Below are positions 1-54,475 of a stretch of DNA of 54,475 nucleotides, piece after piece. Each line of letters begins with the position of its first letter. Positions within the stretch are counted from its first letter, which is position 1. The notes under the pieces were generated by a model that was not told the origin of the DNA, made no database searches, and saw only the letters and a program-made list of their open reading frames with translations. The translations under genes and the position numbers were made by a program. Origin of the DNA: Verrucomicrobiales bacterium (GTDB lineage: Bacteria; Verrucomicrobiota; Verrucomicrobiia; Verrucomicrobiales; DEV007); contig JARGOP010000024.1 in the NCBI GenBank assembly GCA_029233965.1, positions 7,147 through 61,621 on the forward strand. Reading direction: 5' to 3'.

Positions 1-1822
1 GCGAGGTGCCGCCCACGGAGTAGAGAAAGGAGAGCGTCTGGAGCGTCTTGCCGAGTCCCATGTCATCGGCGAGGATCCCGCCCATGCTCTGCGAGGCGAG
101 GCCCTGCATCCACTCGAGTCCCTCCCGCTGGTAGGGCCGGAGGGTGCTGCTCAGTTCCCCGGAAAGGTCGTAAAATTCGATCCCTCCCTCAGTGGTTTGC
201 CAGGGGACCGCGCCCGTGGTTTGAAAGGCGAAGTCCTTTGCCGTTTCCTGCAGGTAACCGGCTTGGGACCGGCCGATGCGGTAAACGCCGGGCTGAAGTT
301 GCTCGGGTTCACAGTCGCTGATAATCTCGCCATAATGCTCGGCGACGTTTGTGTTCAGTACTGCGATTTTTCCGTTCGCCAGTTTCCTGCTCGTCTGGCC
401 CATCTGGAGGAGCCGTTCGATTTCCCGGCGGGGAATCGTTTCGCCGGAATCGGTTCCGAAGCCCACTTCCATCGCGAACCAGTCGGTGCCGCTGCTCCGG
501 AAATCGAGTCGTGTCTCGATCGGTTCGACCTGGCTGAGGGCGTGGTCGAAGCGTTCGCCGGTTCTCATTTGCCAGGAGGGCTCGACCGTCGTGTATCCGT
601 GACCGAGGAATTGCAAAATCGCGGCCTTGTCTTTGAGGATCCAGCGGCCCTCCGTTCCGCGGCGGGTGAATCCGGCGTCCTCCAGATCACGAATCGATCT
701 GGACTCAGTGACCAGGTCCGAGACTCGCAATTTGCCGCCGGACTCGACCACGGCGGGGCGATTCGAAGCGGCGGGGATGACTTCACTCCCGTAAATGAAA
801 CTGAGGTCGGCATCGAGGTGATTGAGAGATCCTTCCAGTTCGAGTTTGACCTCCGCCTTCGGTCGAATGATCTCGACGGCCTCTGTTTCGAAATGATTCT
901 GTAAGGCGGAGAAGGCCACCGCAAAGTCGGCGGGATCAATCGTCAGTCCGCCCACCATGACCGCCTGCCAGCGGCTTTCCATTCCCGGAGCGACGGGCTG
1001 GATGAGGTCCTCCTCCGTCATTGCCCAGACCCCCCGCGAGGAAATCAGGGGCAGGACATCACCGGGCCAGTCGACTTTGAAATTCAGTCCTTTCCCCCGG
1101 CGAATCGCGGGACGGTAGGGGCGGTAGGAAAGGCGAAGGGGTGTTTTTTTCCCCAGCGTGATGCCGCTGTGGCCCGGGATCGTGGAAAAGATTCGGGCGA
1201 GATGATCAGTCGAGAGAGACAGCATCCCTGGGACCGTTTCGGGGGAAATCTGCTGAAGGACCCGGAAGAGGGCGGCGTCCGAGGGATCGAGGAAGAGACG
1301 GGTCGACGCCTTGACCGAGGAAAGCAGCTGCCGTCGACCTTCGATCTCAACTTCGATTCCGGTGGAGACCCGGCCTTTGTACCAGGCATCGGCGAGATTC
1401 GGAGCGAGAACGAGATGGACGCGGGCCGCTTCGGCGGCTTCATCCGGGATGTCGGTGAAGGCGGGCCAGTCCGGGCTCAGGGGGATCGCTTTTTCCTTTG
1501 CTTCGGTGGTCTCATTCTTTGCGGGGGCTTTCTCCGTCGGCTCGAGAAACTCCAGACCGACGGCGAGGGCGTGAGCGCAGATGATCCCGTCGCGCCGGGT
1601 CCGGAAGCAGGGGCAGTGATTCACGACGTCGATGCGCGACTGAATCTCCATCCGGACTTTCATCGTTTTCTCCCCGGCCCGGACGAAGCCTTCGAGCATC
1701 CCGTTCTCATAGCGGGCTTCCGAGACCCGTCCCCCGGCATGAAGGGAGCGCGCCTCCTTCATTTCCTTCCACCCACCGGTGTCGGAGAGAAATTTTCGGC
1801 TGAGTTCAACGGGGTGGGGCAT
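1..1822 (-). CDS. SWIM zinc-finger SNF2-type helicase, 5' part (truncated by window edge)
   Basis: The minus-strand frame is open from ATG at 1822 to the window edge, giving 607 visible residues with no stop. Near the N-terminus a SWIM zinc finger is visible (C70-x-C72, then C82-x-H84). At the far end is the start of a Swi2/Snf2 ATPase: ADDMGLGKT at about residues 585-593 is motif I (Walker A). The rest of the ATPase lies outside the window. About 500 residues between the two are less recognisable, as is usual for bacterial SWIM-SNF2 proteins. Such proteins are DNA translocases (COG0553 type) presumed to remodel nucleic acid-protein complexes; the exact substrate is unknown. The start was chosen because translation upstream of 1822 leads quickly out of frame and the SWIM domain sits at the expected distance. 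Divergent from the DinB-like gene. Confidence 0.85.
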
Positions 1823-1935
1823 GGAAGGGCAGCACCTTGATCGGGTTGCCGCTTTCGTTCAACCCTGTTTTATGCTTTCCTGACGCGTTCCCGTTCCGGC
1901 GCTCACCGGGATTCATCCACTGGAAAGGTTGCGAC

Positions 1936-2484
1936 ATGTCATTGGTCCGAAAACTGATCTCTCTGAAGTTCTCTCTGACGCCCCGCACCGGAGCCGACCG
2001 CCTCATCCGTCGGGAAGCGGATCGAACCATGAGACTTTGCCGGGACCTCGGGGAGGCCGGTTGCGCCCGGTCCGTAACCGTGCCCGCGATGATCGGGATT
2101 GATGAGGAGATGCGCAGCTGGTCCCTGTTTCAGATTCTTGAGCACAACACGATTGTAAATCGGAGAATTTCCGCCCAGGTTCTCTTCGCTGCCGGAGAGG
2201 GACCGGAGCCGGATCCTGATTTCGACGTGAAGCATGATGTGATGCCGACCGAAACCGCCGGTCCGGAGCAAATGACTGATTTTGAAAAGTCGGTGGAAAG
2301 GCACTTGGAGCTCGTCTCCGCCCTCACGCATCTCCGGGGGGGACCGCTGGCGGATCATCCGGTCTTCGGGCCCTTTGACGGGCACAAGTGGCATTGCATG
2401 TTGGGGGTTCACCTTCTCCTGCATCGTCGACAGGCGGAAGCCGTCGCCGAAATCGTGCGGACGGAGGCGAACCGGGACTTGTGA
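1936..2484 (+). CDS. DinB/DUF1569-like four-helix protein
   Basis: 182-residue protein. Histidines that fit the metal site of the DinB/YfiT fold are visible: ILEHN in the middle, and near the C-terminus HPVFGPFDGHKW followed by GVHLLLHRRQ. The HPxFG...W...H..HH..Q pattern is typical of DUF1569/DinB_2 proteins. Members are putative metal-dependent, thiol-transferase-like or stress proteins; no substrate can be inferred. The open frame extends upstream to 1837, but the ATG at 1936 (MSLVRKL) gives the family-like length and avoids an unlikely N-terminal tail. It stands alone between the divergent helicase gene and a tRNA. Confidence 0.7.
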   Translation: MSLVRKLISLKFSLTPRTGADRLIRREADRTMRLCRDLGEAGCARSVTVPAMIGIDEEMRSWSLFQILEHNTIVNRRISAQVLFAAGEGPEPDPDFDVKHDVMPTETAGPEQMTDFEKSVERHLELVSALTHLRGGPLADHPVFGPFDGHKWHCMLGVHLLLHRRQAEAVAEIVRTEANRDL

Positions 2485-2520
2485 ATTTCAGCGTCCGGTG
2501 TCAATTTGAAGCCTGTTCTT

Positions 2521-2602
2521 GCCGGGATGGTGAAATTGGTAGACACGCTTGACTTAGGATCAAGTGCCGCAAGGTGTGCAGGTTCGAGTCCTGTTCCCGG
2601 TA
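2521..2602 (+). tRNA. tRNA-Leu (anticodon UAG)
   Basis: A class II tRNA folds well. The acceptor stem GCCGGGA pairs with TCCCGGT (first pair G-U, as in some bacterial tRNA-Leu), then discriminator A. The D arm contains GGTGAAATTGGTAGACAC, the anticodon stem CTTGA/TCAAG encloses a CTTAGGA loop (anticodon TAG, reading CUA/CUG), a variable arm of about 14 nt follows, and the T arm contains GGTTCGAGTCC. CCA is not encoded. It appears to be a single-gene unit; no clear terminator follows, only AT-rich sequence. Confidence 0.95.
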
Positions 2603-2664
2603 TTTTTCAAATGGCTTCAAATTCCCTTTGATATAAAAGTTATGAAAATTATATTAACGGACTC

Positions 2665-3069
2665 ATGAAACATCATGTTTCCGCTATCCATCGCCAGCGT
2701 GGCTTTATTTCGGGCAAGTTTTCGTTCCTTTGTATTATCCTCGCGATTGGTTTCGTGGTGAAGAGGGAATGGCCAACGACACCAAAAGTCATGGGGCAGA
2801 GTTCGACTTCCCTGCAGGCTGAATTGGGTCAGCCGGTCCATAAGGAGCAGATTCCGCGACCGAGTTGAGGTAAGTTCTCAAAGGGGACCGGTCCGGTTCT
2901 CGATCTTTGGACTTATGTTCACCGCGATGGTAACAAGGGGCGCGTTACCTTCGTGGTTCTTGATGGCGGCAGAGTCGTCGACGTGCAGAAGCAAACGATT
3001 CCGGCGGGTGCGGGGAATCTTGAGATCGGTGGAAAAACCGTCGATCTCGGTTCCTGCGCGAGTTTGTAA
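2665..3069 (+). pseudogene. Small membrane-anchored protein gene interrupted by in-frame TGA
   Basis: The frame opens at ATG 2665 and runs 67 codons to TGA 2866-2868, then continues in the same frame for another 66 codons to TAA 3067-3069. The first part has a basic N-terminus and one membrane segment (about residues 15-34, GKFSFLCIILAIGFVV). The second part reads like a compact extracellular beta-rich domain (LWTYVHRDGNKGRVTFVVLD...), with GC-rich codon use like neighbouring genes. Together they would make a secreted or membrane-anchored protein of about 134 residues. No family is recognised. The simplest explanation is a nonsense mutation or a base error. Selenocysteine readthrough is possible but unproven. 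TGA is used as an ordinary stop elsewhere here (for example queF and the UvrD-like helicase), so a general code change is excluded. Confidence 0.5.
2883..2901 (+). other. Hairpin just after the in-frame TGA (SECIS-like, weak)
   Basis: GGGGACC (2883-2889) can pair with GGTTCTC (2895-2901) through 7 pairs, two of them G-U, leaving the 5-nt loop GGTCC. The loop starts 22 nt after the TGA at 2866-2868. Bacterial SECIS elements lie in this distance range and need G at the start of the apical loop. Such a short hairpin also arises readily by chance in GC-rich DNA, so this is only a candidate. Confidence 0.2.
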
Positions 3070-3107
3070 CGGAACGTTCCAGGTTCCGAATAGGTTGGAC
3101 GGAGAGC

Positions 3108-3155
3108 GAGGAACGTTCTTCTACGGGGAGTTCCATAGAACGAAGATCGTTCCTC
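3108..3155 (+). promoter_or_regulatory. Hairpin in the lysA leader
   Basis: GAGGAACG (3108-3115) pairs with CGTTCCTC (3148-3155). After one T-T mismatch the stem continues with TCTTC (3117-3121) against GAAGA (3142-3146), enclosing a 20-nt loop. A 10-bp palindrome GGAACGTTCC lies just upstream at 3071-3080, and the core GAACGTTC recurs at 3111-3118. The stem ends 39 nt before the lysA start. It could be an operator cluster or an mRNA leader structure. It does not resemble the lysine riboswitch, and there is no U-tract for a terminator. Confidence 0.35.
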
Positions 3156-3194
3156 CACCTTGCCACCGCGATTTTCCCGTCTATCTTCGCGGCC

Positions 3195-4484
3195 ATGCAT
3201 TCCTTTCACTATGAGAACGGCGCGCTCCACTGCGAAGGCGTCGATTTGAACTCCCTTGCCGACGAGCACGGGACTCCGCTCTATGTTTACAGCAAAGCGA
3301 CCATTCTCGATCATTATCGTCGCCTTTCCGCAGGCATGAGCGAGCTCGACTGCCAGATTTGCTACGCGACGAAGGCGAACTCCAATCTCGCCGTTCTCAA
3401 CCTCCTCGCAAAAGAGGGCGCCGGATTTGACGTTGTTTCCGGAGGAGAGATTTTCCGCGTCGAAAAGGCGGGTGGCAATCCCGGCAGGTGCACCTTCGCC
3501 GGGGTCGGCAAGACCCGTGCCGAAATCGAGCTGGGACTTGAGAAGGGCATCTACTCGTTCAATGCCGAGAGCGAAGCGGAAGTGGCCTTCATCAATGAGG
3601 TCGCCGGGGATATGGGCAAAATCGCGCCGATCGCCCTGCGGGTGAATCCCAATGTGGACGCGAAGACTCACAAGTATATCTCGACGGGCAAGAGCGAGAA
3701 TAAGTTCGGGATCGATTTTTCAGTCATCGGCGAAGCCTATGAGCGGGCGGCGGCGCTGCCGAATATTAAGATTCGCGGTCTCCAGATGCACATCGGATCC
3801 CAGCTTACATCGGTGAAGCCCTTCGTCGAGGCGGTTGAGAAAGTGCGTCCGTTTGTGGAGTCGCTGAAGGAAAAATACGGCATCGAATTTTTCAGCATCG
3901 GTGGCGGGATCGGAATCGTTTATGAGGACACTCTCGCGAGCGGAAGTGGCCAGTGGTGGGACGCAAAGGAGGAAAAGCCGCTCACGATCGAGGAATATGC
4001 CTCGCAGCTGGTTCCCCTCCTGAAGCCGCTCGGGCTCAAGATCATCCTTGAGCCGGGCCGTTTCATGGTCGGCAATGCCGGAGTTCTCCTGACGGAGGTG
4101 CTTTACGAAAAGCGTGGCTCAGCGAAGACTTTTCAGATCATTGACGCGGCGATGAATGACCTCATTCGCCCTGCGCTCTACGAAGGCCATCATGATATCG
4201 TCCCTCTCACTGAGCCGGGCGGCGACGACAACGAAGTTGTCGATATCGTGGGACCGGTTTGCGAAAGCGGTGACTTCTTTGCCCAGAATCGAGAGCTCCC
4301 TGCCCTGGCGCAGGGAGACAGGATCGCCCTGCTCAGTGCCGGCGCCTATGGTTTTGTTATGGCCTCGAACTACAACTCACGCCCGCTTCCGGCCGAGATT
4401 CTTGTCGATGGCGATGAGGCGCACGTGATTCGCCGGCGTCAGACGATGGACGACCTCGTTGCAGGGGAAGTCATCCCCGGGTGA
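3195..4484 (+). CDS. lysA: Diaminopimelate decarboxylase
   Basis: Catalyses the last step of lysine synthesis, meso-diaminopimelate to L-lysine plus CO2, in the cytosol with PLP. The 429-residue length is normal. The PLP lysine is K60 in CYATKANSN, followed by the alanine-racemase-like barrel (GFDVVSGGE, the glycine-rich GGGIG phosphate site, EPGRF). The C-terminal GPVCESGDFF motif carries the active-site Cys supplied across the dimer. The enzyme draws on the same diaminopimelate pool used for peptidoglycan, matching the PBP and alanine racemase genes nearby. Monocistronic by layout, with a hairpin in its leader. Convergent with the DUF4126 gene 36 bp away. Confidence 0.95.
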   Translation: MHSFHYENGALHCEGVDLNSLADEHGTPLYVYSKATILDHYRRLSAGMSELDCQICYATKANSNLAVLNLLAKEGAGFDVVSGGEIFRVEKAGGNPGRCTFAGVGKTRAEIELGLEKGIYSFNAESEAEVAFINEVAGDMGKIAPIALRVNPNVDAKTHKYISTGKSENKFGIDFSVIGEAYERAAALPNIKIRGLQMHIGSQLTSVKPFVEAVEKVRPFVESLKEKYGIEFFSIGGGIGIVYEDTLASGSGQWWDAKEEKPLTIEEYASQLVPLLKPLGLKIILEPGRFMVGNAGVLLTEVLYEKRGSAKTFQIIDAAMNDLIRPALYEGHHDIVPLTEPGGDDNEVVDIVGPVCESGDFFAQNRELPALAQGDRIALLSAGAYGFVMASNYNSRPLPAEILVDGDEAHVIRRRQTMDDLVAGEVIPG

Positions 4485-4520
4485 CGGGGAAGAGGGGTTT
4501 TCGATTCGTGATTTGGAACC

Positions 4521-5609
4521 TCAAGCCAGCATGACCCGCTCGCTTGGCATCCTCGTGATGTTCCGGTTCCGAATCGCCTTGAGGCTGTCGACGATGCGAT
4601 TCGCCATCTCACGATGACCGGAGGGAAGGCGGAGGATGAGCTTCCGGCTTCCCGTCATGTCGTAGAGGACAATATCTTCGCTGAAAAGCCGGGACTCCTG
4701 CGTGATTTCAAGGCCGTCGAGATTCAGATAGGTGTAGTAGTTTCTGAAGAAGCGCTTTCCGACAAAGTGGAGTGATCCTGGAGAATCGGCCTCCGCAATG
4801 AGGCGGCCAAAGGTCATGGGGACGAAGCCGGGCATGAGTTTCGCCTTTCCGACGAGCACCTTCGCGGACCAGACCGGATCCGGCTGACGCCCGCCAATGA
4901 CGGCTCCGAGCATCTGATTCTCCGATGAGGAAAGTCCCGAGTTCAAGAGTCGTTCTTCATTCGGCGGCGAAACGAGGGCCGAGAGTTTGCTGCTCACGAG
5001 CCAGATGAAGGCCTTGATGCGGCGGAAAAGTTTCGGGGTGAGCCAGGCGCTGATGCCGAGGAAGACAAGGCAGAAGCCGGCGGCGAGAAGTGGATTGACG
5101 CTGAGGAGAGCAAGGCCCCCCAGCACCGCGAGATCCTCTGTGACACTGGCGGCGACGTTTGAAAAGGGTTCCGGCGAAGCATTGATCGCGAGGCGGGTCC
5201 CGGATTTGAAACCGTGAGCCATCATCGTGGTACCGCCGGCGAGAAGGGCAATGATCACTTCGAAAGCCGGCTCAGTCGGCCCGAGCGTATGGATCGCGAG
5301 GAGCGAGCCACCGACAGGGCGGACGAGGGTGTGCACGGTATCCCAGAGCGAATCCACCCAGGGAATCTTATCGGAGAAGAATTCCATGCAGAAAAAGATC
5401 CCGGCGACGGTGACGACAGCAGGATCTCCGAGGACCATCAGGTCAGGATAGGTGGCCGAGACATCGACCCAGCCCTGGTTGATGGCGAGGCCGGTCACGA
5501 GGACGACAAGATAGAGATTCAGGCCTGCCAGGGTGGCGAAGCCGAGAGCAACGGCGAGTGTTTCGAGAACTTCCATGATACTTGAGAGGTCGGATTGAGA
5601 CGATGACAT
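4521..5609 (-). CDS. DUF4126-family membrane protein
   Basis: 362 residues. The N-terminal half is strongly hydrophobic with several membrane segments (ETLAVALGFATLAGLNLYLVVLV, VVTVAGIFFCMEF, a LAVLGGLALLSVNPLLAAGFCLVFLGI stretch) and contains the DUF4126-type sequence DKIPWVDSLWDTVHTLVRPVGG. The C-terminal 130 residues are soluble and look like a small PH/GRAM-like beta domain (YTYLNLDGLEIT, LILRLPSGHREMANRIVDSL); that reading is inferred. No enzymatic role is known. The start could also be residue 12 (position 5576), which begins directly before the first membrane segment. Divergent from the CxxCH protein gene. Confidence 0.7.
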   Translation of the reverse strand: MSSSQSDLSSIMEVLETLAVALGFATLAGLNLYLVVLVTGLAINQGWVDVSATYPDLMVLGDPAVVTVAGIFFCMEFFSDKIPWVDSLWDTVHTLVRPVGGSLLAIHTLGPTEPAFEVIIALLAGGTTMMAHGFKSGTRLAINASPEPFSNVAASVTEDLAVLGGLALLSVNPLLAAGFCLVFLGISAWLTPKLFRRIKAFIWLVSSKLSALVSPPNEERLLNSGLSSSENQMLGAVIGGRQPDPVWSAKVLVGKAKLMPGFVPMTFGRLIAEADSPGSLHFVGKRFFRNYYTYLNLDGLEITQESRLFSEDIVLYDMTGSRKLILRLPSGHREMANRIVDSLKAIRNRNITRMPSERVMLA

Positions 5610-5771
5610 GAGACTACGAGACCGCCTTTCTACCCATTACAAACGGGTGAGGGCTTTGTAATCGCAGACAAAAGTTCGACGAATGTAGTCCGCAGGAAAT
5701 GCATAGGAGGTCGCAATGGGGGCGTGGCGGAATCGTCGAAATCGTTGAGGGTAAGCGACTGGTGTCTCATC

Positions 5772-7076
5772 ATGAGTCGTTTTTTCTTCGTTTCTCTGTT
5801 TCTTGCTTCGATTTCTCCGGCCACTCTTCCGGGCTTTGAGCCCTTGTATGAGCGTGCCCCGATTCATTACAACGAGACCGAAGAAGACACGATCTTAATC
5901 CGGCTCATCGCCTCGGCCGAACCGGGCGGTCCTCTTGCGACCGGAACGGACCGGGAGATTCTGGAGCAATTGCTGAAGGCGCTGGAGGTGCCGATTGAGT
6001 CTCAGGTTCTCGTCTTTTCCAAGACAAGTGCGCAGAACAGCCGGATCTCGCCGCGGACTCCGCGGGCGATCTATTTCTCGGACAATGCCTACGTCGGTTG
6101 GGTGCAGGGAGGAGAGATCGAGGTGGCCACCTTCGATGAAAAGCCGGGGATGGTTTTTCATTTGGTGGAAATGACAAGCCGCGAGGGGAATCAGCCTCCC
6201 AAACTGGCGCGGGAACGCTCCTGTTTGAATTGCCATGCCGGCTCAGCGAATCAGAATTTACCCGGCTTGATGGTTCGTTCCGTGTATGCCGACGAGACCG
6301 GACAGCCTCTTTTTCAGGCGGGAACCTTTCACACGAGGCAGGACAGTCCCATCGAAGAACGCTGGGGCGGCTGGTATGTGACCGGCGCGGTGGATCACAG
6401 CGGCCACCTCGGGAACCGTCTCTCGAAAGGGGACCGCGCCGGAAACGAAGTGACCGTTCACCCCATTTCGGAAGCCGCTTTGACGACGCTCGATGAAGTG
6501 GTCAATACAGAGCCTTATCTGCATGGAGGCCAGAGTGATGTTGTCGCGCTGATGATGCTGGAACACCAGGTGGGGGTTCACAACGCCCTCATCGAAGCCA
6601 ACCTCACAACGCAGACAACGCTGCATCGTCACGTCGAGATGCAAAAGGCGTTCGGGGAGCCAATTGACGGCCCGCTCTCGGACACCAACACGAGGGTCCT
6701 CGCCAACGTCGCCGAACGAGTCCTCAAAGAGATGCTCTACGTCGATGAGTTTGTTCTCCCCGGCGGAGTGGAGGGAAGTGAGGCTTTCCAAAAGGCGTTT
6801 CAGCGAAACGAGAGGAAATACGGCACCGGTCGTTCGCTGAAGGATTTCCGTCTCTACGAGCGGCTCATGAAATACCGCTGCAGTCATCTCATTTATTGTG
6901 ATGCTTTCGATCAGCTTCCTGACGAGATCCGGACGATCATTCTGGAGCAGCTTCACGGGATCCTGACCGAACCGTCCTCGTATCCGGAATTCAGTCATCT
7001 CAGCAGTTCGGAGCGGGAGCACATCCTTGAAATCGTTTCGGAAACACTGCCCCGGCTTTCTTCTTCATGGAAGTAG
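5772..7076 (+). CDS. Secreted CxxCH (single-heme c-type) protein of unknown function
   Basis: 434 residues from ATG 5772, chosen because MSRFFFVSLFLASISPATL is a signal peptide; the frame extends 48 nt further upstream but would spoil it. One c-type heme motif, C151-L-N-C154-H155, is present. N-terminal to it is a conserved-looking stretch (PRAIYFSDNAYVGWVQGG) that I associate with planctomycete and verrucomicrobial heme proteins of unknown role. The C-terminal 250 residues are mainly helical with several histidines (LEHQVGVHNALI, TLHRHVEMQ), which may ligate metal. Predicted periplasmic. It precedes the sulfatase gene by 147 bp on the same strand. The heme call rests on the motif alone. Confidence 0.65.
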   Translation: MSRFFFVSLFLASISPATLPGFEPLYERAPIHYNETEEDTILIRLIASAEPGGPLATGTDREILEQLLKALEVPIESQVLVFSKTSAQNSRISPRTPRAIYFSDNAYVGWVQGGEIEVATFDEKPGMVFHLVEMTSREGNQPPKLARERSCLNCHAGSANQNLPGLMVRSVYADETGQPLFQAGTFHTRQDSPIEERWGGWYVTGAVDHSGHLGNRLSKGDRAGNEVTVHPISEAALTTLDEVVNTEPYLHGGQSDVVALMMLEHQVGVHNALIEANLTTQTTLHRHVEMQKAFGEPIDGPLSDTNTRVLANVAERVLKEMLYVDEFVLPGGVEGSEAFQKAFQRNERKYGTGRSLKDFRLYERLMKYRCSHLIYCDAFDQLPDEIRTIILEQLHGILTEPSSYPEFSHLSSSEREHILEIVSETLPRLSSSWK

Positions 7077-7223
7077 GCGTCCGGAAGATGCTTGAACGCA
7101 TCGGTACGAATGACGGAACCATGTTGTTGGGAGGATGCTTCCCGAAAGTCTGATGTCTGAAAAACACCAAAGAATGTCAGTTCGAAACAAGACATCTTCC
7201 CGGTATCGCGAGAAACTGAGTGT

Positions 7224-8651
7224 ATGAATCGAAGAACCCTCCTCCTCTTTTCGTTCCTTTGCTGTCTGATCTCCGCGCGTGCGGATGAGCTGCCAAACAT
7301 CATTTTCATCATCGCTGATGATCTCGGGTACGGAGAGCTGAGCGTTCAGAATCCTGACACGGACGTTCCGACTCCGCATATCGATTCGATTGCGACGAAT
7401 GGAGTGCGATTCACGGACGGGTATGTCTCGGCTCCTTTTTGTGCCGCTTCGAGGGCCGGACTCATCACGGGCCGGTATCAGACTCGGTTCGGATTTGAGT
7501 TCAATCCCATCGGTCCGCGCAATGAAGATCCGGACGCCGGGCTGCCGCCCAGAGAAGTTACTCTCGCCGATCTCCTTCGTGACAAAGCAGGTTACAGTAC
7601 CGCGATGATCGGGAAATGGCATCTTGGCGGAACCGCTCATTTCAATCCGATTCGACGGGGCTTTGACGAGTTCTACGGATTTCTCCACGAGGGACACTAC
7701 TTTCGCCCGCTCCCCTACGAAGGCATGACGACCTGGCTCCGGCGAAAAGTTCTGCCGGGAGGAAAGACCGGTCGCTGGACCTCCGATGACGGGACGCTCA
7801 TTTACTCAACGCACATGGGTGGCAATGAGCCGGACTACGACGCCGACAATCCCGTTTATCGAAACGGCCAACCGATCGACGAGCCGGAAAACCTCACCGA
7901 TGCGATCACTCGCGAGGCTGTCAGTTTCGTCCGGCGATGCGGCGATGAGCGTCCCTTTTTTCTCTATCTCGCCTACAATGCGGTGCACAGTCCGCTTCAG
8001 GGTGAGGCGGACTACATGGAAAAATATGCCGGGATCGATGACATTCAGCGTCGCATCTTTGCGGCGATGTTAGGGCATCTCGACGACGGGGTCGGTCGTC
8101 TTCTCGATGCCGTCAAAGCCGAGGGGATCCGGGAGAACACGATGATCGTTTTCCTGAGTGATAACGGCGGGCCGACCCGCGAACTCACGAGCAGCAACCT
8201 TCCGCTCAAGGGTGAAAAAGGGCGCCTCCATGAGGGAGGGATCCGCGTTCCCTTTCTCCTGCAGTACCCCGCGAAAGTGAAGGGCGGGCAGGTCTACGAA
8301 GAGCCGGTCTCTTCGCTCGATCTGTTTCCCACCAGTTTGGCGTTAGCCGGTTTGGAGCCCCCGACGCAGACGGACGGGGCCGATTTGATTCCGTATTTGA
8401 ACGGGGAAAAAACCGGTTCCCCTCACGAGTCACTTTACTGGCGCGTGGGAGATCGTGCCGCTTTGCGGAAAGGCGACTGGAAGATCGTCCGCGATCGGCA
8501 GCGCGGGCAGCCCGGACCGTGGGAACTCTACAATCTGCGGGAGGACATCGGAGAGGTGAACGATCTCGCGGGAGAGGAGGATGAGATTCTCGAAGAACTC
8601 GTCGAAGAGTGGGAGGAACTTGATCAAGAGATGATCGAGCCGGTGTTTTGA
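7224..8651 (+). CDS. Secreted type I sulfatase
   Basis: 475 residues with an N-terminal signal peptide (to about residue 20). The sulfatase metal motif ADDLGYGE is followed by the signature C73-A-A-S-R77, whose Cys is converted to formylglycine by a maturase not in this window. Other family features are GKWHLGG, FLYLAYNAVHSPLQ, LSDNGGP and the C-terminal WKIVRD/ELYNLREDIGEVNDLA segment, which suggests the arylsulfatase A / N-acetylgalactosamine-6-sulfatase group. It probably desulfates polysaccharides in the periplasm or outside the cell; the substrate is not deducible. Its stop codon overlaps one copy of a 9-bp direct repeat flanking the GxxExxY gene. Confidence 0.9.
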   Translation: MNRRTLLLFSFLCCLISARADELPNIIFIIADDLGYGELSVQNPDTDVPTPHIDSIATNGVRFTDGYVSAPFCAASRAGLITGRYQTRFGFEFNPIGPRNEDPDAGLPPREVTLADLLRDKAGYSTAMIGKWHLGGTAHFNPIRRGFDEFYGFLHEGHYFRPLPYEGMTTWLRRKVLPGGKTGRWTSDDGTLIYSTHMGGNEPDYDADNPVYRNGQPIDEPENLTDAITREAVSFVRRCGDERPFFLYLAYNAVHSPLQGEADYMEKYAGIDDIQRRIFAAMLGHLDDGVGRLLDAVKAEGIRENTMIVFLSDNGGPTRELTSSNLPLKGEKGRLHEGGIRVPFLLQYPAKVKGGQVYEEPVSSLDLFPTSLALAGLEPPTQTDGADLIPYLNGEKTGSPHESLYWRVGDRAALRKGDWKIVRDRQRGQPGPWELYNLREDIGEVNDLAGEEDEILEELVEEWEELDQEMIEPVF

Positions 8652-8658
8652 ATGGGCA
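8650..8658 (+). repeat. 9-bp direct repeat, left copy (GAATGGGCA)
   Basis: GAATGGGCA at 8650-8658 recurs at 9130-9138, bracketing the inverted-repeat-flanked GxxExxY gene. The left copy overlaps the sulfatase stop codon. The pair could be a target-site duplication, but the element ends next to the repeats do not match each other, so the interpretation is tentative. Confidence 0.35.
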
Positions 8659-8684
8659 GGTTGAAAGCCAGGTGATTGGTGGTC

Positions 8685-9123
8685 ATTCTTTTCCATTCGT
8701 TAAAACTCGAGTTCCAGATGAGTCATATCACATCACGAGCCGCTTCCATTCCAACTTCGGTTTTTTGAAATTGATAAGAAGCCCTGTCCTGAGGGTGGAA
8801 ATGCGAGGGTAATTCAGGAGTTGCGCGGTTTCTGCATCGCCCAGAGTTTCAACAGACTTCACTTCAATCAGGATCGTTTTACCCACCGTTAGATCAGGCG
8901 CGCAGTCGCCGACGATTTCATCATCAAATTTGATCGGATAAGCCCTTTGCTGCTCCACCTTAATTTTCTGTCTTCTCAATGCGATCACGAGGGCGTTCTC
9001 GTAGGGCTTTTCCCTGAGCCCCGGTCCGAGTTTGCGATGAACCTCCATAGCGCATCCGATAATCTCGTAGGTTCCGTCAGAGAATTCAGCCATGGAGATT
9101 GACATACACGAATGGAAAAGAAT
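8685..9123. mobile_element. GxxExxY cassette bounded by 16-bp perfect inverted repeats
   Basis: ATTCTTTTCCATTCGT at 8685-8700 is the exact reverse complement of 9108-9123. The repeats hug the GxxExxY gene: one begins 3 nt before its start codon, the other lies 27 nt past its stop. A perfect 16-bp inverted repeat at this distance is not expected by chance in a window of this size. Two readings are possible: a small non-autonomous mobile cassette, or a transcript whose 5' and 3' untranslated ends can pair. GxxExxY proteins are known to occur in several copies in some genomes, which favours mobility. Confidence 0.45.
8728..9105 (-). CDS. GxxExxY protein (PD-(D/E)XK nuclease-like)
   Basis: 125 residues, typical length for the family. 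The naming motif is G29-x-x-E32-x-x-Y35 within HRKLGPGLREKPYENAL. Further on, PDLTVGKTILIEVK has the spaced D...E-x-K of a PD-(D/E)XK nuclease core, and the C-terminus ends with the common TGLLINFKKPKLEWKRLV pattern. The biochemical function of this family is unknown; a nuclease role is inferred from the fold. An alternative start is residue 5 (9093). The gene lies on the strand opposite its neighbours, inside a 16-bp inverted repeat, suggesting it arrived as a unit. Confidence 0.85.
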   Translation of the reverse strand: MSISMAEFSDGTYEIIGCAMEVHRKLGPGLREKPYENALVIALRRQKIKVEQQRAYPIKFDDEIVGDCAPDLTVGKTILIEVKSVETLGDAETAQLLNYPRISTLRTGLLINFKKPKLEWKRLVM

Positions 9124-9129
9124 TGGAAA

Positions 9130-9138
9130 GAATGGGCA
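9130..9138 (+). repeat. 9-bp direct repeat, right copy (GAATGGGCA)
   Basis: Second copy of GAATGGGCA, 6 nt outside the right inverted repeat of the GxxExxY cassette. See the left copy at 8650-8658. Confidence 0.35.
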
Positions 9139-9167
9139 TGAGTAATTCCCTTACAACTTTCCCGCAT

Positions 9168-9202
9168 CAAACCCTGTTGAATCCTTGAGCAAACCCTGTT
9201 GA
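9168..9202 (+). promoter_or_regulatory. Tandem 13-bp motif CAAACCCTGTTGA upstream of recF
   Basis: CAAACCCTGTTGA occurs exactly at 9168-9180 and again at 9190-9202, 22 bp apart (about two helical turns), ending 15 nt before the recF ATG. The 10-bp core AACCCTGTTG recurs as an inverted pair before the methionine gene near 51.5 kb. The layout suggests binding sites for a dimeric regulator; the regulator is unknown. Confidence 0.4.
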
Positions 9203-9217
9203 GTGGGGCTGCTCTCT

Positions 9218-10288
9218 ATGGTCCTCCGCTCACTCAATCTGAATCACTTTCGCTGCTTCGAAACCGCGCAGCTGGGGGTGGCGCCGGGGATCACGCTTTT
9301 CCATGGGAATAACGCGCAGGGAAAGACCTCCATCCTTGAAGCCGCCTGCGTCCTGCTGCGTCTCCAAAGTCCCCGCGCCTCGAAGCTGGCCGACTGCATT
9401 CGTTTTTCCGAGAAGGCGTTTGCGATCGGGGGAAAGCTTGAGGGAGGGGATTCGTCCGAGCTCCGGTTTCAGTATCGTGAGTCAGGACGTCGTCTTATCG
9501 TGGATGGAGAAACTCAGAAGCGGGGCGCGGATTATCTTCGCCACAGTTCGCTCGTTGTCTGGATGGCGAACGATGATCTCGTGCTGGTTCGGGGAGGCGG
9601 CGAAAGTCGCCGCCGCTATCTCGACTTCATGGCATCGCAGCTTTACCCGGGCTATCTGCAGTCGCTGAGGACGTACGACAAGGCGCTCCGGACCCGGAAC
9701 TACCTGCTGAAGCGCGATGCCAGCCCGAGGTGGCCCGAGGTCGATGCGTATACCCGCATCCTCAGCGAGCAGGGTCGGATCCTTTCCGCGCAGCGAAGGG
9801 AGTTGATCGAGCGCCTGCGGCCGAAAACAGCGGAAGCGCAGCGCGAGATCAGCGGAAGCGACGAGAGTCTCGAAATTCAGTATGAATGCGGCTCGGCGGA
9901 ATCGCCGGACCTCTTTCAGTATCTTTTCGATCATCGATCTGAAGAGTTTCGGAAGCGGCAGACCCTGGCGGGCCCTCACCGTGATGACCTGAGCCTGAAC
10001 CTGAACGGCATGCCTGCTTCCAAGTTTGCGAGCGAAGGGCAGCAGCGCACCGTCGCCCTGGCATTAAAGTTGGGCCAGACTCATCTCTTTCTGGAAACGA
10101 GAAGTCAGCCTCCGATTCTGTTGATCGATGATGTCTTCGGTGAGCTGGACCCGGCCCGACGCAATGCGCTCATGGCGGCATGGCCGGAGACTTCGCAAAA
10201 GCTGATCACGACGACCCACCTTGACTGGCTCGATGACCGGTTTGATTCCGCGCAACGACTCCACGTCGAGTCTGCGACGGTGAGTTAG
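9218..10288 (+). CDS. recF: DNA replication and repair protein RecF
   Basis: SMC-like ABC ATPase that helps load RecA on gapped single-stranded DNA at stalled forks. The protein has 356 residues from ATG 9218 (MVLRSLNLNHFRCF, the usual RecF opening). A GTG 15 nt upstream is an alternative. Visible motifs are Walker A GNNAQGKTS (30-38), the RecF-type LAGPHRDDLSL, the signature SEGQQRT and Walker B ILLIDDVFGELD. It is not next to dnaA/dnaN/gyrB as in many bacteria. Its last 4 bases overlap the end of the convergent alr gene. Two copies of a 13-bp motif sit just upstream. Confidence 0.92.
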   Translation: MVLRSLNLNHFRCFETAQLGVAPGITLFHGNNAQGKTSILEAACVLLRLQSPRASKLADCIRFSEKAFAIGGKLEGGDSSELRFQYRESGRRLIVDGETQKRGADYLRHSSLVVWMANDDLVLVRGGGESRRRYLDFMASQLYPGYLQSLRTYDKALRTRNYLLKRDASPRWPEVDAYTRILSEQGRILSAQRRELIERLRPKTAEAQREISGSDESLEIQYECGSAESPDLFQYLFDHRSEEFRKRQTLAGPHRDDLSLNLNGMPASKFASEGQQRTVALALKLGQTHLFLETRSQPPILLIDDVFGELDPARRNALMAAWPETSQKLITTTHLDWLDDRFDSAQRLHVESATVS

Positions 10289-11424
10289 CTCCCGCGGTAG
10301 ACGCGCTCGACCCGGCTTGTGATACCGGTTAAAATCTCCCACGGAATCGTGCCGGCTTTTGCAGCCATTTCCTCGACCGTGACGGTTTCGTCCCTCTGTG
10401 AGCCGATGAGGATGACTTCTTCGCCGCAGGCCGGTTCGTGATCAAGATGGGAAATGTCGACGATGATTTGATCCATCGTGACCCGACCGAGAAGCGGGCA
10501 GCGTTTGCCTCGAATGAGAACCTCCATCCCGGCTCCTGAGAGATGTCTGGGGTAGCCGTCGCCATAGCCGAGTCCGAGGGTGGCAACCTTCATGGCTTTG
10601 TCAGCGATGAAGGTGCGCCCGTAGCTGATGCTCGTTCCGGGGGGAATGTCCCTCACGAGAGTGATGCGCGATTTCAGGGAAAGGGCGGGTCGCAGTTCGA
10701 CCTCGACTTCCCCGAGTGGCGAGATTCCGTAGAGCGCGAGCCCGGGCCGGGTCAGAGTTGCAAAGGGAGTGGCGTCGTGAAAGCCTAACAAGCCGGCACT
10801 GTTGCCGAGATGGATTTCGCACCCCGTGGCTCCCTCGATTCCGCCGATCAAATGGTGAAAGGACTGAATCTGTTCCGAGGTGAACTCCGGCTCTTCATCC
10901 GCAGACGGGAAGTGAGTCTCCAGTCCTTCGAGGAGACATCCCGGAGTGCTCTGAATCTGTTGAGCCAGTTGCATAAAGGCTTCTCCCTGGGCCCCCATGC
11001 GGCCCATTCCGGTATCTGCGACCGCATGCAGTTTTGCGTCGATGCCGAGGGTGGTGGCGGCGCGGGCAAAGGCTTCGACTTCCTGCGGGCTGGAGATCGA
11101 TGCGGAAAAACGACCGGCAACAATCGCTTCGATTTCGCCCGGGGTGGGAGGGCTCAGAATCAGGATCGGGACTTCGCTGCCCGCCGCGACGCGGGCCCGC
11201 TGTGCTTCCTTCACATTCGCGACGCCGAACCAGTCCACCTCGTTGGCGAGCGCAGTGACAACCCTCTCCAGACCGTGGCCGTAGGCATCGGCTTTCACAA
11301 TCGCCATGAGTCGGCAGTTTCCCCCGGCGAGCAAACCACAGGCCCGCGCATTCTCGCGAAGGGCCTCAAGATCGATTTCCGCCCAGCAGCGGAGTTCCGG
11401 AACGTCAGAAGACGACAAAGTCAT
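10285..11424 (-). CDS. alr: Alanine racemase
   Basis: Converts L-alanine to D-alanine for peptidoglycan in the cytosol, with PLP. 379 residues. PLP lysine K44 sits in MAIVKADAYGHG. HLGNSAG is the phosphate-side strand region, and the C-terminal domain supplies the second catalytic base in ISYGRTF, followed by the conserved LGLGYGDGYPR and GRVTMDQ. It is the last gene of a probable four-gene minus-strand run (membrane protein, HExxH protein, HTH protein, alr) and starts 12 nt after the HTH gene stop. Confidence 0.95.
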   Translation of the reverse strand: MTLSSSDVPELRCWAEIDLEALRENARACGLLAGGNCRLMAIVKADAYGHGLERVVTALANEVDWFGVANVKEAQRARVAAGSEVPILILSPPTPGEIEAIVAGRFSASISSPQEVEAFARAATTLGIDAKLHAVADTGMGRMGAQGEAFMQLAQQIQSTPGCLLEGLETHFPSADEEPEFTSEQIQSFHHLIGGIEGATGCEIHLGNSAGLLGFHDATPFATLTRPGLALYGISPLGEVEVELRPALSLKSRITLVRDIPPGTSISYGRTFIADKAMKVATLGLGYGDGYPRHLSGAGMEVLIRGKRCPLLGRVTMDQIIVDISHLDHEPACGEEVILIGSQRDETVTVEEMAAKAGTIPWEILTGITSRVERVYRGS

Positions 11425-11436
11425 GCAGTCGCTACG

Positions 11437-11916
11437 CTACTTCACTTTCAGTTCTCTCTGAATTTGTTCGAAATCACCTTCTTCACAGCAGCGGACGAAT
11501 CCTTCGCAGTAGGCTTTGAGCTTGTCCCAGACGACCCGGATCTGGGCTGACTCTTCGGGGTCGATCGTGTTGTCCTGGGCCGCTTTCGAGACGACGTCGA
11601 GGAGGCCGGCAAACTGCTGCACGATGAGATGCGTGGCGGGAACCACTTCGTAGCCCTGTTCACAGGAGCTTTTGGGATTTCGGACAAAGTAACCCCCGGC
11701 TTTCTGGCAGAGCCATTCGACGATTTCAGGGTCCTGCGTCAGCTCGATCAGTTTCTCAATCCGGTCGAGCGGGTTTCGACTCCCTGAACCGGTTTCCGAG
11801 TTCGGCTGAGCCCACTTGTAAACGAGTGAAAGGGAGACTCCCAAATCAGAGGCGATCTCTTTGGGACTTGTGTTCGACTGATCGAACGCTTTTTTCAGAA
11901 CTTCGTGCGACTCCAT
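11437..11916 (-). CDS. Helix-turn-helix DNA-binding protein
   Basis: 159 residues from ATG 11916 (MESHEVLKKAFDQ). The frame is open to 12123, but that extension would overlap the upstream gene by 149 nt and is low-complexity. Residues about 14-35 (SPKEIASDLGVSLSLVYKW) form a clear HTH. It is followed by the NPLDRIEKLIELTQDPEIVEWLCQ region, which I have seen in a bacterial family of CII/XRE-like regulators of unknown target. The C-terminal half is helical and Cys-containing (YCEGFVRCCEEGD). The gene lies directly upstream of alr, so it might regulate this operon; that is inference only. Confidence 0.65.
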   Translation of the reverse strand: MESHEVLKKAFDQSNTSPKEIASDLGVSLSLVYKWAQPNSETGSGSRNPLDRIEKLIELTQDPEIVEWLCQKAGGYFVRNPKSSCEQGYEVVPATHLIVQQFAGLLDVVSKAAQDNTIDPEESAQIRVVWDKLKAYCEGFVRCCEEGDFEQIQRELKVK

Positions 11917-11974
11917 GCTTGCGGCAGTGTGCGCGATTTGTTTCGGCTTTACAAGCGGGGAGTCGAGCCCGGAA

Positions 11975-12445
11975 TCATCCTCCCGGTGGCCTTGTAAAGG
12001 GAGCCGCCGCTTCCCGGGCTTCCTTTTCGAGGTCGGATTCCCAGTAGCCGTCGCGAATGCACTGCGTGATGTATTCGCGGAGGAAGGCATCGATCCCGCC
12101 GAGTCGTTCGAACTGAGCGACATGGGTCAACTCATGGACGAGGAGCGATGGATTGGTCGCCTGGGAGGCTTCCAGGTAGATGCCGTAATTTACCGCCATC
12201 CCGGTGGGGCCTTCCGAAAAAATTCTCAGGAGGCGCGTGAACCATGAGCCGGGCGTAGGGATTCGCGGAACGGGTAGAATTCTCACGGCTTCCGGTTTTT
12301 TGACCCCCACATCGGTGGCCCACATCGTCTCCCATTCACTGAGCGGGCGGCCTTCACGCAGGATGAGTAGCTCCTGCCTTTCCGCCCAGCGCGTGCCGAG
12401 AGGGAGGAGAAGGGGGACAAAGGTTCTGGTGAAAAAGGCCTTCAA
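11975..12445 (-). CDS. HExxH-containing protein (putative zinc peptidase-like)
   Basis: 156 residues. The motif H104-E-L-T-H108 in LLVHELTHVAQFERLGG resembles the zinc site of DUF4157-type and other minimal metallopeptidases, with YITQCIRDGYWESDLEKEA downstream as a possible third-ligand region. The N-terminal MKAFFTRTFVPLLLPLG is weakly hydrophobic and not a convincing signal peptide. No other domain is seen, so proteolytic activity is unproven. It lies 13 nt after the end of the lipase-maturation-factor-like gene and is probably co-transcribed with it. Confidence 0.6.
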   Translation of the reverse strand: MKAFFTRTFVPLLLPLGTRWAERQELLILREGRPLSEWETMWATDVGVKKPEAVRILPVPRIPTPGSWFTRLLRIFSEGPTGMAVNYGIYLEASQATNPSLLVHELTHVAQFERLGGIDAFLREYITQCIRDGYWESDLEKEAREAAAPFTRPPGG

Positions 12446-12458
12446 TTCGAGTTGCGAA

Positions 12459-14051
12459 TCAGGGTGAATCTTCGGGTTCGTTGAGACTGACCGGGCTGAG
12501 ATAGTCTCCCATCGCGACGCGTTTCCACCAGTCTCCGGTTCGCTCGCGCTCTTCAGGAGTGGTGAACTGATAGTTGAACAAGCGGGCCCGAATCAATCGT
12601 GGAGGTGAGTTGGGGAACGGATTGCGTTTGATCAGCTTTTCCACTGCAGGATCGTCCTGAAGCAGTTTGATTACCAGCGACTCGATCCATTGAGCGTTGC
12701 GACTGCGGGGATCGAAGCGCTGTTCGAGGGCGGCAAACCAGAACTGCCAGGCCACTCTCGGCTGATGGGGAGCCACGAACTTCGGTGGATCGGAGAGCTC
12801 ATCGACTTTCCAGACAAAATCGTATTCGAACCACGTCGTACCGTCCCAGCTTCCTTCGAGAATGATCTCCGGTCGGTTCGTCGTCATGGTGCGGAAGAGG
12901 CCGTAGCCGGAAGCGAGTCGGAAGGGTTCCATATTTCCGCGGAATGAATCGAGCCAGGGCGGGGTGAGATCGGACTTCAGGAAGGGTTTGGGGGCACGAT
13001 GCAGATCGCCCAGAACAACCTGAACGTTCAGGAGTAAAATCGTGACGAGAGCCGGTGAGATCAGGGCGAGTTTGATCAGGAGTGGCTGTCTGGGGGGGGC
13101 AGGCACGAGTCCGAGAGGTGTGAACCCGAGAGCTGAGCGGAGCCAGCCCGGCCAGAGCCGGTCCTGCACGAGCGAAAGGCAGAGAACGATCGTGAGCCAG
13201 TTGAAGTAGGTGTAGTTCCCCGTGGCCATGATCAGCAGCATCAGGAAAGTGAATCCGATGGCGGCGGAGAGCTTTCCAAAGCGACCGAAAATAATCGCGA
13301 AAGGGAGGATGAGTTCGATGAAATACATCGGCCAAAGGGAAAGATAGTGAAATCCTTCCGGCCAGTGATGCACATGCCAGGCAGTCCAGGTGGGGATGGG
13401 CTGGGTCATGTAGTGGTAGAGCATTGCCGTCCGCTCCGGCCACCACTCGGGTGTCGCATCGCCGGCCCAGGCGAGTTTTACCCACCCGGAAAAAAACATC
13501 AACTTGGCGATGAGGAGCCAGGACCAGACGAGGGCAATTTGATTGATGATGGTCAACGGAGGAGGGTCGCGCCAGGGGGTGCGGATTTTCCAATCGCAGA
13601 GAAAGAGGGCGAGAAATCCGGCTTCGAGTAAAAGGATGTCCCACTGGAAGCTCATGAAGACGCCGCCGGTGTTCACGAGCGAGAGGTAGATGGCCCAGAG
13701 TCCAGCGAGGGCGAACCCTGTAAAACGCCCGATGAGGACGAGCACCGCGAGCATCGCGCCGATGAAGCAGACGAATTGGAGCGCAAAGTCCGAGGTGCCG
13801 AGGAGCCAGAAAATATTGGGGAGAGCGAAAAAAGCGCTTTCTCCCGCGGCACCGAGGCGTTCTCTCAGGATTTCGTGCAGATAAGCGGCCGGGGCGAGGC
13901 CGTTTTCACCCACGAGAAGGGCGACCTGCGTCCACCAGGAGCAGATCGCGATCAGGTAGATGATCCCGAGCCCGCGGACCAGGAACGAGCGCCCGATTCG
14001 GTGGCGATCCAGATCAAGTCCGAAAATTGTCTGCCAGTCCCAGTTTTTCAC
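12459..14051 (-). CDS. Lipase maturation factor (LMF1)-family membrane protein
   Basis: 530 residues with about ten membrane segments and a C-terminal soluble domain. Family hallmarks include FMSFQWDILLLEAGFLALF, the YHYMTQPIPTWTAW segment, FIELILPFAIIF and GNYTYFNWLTIVLCL. The soluble tail (WFEYDFVWK, PHQPRVAWQFWFAALEQR, FTTPEERERTGDWW) is also typical. The animal LMF1 acts in the ER in lipase folding; the bacterial function is unknown, and an envelope role in maturing secreted enzymes is only a guess. It is the first gene of the minus run ending in alr, divergent from the OmpA-domain gene across 69 bp. Confidence 0.85.
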   Translation of the reverse strand: MKNWDWQTIFGLDLDRHRIGRSFLVRGLGIIYLIAICSWWTQVALLVGENGLAPAAYLHEILRERLGAAGESAFFALPNIFWLLGTSDFALQFVCFIGAMLAVLVLIGRFTGFALAGLWAIYLSLVNTGGVFMSFQWDILLLEAGFLALFLCDWKIRTPWRDPPPLTIINQIALVWSWLLIAKLMFFSGWVKLAWAGDATPEWWPERTAMLYHYMTQPIPTWTAWHVHHWPEGFHYLSLWPMYFIELILPFAIIFGRFGKLSAAIGFTFLMLLIMATGNYTYFNWLTIVLCLSLVQDRLWPGWLRSALGFTPLGLVPAPPRQPLLIKLALISPALVTILLLNVQVVLGDLHRAPKPFLKSDLTPPWLDSFRGNMEPFRLASGYGLFRTMTTNRPEIILEGSWDGTTWFEYDFVWKVDELSDPPKFVAPHQPRVAWQFWFAALEQRFDPRSRNAQWIESLVIKLLQDDPAVEKLIKRNPFPNSPPRLIRARLFNYQFTTPEERERTGDWWKRVAMGDYLSPVSLNEPEDSP

Positions 14052-14120
14052 GCTGTTTTATAGTAGGAGTGCCCCTTTGCCGAAACGGGAAAATGCGTTT
14101 ATCCTGCAATACTTCTACCC

Positions 14121-15185
14121 ATGTCTTCCTCCTTCGACTGGCATCCGTCCTCCAAAGGCCAATCGGTCTTCAAAGTGGAAACCCGAAATCTCGGGTGGTG
14201 GGTCGTCTTGGCGATTCTCGTTTCCGTTATCCTTCACATCTTTCTTTACATCATTCTTGCAGGAATCGAAAGGAGCGGACTGGCGGCGAATGATGAAACG
14301 ATTGTCTGGAGAAGCCAGCGGGAGCAGATCACGATTGATCAGGAGAAGCTGAATCAATTGCTTGATGAGCCGTTTATTCCTGAAGAAACCGCGCTCGAGC
14401 CTGAAAAACTGAGCGATTTGGACCTCGTCGATAAATCGCTCGATGAATTTGATCTCATGGAGCAAATGAAGGAGGAAACAATCCGGATGTCCCCGATCGA
14501 GACTCCACAAATTTTTTCGGCGGAAGCGCCAAGGGCTCCGGGTGAGGCCTTGAATATCGCCGCCGGCGGATTGGATATCTCAGTGGCGGAAATGTTGTCG
14601 AAAGATCTCGATGACATGCGGAACAAGCTGATCGACTCCTCCGCGACAGTGTCGGTCGCGCAACCGACCCTGGAGCTGAATCAAACCGACGACCTCGGCA
14701 GCACCGTTGATACGGATGCGTTTTTTAAAGAGGCGGCGTCGAAAGCGCTCGGAAACGGAGCGGATGAGCTGATCAAAGGCTACTCCACGCTCGATGAAAT
14801 GATCGGGCGAACCGGCGGTCTTCCTTCCGGAGAGGAGAAAATCGCGCTCCCGACTGATATTCTCTTCGAATACAACGAGTTTGAACTCAAAGAAGAGGCT
14901 CGACTCAGCATGATGAAACTCGCCTTTATCGTGCAGACCAACCCCGATGCGACTTTCATCATCGAGGGGCACACCGACAGCTTCGGGGGCGAGGATTTCA
15001 ACCGTGAGCTCAGTCTCAAACGTGCCCGGGCCGTTCGTCAGTGGTTGATTGACCGGCTTCGGATCGACGCGAGCAATATTCAGACGGTCGGTCTCGGAAA
15101 GGAGCGGCCCATCGTATCCACCGAAGGCACCGCAGACGATCAGGCCCTGAACCGACGGGTCGAAATCGTCGTCCGCAAGGACTGA
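14121..15185 (+). CDS. Membrane-anchored OmpA-domain protein
   Basis: 354 residues: a cytoplasmic tip, one membrane segment (about 26-47, WWVVLAILVSVILHIFLYII), a long periplasmic linker rich in D/E/L, and a C-terminal OmpA domain. That domain includes FIIEGHTDSFGGEDFNRELS and LKRARAVRQWLIDR, and ends in NRRVEIVV, which bind peptidoglycan. The uncleaved anchor makes it an inner-membrane protein reaching the cell wall rather than a beta-barrel. The layout is MotB/TolR-like but no proton-channel partner is adjacent. Its start (14121) is 69 bp from the divergent LMF1-family gene. Confidence 0.85.
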   Translation: MSSSFDWHPSSKGQSVFKVETRNLGWWVVLAILVSVILHIFLYIILAGIERSGLAANDETIVWRSQREQITIDQEKLNQLLDEPFIPEETALEPEKLSDLDLVDKSLDEFDLMEQMKEETIRMSPIETPQIFSAEAPRAPGEALNIAAGGLDISVAEMLSKDLDDMRNKLIDSSATVSVAQPTLELNQTDDLGSTVDTDAFFKEAASKALGNGADELIKGYSTLDEMIGRTGGLPSGEEKIALPTDILFEYNEFELKEEARLSMMKLAFIVQTNPDATFIIEGHTDSFGGEDFNRELSLKRARAVRQWLIDRLRIDASNIQTVGLGKERPIVSTEGTADDQALNRRVEIVVRKD

Positions 15186-15296
15186 CGGAAGAAAGCGAGT
15201 AGGAACGAAGCAGAGGAGCCGCGAATTTCTGCTTTCGACCCGCCCATTCCCATTCTTTACTCCTCTCCCGGTTTGTTTCTCTACTTCTCCAAAAAA

Positions 15297-15725
15297 ATGT
15301 CCTCCTCTGTCAAAGATCTCACGCTTTTGGGTCACAGTGAAAACCGTCTTCCGTCCACACCGGAGGAAGCGACGCTGGAAGTGTTTCCGAATCGCAGCGC
15401 GGACCGCAACTACTGGATCGAGCTCGACTACCCGGAGTTCAGTTCCCTTTGTCCGGTGACAGGGCAGCCCGACACGGCTCATCTCACGATCAAATATATC
15501 CCGGGCGAAAAGTGTGTCGAAACGAAGTCGCTGAAATTCTATCTCGCATCGTTCCGGAACACCCCTTCATTCAACGAGGAGATTGTGAATCGGATTCTTG
15601 ATGATCTTTCCGGTGCGTGCGAACCGAGGCGCATGATCGTTCGCGGGAAATTCTCCCCCCGTGGCGGGATCCAACTCACGGCAACGGCGTCGTATCCGGA
15701 TGCCGGTCTGGAAGAAGTCTCATGA
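15297..15725 (+). CDS. queF: NADPH-dependent preQ0 reductase (7-cyano-7-deazaguanine reductase)
   Basis: Reduces preQ0 to preQ1 in queuosine synthesis. 142 residues, the short single-domain QueF type. The catalytic Cys52 and Asp59 lie in SSLCPVTGQPD, and the NADPH motif E(S/T)KSLKxY appears as ETKSLKFY. The start is ATG 15297 after an A-run; the frame extends 24 nt further but the extension has no family match. The stop codon overlaps the queC start (ATGA), so the two are translationally coupled. Confidence 0.93.
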   Translation: MSSSVKDLTLLGHSENRLPSTPEEATLEVFPNRSADRNYWIELDYPEFSSLCPVTGQPDTAHLTIKYIPGEKCVETKSLKFYLASFRNTPSFNEEIVNRILDDLSGACEPRRMIVRGKFSPRGGIQLTATASYPDAGLEEVS

Positions 15726-16378
15726 AGGTCGTCGTCCTTGTCAGCGGTGGCATGGACTCGGTCACGGCCCTGTATCAGGCACATCGAGATCATGAGGTGA
15801 TTGCCGGGCTCAGTTTCGACTACGGGTCCAAGCACAATCACCGGGAGATACCTTTTGCCGCATCGCATTGCAAAACGCTGGGGGTGCGACACGAGGTCAT
15901 TTCCCTGGGCTTTATGAATGACCTTTTCAAAAGCGATCTTCTGCGGAGCGGTGGCGAGATTCCGGAGGGTCACTACGAAGCGTCGAATATGAAAAAGACC
16001 GTGGTGCCGTTCCGAAACGGGATCATGCTGTCAATCGCGGCGGGATATGCGGAGAGTATCGAAGCGGAGGGGCTCGTCATTGCCGCGCACTCGGGAGATC
16101 ACGCGATTTACGCCGACTGCCGCGAGGAATTCATGGCCCCGATGGCGGAAGCGATCGCTCAGGGGACGGACGTCGATTTGCAAGTGTTGCGACCGTTCAT
16201 CGAGATGCGAAAAGAGGACATCGCGGCAGCCGCGGACGAGCTTGGGCTCGACCTGGCGGACACGTGGTCCTGTTACAAAGGCGGCGAGATTCACTGCGGG
16301 AAATGCGGCACCTGCGTCGAACGGAAAGAGGCGTTCCTACTCGCGAAGCTGATCGACGGGACGGTTTACGAGGGGTAG
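15722..16378 (+). CDS. queC: 7-cyano-7-deazaguanine synthase
   Basis: ATP-dependent conversion of 7-carboxy-7-deazaguanine to preQ0, the step before QueF. 218 residues from ATG 15722. The PP-loop ATP site is LVSGGMDSVTA, and the C-terminal zinc site is C-YKGGEIH-C-GKC-GTC-VERKEAF. The long in-frame extension to 15617 is the queF coding region read in another frame and was not used. Coupled to queF by a 4-bp overlap. QueD and QueE are not in this window. Confidence 0.95.
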   Translation: MKVVVLVSGGMDSVTALYQAHRDHEVIAGLSFDYGSKHNHREIPFAASHCKTLGVRHEVISLGFMNDLFKSDLLRSGGEIPEGHYEASNMKKTVVPFRNGIMLSIAAGYAESIEAEGLVIAAHSGDHAIYADCREEFMAPMAEAIAQGTDVDLQVLRPFIEMRKEDIAAAADELGLDLADTWSCYKGGEIHCGKCGTCVERKEAFLLAKLIDGTVYEG

Positions 16379-16500
16379 ATTGGCCTGTCAATATCCCGGC
16401 GCTGCGCGACGGACTGGGCAGCCCGTCCTACTCTCATTGCTCTGCCATGTGAGCGTAAGAGCCGGTTGCGCGGATCTCAAAAGCGGCGTTATCATTCCAC

Positions 16501-16959
16501 GTGAGCGTTGAAGATTCCATTTCCACCCTTCCGGTCATCTCAAGGTCGGCGGGATCGGACATCATTACGGAAGGAACCAAACTGGACCGGATCTATTTCC
16601 TGAAGTCCGGCCGCCTCGAAGTCGTTCGGGACGGGATTCGAGTGAACCTGATCAAAACTCCCGGCAGTGTCCTCGGTGAGATTTCCATTCTCCTGGATCA
16701 GCCCTCGACCGCAACCGTCGTGGCGCTGGACGAGGTGGAACTCTACGAATGTATGGACCCGCTCACTTTTCTCAGGGAGCATTCAGAGGTGACCTTGCAT
16801 GTCTGCTCGCTCCTGGCCTCCCGGCTTACCGCCGCGACCCAGTATCTGGTCGATGTGAAGGACCAGCTCAAGGACTGCTCTGATCATGTCGGGATGGTCG
16901 ATGGGGTTCTTGATTCGATTCTGCATCGCGATCTGAAGCGGCGGCTGTACGGGGAATGA
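16501..16959 (+). CDS. Cyclic nucleotide-binding domain protein
   Basis: 152 residues from GTG 16501. A single cNMP-binding domain of the Crp type covers most of it: IITEGTKLDRIYFLKSGRLEVVR, then GSVLGEISILLDQPSTATVVA with the phosphate-binding cassette GEIS...STATV, then a helical tail. There is no HTH domain, so it is not a Crp-like regulator by itself. It may be a small cAMP/cGMP sensor acting on a partner. Whether it binds nucleotide cannot be judged from sequence alone. The 122 bp upstream hold no recognisable gene. Confidence 0.8.
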   Translation: MSVEDSISTLPVISRSAGSDIITEGTKLDRIYFLKSGRLEVVRDGIRVNLIKTPGSVLGEISILLDQPSTATVVALDEVELYECMDPLTFLREHSEVTLHVCSLLASRLTAATQYLVDVKDQLKDCSDHVGMVDGVLDSILHRDLKRRLYGE

Positions 16960-17041
16960 CGAAATCCCCGGGCACGAAAGAATGATGAAATCCTGATTCC
17001 GAGGCGGGTTGGGGATTTGGGTATTTAGCCGCCCGCCCCGC

Positions 17042-17770
17042 TTACACCGCAGACAACCGCTTCTCCTCACACCCCTCCATGCTGCACCAGACAAGCTGGC
17101 CATCCTCCAGTTCCAATTCAACGGTGGCGGGCTTCGCTCCGATTTGTCTTCCTCCGTTGATGACCACCGTGTCTCCAATCCGGTCAATCCACGAGCCTTC
17201 GGGCCCGTAGTAGGGGGCGTTGTGAACGTGTCCAGAGAACACAACATCCGGTTGGTATCGTTTGATCCATCCGACGAGAGATTTGTCGCCAAGATCCCGT
17301 TTTCCATTCCAGCTCGTTTTTGCGCCAAGCGGGGGCGCGTGGTGAACCCAGAAGACGGGACGCGGATCATCCGGGCGGGCCTGCATTTCCAGCCATCGTT
17401 TGATGCGTTCGTGCTCCTCGTCCGACTCCCACCAGGGGAAGGAGAGGATGCGAAGCTCCGGCGTCTCATAGGATCCATGATCGACGGTGAGGTTCGGGAT
17501 TGAGAGATCCTCGAGCCATTCCGCCGAGCGAACACCTTCGTAGTCTTCGACGAGGTCGTGATTGCCCGAGCACACCACCAGCGGAACGGCGGCGCTGATA
17601 CGGCGAAAGTACTGTGAAACCACGGAAGCCTGGGTATCCAGATCGACATCCGATCCCATTTCCATGAGATCGCCCGCGATGATGACAAGATCGTGCGCCG
17701 TGCTCTCGCGGGTGAGCCAGTCATACTGTGGCAGGCTGTAGTGAATGTCGGAAACGACGAGGATTTTCAT
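17042..17770 (-). CDS. Calcineurin-like metallophosphoesterase
   Basis: 242 residues with all di-metal motifs in order: VVSDIHY, IIAGDLMEMG, CSGNHD, VHHAPP and SGHVHN. Cytosolic by absence of a signal peptide. Substrates of these small phosphoesterases range from cyclic dinucleotides to phosphodiesters and cannot be told here. Convergent with the cyclic-nucleotide-binding gene (82 bp apart), which makes a cyclic nucleotide link tempting but unsupported. Confidence 0.85.
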   Translation of the reverse strand: MKILVVSDIHYSLPQYDWLTRESTAHDLVIIAGDLMEMGSDVDLDTQASVVSQYFRRISAAVPLVVCSGNHDLVEDYEGVRSAEWLEDLSIPNLTVDHGSYETPELRILSFPWWESDEEHERIKRWLEMQARPDDPRPVFWVHHAPPLGAKTSWNGKRDLGDKSLVGWIKRYQPDVVFSGHVHNAPYYGPEGSWIDRIGDTVVINGGRQIGAKPATVELELEDGQLVWCSMEGCEEKRLSAV

Positions 17771-17898
17771 CGGGTGCGTTGGAAGAGAATATCGGACTCA
17801 AGACGCAGTCGCAATGACGCACCTGCGACCCCCGTCCCGTATTCGCTCAGCGAGGTCAATTTGCTTGATGAAGAGGGGTTTCGGATCTATCGAATATC

Positions 17899-18390
17899 AT
17901 GAGCGATCAGGACACTCCACCACCCATGGACGATAATTCTTCCGATCAGGATGCTCCGCCGCTGACCGAGTCCGGAGGCAGCGGGGGTTCGGTTATCGAC
18001 TCTCCTCCGACGGAGGCACCTTCCACTGCCGGTCTTGGCCTCGGCCAGGGAAAACTTGCAGAGAATGATGAGAAAACGATGGGGCTCTTGTCCCATATTC
18101 TCGGAGCAGTGACCAGCGTTGTTGGACCACTCATCATCTGGGTGATCAAAAAGGATGAAAGTCCTTTTGTGAACGATCAGGGTAAGGAGGCTCTCAATTT
18201 TCAAATTACTGTCCTGATTGGATACGTCACCGCGACGGTTATTTCGATGATTCCGGTGATTGGTTGTGTGGGCGCGCTCCTTTATCCAGTCATCGGTGTC
18301 ACCAACTTGATTTTCGGAATTCTCGGCGGCATTGAAGCGAACAAGGGGGTCGTTTATCGCTACCCGTTTGCTCTTCGATTGATCAGTTAG
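17899..18390 (+). CDS. DUF4870 small membrane protein
   Basis: 163 residues: an acidic, proline- and serine-rich N-terminus (about 55 residues) followed by three membrane segments in the DUF4870 arrangement (MGLLSHILGAVTSVVGPLIIWVIKK, NDQGKEALNFQITVLIGY, a hydrophobic pair, then GGIEANKG and PFALRLI). Function unknown; family members are often annotated as Tic20-like or stress-induced. The gene ends 43 nt before the helicase gene on the same strand. Confidence 0.8.
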   Translation: MSDQDTPPPMDDNSSDQDAPPLTESGGSGGSVIDSPPTEAPSTAGLGLGQGKLAENDEKTMGLLSHILGAVTSVVGPLIIWVIKKDESPFVNDQGKEALNFQITVLIGYVTATVISMIPVIGCVGALLYPVIGVTNLIFGILGGIEANKGVVYRYPFALRLIS

Positions 18391-18433
18391 TCTTTCCGGT
18401 TTCCCCACCTCCTTACCGCGTTTCGCATCGCCA

Positions 18434-20434
18434 ATGTCTATCCAGAAGGGCTTTCTTGCCCTCAATCCTCCTCAGCGTGCCGCCGCTGAGCAAATCTATG
18501 GTCCGGTCCTGATCCTCGCCGGAGCCGGAACAGGAAAGACCCGTGTCGTGACGACGCGCATTGCGGGGATGCTCTACAATGATATCCCGGCGAGCCAAAT
18601 TCTCGCGGTGACCTTCACCAACAAGGCGGCCAATGAAATGCGGGAGCGGGTGAGTTCAATGGTCGACCCGGGGATGGCGGAGGACGCGACGATTTGTACG
18701 TTTCACTCCCTCTGCGTTCGGATTCTCAGGACCTGCATTGAGCGGCTCGGTTACAAGCGCACCTTTTCGATCTACACTCAGAGCGATCAACTCGGATTGC
18801 TGCGTCGCATCATTGTGCGGAAGTTAGGGAAAGATGAGTCGCTTGAGCCGAAGCTCGCGAACATGCTCATCAGTCAGGCGAAAAACTCCGGGCAGATGCC
18901 GGGCGACCAGGAAGATTCTCTGATCAATGAGGTCTATCGCACGTACCAGAAAGAGCTGAAGGCACTGAACGCGGTCGACTTCGATGACCTGCTTGTTCTC
19001 GCCGTCCGCGGGCTGGAGGAGAATCCTGATGTCAGGAAAGAGTGGCAGCGTCGTTTTCGATTCATCATGGTGGACGAGTTTCAGGACACCAATAACCTGC
19101 AGATGCAGCTTCTTCGCATGCTTGTCGGTCAGGAGCAGAACATCTGTGTCGTCGGCGACGATGACCAGAGCATCTACGGATGGCGGGGGGCGGACATTTC
19201 CAACATTCTCGATTTCGAACGGTATTTTAAAAACGCCACCGTCATCAAACTGGAGGAAAACTACCGCTCCACGAACCGAATTCTGAGGCTCGCGAACAGC
19301 CTGATCCGTCACAACCGGGAGCGACGCGAGAAAACTCTCTGGAGCAGCCTTGGTGACGGCGAGAAGATCAGACTCGTTTCCATGCCCGATGCTGAGACGG
19401 AAGCGGATTGGGTCATTTCTGAAATTCTCGAATGTCACCGCATTGACCGTCGCAAATACGATGATATCGCGATTCTCTTCCGCATGAACACACAGTCGCG
19501 GATCATGGAGGAGCGACTGCGGGAGAATGACATCCCCTACAAATTGATCGGTGGTCAGTCCTTCTACGAAAGACGGGAGATCAAAGATCTTCTGGGCTAT
19601 CTGAGTCTTTTCCTGAATCACGACGACGACGTGAGTCTTCTCCGTGTCATTGCAACGCCGCCAAGAGGCATCGGGCAGGGAACGATCGCGCTGGCGACCC
19701 AGTTCAGCATCGATCACCAGATGAGTGTCTTTGAGGCGCTCAACGACATGGAATTCATCTCGCTCCTGACAAAGCGGGCGCAGAATGCGATCGAGGAATT
19801 TGTCTCCTTTGTACACCGTTACTCCGACAGTGCACACACCAAAGGAGCGAACTACGCGGCGATGACGGACGAGTTGATGAAAGAGATCAACTACCCGGAT
19901 TACATCAAGAAGAACTGCAAGACGCCTGAGGAAGTTGACAGTCGTCGTCGGAATGTGGCCGAGCTGCTCGACGGCATGCATGCCCATTACGAAAAATCAA
20001 AGCGCGGTCTTCGCGGGTTCCTCGACAGCGTCGCCCTGATGCAGGACAGGGAGAAGGAAGACGATCAGGGGCAGGGGGTTTCCCTGATCACGATGCACGC
20101 CGCGAAGGGGCTCGAGTTTCCGGTCTGTTTCATCATCGGGGTAGAGGACGGAATTCTCCCTCACTCCCGTTCCATTGAAGAGGGAAGTCGCGACGAGGAG
20201 CGCCGCCTGTTTTACGTCGGGATCACGAGAGCGAAAGAGGATCTTACGATCAGCTGGTGTCACAGCCGTCGTCGCTACGGTGACAACCTTCCCTGTCAGC
20301 CGAGTTCCTTTTTCAAAGAACTCGATAAGGAGGAAATGGAGGAAACCGATCATGACACGCTCGCTTCCGAGCCTGTGGATGAAGATTTCGCGACCGACTA
20401 TTTCGAACAGATGAAGTCGATGCTTTCATCGTGA
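18434..20434 (+). CDS. UvrD/Rep/PcrA-family DNA helicase
   Basis: 3'-to-5' superfamily 1A helicase used in repair or replication restart. 666 residues. Q motif NPPQRAA (11-17), Walker A AGAGTGKT (29-36), motif Ia AVTFTNKAANEM, Walker B VDEFQDTN, motif III GDDDQSIYGWRGA, motif IV YRS, motif V ITMHAAKGLEFPVCFI, motif VI VGITRAKEDL. It is shorter than UvrD/PcrA (about 720), lacking the flexible C-terminal tail that binds UvrB or RNA polymerase, and is closer in length to Rep. I leave the symbol open between rep, pcrA and uvrD. Confidence 0.93.
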   Translation: MSIQKGFLALNPPQRAAAEQIYGPVLILAGAGTGKTRVVTTRIAGMLYNDIPASQILAVTFTNKAANEMRERVSSMVDPGMAEDATICTFHSLCVRILRTCIERLGYKRTFSIYTQSDQLGLLRRIIVRKLGKDESLEPKLANMLISQAKNSGQMPGDQEDSLINEVYRTYQKELKALNAVDFDDLLVLAVRGLEENPDVRKEWQRRFRFIMVDEFQDTNNLQMQLLRMLVGQEQNICVVGDDDQSIYGWRGADISNILDFERYFKNATVIKLEENYRSTNRILRLANSLIRHNRERREKTLWSSLGDGEKIRLVSMPDAETEADWVISEILECHRIDRRKYDDIAILFRMNTQSRIMEERLRENDIPYKLIGGQSFYERREIKDLLGYLSLFLNHDDDVSLLRVIATPPRGIGQGTIALATQFSIDHQMSVFEALNDMEFISLLTKRAQNAIEEFVSFVHRYSDSAHTKGANYAAMTDELMKEINYPDYIKKNCKTPEEVDSRRRNVAELLDGMHAHYEKSKRGLRGFLDSVALMQDREKEDDQGQGVSLITMHAAKGLEFPVCFIIGVEDGILPHSRSIEEGSRDEERRLFYVGITRAKEDLTISWCHSRRRYGDNLPCQPSSFFKELDKEEMEETDHDTLASEPVDEDFATDYFEQMKSMLSS

Positions 20435-20495
20435 TTTGCATGGATGGGCATCTTTCCGCGCTTGCAGAGCCGTGGATCGTGCAGGAATTTCAAGT

Positions 20496-20858
20496 GTGAG
20501 TGAAGTCAATTACAAGCTGGGCAACGAAACCCTGATCAAGGTGCTGGATGGGGCCTCGGGAAAACTGCGCTCGCTGCTGAAAAAGCAGGGTCGCCTTGAT
20601 CACGGGGCTCTGCGGGTCGCGGTGATTGGTGGTGGTTGCTCAGGGCTTCAATACAAGATGGATCTGGTCGATGGACCCGCAAATCGGGACATCATGGTCG
20701 AGTCCAACGAGGTTCGCGTCGTGATTGATCCCAAGAGCGCGTTATTCGTAACGGGTTCCGAACTCGATTTCAGCGAGGATCTTCAGCAGGGCGGATTTAA
20801 GGTCACGAACCCCAATGCGGTCGTGACGTGCTCGTGTGGCGAGAGCTTTGCGGCGTAG
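20496..20858 (+). CDS. IscA/ErpA/SufA-type iron-sulfur cluster assembly protein
   Basis: A-type carrier for Fe-S clusters. 120 residues from GTG 20496 (VSEVNYKLG); a TTG at 20436 gives 20 more residues with no family match. The three ligand cysteines are in place: C48 in GGGCSGLQY, and C112/C114 in VTCSCGESF. It follows the helicase gene by 61 nt. The SufS-type desulfurase at 47.9-49.1 kb could serve the same pathway. GGCGAA (20861-20866) and TTCGCC (20876-20881) just past the stop can form a short hairpin, but without a T-tract. Confidence 0.9.
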   Translation: MSEVNYKLGNETLIKVLDGASGKLRSLLKKQGRLDHGALRVAVIGGGCSGLQYKMDLVDGPANRDIMVESNEVRVVIDPKSALFVTGSELDFSEDLQQGGFKVTNPNAVVTCSCGESFAA

Positions 20859-20904
20859 CGGGCGAATCGCTGATTTTCGCCACTCCTGTTCTCCCGACGG
20901 ATCG

Positions 20905-20937
20905 GGAAAAGGATCGGAGTTCAGGAAAAGGATCGGA
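20905..20937 (+). repeat. Short tandem repeat GGAAAAGGATCGGA x2
   Basis: GGAAAAGGATCGGA at 20905-20918 repeats at 20924-20937 in the 81-bp gap between the convergent IscA-type and sulfatase genes. Probably a local duplication; no function can be assigned. Confidence 0.5.
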
Positions 20938-20939
20938 AT

Positions 20940-22379
20940 TTATTCTTCGATCATCACCACCGGAACCGGGGTCTCAACTTTACCCGGTTCGCGCATGCCC
21001 GGACCCGGCGCATCGCGGTCGCCGAGGTCTTTCCGCATTTCGTCTGCGAAGGCTGACAGTTCTGCCACCACTTCAGGATGCTGATCCGCTACGTTGGTTT
21101 CGCATCCGATGTCTTCCACGACGTTGAAAAGAAGCGGGCCGTTCGGTTGATTGTTCGTCTTGTAGTGGGGGTGTCTCGGGAATGAATCGAGGGGGAGGAA
21201 GAGTTTCCACGGTCCGGAACGAATGGCCTGAAGCTGATCGAGATAGTAGTAGGCAAAATAGGGGTAGGGTGTTTTGGCCCCTTCGACACCGGTCATGAGA
21301 TCAGTGATGTCATGGCCGTCACGTTTGAGCTTCGACTTTGATTGGCCGCCTGCCATCGACACGAAGGTCGGAAGCAGATCCATAGTGGTGGAAAGTTCAT
21401 CACAAACCGTTCCGGCCGGAACCGTCCCGGGTTGCCACACGAGGGTCGGGACCCGGAATGCGCCTTCGCTCGTGGTGTAGCCACGTCCGTGGAGCGGTTG
21501 ATTGGATCCCCGTGAAATGTCATCCGGTTCCGGCTGAATCGGAGCACCATTATCCGAAGTCCAGACCACGAGGGTGTTCTCCGCAATGCCGAGCTCTTTC
21601 AATTGATCCAGCAGTTGCCCGGTTGACCAGTCAAGTTCTTCGATGGAGTCCCCCCACGGACCATTGGCACTTTTTCCCCGGAAGGCTTCGCTTGAGAACG
21701 GAGTCGAGGTGCTGCCCGGCATTGCTTGCGGAAAGTAGAGAAAAAACGGCTCGTCGTGGTTTTCCTCGATCCAGTCCATCGCCACTTCGGTGTAGCGCTT
21801 TGTGAGGCCGTCGCGGTCGGCGGGCGCTTCGATCACGGTTTCATTTTCCATGAGGGGAAGCGGTGGCCAGTGCGAGCCGTCCTGGTTCCAGATGCGGGCG
21901 GTCATGTCATCGGAATAGGGGACCCCGAAAAAGTAATCGAATCCCTGGCGCGTCGGGAAAAACGGTTCCTGATCGCCGAGATGCCACTTGCCGATCATCG
22001 CGGTTTTGTAGCCGAGCTCCTTGAGTTCTTCGGCAATCGTCACTTCGTCAGGGTGGAGTCCGAAGGGGGAGACGGGTCGCAGGACATGGTAGTCGCGTTT
22101 GTTGAGATGCATCCCGACGCGCTGCGCATAGCAGCCGGTGATGAGGCTGGCGCGTGAGGGCGTGCAGACTCCCGCGGTAACGCAGAAGTGGGTGAACTTC
22201 ATTCCCTCCTCCGCCATGCGGTTCAGGTGGGGGGTACGGTGGACGGTCGAGCCGAAGGGTTCGATATCGCCATAGCCCAGATTGTCGCAGAAAATGACGA
22301 TGAAGTTCGGTGGGCGCTCCTCAGCGAAAAGGGGAAGCCCGGAGAGAATGAGAACGAGTGGGAGCAGGATTCTTTTCAT
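20940..22379 (-). CDS. Secreted type I sulfatase (second)
   Basis: 479 residues from ATG 22379, which opens with the signal peptide MKRILLPLVLILSGLPLFA; the longer frame to 22535 is not needed. Sulfatase features: FCDNLGYGDI (metal site, Asn in the second acidic position), signature C72-T-P-S-R76 whose Cys becomes formylglycine, GKWHLGD, WTSDNGAP, and C-terminal WKLFLPLDS. It differs clearly from the first sulfatase, so the two are not a recent duplication. Its ATG overlaps the stop of the DUF3147 gene by 4 nt, indicating translational coupling. Confidence 0.9.
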   Translation of the reverse strand: MKRILLPLVLILSGLPLFAEERPPNFIVIFCDNLGYGDIEPFGSTVHRTPHLNRMAEEGMKFTHFCVTAGVCTPSRASLITGCYAQRVGMHLNKRDYHVLRPVSPFGLHPDEVTIAEELKELGYKTAMIGKWHLGDQEPFFPTRQGFDYFFGVPYSDDMTARIWNQDGSHWPPLPLMENETVIEAPADRDGLTKRYTEVAMDWIEENHDEPFFLYFPQAMPGSTSTPFSSEAFRGKSANGPWGDSIEELDWSTGQLLDQLKELGIAENTLVVWTSDNGAPIQPEPDDISRGSNQPLHGRGYTTSEGAFRVPTLVWQPGTVPAGTVCDELSTTMDLLPTFVSMAGGQSKSKLKRDGHDITDLMTGVEGAKTPYPYFAYYYLDQLQAIRSGPWKLFLPLDSFPRHPHYKTNNQPNGPLLFNVVEDIGCETNVADQHPEVVAELSAFADEMRKDLGDRDAPGPGMREPGKVETPVPVVMIEE

Positions 22380-22744
22380 AGTTCCATTCCGAAGCGTTTC
22401 AGAATCATTACCATCCCCGCATAGAGAAGCATGGTGATGACGCAGCAGATGAGAATCGAAGGCAAAAAGGAGAGACCTTTTCGCAGCAGGGCCGGAAAGA
22501 TCAGGAACATGGGGAGGCTTGGAAGCACGAACCAAAAGACTCCGGTGGAGTGAGACGCCAGTTTTTCGACCTGCTCTGCCGGCGATTCTTTCAGCCCTGT
22601 CCAGATCCAGAAGAAAGTGATAATGGAGACAAGCGGGAGCGAGGCAATCATACTTCCGAGGAGAGGCTTGCTCCGCGTGACGACGATCTCGTTCACGAAA
22701 TAGATGAGGGCGGCTGAAAAAATCAGCTTAATTACGGTCAGCAT
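22376..22744 (-). CDS. DUF3147-like small membrane protein
   Basis: 122 residues with four hydrophobic segments and almost nothing outside them: MLTVIKLIFSAALIYFVNEIV, GSMIASLPLVSIITFFWIW, GVFWFVLPSLPMFLIFPALL and ILICCVITMLLYAGMVMIL. This matches the DUF3147 pattern (membrane protein of unknown function). Co-transcribed with the sulfatase (ATGA overlap), although a functional link to sulfatase secretion is only positional. Confidence 0.7.
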   Translation of the reverse strand: MLTVIKLIFSAALIYFVNEIVVTRSKPLLGSMIASLPLVSIITFFWIWTGLKESPAEQVEKLASHSTGVFWFVLPSLPMFLIFPALLRKGLSFLPSILICCVITMLLYAGMVMILKRFGMEL

Positions 22745-22783
22745 GCGGAAAGACTAGCGCGTTGCGAAGCGCTTTGTCAGGCC

Positions 22784-25381
22784 TCAATCAAACTCAATTG
22801 CGCGAGGGGGCGGCAACTGAACGCGCTGCGCGGGAAGATCCTCTGACCCTGTTTGGGTCATCACCGGCCTCGCGAGGGGGATTCCGTTTCCATCGACCGG
22901 CTCTGACTCGGCTTCTTCGATCGGAGTTGCGGTGATCACGGTCGCCGCAACGCGGGCACGGATCACCGGCTGAACCGATCCGTAGGGATCATCGGTGCCG
23001 ATCACAGTCGGCGCGATCGGAAAGACGGGATCCGCATCCTCGACGATATAGGTTGCCCGCAGGGGGCCGCCCTGTGTTTGCTTGGTCAGATTCCGCATGC
23101 GGCTGCCTCCGCGACCATGGATATGGCAGATATTTTCCAGATCCGTTCCGGGACGAAGGTATTCGATGTAGGTGCAGCGGATCTGGGAACTGGTTCCATC
23201 TCTCTTTTCCACTGTTTCATAGCAGTCGTTCGAGGCGAGTTCGCCGGATCGGAGGCAAACCTCGACCTGCTCGGCATCGGGAGGCGGGAGAAAAGCACGC
23301 GGCTCAAAGTGCTCGGCGGCAGCGTTCATGATTTTCGTCCAGACGGGAAGCACGGTGTCCGAGCTGAAGGCGCCAAGGTAGATTCGATCCGTCTGGTCAA
23401 ATCCTGCCCAGACCACACAGGTTACTTCCGAGGTGTAACCCACAAACCAGTTGTCGGTGAAATTATACTCCGTTCCCGATTTTCCGGCGACGGGGAAGTC
23501 ACCGAGACCATACTTTTCGCGTGCCTTGGCACCGGTGCCGCCGAGATCTGTGTCGAAGGTGTCTTCGAGAATACTGTTGATCTGGTAGGCGGTGAAACGG
23601 TCAATGACCGCGCCGCTCTTCAAGTTGATATTCGGAGTGTAAATCAGGTTTCCGGCTGAGTCCTTGATATTCGCAATGATGTGGGTCTTCTCGGGGCGTC
23701 GTCCATTGTTCGGAAAGATTGTGTAGGCGAGACAGAGATCCTCGGGGGAAGCCGGATTTCGACCGAGGAAGGTTGCGTTGAATTTTTTGAGGTCACCCTC
23801 AAACGTCATTCCGGCCGCTTCTGCGAGCGCGACGACCGGCTCCGTGCCGATCTTTTGCCCCATTCGAACCGTGGCTGCGTTTTTCGACTTGGCGAGAGCG
23901 GTGCGAGCTGTAATCCGGTTTTCGTAGGTATTGTCGAAGGTCTCGGGACCCCATTCGCCAAGAATTCCCGTGGTGCCGCCGACCATGACTTGTCGCGTGT
24001 CCATCGGCGTGTCATCCACGAGAGTGCCGGGGAAACGTCCCGATTCGAACGCGGCGGCGTAGACAAAGGGCTTGAATGCGGTTCCGACAGGACGGCTGCC
24101 CTGATTGACGCGATCGAACATACTGTCGGAGAAGTCACGACCTCCGACCTGGGCAATGACAGAGCCGGTTTTGTTTTCGACCAGCAAGATCGCTCCCTGC
24201 AAGTATTCCGGTGCCGGAAAGGTCTGGTCCGGTGAAGCGGACTTCCGGAACTCCGCCTTCTTCGCTTTGTATTGAGCCAGGGTTGAATGAGTGAAATCGG
24301 GATCCTGTTCGATCTTGGTGAGCTGTTCCTGCAGGGCTGACTCGGCGATGCTTTGCACGTTGCCGTCGATGGTCGTGTGAATGTGAAATCCGCCTTTCGA
24401 GACGGTTTCGTCACCGAGGAGTTCGATCACTTCCTGTCGAACCTTCTCGTAAACAAAGGCTGACTTACCGGTGATGTTCTTTTTCTCTTCGGTCCGGATC
24501 GCGACCTCTTGCGAACGCTTGAGGGTATCCTTGTCGATATACCCCTCGGCCTCCATCCTGGCGAGAACGTGATTTCTCCAGCGTATCGAGGTTTCGGGGA
24601 AGGAACGCGGGGAACGATGATAGGGGTTGGGGATACAGGCGGCGAGAGTGGCACCTTCTGCGACCGAGAGACGTGACGGGTCTTTCCCGAAGTAGCCTTC
24701 CGAAGCGGAGGCGATTCCATAGTAGCCGCTGCCGAAATAAATACGGTTGAGGTAGAGTTCAAGAATCTTCTGCTTACTGCCGAGCGCTTTTTCGATTCGC
24801 TGAGCGAGAAAGACTTCGGTCACTTTCCGGCTCATGGTCCGGTCTTTCAGCTCAAAGGTCTGCTTGGCGAGCTGCTGGGTGATCGTGGAAGCGCCCTGAT
24901 TCCATTCCTTTGAGCGGGCCGCGTAATAGACCGCCCGGAGAATGCCCCAGTAATCGACGCCGGTGTGCTCATAGAAGCGGCTGTCCTCTGCCGCGAGGAG
25001 CGCGTTCACCATGTTGTCGGAGACGCCGTCGAGGGTCACGGGGCGGCGGTTCTGCACAAAGATCCGGCCCAGTTCATCGCCGTTCCGGTCAAATATACGG
25101 CTCGCGACTTCCACCTTCTCCAGCTCGGAAAGATCGAAAGAATGGGCGAGATCGTAGCGGGGCTTGCAGTAAAAGAAGGCCCCGGCGAGACCGATAATCC
25201 CGACGACCAGAAAGAGAACGAAGCAGAAACCGGTAAATTTCAGCCAGAATATGATACGGCGTTTACGCTTTGCTTTCTGCTGCGCTTTTTCACTGAGCGG
25301 TGGGAGCTTGATGACAGTCTCTTTCGGGCTGTCACCGCTGCCGATCGCTTCAAAATCATTGTCTTCGAAGTCGTTGGACAC
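22784..25381 (-). CDS. Class A penicillin-binding protein (PBP1A type) with Thr in place of the transpeptidase Ser
   Basis: Bifunctional peptidoglycan synthase in the inner membrane, 865 residues. Cytoplasmic basic tail, one membrane segment (about 43-70), then glycosyltransferase family 51 (EDSRFYEHTGVDYWG with catalytic Glu, GASTITQQLAKQ, RKVTEVFLAQRIEK, LNRIYFGSGYYGI). The transpeptidase domain has SxN as S499-K500-N501 and KTG as K634-S-G-T637. The SxxK motif reads RPVG-T434-A-F-K437-P, with threonine at the acyl-ester nucleophile position (codon ACC, 24080-24082). The C-terminal 130 residues are a proline-rich tail. Glycosyltransferase activity looks intact. Transpeptidation may be altered, use Thr, or depend on the second PBP encoded at 29.6-32.0 kb. 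Confidence 0.92.
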   Translation of the reverse strand: MSNDFEDNDFEAIGSGDSPKETVIKLPPLSEKAQQKAKRKRRIIFWLKFTGFCFVLFLVVGIIGLAGAFFYCKPRYDLAHSFDLSELEKVEVASRIFDRNGDELGRIFVQNRRPVTLDGVSDNMVNALLAAEDSRFYEHTGVDYWGILRAVYYAARSKEWNQGASTITQQLAKQTFELKDRTMSRKVTEVFLAQRIEKALGSKQKILELYLNRIYFGSGYYGIASASEGYFGKDPSRLSVAEGATLAACIPNPYHRSPRSFPETSIRWRNHVLARMEAEGYIDKDTLKRSQEVAIRTEEKKNITGKSAFVYEKVRQEVIELLGDETVSKGGFHIHTTIDGNVQSIAESALQEQLTKIEQDPDFTHSTLAQYKAKKAEFRKSASPDQTFPAPEYLQGAILLVENKTGSVIAQVGGRDFSDSMFDRVNQGSRPVGTAFKPFVYAAAFESGRFPGTLVDDTPMDTRQVMVGGTTGILGEWGPETFDNTYENRITARTALAKSKNAATVRMGQKIGTEPVVALAEAAGMTFEGDLKKFNATFLGRNPASPEDLCLAYTIFPNNGRRPEKTHIIANIKDSAGNLIYTPNINLKSGAVIDRFTAYQINSILEDTFDTDLGGTGAKAREKYGLGDFPVAGKSGTEYNFTDNWFVGYTSEVTCVVWAGFDQTDRIYLGAFSSDTVLPVWTKIMNAAAEHFEPRAFLPPPDAEQVEVCLRSGELASNDCYETVEKRDGTSSQIRCTYIEYLRPGTDLENICHIHGRGGSRMRNLTKQTQGGPLRATYIVEDADPVFPIAPTVIGTDDPYGSVQPVIRARVAATVITATPIEEAESEPVDGNGIPLARPVMTQTGSEDLPAQRVQLPPPRAIEFD

Positions 25382-25417
25382 GGAAGGCTTTTGTCAAAGG
25401 GGTTGGGTGAGTTTACG

Positions 25418-26551
25418 ATGGGCGCGATGCACCCTGAGTTCGAAAACCCTCTTCAAAAGGAAGATACGCCTCTTTTTGAAGTCGTCTTTCAAAGAATTCA
25501 GAAAAGTCCTGACGATTCGATCCCTTTTTCGGCATACATGGAGATCGCCTTATACGATGAAACTCATGGATATTACGCTTCTCCGGAGACAAGAAAGGTA
25601 GGTCGAAAAGGGGACTTCTACACCAGCGTTTCCGTAGGTGAGACCTTCGGTTTTCTCCTCGCGGAAAAGATAACAGCCGTTCGGGGTGCCCATTTTGATC
25701 CGGGGGCTCCCTTTGTCATCGTCGAGCAGGGTGCCCACGACGGGCAACTGGCGTTTGATATTCTGGCTGCGCTGCGGAGAACGGGCATTTCGGGTGTGGA
25801 ATATCGAATCGTGGATCCGAGGCCGGCGACCCGTGAGTGGTTGACGGGACGCTTCGCCGCGGAAGGCTTTGGAGAGAGCGTCAAAGTAGTCGGGTCGCTT
25901 GAGGACGCGAAGGCAGCGCAGGGGCTGTTTCTCTGCAATGAACTGCTCGATGCCTTCCCTTTTCGACGTCTCCTCTTCGATGGTGAGGCATGGCGGGAGC
26001 TTCAGGTCGGGAAAGTAGGGGAGCTTCCCGCGTGGGTTGAGAGGCCGCTGGAGCCTGAATTGGAATCGTATGCCGTGGAACTCGGGACAGAATTTTCGCC
26101 GGGCTATACAACAGAGGTCTGTCCCTCTCTTGATCGATGGCTGGCAGAGGCCGCGACACTCCTTGAAAAAGGCTTCTGGTGGCTCATCGACTACGGTCAT
26201 GAATCAGCGGATTATTTTGCGCCTCATCGGAAAGACGGGACCTTCCGGTGTTATCGGAATCATGAGGCGACTGAGGACCCGTTCCGGCATCCCGGTGAAA
26301 CCGACATCACCGCTCATGTGAATTTCACTCATGTCCGGCGCGCCGCCGAGGCCGCGGGACTGAACTGGCACGCCTTTACCGACCAGCACCATTTTCTCAT
26401 CGAGGCCGCGCGTGATTGGCTTCTTTCAATAGAGGGACAGACCCCCAATGAGGAAACCGCGAAGCGATTGAGGCAATTTCAGACCCTGACCCATCCGGGT
26501 ATGATGGGGACGCAGTTTAAAATTGCCGAGCTGTCAAAAGGGATCGATTAA
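25418..26551 (+). CDS. MidA/NDUFAF7-like SAM-dependent methyltransferase
   Basis: 377 residues, COG1565/DUF185 family. The eukaryotic member NDUFAF7 methylates an arginine of a complex I subunit; bacterial targets are unknown. Visible: ALYDETHGYYA, GRKGDFYTSVSVGETFG, the SAM-binding IVEQGAHDGQLAFDIL, LFLCNELLDAFPFRRL, LIDYGHESADYF and the late TDITAHVNFTHV. The start is ATG 25418 (or 25427); the open frame reaching back to 24965 runs antisense through the PBP gene and was rejected. Divergent from the PBP1A gene by 36 bp, and overlaps the convergent SDR gene by 4 nt. Confidence 0.88.
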   Translation: MGAMHPEFENPLQKEDTPLFEVVFQRIQKSPDDSIPFSAYMEIALYDETHGYYASPETRKVGRKGDFYTSVSVGETFGFLLAEKITAVRGAHFDPGAPFVIVEQGAHDGQLAFDILAALRRTGISGVEYRIVDPRPATREWLTGRFAAEGFGESVKVVGSLEDAKAAQGLFLCNELLDAFPFRRLLFDGEAWRELQVGKVGELPAWVERPLEPELESYAVELGTEFSPGYTTEVCPSLDRWLAEAATLLEKGFWWLIDYGHESADYFAPHRKDGTFRCYRNHEATEDPFRHPGETDITAHVNFTHVRRAAEAAGLNWHAFTDQHHFLIEAARDWLLSIEGQTPNEETAKRLRQFQTLTHPGMMGTQFKIAELSKGID

Positions 26552-27402
26552 CGTATCGAATCCACAAGCCGCTCGTCTTTTGTAAGCGCCCCGAGAAATG
26601 ACGGATATTCGGGTTTCCAGCCCAGAGCCTTGAGCTTTTCATTGCTCACCACCTTGTGAGTCCAGGCCCGCTTGCGATCTTTGTCCGGCGGTTCCTCTGG
26701 TGGGACGGGCACCTCAAAAAAGGCCGCGAGCCTTTCATAGCATTCCCTCTGCGAGAGCGGTTCGTCGTCGCTCAGATTGAAGATTTCCCCGGGCTGCGGA
26801 TTTGCGATCAAATAGGCGATTGCTCCCGCGGCGTCGTCGCGGTGAATCTGATTCACGCAGCGACTCACCTCGCCGGCTTCAATCGCGGCAGTGCCTTCGA
26901 GGATTCGCTTCAAATAGATCGATCGCCCCGGGCCGTAGATGCCGGCGAGGCGGAGTGCGGTTCCGCCCTCCGAGCAGACGAGTTTCTCGGCTTCGACAAG
27001 AAGGCAGCTTGTTTCCCGATCCGGTTCCGTTTCTGAGGTTTCGGTGACGGTCGATCCGTCGGTTTGTCCGTAAACGCTCGTGCTGCTCGTGAAAATCACG
27101 GGAACGCCGGGGAAAGCTGCGTGGAGATTTTGCGTTCCCTGAATGAAGACGGAACGATAAGCCTCCGCTCCGCCGCGCCCGGAACTGGCGCAGTGAACGA
27201 TGACATCAGGAGGCGACGAGAGACCGGCTTTGACCGAGGCGATAGAGTCCGCGTCGCTCACGTCGCCTTCGAGAAGAGAATAGGCGGGGGTGGCGTCGAT
27301 GCTGCGATTGATCGCCGTGATAGAGAGGCCTTCCCCGTGGAGCCTCTCGGCAAGAGCCGCGCCGACGTAGCCATGTCCGATGATGAGAACGTGTTTTTTC
27401 AT
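26548..27402 (-). CDS. Atypical SDR / NAD-dependent epimerase-like protein (YeeZ type)
   Basis: 284 residues from ATG 27402 (MKKHVLIIGHGYVG); the longer frame to 27531 is antisense to the neighbour. The Rossmann motif is GHGYVGAALAERL, with SSTSVYG downstream. The catalytic YxxxK is altered: the Lys is in LVEAEKLV but the Tyr position is Val. This, with the sugar-epimerase-like C-terminus (LSDDEPLSQRECYERLA), fits the atypical SDR group including E. coli YeeZ. The reaction is unknown. The gene starts 12 nt after the phosphoesterase gene stop and is likely co-transcribed. Confidence 0.8.
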   Translation of the reverse strand: MKKHVLIIGHGYVGAALAERLHGEGLSITAINRSIDATPAYSLLEGDVSDADSIASVKAGLSSPPDVIVHCASSGRGGAEAYRSVFIQGTQNLHAAFPGVPVIFTSSTSVYGQTDGSTVTETSETEPDRETSCLLVEAEKLVCSEGGTALRLAGIYGPGRSIYLKRILEGTAAIEAGEVSRCVNQIHRDDAAGAIAYLIANPQPGEIFNLSDDEPLSQRECYERLAAFFEVPVPPEEPPDKDRKRAWTHKVVSNEKLKALGWKPEYPSFLGALTKDERLVDSIR

Positions 27403-27413
27403 GAAAAAAGAGG

Positions 27414-28121
27414 TCAGGCGACTTCGAAGACGCGTTCTTTCCCGCAGACCCAGCGATGATACGGATGAGCGGGGTCGGTCGGTTCGGCAGGATGACCTCC
27501 CGCCCAGGGCGAAAACGCGGGGAGGACCCATTTTTCGCGCCCTTCTCCCAGCTGTTCCCGCGTGAAAGTGGGAAGCTTCAGGGAGGTGCCGGCCCCGTCG
27601 CTGAAGCGGGTGGAGGGGTGAAGGTGGCCGGTGATTTCGATTTTCCCGGTCACTCCCGGCTCTTCGTGACCGTGATGAAAAAAGAAATCACCCGTTTCGT
27701 AATGCGGCACGAAATGAAAATGACGTTTCACCTCGCCGCGGTCGTGGTTTCCCGCAATGAGAACCAGTTCCGGACAGAGTTCCCGGATTTGCCCCAGCCA
27801 CTCGATCGCTTCGGTGGGGGCGGCGCGGCTGTCGACGATGTCACCGACGAGAATCAACGATTCCGGCTTCCAGGTGTCGATCAAATCTGCGAGGCGTTCG
27901 CGGATCGAATCCATGCCCCAGAGCGGCCAGAGTCCACCTTCGGCGCGGCGACTGAGCTCGTAGCCGAAATGGAGATCGGAGAGGGCGAGCCATTTTTCCT
28001 CCCCGTGAAAAATCGCTAAACGGGAATCAAGAAAGATCCCCGGAACCACCTCGGCTTGAGCCCCGCAGGATACTTCGGTTGATTTTTCGGCGGGGTCGAT
28101 CATTCTAGCGTCCTGTCCCAT
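27414..28121 (-). CDS. PdeM-like (DNA ligase-associated type) metallophosphoesterase
   Basis: 235 residues. Motifs: LALSDLHFGYE (the extended LHxG form of this subgroup), LVGDIVDSR, IAGNHD, FFFHHGHEEP and ITGHLHPS. The subgroup often sits with an ATP-dependent DNA ligase and a DEXH helicase, but neither is here, so the name reflects sequence type, not context. The C-terminal FTREQLGEGREKWVLPAFSPWAGG is also characteristic. Start at 28121 or, with equal plausibility, 28103 (residue 7). Confidence 0.8.
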   Translation of the reverse strand: MGQDARMIDPAEKSTEVSCGAQAEVVPGIFLDSRLAIFHGEEKWLALSDLHFGYELSRRAEGGLWPLWGMDSIRERLADLIDTWKPESLILVGDIVDSRAAPTEAIEWLGQIRELCPELVLIAGNHDRGEVKRHFHFVPHYETGDFFFHHGHEEPGVTGKIEITGHLHPSTRFSDGAGTSLKLPTFTREQLGEGREKWVLPAFSPWAGGHPAEPTDPAHPYHRWVCGKERVFEVA

Positions 28122-28144
28122 TAACCTATTTTTACACGAATTTC

Positions 28145-29626
28145 ATGTCAGAGGAAAACGATCCCACCCCGGCCGAAGATCTTGGTGAACTCCTGCGCGT
28201 TCGTCGCGAGAAACTCGACGGGCTTCGCGAACTGGGTATCGATCCTTTCGGAGGGGTTTACGACACGACGACAACCCCGGGTGAACTGCGCGAAAATTTC
28301 GAGGAAGAGCAGCCCGTGCGCCTCGCCGGTCGCATCACGGCGCTTCGTGATATGGGGAAAAGCAACTTCCTCGATATTTCCGATATCAACGGCCGTATCC
28401 AGATTTTTGTGAACCAGAAAGCGATCGGAGACGAGCAGTGGGCCGCCTACAAGCAGCTCGATATCGGTGACTGGATCGGGATCGACGGGGAAACGTTCAC
28501 GACCAAGGTGGGCGAGCCTTCGGTGAAGGCGAACACGGTGACGGTGCTTTCCAAGTCGCTTCGTCCGATGCCCTCGAAGTGGCACGGTGTCGTTGATCCC
28601 CAGATCAAATATCGTCAGCGCTACCTTGATCTGATTGCGAACGAGCGGTCCCGTGAAATTTTCAAAACGCGCTGCAACATGGTCGCGGAGATCCGGCGTT
28701 ACCTCGGTGACAGGGGTTTCCTCGAAGTCGAGACCCCGATGCTGCAGGATGTTCCCGGCGGAGCCGCCGCGCAACCCTTCGAGACACGCCACAATGCCCT
28801 GAGCATGGACATGTATCTGCGGATCGCCCCTGAGCTCTATCTGAAGCGTCTCCTTGTCGGTGGTTTTGACAAGGTCTTTGAGCTGAATCGCAGTTTCCGG
28901 AACGAAGGCATCAGTCGTCGCCACAATCCCGAGTTCACGATGCTCGAAGCCTACTGGGCCTATGCTGACTTCGAGAAAATGGCCGACATGGTCGAGGACA
29001 TGATTTGCACCCTCGCGGAGAAATACTGCGGAGGTCTCAACATCGAACACAAAGATGCTGAGGGCAACGTCACGAAGACAATCAACCTGAGTCGTCCCTG
29101 GCGTCGCGCGCCCTACAAGGAACTCGTCGCAGAGGCCGCCGGGGCCGACTGGTGGGAGCTCGATATCGATGGTCGCCGCGCCCGGTGCAAAGAACTCGGT
29201 GTCGAAATTTCTCCGGACATGGAGGATTACGAGATCTCTCAGCAGGTCTTTGAAAAGCTCGTCGAAGAAAAGTCGATCGACCCGATTTTTGTCACTCATG
29301 TCTCGAAGGAACTCGTGCCTCTCGCGAAGCAGAACACGAGCGATGATTCCGTCGTCGACGTCTACGAGCTCATTATCAATGGAGCGGAAATTTCCCCCGG
29401 TTATTCCGAACTCAACGATCCGGACGTCCAGCGGAAGCGACTTGAAGAACAGGCCGGCGAAGAGATTCAAAAGATCGACGAGGACTTTCTCCTCGCGCTT
29501 GAGTACGGGATGCCTCCCGCCGGTGGCATCGGGATCGGCATCGATCGCCTCGTCATGATGCTGACCGGAGCCGAGTCGATCCGTGACGTCGTCCTCTTCC
29601 CGCAGTTGAAACGGAAGGAAGGCTGA
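28145..29626 (+). CDS. lysS: Lysyl-tRNA synthetase (class II)
   Basis: Charges tRNA-Lys. 493 residues, the typical length. An N-terminal OB-fold anticodon domain (VRLAGRITALRDMGKSNF) is followed by class II motif 1 (around FLEVETPMLQDVPGGAAA), motif 2 (FRNEGISRRHNPEFTMLEAYWAYAD) and motif 3 (GGIGIGIDRLVMMLTG), with the PLAKQNTSDD segment. The dense GC-rich coding produces a 440-codon antisense open frame (28148-29470), which is a shadow. The stop is 8 bp from the convergent pbpC stop. Confidence 0.97.
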   Translation: MSEENDPTPAEDLGELLRVRREKLDGLRELGIDPFGGVYDTTTTPGELRENFEEEQPVRLAGRITALRDMGKSNFLDISDINGRIQIFVNQKAIGDEQWAAYKQLDIGDWIGIDGETFTTKVGEPSVKANTVTVLSKSLRPMPSKWHGVVDPQIKYRQRYLDLIANERSREIFKTRCNMVAEIRRYLGDRGFLEVETPMLQDVPGGAAAQPFETRHNALSMDMYLRIAPELYLKRLLVGGFDKVFELNRSFRNEGISRRHNPEFTMLEAYWAYADFEKMADMVEDMICTLAEKYCGGLNIEHKDAEGNVTKTINLSRPWRRAPYKELVAEAAGADWWELDIDGRRARCKELGVEISPDMEDYEISQQVFEKLVEEKSIDPIFVTHVSKELVPLAKQNTSDDSVVDVYELIINGAEISPGYSELNDPDVQRKRLEEQAGEEIQKIDEDFLLALEYGMPPAGGIGIGIDRLVMMLTGAESIRDVVLFPQLKRKEG

Positions 29627-29634
29627 TTCGTGCC

Positions 29635-31962
29635 TTAAAGAGCTTCGACGACCAGGGTCGTGCTCTCGACTCTACCGGTCTTGCCGTCGACTGCCTGAAT
29701 ATCATGCCTGCCGGGGCGGAGAATCACCCAGTGAGTTTTGCCTGCGACTTGAATTTCGAGGCTGTCGCTTTTCCACTTGATCGCTTCCCGGCCGCTTCCT
29801 GCAATTTCGAGAGGGAACTTTGCTCCGCGTCCGGGAAGGTCGGGATCGAGGAACGCAACGGTTCCATCGAGAGGACTCACGATCCGGAAAGGGGGGGAAG
29901 TCTCTCCTTCTGGCAGAGGTTTCAGCGCAGCGAACGGTTTGAGATCGTTGGCCTCACTCCGCCACCAGTTGGCATAGGTGGTGGGGAGAAAGGTTTTCCG
30001 GTCCGGGGAGTAGTCGTCTGCCGATGCGGGTTGGGGAAGGCTTCCCCCGACGAACCATTCGGAACGGATTCTCTGCGGTTCGACATGGGAAGGAGGCGTT
30101 CGACCGGTGAGAGCATCGACTTCCATACGGACGGCGGTGGAGGGTCGATCATACCACTGCGGTTCGCGATCCTGATGCAACTCAACCATAATCCGATGGA
30201 AGATGGGCGCGGCCCCCATCGCGCCGGAAACCTGCTTGAGCGGACGATTCGAAAAACGGCCCATCCAAACGCCGACGGTAAAGTCAGGGGTGAAGCCAAT
30301 TGTCCAGTTGTCGCGAAAGTCGGTCGAAGTCCCGGTTTTTGCCGCGCAGCGAAAAGGGAGGTTCAGCGGGGAACTGAGACCAAATGATTCGGCCCGGGCG
30401 GCAGTGTCCGATAAAATGTCTGCGATGAGCCAGCTCGCGGCCGGGTCAAAGACGCGGGAGGAGTCGGCATTCAACAGGGTTGAGCCTCCGGGCTGACCCC
30501 GTTGAACCAGGCGGTAGGGTCTGTATTCGCCGAGTCGGGCGAGACAGGCATAAGCATTGGTGAGCTCTAGCAGACGCACCTCGGCATTTCCGAGGGTGAG
30601 CCCGAGTCCATACTCGGCGACGGAATCATCGAGGCTGGAGAAACGGAGGCGATCCCGCATGAGGTCGTAGAGGAGGGAGGGGCCGCCGATTTCATCGAGA
30701 AGTTTGACGGCGGGAACATTCAGGGAATTCGCAAGCGCTTCGCGGATCGAAACGGGTCCATGAAACTGGCGATCGAAATTGACCGGCTGGTAGGTTCCGG
30801 TCGAGGTGATGTATTCAATCGGGGTGTCGGCGAGAACGGTCGCGGCGGTCCTGCCCTGCTCAAGAGCCATGAGGTAGGTGAACGGCTTCAGGGTTGATCC
30901 GGCGGATCGCGGTGCCCAGGCTCCATTCATCTGTCCGGCCTGAGATCCGAAAAAGGAGCGGGACCCGGCGAGGGCGAGAACGTCCCCGTTCGCATTGTCG
31001 ATCACGACGGCAGCGGCCTGGATGTCGTTGGACTCTCCTGCTTCGTGCGAAAGGCGGACGAGTTCTGCCGTGACAGTGGCCTCCACGAATTTCTGAGCAT
31101 CAAGATCGAGAGTCGTTTGAACCGGGGTTCCGGTCGCGGCGGCTGCGTCTACTGCCGGGGATTGCTGCTCGAGGACGAGATCCACAAAATGCGGAGCCCG
31201 AAAAGTTTGCGCGGGTCCGGGCAGAAAGCTCAGCGCTTCGATGAGCGAGGTTGCGAACTGAGCTTCGGTGAGATAGGACTCCTCCTTCATTCGCTTGAGA
31301 ACCCAGAGCTGCCGTTTCTTTGCGCTTTCCATGCTCCGCCAGGGGTTGAATCTAGTGGGTTTGTTAGGAAGTCCCGCAAGCATCGCCGCCTCGGAGACGG
31401 AAAGATCTCCCATCGGTTTTCCAAAGTAGCCCCGCGCGGCAGTGCGCGCGCCGGTGTATTGGTTTCCGTAGGGTAGCTTATTGAGATAGGCCGTTAGAAT
31501 CGTTTCTTTGTCCGCGAACATCTCGAGCTTTCGCGCCGAAAGTATTTCGATGAACTTTGTGCGCAGATTGCGGGGGCGCGCCGGCGAATAGAGCTTGATC
31601 GTTTGCTGAGTGATTGTTGAAGCGCCGGAGGCGAATCCCTGATCCGAGAGTCCATCGCGGAGGGCACGCCCGAGTCCGATGAAGTCGATTCCACCGTGGG
31701 AGAAGAAACGGGAATCTTCGACGGCGATTGTTGCCTCAATCAAATTCTTCGGAAACTCATCAAAAGATGCCGGATCTTCGGCCCGAAGTTCCCCGTCGAG
31801 AAATCGCCGGACCGGTTCCCCGTCGCGGTCGACGAAGAGGAGGCCCTGAGGCGGACCCTGCTCCAGTTCTTCCGGAAGACTGAAAAACAGCGGAGCGATG
31901 TAATACCCGGTTCCTCCGATGAGGAAGGTGGCCATGAGCAGGCTCAGAAAGAACTTCTTCAT
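29635..31962 (-). CDS. pbpC: Penicillin-binding protein 1C
   Basis: 775 residues: N-terminal membrane anchor (FFLSLLMATFLIGGTGYYIAP), GT51 domain (VEDSRFFSHGGIDFIGLG, GASTITQQTIKLYSP), transpeptidase domain, and the C-terminal BiPBP_C beta domain that marks PBP1C (IVSPLDGTVAFLDPDLPG, then GKTHWVILRPG). The transpeptidase residues are intact: S356-T-L-K in SAGSTLKPF, S-L-N in ALANSLN, and KTGT in CAAKTGTSTDF. It lies 32 bp downstream of the alpha-2-macroglobulin gene in the same direction, the pairing also seen for E. coli pbpC-yfhM. Confidence 0.93.
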   Translation of the reverse strand: MKKFFLSLLMATFLIGGTGYYIAPLFFSLPEELEQGPPQGLLFVDRDGEPVRRFLDGELRAEDPASFDEFPKNLIEATIAVEDSRFFSHGGIDFIGLGRALRDGLSDQGFASGASTITQQTIKLYSPARPRNLRTKFIEILSARKLEMFADKETILTAYLNKLPYGNQYTGARTAARGYFGKPMGDLSVSEAAMLAGLPNKPTRFNPWRSMESAKKRQLWVLKRMKEESYLTEAQFATSLIEALSFLPGPAQTFRAPHFVDLVLEQQSPAVDAAAATGTPVQTTLDLDAQKFVEATVTAELVRLSHEAGESNDIQAAAVVIDNANGDVLALAGSRSFFGSQAGQMNGAWAPRSAGSTLKPFTYLMALEQGRTAATVLADTPIEYITSTGTYQPVNFDRQFHGPVSIREALANSLNVPAVKLLDEIGGPSLLYDLMRDRLRFSSLDDSVAEYGLGLTLGNAEVRLLELTNAYACLARLGEYRPYRLVQRGQPGGSTLLNADSSRVFDPAASWLIADILSDTAARAESFGLSSPLNLPFRCAAKTGTSTDFRDNWTIGFTPDFTVGVWMGRFSNRPLKQVSGAMGAAPIFHRIMVELHQDREPQWYDRPSTAVRMEVDALTGRTPPSHVEPQRIRSEWFVGGSLPQPASADDYSPDRKTFLPTTYANWWRSEANDLKPFAALKPLPEGETSPPFRIVSPLDGTVAFLDPDLPGRGAKFPLEIAGSGREAIKWKSDSLEIQVAGKTHWVILRPGRHDIQAVDGKTGRVESTTLVVEAL

Positions 31963-31994
31963 TCGCGTGGTTTCCGCACTTCCGCATCTCCGTG

Positions 31995-34900
31995 CTATCG
32001 GGTGGCGACCTTCGTATCCGTGAGGGGCAGAGGACCTGCGGCAATCCGTTCGGTCCCACTGAGACCGAAACGCTGCGGCTCATACATCGCTTCAATTTTC
32101 GCGGGGGGCGCCGTGACCTGGCCGGGAGCCACGACCCGGGCGAGGTACTGGAGCGAGTAGTCTCCGCTACTGAAGACAGAGTCCGCGAAAAAGAGGACAC
32201 GATCTTTCCGGATCTCGCGGTAGTTGGTATGGAGCGTCCGGCGCTTCCGTTGTGAGTTCACTTTCTGAGTGGCCTGCGATTTGAAGCTCGGATTGACGGC
32301 TTCGAAGATAGCGGGAAGCGGATCATCGATCGCGAGATAGGTCTCCCGTGCAGCGGGAATGTTTACGTCGAGCGTTACGAGAATGAGGTCACCGACACGA
32401 AGATTCTCCGCTGCTGAGATCGATCCATCGTTCTCCACTTTTTCGTAGGTTCGTTTGATCGCGAACCCGTTGTTCTCCGGTTCAATCGGTATCAACTCGG
32501 GGCGGGTCTCGACGGTCATCGAAACATAAACCGGGGAATCGGATCCCGGGGTGATTCGCAGGTCACTTTTCCCGATTTGGCCGTCAAAGCCGAATGCGGT
32601 GCTATCGCTCCCGGGCTGATCGGGAAGATTGATGACGGTTTCGTTTTCTCCCAGTGTCAGGGTAACTTCGTTGCTGCTCAGCGTGCCGGCGACGGACTCG
32701 CTGTAGGAGGCCAGCGCAATCAGAGGCCACGCGTTGGAGTAGGTGCTTCCCCAGCCGTTGCGGGGCTGACGAAGTTTCATGAGATCTTCGACAAGGGCGT
32801 CGGCTTTCTCACTGCGTGGCGCATACTTGACCTGAGCGAGGAGACGTGTCGCGGCGACGTAGGGCTGACGATACCAGGAGACCTCAGCGACGGGGACAAC
32901 TTTGTCCGGAGCAAGAAGGGCATCAATTCTCGTGGTGTCGGCAGATCCTGTTTCGATCATGGCGAGAGCAAGCAGGGCGCGGGCTTCTCCGGAAAGCTGA
33001 GGCGTTTTGTTGTAGAGCACTTCGTGATAGCTGGTTTCATTCACCCCGGCGAGAGCGAGGGCATAGCTGGCAAGGCAGCGTTGCGAGAGCTGATAGGGAT
33101 CGGTAAGCTCAGACGTGTTGCGAAGATTTTTCGCGAGGTATGCCCAGAGGGCTTCCGCCTGAGCGGCCGGGACCTCAATGTTCTGCTGCTGTGCCAGCGC
33201 AACGGCGACGGCCCCGTAGGCGCTCCCCCAAAGGACGGATTCGCTGCTGCCCGGCCAGTAGCCGAGGCCGCCGTCTCCGGTTTGCATGGAGAAAAGCCGC
33301 TGGATTCCATTTTTAATGGTCGCGGAAACTTCCTCTTCCGTTTTATCGAGTTCCGGAAGGACCTGGCGAAGCTGTTGCGTGCTGAGCCATGGTATGAGAG
33401 ATGAAGTTGTCTGTTCGACGCAGCCGTATGGATACCGCAGCAGGTAGTCAAGGCCGTCGGCAGCTTCGATGAGGCGGGAGTTGGAAACCCTGACATTGAC
33501 CGAACCATGGCCACTCAGAAGCCGATCTTCGACCGTCTGAAGGGCGGTGGAGAAATCACCGGCCTCGCGCAGCGTGAAGCTGTGCGATTCCCGGAGGAGA
33601 GGAAGGGGATAGCCGACCCCGGTTTTTGACTCCGTCGCATCGCGGAGCCGCTCATTGGTTAGAGAACGAACCGCCCAGTTCCATTTCGCTTCTCCCACCT
33701 TGGTGAGCGCGATTGGAAAGTTGAGCGTTTCGGTGGCTCCCGGGTTGAGGATGGCAGTGACGGAGCGAACGTCGGGGGTCTCCGTATTCGTCAGCGCAGT
33801 GAGTTCCGCTCCGATTTCGGAGAGGAAAGCGGCGTGCACGTCGAGAGTCACCGTGACCTCGACCTCCTGCGCTTCAGTTGTGTTGTTGTGCAGCACCGCC
33901 GAAACATCGATCTGATCGGTCAGATTCGTGAAGACGGGAAGGGCCGGTTCAATGATGAGCGGTTTGTTGATGATGAGAGGGGCTTCGGAATGTCCAAAGC
34001 GATTTCCTTCCGCGACCACGGCCATGAGACGAAACTCGGTGAGGTTGTCCGGGGCAGTGAACCGGACGGTCGCTTTCCCGTTGGCATTGGTAATCAACGA
34101 TGGCTCCCAGACGGCGAGTGCCTTGAAGTCTTTCCTGACGCGGTCGGGATCGAGTCCTTTGGCAGATCCACCGCCTCCGATGACATAGCCTTTGTTCATG
34201 AAATCCTGCTCCAGCGGATTCTCGGGGAGAAGACTGCTGAGGCTTTGTCCTGTCATGACGGCGAGAGGGAAGGCGGCGTGAAAGAGTTTGTGTGGATCGG
34301 GAGTCTGATGACCCGTGAGGCTGAGAACGCCTTCATCAACAGCCCAGAAGGTGACCTCGGATCCGGCAGCGGGTGCTCCATTTTTGCCGGCAGCGGTGAT
34401 GGTCACTTCAACTTCTTCGCCGGGCTGGTAGTATTCGGCGTCACCGGAATCGAGGGTGACTTCGAGATGACTTGCGGGATCGTCGACCTCCAACTGGCAG
34501 TAGCCAAGTCGATAGTCCGTTGAGGTGTGAGTGTGAGGGCTGTCGCCGGAGCCTCGAATGATCATCACTGAGGCAAAAATGTTCGGGGCGTCGCCCTCCC
34601 GGATCGGAATCTCAATCAGCGTTTCGTACTGATCGATCATCAGCGATTCGGTCGAGCGGACCCCTCCGCGTTCGGTCGAGAGGAGGGCGTGTCCGAAGAC
34701 CGGGGAGCGAACGAGTAACTTGGCGGTATCGCCCGGAGAGTAGCTTGTCTTGTCAGGAATGAGGTCAATGCGGATGACGTCATACCAGGACCATGAGGGC
34801 TCTTCCGCACCGATCAGGGTGAAGCGGGTGCGGGTGATGGCGGGGCGGCCCTGTTCGTCGCGCGCCGTCAGAGTGATGATGTAGTCACCGGCTTCTGCGA

Positions 34901-37364
34901 AGGTGAGGTCGTGCGGTTGGGCGAGGGTCAGGCCGGTGTCTGCATCGACGCGGGTCTCGAGATCCACCGCCTGCTCCTGCACCATTTGAAGGGTGCGATC
35001 ATTTCGATGGGTCATCTTGCCGTTGGCTCCGAGGACCTTGACCGTGTTCCAGATTTCTTTTTCGACAAGAACGGTCACCGCGACAGGAGAGGTGTAGGCT
35101 TCCCCGCTGTTGGAAACTGCGGCGACGGAAAAGGTGGCGGTGTCTCCGGCGCGGTGGACGCCCTCCGGCTGCCGCATCCCGAGGTAAAAGTCCGAGCTGT
35201 GGACGGTGAAGCGCGTCGAGTTGGAGATTGTCTGCTGATTGGCATCGGTGACCTGAGCCGTCAGAGAAACACTGCGTGGTCCGGGATTGAGGGTTTGCTC
35301 CGGGAGTTTCAGAGAAACGTTGCCGGTTCCCTGCGAAGAGAGCGGAGAGGTTCCATTGTCCGAGTAGTTCTCCGGATCCACGGTGAGATCTCCGAATTCG
35401 AATTCATCGAATCCGCGGGGGCGGGGGTATTGGCTGTAAGAATAAACGTTCCACTTCAATTCGGCTTTTGAGAGCGCTTTGCCCATGTAGTAGTTAGCGG
35501 TGATCGGGATGTCGATTTCATCACCGGTGGTATAGGTCGAGTTGTTCCCGAAACTGATTGCAAAGGTATTCACCCGATACTCCTCGACCTGAAAGGAGGT
35601 CGAGGTTTTCAGTCTCCAGTCCGGTCGCTCCAGTCCGGCAGGATTGAAGTCAAGCTCAACGGAGTGCCAGCCCATGCCGGCGGAGGGAAGAGTGAAAGAC
35701 TCATCAAAGCTCCCGTTTTCGCCGAGAGTGACTTCGCGCTCAACGAGCTTCCGCTGGCGACCATCGAATATTCGGAGAGTGGCTTTGCCCTGGCCGGGAC
35801 CGAGAAGGCTGTCCTCATCGATGAACCGGGAAAGGCCTTTGATCATGACTTCGTCGCCGGGTTTGTAGATGTTGCGGTCCGTGAAGAGGAGGGTGCGACG
35901 TTCGCCGTCGATCACGTCGTCATAGCGTTGATCAATCGAGAAACTCCAGAGACCGAGAGAGTTGAGATCTTCGTAGAACCGGATGACATGGCGGTCGCCT
36001 TCATGGCTGGCGTCGAGGAAGAATCGCTCCTCGTTCCGTCCGGCATAGAGCTCGGCCGGGAAAGTGGCGACGGCAGCTTCGTTCGTGGTGATTTCGACGA
36101 GGGGCGCGGCGTTTTCATCGACGAGCCGGATCAGCGTGCCGGGGAGTGGTTCTCCGGATTGGAGGGAAAAACTGTAGACAGTGGTGCCTTCAGGGGACTG
36201 CTTCCAAACAAGTCCGATGTCGGTGAGTTGAATGAGTGACTGTGCGCCGACTTCGATCTTCTCCCGGGTGGCGGACTTTCCTTCGGAGCAGAGATAGAAG
36301 GCTCCGGTTGTCGCGCCGCCGGTGAGATCACTCCAGTTCAGGGAGAGGGTTTCGGATTCATCAATGCCACTTGTCGAGCCCTTGAACTGATCATGAACGG
36401 TGGTTCCGGGAACGGTCGAGAAGGCGAGGGATTGCTTTTCGCCCCAGCCTTCATAGTGATCATCATATTCGCGAAGGGCGAGAATAAGCTCATCGCCGCT
36501 GAGACTTTTGACCCGGGTTCTGAGGCCGGTAAGGTTGCCGGTTTTCACATCGAAGCGACGGTGCCCTGCGGCGTTCTGTGTCGTCGTGAATGCGGGAAAG
36601 GAAATAAATCCGGGGTTCGGCGTGAACTGAGTAATACCGGAGAAGACCTGACCCAGCTGGGTTGTGTCATGGCCAATGATGCCATCCTTCACCGTGACGC
36701 GGTAGTCGATCCCGAACTGAAAATCGCCTTTCAGGTTGATACGGTAGTTTCCCGTCTCAATGGAAAAGTTTGCCGGCTGAGGTGAGACGCTGACGAAATT
36801 GCGTAGGGTTTCGGCGGTAAATTCGCTGCTGAGTTCTTTCTTGTTGTGACGAATCCGGATGAACCGGTCGGAATCGTATTCGTTGCTCGTTTCAACCTCG
36901 TCGATCACGAAGGCGTTGAGATTCCCGACGTAGTCGAGCTGTCCTTCGACGATCTCGTGACTGCCGGAGAGGCTCTTCAGTCCGGCGCGGCCATTGAGAT
37001 ACCAGCTTCCACCGAGCGGTAGAGCGACGCTCGGCTGGATGAGAACAAAGGTATCGAGGGGAGGCAGCTGTCCTTCGTCCCGTTTGAGCTTCCTCACTTC
37101 CGCTTCCGAAGGGGTGTCGGCGGTGATGGCCGCAAAGCGTTCGTTCGTTTTATCGTAGAGCTGGAAATATCGACTGATCTGGTTTGCATCTACCGCCTCG
37201 CTGAACTGCAGGAGGATTGGTGAATTCGGCTTCAGTGGATTGTTCGAGTCGAAGCGGTAGGGAAACTTGGAATAGGTCAGAGACTGTTTGCCGGACTCAT
37301 CAGCAGCGAGCGGGAAGGCGAAAAGAAGTGAGGTGAGAGCGAGAAGTAGACACAGCGGTTTCAT
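31995..37364 (-). CDS. Bacterial alpha-2-macroglobulin with thioester site
   Basis: 1789 residues with a type I signal peptide (MKPLCLLLALTSLLFAFPLAA). It lacks a lipobox Cys after the hydrophobic stretch, unlike the lipoprotein YfhM. Tandem macroglobulin domains precede the thioester sequence YGC1315-V-E-Q1318, in which Cys and Gln form the internal thioester that captures proteases after bait cleavage. The alpha-solenoid TED (GDGGLGYWPGSSESVLWGSAYGAVAVA) and C-terminal receptor-like domain (RVVAPGQVTAPPAKIEAMYEP) follow. It probably protects the envelope against host or competitor proteases, working with PBP1C, which repairs peptidoglycan after damage. Co-transcribed with pbpC. Confidence 0.95.
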   Translation of the reverse strand: MKPLCLLLALTSLLFAFPLAADESGKQSLTYSKFPYRFDSNNPLKPNSPILLQFSEAVDANQISRYFQLYDKTNERFAAITADTPSEAEVRKLKRDEGQLPPLDTFVLIQPSVALPLGGSWYLNGRAGLKSLSGSHEIVEGQLDYVGNLNAFVIDEVETSNEYDSDRFIRIRHNKKELSSEFTAETLRNFVSVSPQPANFSIETGNYRINLKGDFQFGIDYRVTVKDGIIGHDTTQLGQVFSGITQFTPNPGFISFPAFTTTQNAAGHRRFDVKTGNLTGLRTRVKSLSGDELILALREYDDHYEGWGEKQSLAFSTVPGTTVHDQFKGSTSGIDESETLSLNWSDLTGGATTGAFYLCSEGKSATREKIEVGAQSLIQLTDIGLVWKQSPEGTTVYSFSLQSGEPLPGTLIRLVDENAAPLVEITTNEAAVATFPAELYAGRNEERFFLDASHEGDRHVIRFYEDLNSLGLWSFSIDQRYDDVIDGERRTLLFTDRNIYKPGDEVMIKGLSRFIDEDSLLGPGQGKATLRIFDGRQRKLVEREVTLGENGSFDESFTLPSAGMGWHSVELDFNPAGLERPDWRLKTSTSFQVEEYRVNTFAISFGNNSTYTTGDEIDIPITANYYMGKALSKAELKWNVYSYSQYPRPRGFDEFEFGDLTVDPENYSDNGTSPLSSQGTGNVSLKLPEQTLNPGPRSVSLTAQVTDANQQTISNSTRFTVHSSDFYLGMRQPEGVHRAGDTATFSVAAVSNSGEAYTSPVAVTVLVEKEIWNTVKVLGANGKMTHRNDRTLQMVQEQAVDLETRVDADTGLTLAQPHDLTFAEAGDYIITLTARDEQGRPAITRTRFTLIGAEEPSWSWYDVIRIDLIPDKTSYSPGDTAKLLVRSPVFGHALLSTERGGVRSTESLMIDQYETLIEIPIREGDAPNIFASVMIIRGSGDSPHTHTSTDYRLGYCQLEVDDPASHLEVTLDSGDAEYYQPGEEVEVTITAAGKNGAPAAGSEVTFWAVDEGVLSLTGHQTPDPHKLFHAAFPLAVMTGQSLSSLLPENPLEQDFMNKGYVIGGGGSAKGLDPDRVRKDFKALAVWEPSLITNANGKATVRFTAPDNLTEFRLMAVVAEGNRFGHSEAPLIINKPLIIEPALPVFTNLTDQIDVSAVLHNNTTEAQEVEVTVTLDVHAAFLSEIGAELTALTNTETPDVRSVTAILNPGATETLNFPIALTKVGEAKWNWAVRSLTNERLRDATESKTGVGYPLPLLRESHSFTLREAGDFSTALQTVEDRLLSGHGSVNVRVSNSRLIEAADGLDYLLRYPYGCVEQTTSSLIPWLSTQQLRQVLPELDKTEEEVSATIKNGIQRLFSMQTGDGGLGYWPGSSESVLWGSAYGAVAVALAQQQNIEVPAAQAEALWAYLAKNLRNTSELTDPYQLSQRCLASYALALAGVNETSYHEVLYNKTPQLSGEARALLALAMIETGSADTTRIDALLAPDKVVPVAEVSWYRQPYVAATRLLAQVKYAPRSEKADALVEDLMKLRQPRNGWGSTYSNAWPLIALASYSESVAGTLSSNEVTLTLGENETVINLPDQPGSDSTAFGFDGQIGKSDLRITPGSDSPVYVSMTVETRPELIPIEPENNGFAIKRTYEKVENDGSISAAENLRVGDLILVTLDVNIPAARETYLAIDDPLPAIFEAVNPSFKSQATQKVNSQRKRRTLHTNYREIRKDRVLFFADSVFSSGDYSLQYLARVVAPGQVTAPPAKIEAMYEPQRFGLSGTERIAAGPLPLTDTKVATR

Positions 37365-37539
37365 GAGAGTGAGAAGTTCCTGATAGTAGGACGATTCATA
37401 CGCTGCCGTTATGAGGGATCTTTCATCACAAAAATCGTGCGATCTGCTTCGCGTTGGTCACTTGTCAGGCATCCCTTCTCATCGTCTTTGCCATCCTATC
37501 AGGGGAGTCGTCGGCAAAGGAGAAAAGGTTCAGACTATT

Positions 37540-39492
37540 TCAAATGATGGGAGCGGATTTCACAAAGGGAGGAATGGGGCAGCCGATCGCATCCGCGATG
37601 GCCCGGATGAGCTCGGCCTCGCGGCTCGAGACGGCGCTGTCTTCGAGCACGCTCTGACTGGCCGCTTCGAGAAGAAGATGCTTTACCGGAGGCGTGGCCT
37701 CATTAAATTTCCCCAGCGCTTCGTCGATTTCTTTCAACCCGCATTCCGAAGCGTCGCGAAAGGTGATCGGGGTTCGTGAAGTGCTTTTCAGATGGTTTGC
37801 GGCCCGGTTGAAGGCCGATTGAATTCCCGCCGGATCATTGACGTGGCTCATCGCCGCGAGCGTCGAGATGAGGATGCTGGTTTCATCGGTGAGGCGGCCG
37901 ATGTTCCGATATTTCATCCGGGGAGGTCGGGACTGCCGGAAGAAGGTATCGAGATGGCGCTGGATGACTTTGAGAAGGGCAAACTCGAAGAGGTTCACCT
38001 GGCGATCGCTCGCAATGAGCTGATCGGTGATGACCCGGAATTGCTGATATTCATTCTGCGAAAGGTGGCGAAGTGTCGGGATCGCGAGATCGACGAGGCT
38101 GAATTTAATTGTCGAATGAAGAGTTCCCACCTCCCGGAAGAGACTGGAGACAAGGTCGTAGGTCTCAGCCTCGCAGGATTGACGGAGCTGACTCAGCTCA
38201 GCGTTTCGCAAGGTTTCGTCCTGAGCAAGAAGCAGGGCGTAGACCATCGCCTGCGCTCCATGATGCGAGTGGCAGATATCGATCCAGGCTTGAGGCAGGC
38301 TGCGATGGACGTCCTGACCCAGCTCGACCTGCTCCGGATGGAGCGTGCGCATGCTCTCAATCACTTCCGGTTCGCTGAGTGAAACGGCGCCTTCGCTGCT
38401 GTCGAGCATGGAGACCGCCTGATTCGATTGGCGTGTCGAATCGTGGTCCGTCTTTTTCGTGATCGCAGGAAGAACCGGGCCGCTGAATTCGCCGTTCCAG
38501 CCTGGAAGAAGACGACCGATCCGGATCTTCAGCGGCGGGTGCGTCGCGAGCATTTGCGAACGCAGGCCGCTGCTGAAAAAGAGGTGGCTGCAGTCACGGG
38601 CCATCGGGTGCGTCACTTCGGAACCTGACTTGAGGCCGCCAATTTTGATCAGCGCCCCGGCAAGCCCTTCCGGATTCCGCGTGAACTGGACGGCTGAAGC
38701 GTCGGCCAGATATTCCCGCTGACGGGAAACGGAGGCCTTGATGAGATTTCCGAAAAAGTTTCCGATGTACCCGATCGCGAGGAGGCCGACCCCGGCAAGA
38801 AGCATGACGAGGGCCGCACCGGCGCCCTCTTTGTTCCGGTTGGAATGGAATCCGCCGCGGACACCGAAACGGAGAATGAGCTCCCCCATAAGGGCGAGAA
38901 AAAGGATCCCGTAGAGCAGCGCCATGAGACGAATGTTCAGGCGCATATCCCCGTTGAGAATGTGGGAGAACTCATGCGCGACAACGCCCTGAAGCTCGTC
39001 GCGGGTCAGAAGCGTCATGCATCCACGGGTGACGCCGACGACGGCATCGCTGGTCGTTTTGCCTGCCGCGAAGGCATTGATCGAGTCTTCGCGGTCCATC
39101 ACAAAGACGGTGGGAACAGGAACTCCGGAAGCGATCGCCATTTCCTCCACGACATTGAGAAGGCGTCGTTCGTGAAAGTCAGTTGTATTGAGATCGATTT
39201 CCCGCCCCCCCAGTTCCCGGGCAACGACGGCGCCGCCACCGGAGAGTTGTGCCGTTTTGAAGGCGCTCGTGAGAAACACGATCAGGGTCGTGCCCACTCC
39301 TGTGTAGAGGAGCACTTCCGGTCGCCAAAAGGGGTTCTCACTGGCGTGTCGCTGCCCGTCGTCGAGAAAGGTGAGAATCGCAGTCGCCAGAAAATAGACC
39401 GCGAGAATGATCCCGACGACGGCGAGAAAAAAATAGAAGATGAGGACGCCGGTTTTCCGGCGGGCCTGCTCCTGATGTTCGAAAAAATCCAT
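37540..39492 (-). CDS. M48-family membrane metalloprotease (HtpX-like) with long C-terminal extension
   Basis: 650 residues, about twice the size of HtpX. Two N-terminal membrane segments (about 16-43 and 60-78), zinc site H173-E-F-S-H177, third ligand Glu in SRQREYLADASAVQFTRNPEG, and two more membrane segments after the catalytic helix. The last 300 residues form a helical domain rich in Leu and His with no recognisable family; it may be a regulatory or substrate-binding part. Sits 30 bp downstream of the lemA-like gene, a common pairing. HtpX-like proteases degrade misfolded membrane proteins. Confidence 0.88.
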   Translation of the reverse strand: MDFFEHQEQARRKTGVLIFYFFLAVVGIILAVYFLATAILTFLDDGQRHASENPFWRPEVLLYTGVGTTLIVFLTSAFKTAQLSGGGAVVARELGGREIDLNTTDFHERRLLNVVEEMAIASGVPVPTVFVMDREDSINAFAAGKTTSDAVVGVTRGCMTLLTRDELQGVVAHEFSHILNGDMRLNIRLMALLYGILFLALMGELILRFGVRGGFHSNRNKEGAGAALVMLLAGVGLLAIGYIGNFFGNLIKASVSRQREYLADASAVQFTRNPEGLAGALIKIGGLKSGSEVTHPMARDCSHLFFSSGLRSQMLATHPPLKIRIGRLLPGWNGEFSGPVLPAITKKTDHDSTRQSNQAVSMLDSSEGAVSLSEPEVIESMRTLHPEQVELGQDVHRSLPQAWIDICHSHHGAQAMVYALLLAQDETLRNAELSQLRQSCEAETYDLVSSLFREVGTLHSTIKFSLVDLAIPTLRHLSQNEYQQFRVITDQLIASDRQVNLFEFALLKVIQRHLDTFFRQSRPPRMKYRNIGRLTDETSILISTLAAMSHVNDPAGIQSAFNRAANHLKSTSRTPITFRDASECGLKEIDEALGKFNEATPPVKHLLLEAASQSVLEDSAVSSREAELIRAIADAIGCPIPPFVKSAPII

Positions 39493-39522
39493 CCAACCCG
39501 GTCAGCTGAGATCGGGTAGCGA

Positions 39523-40119
39523 TTAAAATTTCACGGCAACGACGTCACGCTCGGAATCTTCGGAGACTTCAAAGAGAGTCGCCTGAACAAAATTGAACAT
39601 CCCGGCCACAAGGTTCGACGGGAAGGTTTCCAGCTTGTTATTAAAGGCCATGACCGCATCGTTGTAGCCCTGGCGGGCAAAAGCGACGCGGGATTCGGTG
39701 GAGGTGAGTTCCTCCTGGAGTTGCAACATGTTCTGGTTACTCCGCAGTTCCGGGTAGTTTTCGGAGAGAGCAAAAAGTCGACCGAGAGTTCCCCCTAGAC
39801 CGGATTCAGCGGCCGCGAGCGCGGCAACAGATTCACCGTTGCCGGGATCGGGGGAGGCGCTGCTCCTCGCGGACTCAGCGGCATTGCGGGCCTGAATGAC
39901 GGCTTCGAGGGTTTCGCGTTCGTGGCTCATGTAGGACTTTGCGGTCTCGACCAGGTTCGGAATGAGGTCATGACGCCGCTTCAGCTGAACATCGATCTGG
40001 GAGAACTGATTGCGATAGAGGTTCCGTTTCTTCACGAGGCCGTTGTAGAGGCTGATCACAAAGAAGACGGGTACGAGCAGGACTGCGAGAACCGCGAGGA
40101 TGATGAGGAATGTGGTCAT
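39523..40119 (-). CDS. lemA: LemA family protein
   Basis: 198 residues from ATG 40119 (MTTFLIILAVLAVLLVPVFF); the longer frame to 40179 would add a non-family tail. One membrane segment, then the LemA coiled-coil domain: YNGLVKKRNLYRNQFSQIDVQ, LKRRHDLIPNLVETAKSYM, NYPELRSNQNMLQLQEELTSTESRVAFARQGYND and the FVQATLFEVSEDS end. LemA proteins often occur beside M48/HtpX proteases, as here, and the pair may form one quality-control unit. The exact function is not established. Confidence 0.93.
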   Translation of the reverse strand: MTTFLIILAVLAVLLVPVFFVISLYNGLVKKRNLYRNQFSQIDVQLKRRHDLIPNLVETAKSYMSHERETLEAVIQARNAAESARSSASPDPGNGESVAALAAAESGLGGTLGRLFALSENYPELRSNQNMLQLQEELTSTESRVAFARQGYNDAVMAFNNKLETFPSNLVAGMFNFVQATLFEVSEDSERDVVAVKF

Positions 40120-40264
40120 GTTGTTGGGAGGAATAAACGTCTCCTTCCGGATAAATCGAATCACAAGATGCGAAAACATCAGGGGCGGGGCGATTACAAA
40201 ACGGAGAGAATTTTCGATTTTCAGATTTTTTTAGAGTGCGAAACGGGGATTTTGCGGGGAAAGC

Positions 40265-40294
40265 TTGTTTTTTATTAAATTAAGGGAATATTTT
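40265..40294 (+). promoter_or_regulatory. Possible sigma70-type promoter of the ExbB-like operon
   Basis: In the only strikingly AT-rich patch of the window, TTGTTT (40265-40270) is followed after 18 nt by TATTTT (40289-40294), 38 nt before the exbB-like ATG. The match to consensus is partial, and verrucomicrobial promoters are poorly known. Confidence 0.3.
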
Positions 40295-40332
40295 AGAATA
40301 ATTTACTAAAATCCGGGCGACCCTGTGTTTCC

Positions 40333-41310
40333 ATGACCTCTCCTTTTCTTCTGACCTCGCTGACCGGCAGCATTCAAACGGCTTTGGATCAGCCGCTCTT
40401 TCCCGGAAAGATACTGATCTGGCTGCTCCTGATGCTGTCGATTATCAGTTGGGTAAAAATCCTCTCCAAGTGGCTTCAACTGATGAGAATGAATCGTTCC
40501 GACAAGGCGTTTTCGGAGCGGCTCAGGCAGTCGAGAACGACGCTGGAGCTCTTTGAACTAGGTTGGCAAAACGAGGAGTCCGCCCGCTTTCTCGTCTACC
40601 TTGCCGGGGCCCGTGAGACAGCGTTTCAGCTCTTGGGATCCAGGAATCCGGTTCAGGACATGGAAGACCGCGTTCGCCATGTCGGCCTGCTCCCACACGC
40701 AAAAGCGCGCGTTCTCGAGCGTGCTTTCGAGTCAGGGCTTCGTCAGGCTTTAATGAAGATCACTTCCGGGGTCGGTGGACTTCGCTTCATTGGTGCGGCC
40801 TCTCTGCTTCTTGGCACGATCGGCAGCGTTTGGACATTGATGATCGGGTTCGACAAGCTGGAGGCGGACGCCAGTCCCGGGCCTGTGATCGGCAGCGCCC
40901 TTGGATTTGTCCTGATTTCGCTGATCGTTGCGACACCGGCTTTCCTTGCCCGCATTGCCTTTGCCATTCAAACCGACCGCCTCGAATTCGAAATCTCGAA
41001 GTTCAAAGAGGATATTGCCCGTCTCTTCGAACGGACATTTATCAACTTCGCTTCTCCGGTGGCTCCTCAGGATGCGACTGAGAAGACCGTGACATCACCG
41101 GCCGGGTCCGATTTCTATGAAGAGGAAGAGGAGAGAGAGGAAGTCTCTCACCCTGCGCCCGAAGAGAAGACAATTCCTCCTCACGGAAAGAAAAAGCAGT
41201 ATCACTCGATTCGCGAGCGGCTCCTGCGCCCTCCATCAGATGATGACGACACCGATGAACTTCGGGTCAATCCGATTGCCCGTCAGGCTGCCGGGATCAG
41301 AGCCTACTAA
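40333..41310 (+). CDS. ExbB/TolQ/MotA-family proton-channel protein
   Basis: 325 residues. Three membrane segments: ILIWLLLMLSIISWVKIL near the N-terminus, then FIGAASLLLGTIGSVWTLMIGF and GSALGFVLISLIVATPAFLARIAF, which carry the GxxGxVxT-like and P-containing ion-path features of the family. A charged, disordered C-terminal tail (about 75 residues, many Glu, Lys, Asp) is unusual. Normally such proteins work with an ExbD/TolR partner in a proton-driven motor; no ExbD-like gene follows, only a single-anchor protein. Preceded by a 210-bp AT-rich gap that probably holds the promoter. Confidence 0.85.
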   Translation: MTSPFLLTSLTGSIQTALDQPLFPGKILIWLLLMLSIISWVKILSKWLQLMRMNRSDKAFSERLRQSRTTLELFELGWQNEESARFLVYLAGARETAFQLLGSRNPVQDMEDRVRHVGLLPHAKARVLERAFESGLRQALMKITSGVGGLRFIGAASLLLGTIGSVWTLMIGFDKLEADASPGPVIGSALGFVLISLIVATPAFLARIAFAIQTDRLEFEISKFKEDIARLFERTFINFASPVAPQDATEKTVTSPAGSDFYEEEEEREEVSHPAPEEKTIPPHGKKKQYHSIRERLLRPPSDDDDTDELRVNPIARQAAGIRAY

Positions 41311-41331
41311 AACCCGAACCTTACTTCAGTC

Positions 41332-41871
41332 ATGCACTTTTCCTTTCAAACTCTCGCGGTCGGAGCTGTGGTCACGGTTATTCATCTCGCGGTGATCGCG
41401 GCGATGCAGCCGGCAACGCTTGAAGCGTCAAAATATTTTCAGGCTCTTGAGATGGACGCCTTTGTTGAAGAAGTTCTCGTTAAGGCGGATGCGGAGACTC
41501 CCGGTCTTGAAGTCGGGAGCGGCTCTCCGACAGTCGCCGGGGTTGAGGACGTTCGCGGCCGGGCCAGTGGTATTCCAGTTCCGGAGGAAGCTCCTATGGG
41601 AGGCCCGGAGCAACCAGTTCAGGTGGCGGAGAAATACCTGGACCTGGAACAGGAAATGGATTCGGTCAAAGCGGTGCCTGATGTGCGTATCTTCGCTGGT
41701 CGGATTTCGGCACCTAAGCCGGATGAGTTCACTTCCGAACCGATCGTCGCTGAGCCGGTCGCTGAGCCTCCGGTCGAAAAGAAATCGTCTCCCGTGGGGG
41801 CCACGAAGCAAAAGCCGAAAAAGACAGGGCTTTTCGAACTGCGGGAAATCCTTCCATTGTCCCGGCCTTAG
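41332..41871 (+). CDS. Single-anchor, acidic/proline-rich protein (TonB/ExbD-like topology)
   Basis: 179 residues. One N-terminal membrane segment (about 9-25, GAVVTVIHLAVIAA) followed by a Glu/Pro/Val-rich chain that is probably extended in the periplasm, ending in KKTGLFELREILPLSRP. No TonB C-terminal box, ExbD core or other domain is recognised. It starts 21 nt after the exbB-like gene and is surely co-transcribed; its topology suggests it is the partner that links the channel to another structure. The function is unknown. Confidence 0.6.
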   Translation: MHFSFQTLAVGAVVTVIHLAVIAAMQPATLEASKYFQALEMDAFVEEVLVKADAETPGLEVGSGSPTVAGVEDVRGRASGIPVPEEAPMGGPEQPVQVAEKYLDLEQEMDSVKAVPDVRIFAGRISAPKPDEFTSEPIVAEPVAEPPVEKKSSPVGATKQKPKKTGLFELREILPLSRP

Positions 41872-41968
41872 CTCTGGATTTCGACTCCGGGGATTCAATC
41901 GATAAAATTGTTAGGTTGATCTGTTTGCCGGTCCGGAGTCGGGGGGCTATGATCGCGGCAGACTTCTT

Positions 41969-42553
41969 ATGAATCTGCCCAACCAACTGACGGTTGCCCG
42001 CCTTTTCCTTTCGTTTGTATTCGTTGCCCTCCTTTCGATTGAGGGCGTGGAATACACGCGAACCGCTGGGCTCGTTGTTTTCGTGATCGCAGCGATCACC
42101 GACTTTCTCGACGGACACCTTGCGAGAAAGCATCAGCTCATCACCAATTTCGGGAAGTTGATGGATCCACTTGCCGACAAAGTGCTGATGTGTGCGGGAT
42201 TCGTTCTCCTGACGACGCTCGGGCTCATCCCTGCCTGGATGGTGGTTGTCATCCTCAGCCGGGAGTTTCTTGTCACCGGGCTGCGTCTTCTCGCCTCGGC
42301 CGAAGGAGTGGTTCTAGCCGCCGAAAATCTTGGGAAATACAAGACGATCATGCAGATCGTGACTGTGATCTACTTCCTCCTGTATCTGGCTTCGACCGAT
42401 CATTGGCTCCGGTTTATAAAACCGGTCTTCGATTCCTTCTACCTCGGTCCGGATCACCTCGGCATGTTGCTGAACTGGATCAGCCTGATCCTCACGCTCT
42501 GGTCCGGGTGCAGCTATGTCTGGAAGAATCGTAAGATGCTCGCGGATTGTTGA
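41969..42553 (+). CDS. pgsA: CDP-diacylglycerol-glycerol-3-phosphate 3-phosphatidyltransferase
   Basis: Makes phosphatidylglycerophosphate, the committed step of phosphatidylglycerol synthesis, in the inner membrane. 194 residues with several membrane segments. The CDP-alcohol phosphotransferase motif is complete: DFLDGHLARKHQLITNFGKL, then MDPLADK, giving D-x2-D-G-x2-A-R-x8-G-x3-D-x3-D. The start MNLPNQLTVARL is typical of PgsA. Same strand as the exbB-like pair (97 bp downstream) and closed by a strong terminator. Confidence 0.95.
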   Translation: MNLPNQLTVARLFLSFVFVALLSIEGVEYTRTAGLVVFVIAAITDFLDGHLARKHQLITNFGKLMDPLADKVLMCAGFVLLTTLGLIPAWMVVVILSREFLVTGLRLLASAEGVVLAAENLGKYKTIMQIVTVIYFLLYLASTDHWLRFIKPVFDSFYLGPDHLGMLLNWISLILTLWSGCSYVWKNRKMLADC

Positions 42554-42571
42554 TCCAATTTCCCTCCCAGG

Positions 42572-42603
42572 AAAAAGCCGGGACAAATGCCCCGGCTTTT
42601 TTT
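42572..42603. terminator. Bidirectional Rho-independent terminator
   Basis: AAAAAGCCGGG (42572-42582), loop ACAAATGC, CCCGGCTTTTT (42591-42601) and further T's. The A-tract and T-tract on both flanks allow it to end pgsA on the plus strand and clpC on the minus strand. Confidence 0.9.
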
Positions 42604-42628
42604 GTAGAAGTGTAAAGACCGCCTCCTG

Positions 42629-45148
42629 TCAGCCTTCGACCTGGGTCACCGGCTCGACCGGGTCTTTGTCCCCGTCATCGATATCTTCGGCTTTGAACGT
42701 GAGGAACTTTTCGCCCTTCTTGTGGGTCACTTTGACGAGTTGACCGCCCTGGACATCGCCACGAAGGAGATGCTCGGCGAGGGGGTCCTCGATCATCCTC
42801 TCAACGGTTCGTCGCATCGGGCGGGCTCCGTAGTTTGGATCGTAGCCTTCTTCGATGAGAAACTCTTTTGCTTTTTTGTCGAGTTTGATCTGAATGTCCT
42901 TTTCGGCGAGGCGCTTCACCACCGTGTTGATCTCGAGATCCACGATCTGGGTGAGGTTTTCTTTGTCGAGGACGTGGAAGACGATCTTCTCGTCGAGACG
43001 GTTCAGGAATTCCGGCTTGAAGGCTTCTTTGGCACGCTCAAGAATCTTGTCGCGCATGCCGTCGTAGTTTTCATCGCCCCCGCCCATGCTGCCGAAGCCC
43101 ATGTTGACCTGGCGCTTGATAACGTCGGCTCCGACGTTTGAAGTCAGAATGATAATCGTGTTCCGGAAGTCGATCTTGCGGCCGAGGCTGTCCGTGATCA
43201 TTCCCTCTTCCAGAATCTGGAGGAGGAGGTTCATGACATCCGGGTGAGCTTTCTCGATCTCGTCGAAAAGAACCACGGAGTAGGGACGACGACGAACCGC
43301 TTCAGAGAGCTGACCACCCTCTTCGTATCCGACGTAACCGGGAGGCGAACCGATAAGTCGGCTGCTTGTGAACTTCTCCATGTACTCCGACATGTCGATC
43401 TGAATCAGCGCTTCGGGATCCCCGAACATGAAGTCGGCGAGATTCCGGGCGAGGTAGGTCTTACCCACACCGGTAGGCCCGAGGAAAACGAAGGATCCAA
43501 TCGGACGGCGTGGGTCTTTGAGGTCGGCACGACTGCGGCGGAGGGCCTTGGAAATCGCGGTGACCGCTTCGTCCTGTCCAATGACGCGACGCTTGAGCTC
43601 CTCCTCCATCTTGAGGAGCTTCTCGGTCTCTTTCTCCTCCATGCGCTGGAGAGGAACACCGGTCCACTTCGCGACGACGGACATGATGTCATCTTCGCTG
43701 ATCTCGACGATCTTCTCCTCATTGGTATTTCTCCACTCTTCGAGAATTTCGTCCATCTCGTGACGCTTGTTCTTCTCCTTGTCGCGGAGTGCAGCGGCGT
43801 TCTCGAAATCCTGATCCTTAATCGCCGCCTCTTTTTCCGCGACAATTTCCTCAATCTCGGCTTCGAGATCACGGATCGCAGGGGGACGGGTCAGTGAAGT
43901 GATGCGGGCACGGGCTCCGGCTTCATCGAGAATGTCGATCGCCTTGTCGGGCAGAAAACGTCCGGTGAGGTAGCGGGCGGAAAGTCGCACGCAGGCCTCG
44001 ATGGCATCATTGGTGTAATCCGCCTTGTGGTGCGCCTCATACTTGGAGCGAAGGCCCTGAAGAATGAGGATTGCGTCGTCGATGCTGGGCTCTTCGACTT
44101 TGACCTGCTGAAAGCGGCGCTCGAGAGCAGCATCCTTCTCGATGAACTTGCGATACTCATTCATCGTCGTGGCGCCAATGCACTGGAGCTCGCCGCGGCT
44201 GAGGGCCGGTTTGATGATGTTTGAGGCATCCATGGCACCCTCTGCGGAACCGGCTCCGACGATGGTGTGAAGCTCGTCGATAAAAAGAATCACGTTCTTC
44301 GCGCGCTTGATCTCGTCCATGACGGCCTTGATCCGCTCCTCGAACTGACCGCGGTATTTTGTCCCGGCGACCATGAGCGCGAGGTCGAGCGTGATCACTT
44401 TCTTGTCGCGAAGAAGCTCCGGAACATTTCCTGAAGCGATTTCCTGAGCAAGTCCTTCAGCAATCGCGGTCTTGCCGACACCTGCTTCGCCGATGAGAAC
44501 CGGATTGTTTTTCGTGCGGCGGCAGAGGATTTGAATGACACGCTCGATTTCAGAACTGCGTCCGATCACGGGATCGAGTTCCGCATTCTGGGCCAGCTCG
44601 GTGAGATCGCGGCCAAAAGCTTTGAGAGCGGGCGTTTTGCCTTCCTTGCGGCTTCCGCCACCGCTCATCTCTTCGAATTCACCCTCTTCGTCTTCGATGT
44701 TTCCACCGGCGAAGTTCGGGTCGAGTTCGTGAAGGATCTCATTGCGGGTGCGCTCGATATCGACTTCCAGATTTTTGAGGACGCGTGCGGCCACCCCGTC
44801 GCCTTCGCGGAGAAGGCCGAGGAGGATATGCTCGGTTCCCACGTAGCTGTGATTGAGCGCTTTCGCCTCCTTGCCGGCGAGGGCGAGAACCTTCTTCACC
44901 CGCGGGGTGTAGGGGATATTCCCGACCATTTTGGTCTCAGGACCATTGCCGACCTGTTTTTCGACTTCGAGACGAACTGTCTCAAGATCGAGGTTCATCT
45001 TTTGAAGCACATTCACAGCAACTCCCTGACCGAGTTTAATCAGTCCGAGGAGTAAGTGCTCGGTTCCCACATAATTGTGATTGAACCGGTCGGCTTCCTT
45101 GCGGGCCAGTGCGAGAACTTGTTGAGCGCGGGGGGTAAAGTTATTCAT
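42629..45148 (-). CDS. clpC: ATP-dependent Clp protease ATPase subunit ClpC
   Basis: AAA+ unfoldase of the ClpCP protease, 839 residues. Double Clp N domain with [10 protein letters not shown] and [10 protein letters not shown] (E30 and E106 lie where Bacillus ClpC binds phosphoarginine), D1 Walker A GEAGVGKT (220-227), middle domain with a UVR motif ([18 protein letters not shown]), D2 Walker A GPTGVGKT and Walker [14 protein letters not shown], and an MGF loop at the expected ClpP-docking site. The start overlaps the mcsB stop by 8 nt. Together with mcsA and mcsB it forms the protein-arginine-phosphorylation degradation unit. Confidence 0.97.
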
Positions 45149-46250
45149 CGTCGTCGTCCCTTTCTGTCAGTATAGTGGAAAAATCAGGGGGCGTCAGCCC
45201 ATTTAAACTGGTTCGGATTATGTCGGCACGCAAAATATCTCTTTCCTCGGGAGATAACTTACGTTTCGCGGATATTTGCAGATGGGCTGGCTGAATTTCG
45301 GTGAGGAGAACAGTAATCGTCTCCCGCTCTTCTTCCGGCACAAACCCGAGGTCACAACCGAGGCGGATCATGGAGAGGTAGTTCAGCGCTTCTTTCGAAG
45401 TGATGATATGCGCGTATTTCAGCACCGCGTAGGCGCGACCGATTTGGTCCTGCATCATCGTCGGCTTGTCTTCGAGGATTTTCATCCGGGCGTTTTTCTC
45501 GTTTTCGATCATCTGATTGATGACCCGGTCGAGGTGCTCGATGATCTCCTTTTCATCGGTTCCAAGCGTGTTCTGGTTGGAAATTTGAAAGAGGTTTGCA
45601 AGCGCTTCTGTGCCCTCGCCATACAATCCGCGCACGGCAAGACCGATCTTATTGGCTCCCTGAATCGTCTGATTGATCTGTTCACTGAGAACCAGACCGG
45701 GGAGATGAAGCATCGCTGAAGCCCGCATTCCGGTGCCGAGGTTGGTCGGGCAGGCGGTCAGGTAGCCGTATTGATGATCGAACGCGTAGGGCAGTTCCTG
45801 CTCAAGGGCGGAATCAATCTGATCCAGGGAGCGATAAGCGGACATCAGTTGCAGTCCCGGCCGGATCGCCTGCATGCGGAGGTGGTCCTCCTCGTTCACC
45901 ATCACGCTGATGGTCTGGGAGCGATTCATGACCGTGCCGCATCCGGGGCCTTTCGCGGCATGTTCCCGACTGATGAGGTGGCGCTCGACGAGAACCTGCT
46001 TCTCGAGGGCGGTCAGTTTCGTCATTTCCTCCGAAAAGGAGTCTTTCATCTCCGAAAGATTTTCGAGCGAAGGCCGGATTTCCTCCATGACCACGGCGCG
46101 ATCCTCTTTCCTGGCCCAGCCGGGAAAGGGATGGCCAACGAGGTTGCGGGCAAGCCGGATTCGGCTCGTCATTACGATGTCACTCTGAGGCCCGGGGGAG
46201 CGCATCCACTCGGCAGGCTTCTTGAGTAAGGTTGAGAATCGCATCGGCAC
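45141..46250 (-). CDS. mcsB: Protein arginine kinase McsB
   Basis: Phosphorylates arginines on damaged or regulatory proteins, tagging them for ClpCP. 369 residues of guanido-kinase fold: TSRIRLARN (ATP site), catalytic NEEDH at 119-123, C167 in ACPTNLGTG and GLAVRGLYGEG. The C-terminal allosteric motif RDxxRA is present as R337-D-I-L-R341-A342, which in Bacillus senses phosphoarginine. All catalytic and sensing elements are thus intact. Lies between mcsA (55 bp upstream) and clpC (8-nt overlap). Confidence 0.95.
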   Translation of the reverse strand: MPMRFSTLLKKPAEWMRSPGPQSDIVMTSRIRLARNLVGHPFPGWARKEDRAVVMEEIRPSLENLSEMKDSFSEEMTKLTALEKQVLVERHLISREHAAKGPGCGTVMNRSQTISVMVNEEDHLRMQAIRPGLQLMSAYRSLDQIDSALEQELPYAFDHQYGYLTACPTNLGTGMRASAMLHLPGLVLSEQINQTIQGANKIGLAVRGLYGEGTEALANLFQISNQNTLGTDEKEIIEHLDRVINQMIENEKNARMKILEDKPTMMQDQIGRAYAVLKYAHIITSKEALNYLSMIRLGCDLGFVPEEERETITVLLTEIQPAHLQISAKRKLSPEERDILRADIIRTSLNGLTPPDFSTILTERDDDDE

Positions 46251-46305
46251 AACAAAAGCTTAGGTGGTGAGAGAGCACCCGGGGTGCCAGCTCGGATTAA
46301 AATGA

Positions 46306-46848
46306 TCAAGAATCTCCCATCTGAGACTCAAGCTGAGAGATCTGATCGCGGAGGCGGGCGGCTTCTTCGTAATCTTCGTCCTCAACAGATTTAGACAGAG
46401 AAAGCTTCAATTCGCTCAATTTATCAAGCGGGCTCGGTGCCATGGGCTCTTCCGGAAGCGGGTTGACCTGCGCCGCAGGCAAATCCGGAAAGGTGGAGGG
46501 AACTTTTCCGGTGTGCTGCGTGTGCTTGTGCATCGCTTCGAGAAGGCCGTCGAGGCCTTCGTCAAAGACATGGTAGCAGTCAGCGCAGCCGAAGCGGCCG
46601 GTCTTCTTGAAATCAGTCTGGGAAAATCCGCAGCTGGGGCAGGTAAGATCGTCGGTGGCCACTGCCGTTTCCGTGGCAGTCTCCTCTCCCATGCCTTCGA
46701 GCATGTCAGCGAGCGCGAAACCGGTGGGATCCGTGACGCCCTTTTCATCGGCGCAGCTCTTGCAGAGGTTTACCTTTTGCAGGTTCCCATCCACAACCTG
46801 GCTGAAGAAAACACTCGCTTTTTCGTTTTGGCAGACGTCGCAATTCAT
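46306..46848 (-). CDS. mcsA: McsA-like adaptor/activator of McsB
   Basis: 180 residues. Four zinc-binding cysteine pairs: CDVC, CKSC, CPSC and CADC. They match McsA, which activates the McsB kinase. A C-terminal UVR motif is present (SVEDEDYEEAARLRDQISQLE). The starting MNCDVCQNEKASVFF is typical of McsA. First gene of the mcsA-mcsB-clpC cluster. In Firmicutes the operon begins with the repressor gene ctsR; none is seen here, so regulation must differ. Confidence 0.93.
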   Translation of the reverse strand: MNCDVCQNEKASVFFSQVVDGNLQKVNLCKSCADEKGVTDPTGFALADMLEGMGEETATETAVATDDLTCPSCGFSQTDFKKTGRFGCADCYHVFDEGLDGLLEAMHKHTQHTGKVPSTFPDLPAAQVNPLPEEPMAPSPLDKLSELKLSLSKSVEDEDYEEAARLRDQISQLESQMGDS

Positions 46849-46924
46849 CTCATGGAGAAATTCTTCGACGCCCTTGTTCGCCGGCGAAGAATGCTACTTC
46901 GGTAATCTACGATAGGAACCGCGA

Positions 46925-47809
46925 TTAGTAAATCGGTGTCCCTGTCGTTTCCACGAGATTGCGGAAAGCCGTGATGAGCTGGCGGGTGACCGGACCGGGC
47001 TCTCCGGAGCCAATGACGCGCTGGTCATATTCAGCCACGGGGACTACTTCGGCGGCGGTTCCGGTGAGGAAAAGCTCGTCTGCGGTGTAAAGGTCGTAGC
47101 GGCTCATCATGACTTCGCGAAGGTCGAAGCCGGCTTCCAGAGCCAGTTCGATGACCACTTTTCGGGTGATCCCGTAGAGAGAGCCCGACGCCACCGTAGG
47201 GGTGTAGATGATTCCATCCTTCACGATGAAGATGTTGTCCCCGGTGCATTCGGCAACGTAGCCTTCGGCATTCAGCATGACGCCTTCCTCGGCACCGGCC
47301 TGAAGAGCCTCCACCTTTGCCATGACATTGCTGAGGTAATTCAGCGACTTCACGGCCGGAGAGAGCGAGTCATGTGTCGGGCGTCGCGTCGCGCAGGTCG
47401 CGAGGATGAGACCTTTTTCGTATTTCTCTTCCGGATAGAGGGATATGGTCGAGGCGATACAAATGACCGACGCTTTTTCGCAGCGATAGGGACTCAATCC
47501 GAGGCCGCCCACTCCACGGGTGACAATGAGACGGATGTAGCCGTCGTGGAGACTGTTTTCACGGATTGTCGCAGTGACCATATCGGCGAGTTCCGCCCGG
47601 GTCGTGGGAATCTCAAGATGGATCGCTTTGGCCGAATCGAAGATCCGATCGATGTGCTGCTCGAGACGGAAAACGCGGTCATGGTAAAAGCGAATCCCCT
47701 CGAATACACCGTCACCATACAGGAGGCCATGGTCGAAAACGGAAATCTTCGCTTCACCTTCCGGGTAAAACACGCCGTCAATTAGGATTTGGAGGGGGGC
47801 ATCACTCAT
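46925..47809 (-). CDS. ilvE: Branched-chain amino acid aminotransferase
   Basis: Interconverts Leu, Ile and Val with their 2-oxo acids, using PLP. 294 residues of fold-type IV: FDHGLLYGDGVFEGIR near the start, the PLP lysine in PAVKSLNYLSNVMAK, GYVAECTGDNIF, and the late TGTAAEVVPV. The GDGVFEGIR and RPTHDS features favour IlvE over D-alanine aminotransferase, though close relatives cannot be ruled out. Located between the sufS-type and mcsA genes, on the same strand, with 72-76 bp gaps. Confidence 0.92.
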   Translation of the reverse strand: MSDAPLQILIDGVFYPEGEAKISVFDHGLLYGDGVFEGIRFYHDRVFRLEQHIDRIFDSAKAIHLEIPTTRAELADMVTATIRENSLHDGYIRLIVTRGVGGLGLSPYRCEKASVICIASTISLYPEEKYEKGLILATCATRRPTHDSLSPAVKSLNYLSNVMAKVEALQAGAEEGVMLNAEGYVAECTGDNIFIVKDGIIYTPTVASGSLYGITRKVVIELALEAGFDLREVMMSRYDLYTADELFLTGTAAEVVPVAEYDQRVIGSGEPGPVTRQLITAFRNLVETTGTPIY

Positions 47810-47881
47810 TCCGATTGTAAATTTGGAGTCCGCTATCTAGCCACGAAGGCCCTTGAAAGCAAGCATTTCAACGCATCCTCA

Positions 47882-49102
47882 TCAGCCGAAAAAGCGCTTC
47901 ACTTTGTGCATCCCTCTCGCGAAGGCTTCGACATCCGATTCATTGTTGTAAAAGGCAAACGAGGCCCGAACCGTCGCCGACACGTCGAGGTAGTCCATGA
48001 GCGGTTGCGCGCAGTGATGTCCGTCCCTGACCGCGACTCCTTCGGTATCGAGGATCGTGGCGATATCGTGAGGGTGAGCGATGTCGTAGAGAAACGAGAT
48101 GATCGCCGTTTTGTTCTCCGTGGTTCCAAAGAAACGAACGTCACCGAGAGACTCGAGTTCACCCGTGGCAAGGCCGGCGAGTTTTTTCTCGTGTTTGGCG
48201 GCCGCCAACCAGTCGATTTCGCCCAGGTAGCGAAAGGCTTCGGCGAGGCCAAGCGCTCCCGAGATGTTTGGCGTTCCGGCCTCGAACCGCCCGGGTGCGT
48301 TGCGAAACGTCGTGCCGGTGGTCGAGACCCGATCAATCATGTCGCCACCGCTTTGGTAAGGTCGGAACGAATTGAGGATTTCGCGCGATCCCGCGAGCAC
48401 ACCGATGCCGTCCGGGGCGAAAACCTTGTGACCGGAGAAAACATAGAAATCCGCTCCGATTTCGGTGAGATCAGCCGGTCCATGGGGAAGGGCCTGCGCG
48501 CCGTCGACCAGAACGAGGGCGCCCTGCCCGTGAGCAAAGGCCGTCATTTCCGTCACCGGGTTGATCGTTCCAAGGACGTTGGAAATGTGAGTGAAGGCCG
48601 CGACCTTCGTCCGACTGGTGAAGGCTGCTTTCCAGGCATCGAGATCGAGCGAGCCGTCTTCGTTCAATCCGATGAAGTGAAGTTTCAGCCCCTTCCGCTC
48701 CGCCAGCACCTGCCAGGGCACGAAATTGGCGTGATGCTCCATGATCGTGAGGATGATCTCGTCGCCCTCGCAAAGCTTTTCTTCGAGACCATTGGTGACC
48801 AGGTTGATGGCTTCCGTGGCTCCGCGGACAAAAATGAGTTCCTGAGAATCCGGGGTGTTCAGCGCCTTTTTGATCGTTTCGCGGGCCGACTCATAGGCTT
48901 CGGTCGCAGTCCGGCTCAGATAGTGGACCCCGCGATGAATGTTCGCATTTCCGCTTTCATAAAAGTGATCCACGAGGTCGATGACACACTGCGGCTTCTG
49001 GGAGGTCGCGCCATTGTCCAGATAGGCGAGCGCTTTTCCATCGACCTCTCGGGAAAGGATCGGGAAATCGGCTCGGAGTTTTTCGGGGTCGAATACAGGC
49101 AT
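47882..49102 (-). CDS. sufS: Cysteine desulfurase, SufS type
   Basis: Releases sulfur from cysteine for Fe-S cluster assembly, with PLP. 406 residues of the group II form: ILTIMEHHANFVPWQ, VLVDGAQALPHGPADLT, the PLP lysine in VFSGHKVFAPDGIGVL, the GGDMIDRV loop and catalytic Cys in RDGHHCAQPLMDYL. No sufB, sufC or sufD lies in the window; the sole Fe-S partner is the A-type carrier at 20.5 kb. A 443-codon antisense open frame over this gene is a shadow. Confidence 0.93.
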   Translation of the reverse strand: MPVFDPEKLRADFPILSREVDGKALAYLDNGATSQKPQCVIDLVDHFYESGNANIHRGVHYLSRTATEAYESARETIKKALNTPDSQELIFVRGATEAINLVTNGLEEKLCEGDEIILTIMEHHANFVPWQVLAERKGLKLHFIGLNEDGSLDLDAWKAAFTSRTKVAAFTHISNVLGTINPVTEMTAFAHGQGALVLVDGAQALPHGPADLTEIGADFYVFSGHKVFAPDGIGVLAGSREILNSFRPYQSGGDMIDRVSTTGTTFRNAPGRFEAGTPNISGALGLAEAFRYLGEIDWLAAAKHEKKLAGLATGELESLGDVRFFGTTENKTAIISFLYDIAHPHDIATILDTEGVAVRDGHHCAQPLMDYLDVSATVRASFAFYNNESDVEAFARGMHKVKRFFG

Positions 49103-49251
49103 CTCAGGTTATTACGCTGAAAGGTCCGTGGAATACGTCACAGTGCAAGATCGGGATTTCGCAGGAGGACGCTTTCAAGGCGCGATCGTAAACCTTTTTG
49201 ACACTCTGAAGAGTCGCGATTATCAAAGCTCTTTCGCGTCACAGCGGGTTT

Positions 49252-49983
49252 ATGTCGGTCACGATTGTCAGTATCAGCGGGAGAGCAGAAAACGGCACCA
49301 GTCGCCCGTATTTCTGCGAAGCCGACGATGGCCACTATTACTTCGTGAAGAGTGCCAACGTCAGCGGCGACCAGCTTGTCACCGAGTTTGTCATGAGCCG
49401 CCTCGCCGAGGAATGCGGTTTGCCGGTAGCGCCCGTTCAGCTCGTCACGATTCCGGAAGAACTGACGCAGTATTCGCTCGTTGAGCAGCCGGACGAATTT
49501 CGGGCCGGAGTGGCGTTTGGATCTCAGCGGGTTCCCTTTGCAGACGAACTGAGAACTTCCCATCTCCGGCAGATCGATGAAGAGACCAGGATTCGCTGCC
49601 TCTGCTTTGACTGGTGGGTGAGAAATCCGGATCGCCGCCTTGGTATTCTCGGGGGAGACCCCAATCTGCTCTGGGATCCGGTGATGCAGAATGTCGCCCT
49701 GATCGACCACGACCACTGCCTCGCGAAAGACTTCGACGGGGTCGAATTCATGCAGGAACATGCCTTTCGCGATGTGAGGCCCTTCATTGAAAAGGCTTTC
49801 TACAAAAAATGGCGCACCAGGTTTGAGTCGACCATTTACGGCCTCGGTAAGATCTGGGAGGAGATTCCCGAAGCGTGGCTGCGGGACGATTCCGGGACCA
49901 CCAGGACTTCGATCAGCCTGCAGGACATCGAGGCGGGCCTGATCAAACCCGAACTGCCGGCCGATGGCATTCTGCCCGGCTAA
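49252..49983 (+). CDS. HipA-like kinase domain protein
   Basis: 243 residues, matching the short HipA-like kinase domain (HipA_2). An ATP-binding lysine is at K33 (YYFVKSANVSG). The catalytic-type sequence is CFDWWVRNPDRRLG with D127, then NLLWD, and the metal-binding ALIDHDHCL (D152). There is no HipB-like antitoxin gene upstream; instead it is followed after 12 nt by a DUF3037 gene, a pairing known in other genomes. HipA kinases phosphorylate tRNA synthetases and cause dormancy. Whether this branch does so is unknown. Confidence 0.75.
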   Translation: MSVTIVSISGRAENGTSRPYFCEADDGHYYFVKSANVSGDQLVTEFVMSRLAEECGLPVAPVQLVTIPEELTQYSLVEQPDEFRAGVAFGSQRVPFADELRTSHLRQIDEETRIRCLCFDWWVRNPDRRLGILGGDPNLLWDPVMQNVALIDHDHCLAKDFDGVEFMQEHAFRDVRPFIEKAFYKKWRTRFESTIYGLGKIWEEIPEAWLRDDSGTTRTSISLQDIEAGLIKPELPADGILPG

Positions 49984-49995
49984 CCCTCTCTGCAA

Positions 49996-50898
49996 ATGAA
50001 TCTCGTTGTTAACTTTGCCGCCATCGGATTCCGCCCCTACCGGGAGCTTGGTGAGTTCGTGAATATCGGGATTGTTGCGGTCGAGGCCAGAAGTCGTTAC
50101 CTGACGTACCGTCTCATTTCTCCCCAGAAGACGAAACGGATCACGGCGTGCTTTCCGGAGCTGGAGCTCGCGATTTACAAAGACGGAATTCGCCGGCTCG
50201 AAAACGAACTCTCGGCACTTTCCATCGAAACCAACCTGTGGGCCGACGATGCGAGGCAGGCCGGTAAAAATCACCCGGCTCAGTCTGATCTGTTCGTCGC
50301 AATGGGGGACATGGATCTCTTTCGGCAACTGACCGCGACCCGGTCCTCAACTTTCTTCTACGGATCGCGCGGAACTCGTCTCACCGACGATGTGGACCAA
50401 TGTCTGGACGACCTCTACAAGCGCTACGTCGAGCATTGGAATCTCACTCCGGTGGACTACGAGGAGAAAAAGCTGACCCGTGATTTGCGGAAACTGCTCC
50501 ACGCAAACCGCCTGGACCGCCTGTATCGCGAAGCTCCCTGGGTCGGGACGGATGTGTATCATGTTGGGGTGCCGTTGGCATTCACGCCGAAAGGCTCGGA
50601 GTTGCCCGAAAAAGTGATCAAGCCGCTCAACCTTGCTCAGAGCACGCCGACCCGGGTTTACACTCGCGGTGACGAGTGGATTTCAAAGATCCGGAGACTT
50701 CAGCGAATCAAGAGCCTTCCCGAAGGATTTCTTTTCGTCGTAAAAAAACCGGAGGATCAGGAGTGCCTCGAGGCCGCCAACGAGATTTGCGAGGGCCTTG
50801 AGCAACTCGGGGTTCAGGTCGCCGCGTTCGACGATGAGAAGGCGATCCTCGAATTTGCCCGGATCGAAGAGCAGCGCGAGTTGAAGCTCACGAGCTGA
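49996..50898 (+). CDS. DUF3037 protein
   Basis: 300 residues. The start MNLVVNFAAIGFRPYRELGEFVNIGIVAVE is the usual DUF3037 opening (short hydrophobic strand, then P-x-x-GE-x-VNIG). The remainder is mixed alpha/beta, ending in a DEKAILEFARIEEQ helix. No catalytic motif is seen. Placed 12 nt after the HipA-like kinase gene, so the two are an operon and probably one functional unit; DUF3037 may regulate, neutralise or supply substrate specificity to the kinase. That role is inference. Confidence 0.7.
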   Translation: MNLVVNFAAIGFRPYRELGEFVNIGIVAVEARSRYLTYRLISPQKTKRITACFPELELAIYKDGIRRLENELSALSIETNLWADDARQAGKNHPAQSDLFVAMGDMDLFRQLTATRSSTFFYGSRGTRLTDDVDQCLDDLYKRYVEHWNLTPVDYEEKKLTRDLRKLLHANRLDRLYREAPWVGTDVYHVGVPLAFTPKGSELPEKVIKPLNLAQSTPTRVYTRGDEWISKIRRLQRIKSLPEGFLFVVKKPEDQECLEAANEICEGLEQLGVQVAAFDDEKAILEFARIEEQRELKLTS

Positions 50899-51385
50899 AA
50901 TTCCGCTCCGCGAGGTTCAGGGTCAGCATCGCGTCGCGTTGGAGGATGATTGATTCCCGGATCGTTGATTTTTTGTCGTGAGGTCCGTATTCCACATCGA
51001 CCTCCACTTGCATCGCTTTCACTTCCATTCGCGTGATCCGGAAAACAGGCTCGATCCGTGAACGGAAAAAACAGTGGAGCGGAACGTCGGTGTGTCCGGC
51101 ATTCCAGAGAATCTGGGCAGGTGGAAAGCCTTCGATCCTTCCCATCGCCCCGAGGATTTCCCGAAGCCGTGCTTTGCCGTGCTTTCGAACGAGTTTTCGG
51201 GCGGCGGCAAAATTCCGGAGGCGCTCCATGTAGGAGGTCTTCGGATTTTTCCGCTCCGTCTCCATTTCCTGAATCAGTCCCCGGGCATGCAGCGCCATCG
51301 TCGCCTGCAATTCTTCGCGGCTGATATCGCCGCGCTCAAACTGGCGAAACAGTTCCGGGGGAGTGGGGATGAGTCCGAAATTCAC
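50888..51385 (-). CDS. Uncharacterised protein (165 residues)
   Basis: No family is recognised with certainty. Sequence: PTPPELFRQFERGDISREELQATMALHARGL is an amphipathic helical start, followed by a basic stretch (RKLVRKHGKARLREILG) and beta-rich C-terminal half. No signal peptide or membrane segment. Its stop overlaps the DUF3037 gene end by 11 nt (convergent), and its start faces the methionine gene. It may be specific to this group of bacteria. Confidence 0.6.
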   Translation of the reverse strand: MNFGLIPTPPELFRQFERGDISREELQATMALHARGLIQEMETERKNPKTSYMERLRNFAAARKLVRKHGKARLREILGAMGRIEGFPPAQILWNAGHTDVPLHCFFRSRIEPVFRITRMEVKAMQVEVDVEYGPHDKKSTIRESIILQRDAMLTLNLAERNFSS

Positions 51386-51456
51386 GGCAGGAGGGTGTCA
51401 AAAGGTGGGGCGGTATCGCAAGCGTTTATCGCTCCGGACATCAGATTCATGACACG

Positions 51457-51490
51457 CAACAGGGTTGACTGTCTCACCGAACCCTGTTGA
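51457..51490 (+). promoter_or_regulatory. Inverted pair of the AACCCTGTTG motif upstream of the methionine genes
   Basis: CAACAGGGTT (51457-51466) and AACCCTGTTG (51480-51489, next base A) are perfect inverse copies with a 13-nt gap, centre spacing about 23 bp, ending 10-11 nt before ATG 51501. The same 10-mer occurs as a direct pair 22 bp apart upstream of recF. It could be an operator for a dimeric regulator or a 10-bp-stem hairpin in the mRNA leader. Confidence 0.45.
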
Positions 51491-51500
51491 TTCGACAGAC

Positions 51501-52649
51501 ATGAGTAATGATGCGCAGGAGGGGTTCGAAACACGGGCCATTCATCGGGGGCGGGATTTCGTGGGCGAAACCGGGGCCGTAACGCCGCCGGTCTGGCTTA
51601 CGTCCACCTTTGAATACGGCAACCCGAACGGATTCGACTACACCCGGTCCGGGAATCCCAACTTCACCTTGCTCGATCGAACGATCGCGAGCCTTGAAGG
51701 CGCGGAGTTCGCAACCTGCTTCGGCAGTGGTGTTTCAGCAATTACGGCGGTGGTCTCCACTTTGAAAAGCGGTGACGTTGTTGTCGCCGAGGAAAATATC
51801 TACGGCTGCACTTTCCGGCTCTTTGCCCAGGTCTTCGCCAAGTTCGGCGTCGAAATCCGCTATCTCGATTTCACCAACCCGGCGTCGCTCGGGGAGGTCG
51901 GCTCGCATGAGCCGGCGCTGGTCTGGATCGAGTCGCCGACGAACCCGAATTTGAAAATCATCGACATCGCGGCGGTTTCGGAGGCGGCCCACGCGGCTGG
52001 CGCTCCTTTGATTGTGGACAACACCTTTGCGAGCAGTTTTCTTCAGCGCCCCATCGAACTCGGGGCCGATCTCTCGCTCGTTTCCCTCACCAAATACACC
52101 AACGGCCATTCCGATGCCCTCGTCGGTGCCGTTTGCACGAACGACGGGGCCTGGCAGGAGAAAATGATTTTTGCCCAGAAGGCCCTCGGACTCCAACCGG
52201 CCCCGATGGATTGCTGGCTCACGATGCGGGGAGCGAAGACCGAGGCTCTCCGCATGGAGCGGCATTGTCAAAATGCGCTCGCGCTTGCTCAGCATCTCGA
52301 GGCAAACTCGTCCGCAAAGACGGTTCGCTACCCCTATCTGCCTTCCCACCCGCAATATGAGTTGGCGAAGCAGCAGATGAGCGGCGGCTCGGGGATCGTC
52401 ACTGTCGATTTCGGCCGGAGCCTTGAGGACACGCTTCGGTTTGTGGAAAGCCTCCGGTATTTTCCGAAGGCAGAGAGCCTTGGCGGGGTTGAGTCACTCT
52501 GCTGCCATCCTGCTTCGATGACGCATGCCAGCGTCCCGAAGGAAACCCGCGAGGCGGTGGGAATCACGGACTCCCTCGTGCGATTTTCCGTCGGGATCGA
52601 AATGATCGCCGACTTGATCGCTGATGTGGAGCAGGCACTGCAGGCTTGA
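51501..52649 (+). CDS. Cystathionine gamma-synthase/lyase-family PLP enzyme
   Basis: 382 residues from ATG 51501; the open frame extends 36 nt further but that tail lies inside the inverted-repeat region. Cys/Met metabolism fold: DYTRSGNPNFTLLDRTIASLEGAEFATCFGSG, the Asp of IVDNTFAS and PLP lysine K198 in SLTKYTNGHSD, and the late GGVESLCCHPASMTH. Likely cystathionine gamma-synthase or O-acetyl/succinylhomoserine sulfhydrylase in methionine synthesis; the reaction cannot be fixed from sequence alone. Followed after 12 nt by a second, distinct family member. Confidence 0.85.
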   Translation: MSNDAQEGFETRAIHRGRDFVGETGAVTPPVWLTSTFEYGNPNGFDYTRSGNPNFTLLDRTIASLEGAEFATCFGSGVSAITAVVSTLKSGDVVVAEENIYGCTFRLFAQVFAKFGVEIRYLDFTNPASLGEVGSHEPALVWIESPTNPNLKIIDIAAVSEAAHAAGAPLIVDNTFASSFLQRPIELGADLSLVSLTKYTNGHSDALVGAVCTNDGAWQEKMIFAQKALGLQPAPMDCWLTMRGAKTEALRMERHCQNALALAQHLEANSSAKTVRYPYLPSHPQYELAKQQMSGGSGIVTVDFGRSLEDTLRFVESLRYFPKAESLGGVESLCCHPASMTHASVPKETREAVGITDSLVRFSVGIEMIADLIADVEQALQA

Positions 52650-52661
52650 GCTTATATCCTG

Positions 52662-54164
52662 ATGAGAGACCCGTTCAGTGAGCCTTTTTCCCGCGAAGAG
52701 GATTTGGGAAAAGCCCTGCCTGAGAGCGATCACGCCGTTTCCGTGTGTCTGCCACGGTGGAAGCATGTCATCGGGTACGAAGAGGGCGACCCGGAAGTGG
52801 TCGATACCTTCGAGTGCGGCTACCCGCGTTTCGTTCCGCATCCCTTTGTCGATGAGCTGTTTTATGCGGCCCAGGAGGAGTTCGCAAAAAAGAGCGAGGT
52901 CGCGTTGGTTTTCCCCTCACTGGCTGCTGCCTGGCGCTGCGCCGAGTACGTGAAGCGTCGCTCCGGAGCAAGCTGCCGGCTCGAATCCTACGGGTGGGAA
53001 GGGCTTACCGTCGTTCTGGTGGGGGAGGAATACTACGGTGCCGCCTGGAAATACTGGCAGCACAGTGGAGAAATCGTGAGCAGTCGTGAGGCGGAGTCCG
53101 CGCTCAGGGATGAACCGGTCGATGAAGCAATCACCAACGACGGGAAGAGAGCCCTCGAAATCATTCGGGAGCGGATCGCCTCCTTCTACCCCGGAGTTGA
53201 AGGGGCAGATGTGTTTCTCTTTTCCTCCGGAATGGGGGCCGTCTTTGCCGTTCACCGCATCCTCGCGGGGGAACAGGACAGCCCGCCCACGATTCAGATT
53301 GAGTTTCCCTATCTGGATTCATTCAAAGTGCAGGAGCAGTTCGGGGGAGGGGTCGTTGATCTCTCGGTGAGTGAAAGCGGAGGGGTTGAGGAAACACGGG
53401 AGTGGCTCGCCGCCGGGCATGCCGCCAGCGCGGTGTTCACGGAGCTGCCCAGCAATCCGCTGCTTCGCACCGCTGACCTGGCGGGCATTTCCCCGTTCTT
53501 AAAGGAGCATGAAATCCCTTTGATCGTCGATGATACCGTCGCGACTTCCGTCAATGTGGACCCTTTTCGCTTTGCGGATGTTGTGACGACGAGTCTGACG
53601 AAGACTTTCTCAGGGGCGGGCGACGTCGCAGCCGGCGCCGTGATTATCAAAAAGGGCAGCGTCGGCTATGAGAAGCTGAAAGAGGCCCTCCCCGCGGAAG
53701 AGTCGGCAAGCCCGTTGTTTTCGCGCGACGCCATTGCTCTGGAACGAAATTCCCGGCATTACGAGGATCGCGTCTGCGCCACCAACGAGATTGCGGCGGA
53801 GTTGATCAAGTTCATGGAAGGCCGATCTGAGGTGGAGGCCTTGTGGCATCCTTCCACGCAATGCCGTGAACGATATGATCAATGCCGTAAAGAGGACGGT
53901 GGCTACGGGGCTTTGTTTTCCTTTCTCTTGAAGGGCGGGGAAGGAGCGGCTCAGCAGTTCTATGATGCCCTCGAAATTTCCAAAGGGCCCAGCCTGGGAA
54001 CGGATTTCACTCTGGTCTGTCCCTACACCCTGCTGGCTCACTACGGGGAACTGAAATGGGCGGCAGAGCGTGGTGCGCCAAGAAATCTTCTCAGGGTCTG
54101 GGTTGGCCTGGAAGATCCGGAAGACCTCATCGAAAGGTTCCGGAAAGCCCTCGAATCGCTTTAA
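52662..54164 (+). CDS. Second cystathionine gamma-synthase-like enzyme, extended (fungal-type) form
   Basis: 500 residues, over 100 longer than the upstream homologue. The PLP lysine is K314 in TTSLTKTFSGAGD, with the Asp region LIVDDTVATSVN and the late GPSLGTDFTLVCPY. The N-terminal block VCLPRWKHVIGYEEGDPEVV, then ECGYPRF, is characteristic of the long cystathionine gamma-synthases of fungi and some bacteria. Tandem and co-transcribed with the preceding gene, the two may act in the same transsulfuration or direct sulfhydrylation step, on different acylhomoserines or as a hetero-oligomer. These are inferences. Confidence 0.8.
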   Translation: MRDPFSEPFSREEDLGKALPESDHAVSVCLPRWKHVIGYEEGDPEVVDTFECGYPRFVPHPFVDELFYAAQEEFAKKSEVALVFPSLAAAWRCAEYVKRRSGASCRLESYGWEGLTVVLVGEEYYGAAWKYWQHSGEIVSSREAESALRDEPVDEAITNDGKRALEIIRERIASFYPGVEGADVFLFSSGMGAVFAVHRILAGEQDSPPTIQIEFPYLDSFKVQEQFGGGVVDLSVSESGGVEETREWLAAGHAASAVFTELPSNPLLRTADLAGISPFLKEHEIPLIVDDTVATSVNVDPFRFADVVTTSLTKTFSGAGDVAAGAVIIKKGSVGYEKLKEALPAEESASPLFSRDAIALERNSRHYEDRVCATNEIAAELIKFMEGRSEVEALWHPSTQCRERYDQCRKEDGGYGALFSFLLKGGEGAAQQFYDALEISKGPSLGTDFTLVCPYTLLAHYGELKWAAERGAPRNLLRVWVGLEDPEDLIERFRKALESL

Positions 54165-54233
54165 ACCGACAGGGCTGTGGGGATTTTCCGGCAAAAAGAA
54201 AGCTGCATTTTTTTAAATTTCCTGCTTGCTTAA

Positions 54234-54475
54234 CCCGAATTTCTCATCAGTAGAATAGCGGACGGCTGGAAATTTGGTGTAATGTCATGGTGTTCAAGCA
54301 ATACCATCACACACAAACACCAACCGCCGCATGACAAACTGTATTCAGCAAACCTTCGCTTTTCAAGGACTCGGTAAACGTAAAGTTGAAGCCGATTTCA
54401 GGGGTGGCAACGTGAGCGCTGACGGCGGCGTTACGTTGCTTCGGGAAATCGATCTTCTCGATGGCCTCACGATCC
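54234..54475 (+). mobile_element. IS1380-family insertion sequence, left end (truncated by window edge)
   Basis: A transposase start is seen at 54331. The element's left end is not certain; the sequence starting CCCGAATTTCTCATCA at 54234 is a plausible terminal inverted repeat because it follows a TTAA-like site and an abrupt AT-rich stretch. The 166 bp between the synthase gene and the transposase have no other gene. The right end and target duplication lie outside. Confidence 0.5.
54331..54475 (+). CDS. IS1380-family transposase, N-terminal fragment
   Basis: ATG 54331 opens a frame to the window edge (48 residues). The segment FRGGNVSADGGVTLLREID with a following LLDGL is the conserved start of IS1380-type DDE transposases. 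The catalytic domain is outside. GC content and codon use differ a little from the flanks. ATGGTGTT (54286 area) and AATACCAT upstream can form a short hairpin before the gene, a common feature limiting transposase translation. Confidence 0.85.
   Translation, partial: MTNCIQQTFAFQGLGKRKVEADFRGGNVSADGGVTLLREIDLLDGLTI

Follow-up and report, generated by a model that had tools for sequence, protein, structure and literature searches.

The window analysed here, that is, the whole 54,475-nt stretch of DNA (G000:C86:7147-61621, where G000 is the window's own genome), carries between a sulfatase gene and a recF-like gene an intact gene of the GxxExxY family that is enclosed by a perfect inverted repeat (Table 1). 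The two arms are complementary at 16 of 16 positions. No second exact inverted repeat of at least 16 bp within 600 bp was found anywhere in the 54-kb window, and dinucleotide shuffles of the whole 54 kb contained a mean of 0.05 such repeats (2 in 40 shuffles). A preliminary description of this DNA, whose coordinates for the inverted repeat and for the 9-bp direct repeat GAATGGGCA proved exact (including the overlap of one copy with the sulfatase stop codon), had held the inverted repeat unlikely to be chance; by itself, the repeat is unusual and only suggestive, not decisive. It is beyond doubt because other GxxExxY loci have inverted arms too.

Table 1. Features of the GxxExxY locus and its neighbours, in window positions
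Feature	Position	Strand	Sequence or evidence
Sulfatase gene	7224..8651	+	Neighbour kept in empty-site genomes
Left 9-bp direct repeat	8650..8658	+	GAATGGGCA; overlaps the sulfatase stop codon
Left degenerate short-unit array	8671..8706	.	Reverse complement is AACGAATGG-AAAAGAATG-ACCACCAAT; family common to gene-less copies L331, L334 and L335
Left inverted-repeat arm, perfect 16 bp, 3′ of the gene	8685..8700	+	ATTCTTTTCCATTCGT
GxxExxY gene, 125 aa, intact	8728..9105	-	ORF, profile matches, catalytic residues E32, D71, E81, K83, Q95 and Y99
Right degenerate short-unit array	9106..9140	.	ACACGAATGG-AAAAGAATTGG-AAAGAATGGGCA
Right inverted-repeat arm, perfect 16 bp, 5′ of the gene, 2 nt from ATG	9108..9123	+	ACGAATGGAAAAGAAT
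Right 9-bp direct repeat	9130..9138	+	GAATGGGCA; third unit of the right array
recF-like gene	9218..10288	+	Neighbour kept in empty-site genomes

The 9-bp direct repeat is unremarkable, being of a size expected by chance in such a stretch: besides GAATGGGCA, two more 9-nt exact pairs occur within the same 1.3 kb, and shuffles have about three within 500 bp. The site homologous to its left copy reads GGGATGGCCA in genome G045, and the left copy is probably old host sequence. Two direct boxes (CAAACCCTGTTGA), 22 bp apart, were also seen 5′ of the recF-like gene (window 9168-9180 and 9190-9202; L003 1501-1540); they recur upstream of recF in genomes of the same genus and before a ThiE-like ORF elsewhere in G000, and are a possible shared control site.

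The window protein matches PF13366 only, at 122.7 bits (cut-off 22), and scores 130.6 bits (cut-off 35) with the GxxExxY model TIGR04256, so that both profile and catalytic residues place it in the GxxExxY / PDDEXK_3 family. Across 196 proteins, the PD-(D/E)XK positions E32, D71, E/D81, K83, Q95 and Y99 are 97-100% conserved. The AlphaFold2 model of the protein (pLDDT 89.1) was found by Foldseek to be nearest to Cas4 SSO0001 (4ic1; E 6e-5) and to lambda-type exonucleases, and structural re-alignment gave Z 9.4 over 99 residues for Cas4 and Z 6 to 8 for many other PD-(D/E)XK enzymes. Because of this spread of scores, the predicted assignment to the PD-(D/E)XK superfamily is firm, while the Cas4/lambda-exonuclease sub-family is a lead. 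A sequence search of the PDB returned no detectable relative. Carriage by phage was considered and rejected: no phage relative was found, and distant relatives lie on eight plasmids.

Arm sequence follows the protein lineage

Profile searches found GxxExxY loci in 24 of 37 relatives and in 70 of 144 genomes across the phylum Verrucomicrobiota. A diverse alignment contained no conserved stretch that could serve for a collection scan, and the 80 named loci that such a scan yielded are therefore centred on the window's own clade; Verrucomicrobiota lead this set, with others in Chloroflexota, Bacteroidota, Acidobacteria, Cloacimonadota, Poribacteria, Planctomycetota, Armatimonadota and further groups. 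For each locus, the 200 nt upstream of the start codon were aligned against the reverse-complemented 200 nt that follow the stop codon. Among 119 Verrucomicrobiota loci, 70% had inverted arms scoring at least 16 (versus 0.34% in shuffles) and 56% had arms scoring at least 20 (versus 0 of 4760 shuffles); direct repeats reached 16 at just 20% of these loci. Inverted arms scoring at least 16 were likewise present at 61% of the 80 named loci, a set that partly overlaps the 119 (the contigs of L196 and L027, for example, each of 221,735 bp, look like one and the same). None of the control flanks reached 16, neither those of recF (0 of 27) nor those of ORFs of at least 200 aa (0 of 117). At this threshold, about one-third of GxxExxY loci are without clear arms.

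Each arm consists of about three short units (7-nt examples are CACGAAT, CACAGAG and ACAGGAT), usually of the form C(A/G)C-NN-A-(T/A/G), or ACAGGAT, and spaced 1 to 4 nt apart; examples of whole arms are TTTAACCACGAAACACACGAAATACACGAAAGG, AACCACAGAGGACACAGAGG, AGACAGGATTAACAGGATTGACAGGATT and AACCGCTGATGGACGCTAAT. Arm polarity is mixed: the arms of the window's clade (GLREKPYENAL), whose unit reads ATTCGCG or ATTCGTG, are mostly directed away from the gene.

Arm similarity increased with protein identity when arms were compared in the same polarity, and in that polarity alone (Mantel rho 0.206; maximum over 500 permutations 0.075), and arms were shared by 40% of the locus pairs at 60-75% protein identity versus 1-2% of those below 40%. 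When mapped onto a maximum-likelihood phylogeny of 107 proteins, many forks of which are weak because the alignment has only 114 columns, the arm family changed 39 times, versus 72.3 times in shuffles (minimum 66). Furthermore, units with a terminal G are present in 28 of 28 members of one deep protein clade and in 0 of the remaining 79 (which have T or A); under a family-free definition of the unit, the corresponding counts are 23 of 23 versus 2 of 47. An arm family was shared by 13% of same-genome pairs with protein identity below 0.5 and by 56% of different-genome pairs with identity above 0.6; therefore, the arms belong to the gene and not to the host. The same comparison ruled out the host genome's pool of repeats as an arm source. 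Arm sequence thus goes with the lineage of the protein and not with the host, and the co-segregation of arm and protein strongly implies that the protein recognises its own arms.

Empty sites and gene-less arm pairs

The gene order sulfatase-recF-alr is kept in the genomes G006 (recF 94% identical), G012 (87%) and G045 (76%), and in all of them the GxxExxY gene is absent from the sulfatase-recF junction. The junction in G012 retains an arm remnant (CCACGAATGAACAC), and the gap in G006 (L066) is occupied by an inverted pair that lacks the gene and belongs to another arm family (AACCGCTGAT...ATTAGTGTCCATGAGCGGTT); hence the sulfatase-recF gap looks like a repeat hot spot. For a second element of the window's clade (G006:C129), 520 bp lie between the matched flanks in G006, and the matching sites are gene-less in G000 (19 bp between flanks), in G004 (31 bp) and in G012, where an arm remnant is left (GCGGGAATTTGCGTTGA). 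Presence and absence of the cassette at a conserved site in close relatives is therefore clear, and the arm remnants at empty sites are compatible with either gain or loss of the gene.

The preliminary description had taken the gene and its inverted repeat for a cassette, and had named two outcomes that would speak against this, namely other copies without inverted repeats and a gene fixed at this site with no empty-site allele. Neither was encountered, because most of the other copies have arms and the gene is missing from this junction in sister genomes. Its further suggestion of a small mobile cassette, possibly with 9-bp flanking duplications, would correspond to a short transposon of the classical type, bounded by terminal inverted repeats and by a target-site duplication of 9 bp. 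This agrees with the inverted ends, the empty sites and the presence of GAATGGGCA on both sides in the window. However, across the 81 loci with clear arms no consistent target duplication, of fixed length as in classical transposons, was detected (mean longest exact match 1.47 versus 1.17 +/- 0.20), the empty sites are without GAATGGGCA, the right copy of GAATGGGCA is part of the arm array, and the copies of the gene in a single genome are for the most part divergent from one another and not products of recent duplication. We consider such a transposon very improbable, and a reading of the 9-bp repeats as its target-site duplication is not supported.

Arms are also dispersed without the gene. 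Exact triplets of three arm families amounted to 525, 122 and 635 copies in the 144 genomes and were present in 42, 29 and 42 of them, of which 40, 27 and 39, respectively, have PF13366 (p = 6e-14, 3e-8 and 2e-12; these values are indicative only and overstate independence, because genomes without the gene and without arms cluster in few families). Conversely, 68 of the 74 genomes without PF13366 have none of the three arm families. For the CAGAG family, the relation between cognate gene and copy number is weak (p = 0.088). Among the reversed control patterns, that for the CACGAA family had almost no matches, that for the CAGAG family had few, and that for the CAGGAT family matched an unrelated array in a few genomes, mainly G062, where its 199 matches represent a separate dispersed short-unit family.

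Several of the retrieved copies are compact inverted pairs with no gene, lying 13-38 nt apart and 83-100% complementary. In G000, where dispersed copies were counted by pattern alone, the 16-mer of the window arm occurs exactly at a third place and has 11 matches at no more than 2 mismatches (control 1); three of these matches, L331, L334 and L335, are, as judged by eye, part of gene-less imperfect inverted pairs (for example, AACACGAATG...CATTCGTGTT). A hairpin that lacks the gene but has arms of the window's family (G000:C6:20205) was also noted 1.7 kb from an S23/IVS-type gene (C6:21939-22244). That the arms are short-unit arrays which track the protein clade, and which are dispersed as gene-less pairs as well, goes beyond what the preliminary description had proposed.

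Such high copy numbers of arms without the gene, together with the two or three genomes per arm family in which arms are present and the gene was not detected, would also be expected if another enzyme moved the repeats and the gene had been caught by chance between two of them. A passenger gene of this kind is nevertheless highly unlikely: the arms track the protein's lineage from one genome to another and vary between the copies of a single genome, and genomes without the gene are almost never armed. As a separate observation, G113 and G183 (both of family f33) carry arm triplets, in 6 and 15-16 copies, with no PF13366 gene detected; a lost gene, a missing contig and another driver are candidate explanations.

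Possible roles of the nuclease and its arms

The explanation that we favour, and hold to be fairly likely, is that the gene and its own inverted arms constitute a REPIN/RAYT-like unit with an unrelated nuclease, which recognises the units and acts at the arms. The nuclease would bind repeated units of its own arms and would cut or nick the DNA there, probably when the arms are folded or single-stranded; such cutting could allow the copying, movement or loss of arm pairs and, more rarely, of the complete gene-bearing unit. It is probable that the GxxExxY gene spreads its own repeats or reads them, and we infer that cutting and movement are the work of its protein. Against this explanation stand the lack of target duplication at the 81 loci and the fact that no copy was caught in movement. 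The arm remnants at empty sites, the loci that have no clear arms, the mixed arm polarity, the arms of G113 and G183 and the weak copy-number relation of the CAGAG family also count against it.

The protein might instead bind the arms for self-regulation only, in which case the dispersed arms would be regulatory or decoy sites and not mobile DNA. An upstream arm that abuts the start codon in many loci (at 2 nt in the window) would suit an operator, and arm-protein co-segregation is the pattern expected of a DNA-binding regulator. Yet the nuclease active site is conserved, a second arm follows the stop codon in inverted order, the gene-less hairpins are compact with loops of 13-38 nt, and the element is present at some sites and absent from others. 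We therefore regard regulation alone as unlikely.

A similarly low probability is given to an RNA element, in which the arms would pair as a long stem that is excised or hides the start codon, like the intervening sequences (IVS) of 23S rRNA. The minimum-energy fold of the predicted transcript does include pairing of the arms; in the same genomes, S23/IVS genes (PF05635) lie between inverted short-unit arms at 70% of 30 loci, and a terminal inverted repeat of 28 bp plus tandem heptamers have been described for the IVS of Coxiella (PMC4990558). Selection on RNA pairing is not visible, however, because the wobble test and the fold test were both negative: arm mismatches have no excess of G.U-compatible changes (102 versus 110, p = 0.63), and the transcript folds no more stably than shuffles (z = -0.12). 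On the same two results, the self-pairing transcript that had been put forward as a purpose of the inverted repeat is set aside. Moreover, the window locus lies between protein genes, outside rRNA, and a stem alone leaves the match between unit and protein clade unexplained.

Returning to a nuclease that acts at its own arms, we tentatively extend the proposal to the family as a whole, at somewhat less than an even chance. GxxExxY proteins may be sequence-specific PD-(D/E)XK nucleases that each recognise the 7-nt unit of their own clade, repeated in threes, and that drive a widespread class of miniature mobile DNA (both gene-bearing units and gene-less hairpins), with a cutting chemistry unlike that of RAYTs and DDE transposases. 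The family is widespread, and a clade-specific DNA unit beside the gene offers a concrete, testable substrate; the proposal would also account for short-unit repeats that are dispersed in large numbers through many bacterial genomes.

Comparison with known systems

In the literature searched, which excludes subscription papers and preprints, the six arm sequences appear in no paper. No description of GxxExxY arms was found in this literature, and GxxExxY is named in two papers, one of them on an algal virus, neither of which was counted as concerning the flanks of the gene. Further searches returned analogues only.

The nearest of these in layout are REP/BIME and REPIN sequences with their RAYT (TnpA-REP) proteins, for which a gene between inverted repeats, co-evolution, gene-less doublets and a repeat abundance tied to the gene have been described (PMC2817692, PMC3116915). 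At the GxxExxY loci, too, a nuclease gene lies between two inverted repeats, the repeats co-evolve with the protein, gene-less inverted pairs are dispersed between genes, and their abundance tracks the gene. RAYTs, however, are HUH tyrosine (Y1) transposases of the IS200/IS605 group, whereas the protein here has PF13366 as its only match and a predicted PD-(D/E)XK fold; likewise, REPs are GTAG-headed palindromes, whereas the arms here comprise about three short direct units and have no palindrome of their own. Because the enzyme is unrelated, the likeness is one of layout and not of membership.

An element size of about 430 bp, a small ORF between inverted ends and tandem units of 7 nt are shared with the 23S rRNA IVS that carry an S23p ORF (PF05635, a four-helix bundle; PMC4990558). 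Yet the proteins are unrelated, and the IVS units have a vocabulary such as GGTAACT and TTAGCGG. The known IVS cases lie in rRNA and are removed by RNase III, whereas the window locus, which has no PF05635 ORF and is not inside an rRNA gene, is placed between sulfatase and recF-like genes. In their own right, the PF05635 genes of the same genomes (L101-L130) were seen to lie between inverted 7-nt-unit arms with their own vocabulary, the mismatches of which lean 38 to 18 towards changes that give wobble pairs on the antisense strand. This layout is in line with that of the Coxiella IVS, and S23/IVS proteins may be a second class, parallel to the GxxExxY proteins, whose arms are laid out in the same way.

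MITEs resemble the gene-less copies as short inverted pairs dispersed in a genome, but the GxxExxY arms have no consistent target duplication. The TAACTGA repeats of Beggiatoaceae are likewise dispersed intergenic 7-nt units; unlike the GxxExxY arms, they are mainly direct, have no linked nuclease described and are closer in sequence to the S23-type arms (PMC4679880). For the protein itself, the predicted fold and the E..D..ExK..QxxxY residues are those of Cas4, lambda exonuclease and RecB-type nucleases, although the window gene has no CRISPR partner beside it. If the favoured explanation holds, a nuclease of the Cas4/RecB type would have been recruited, independently of RAYTs, for a REPIN-like system.
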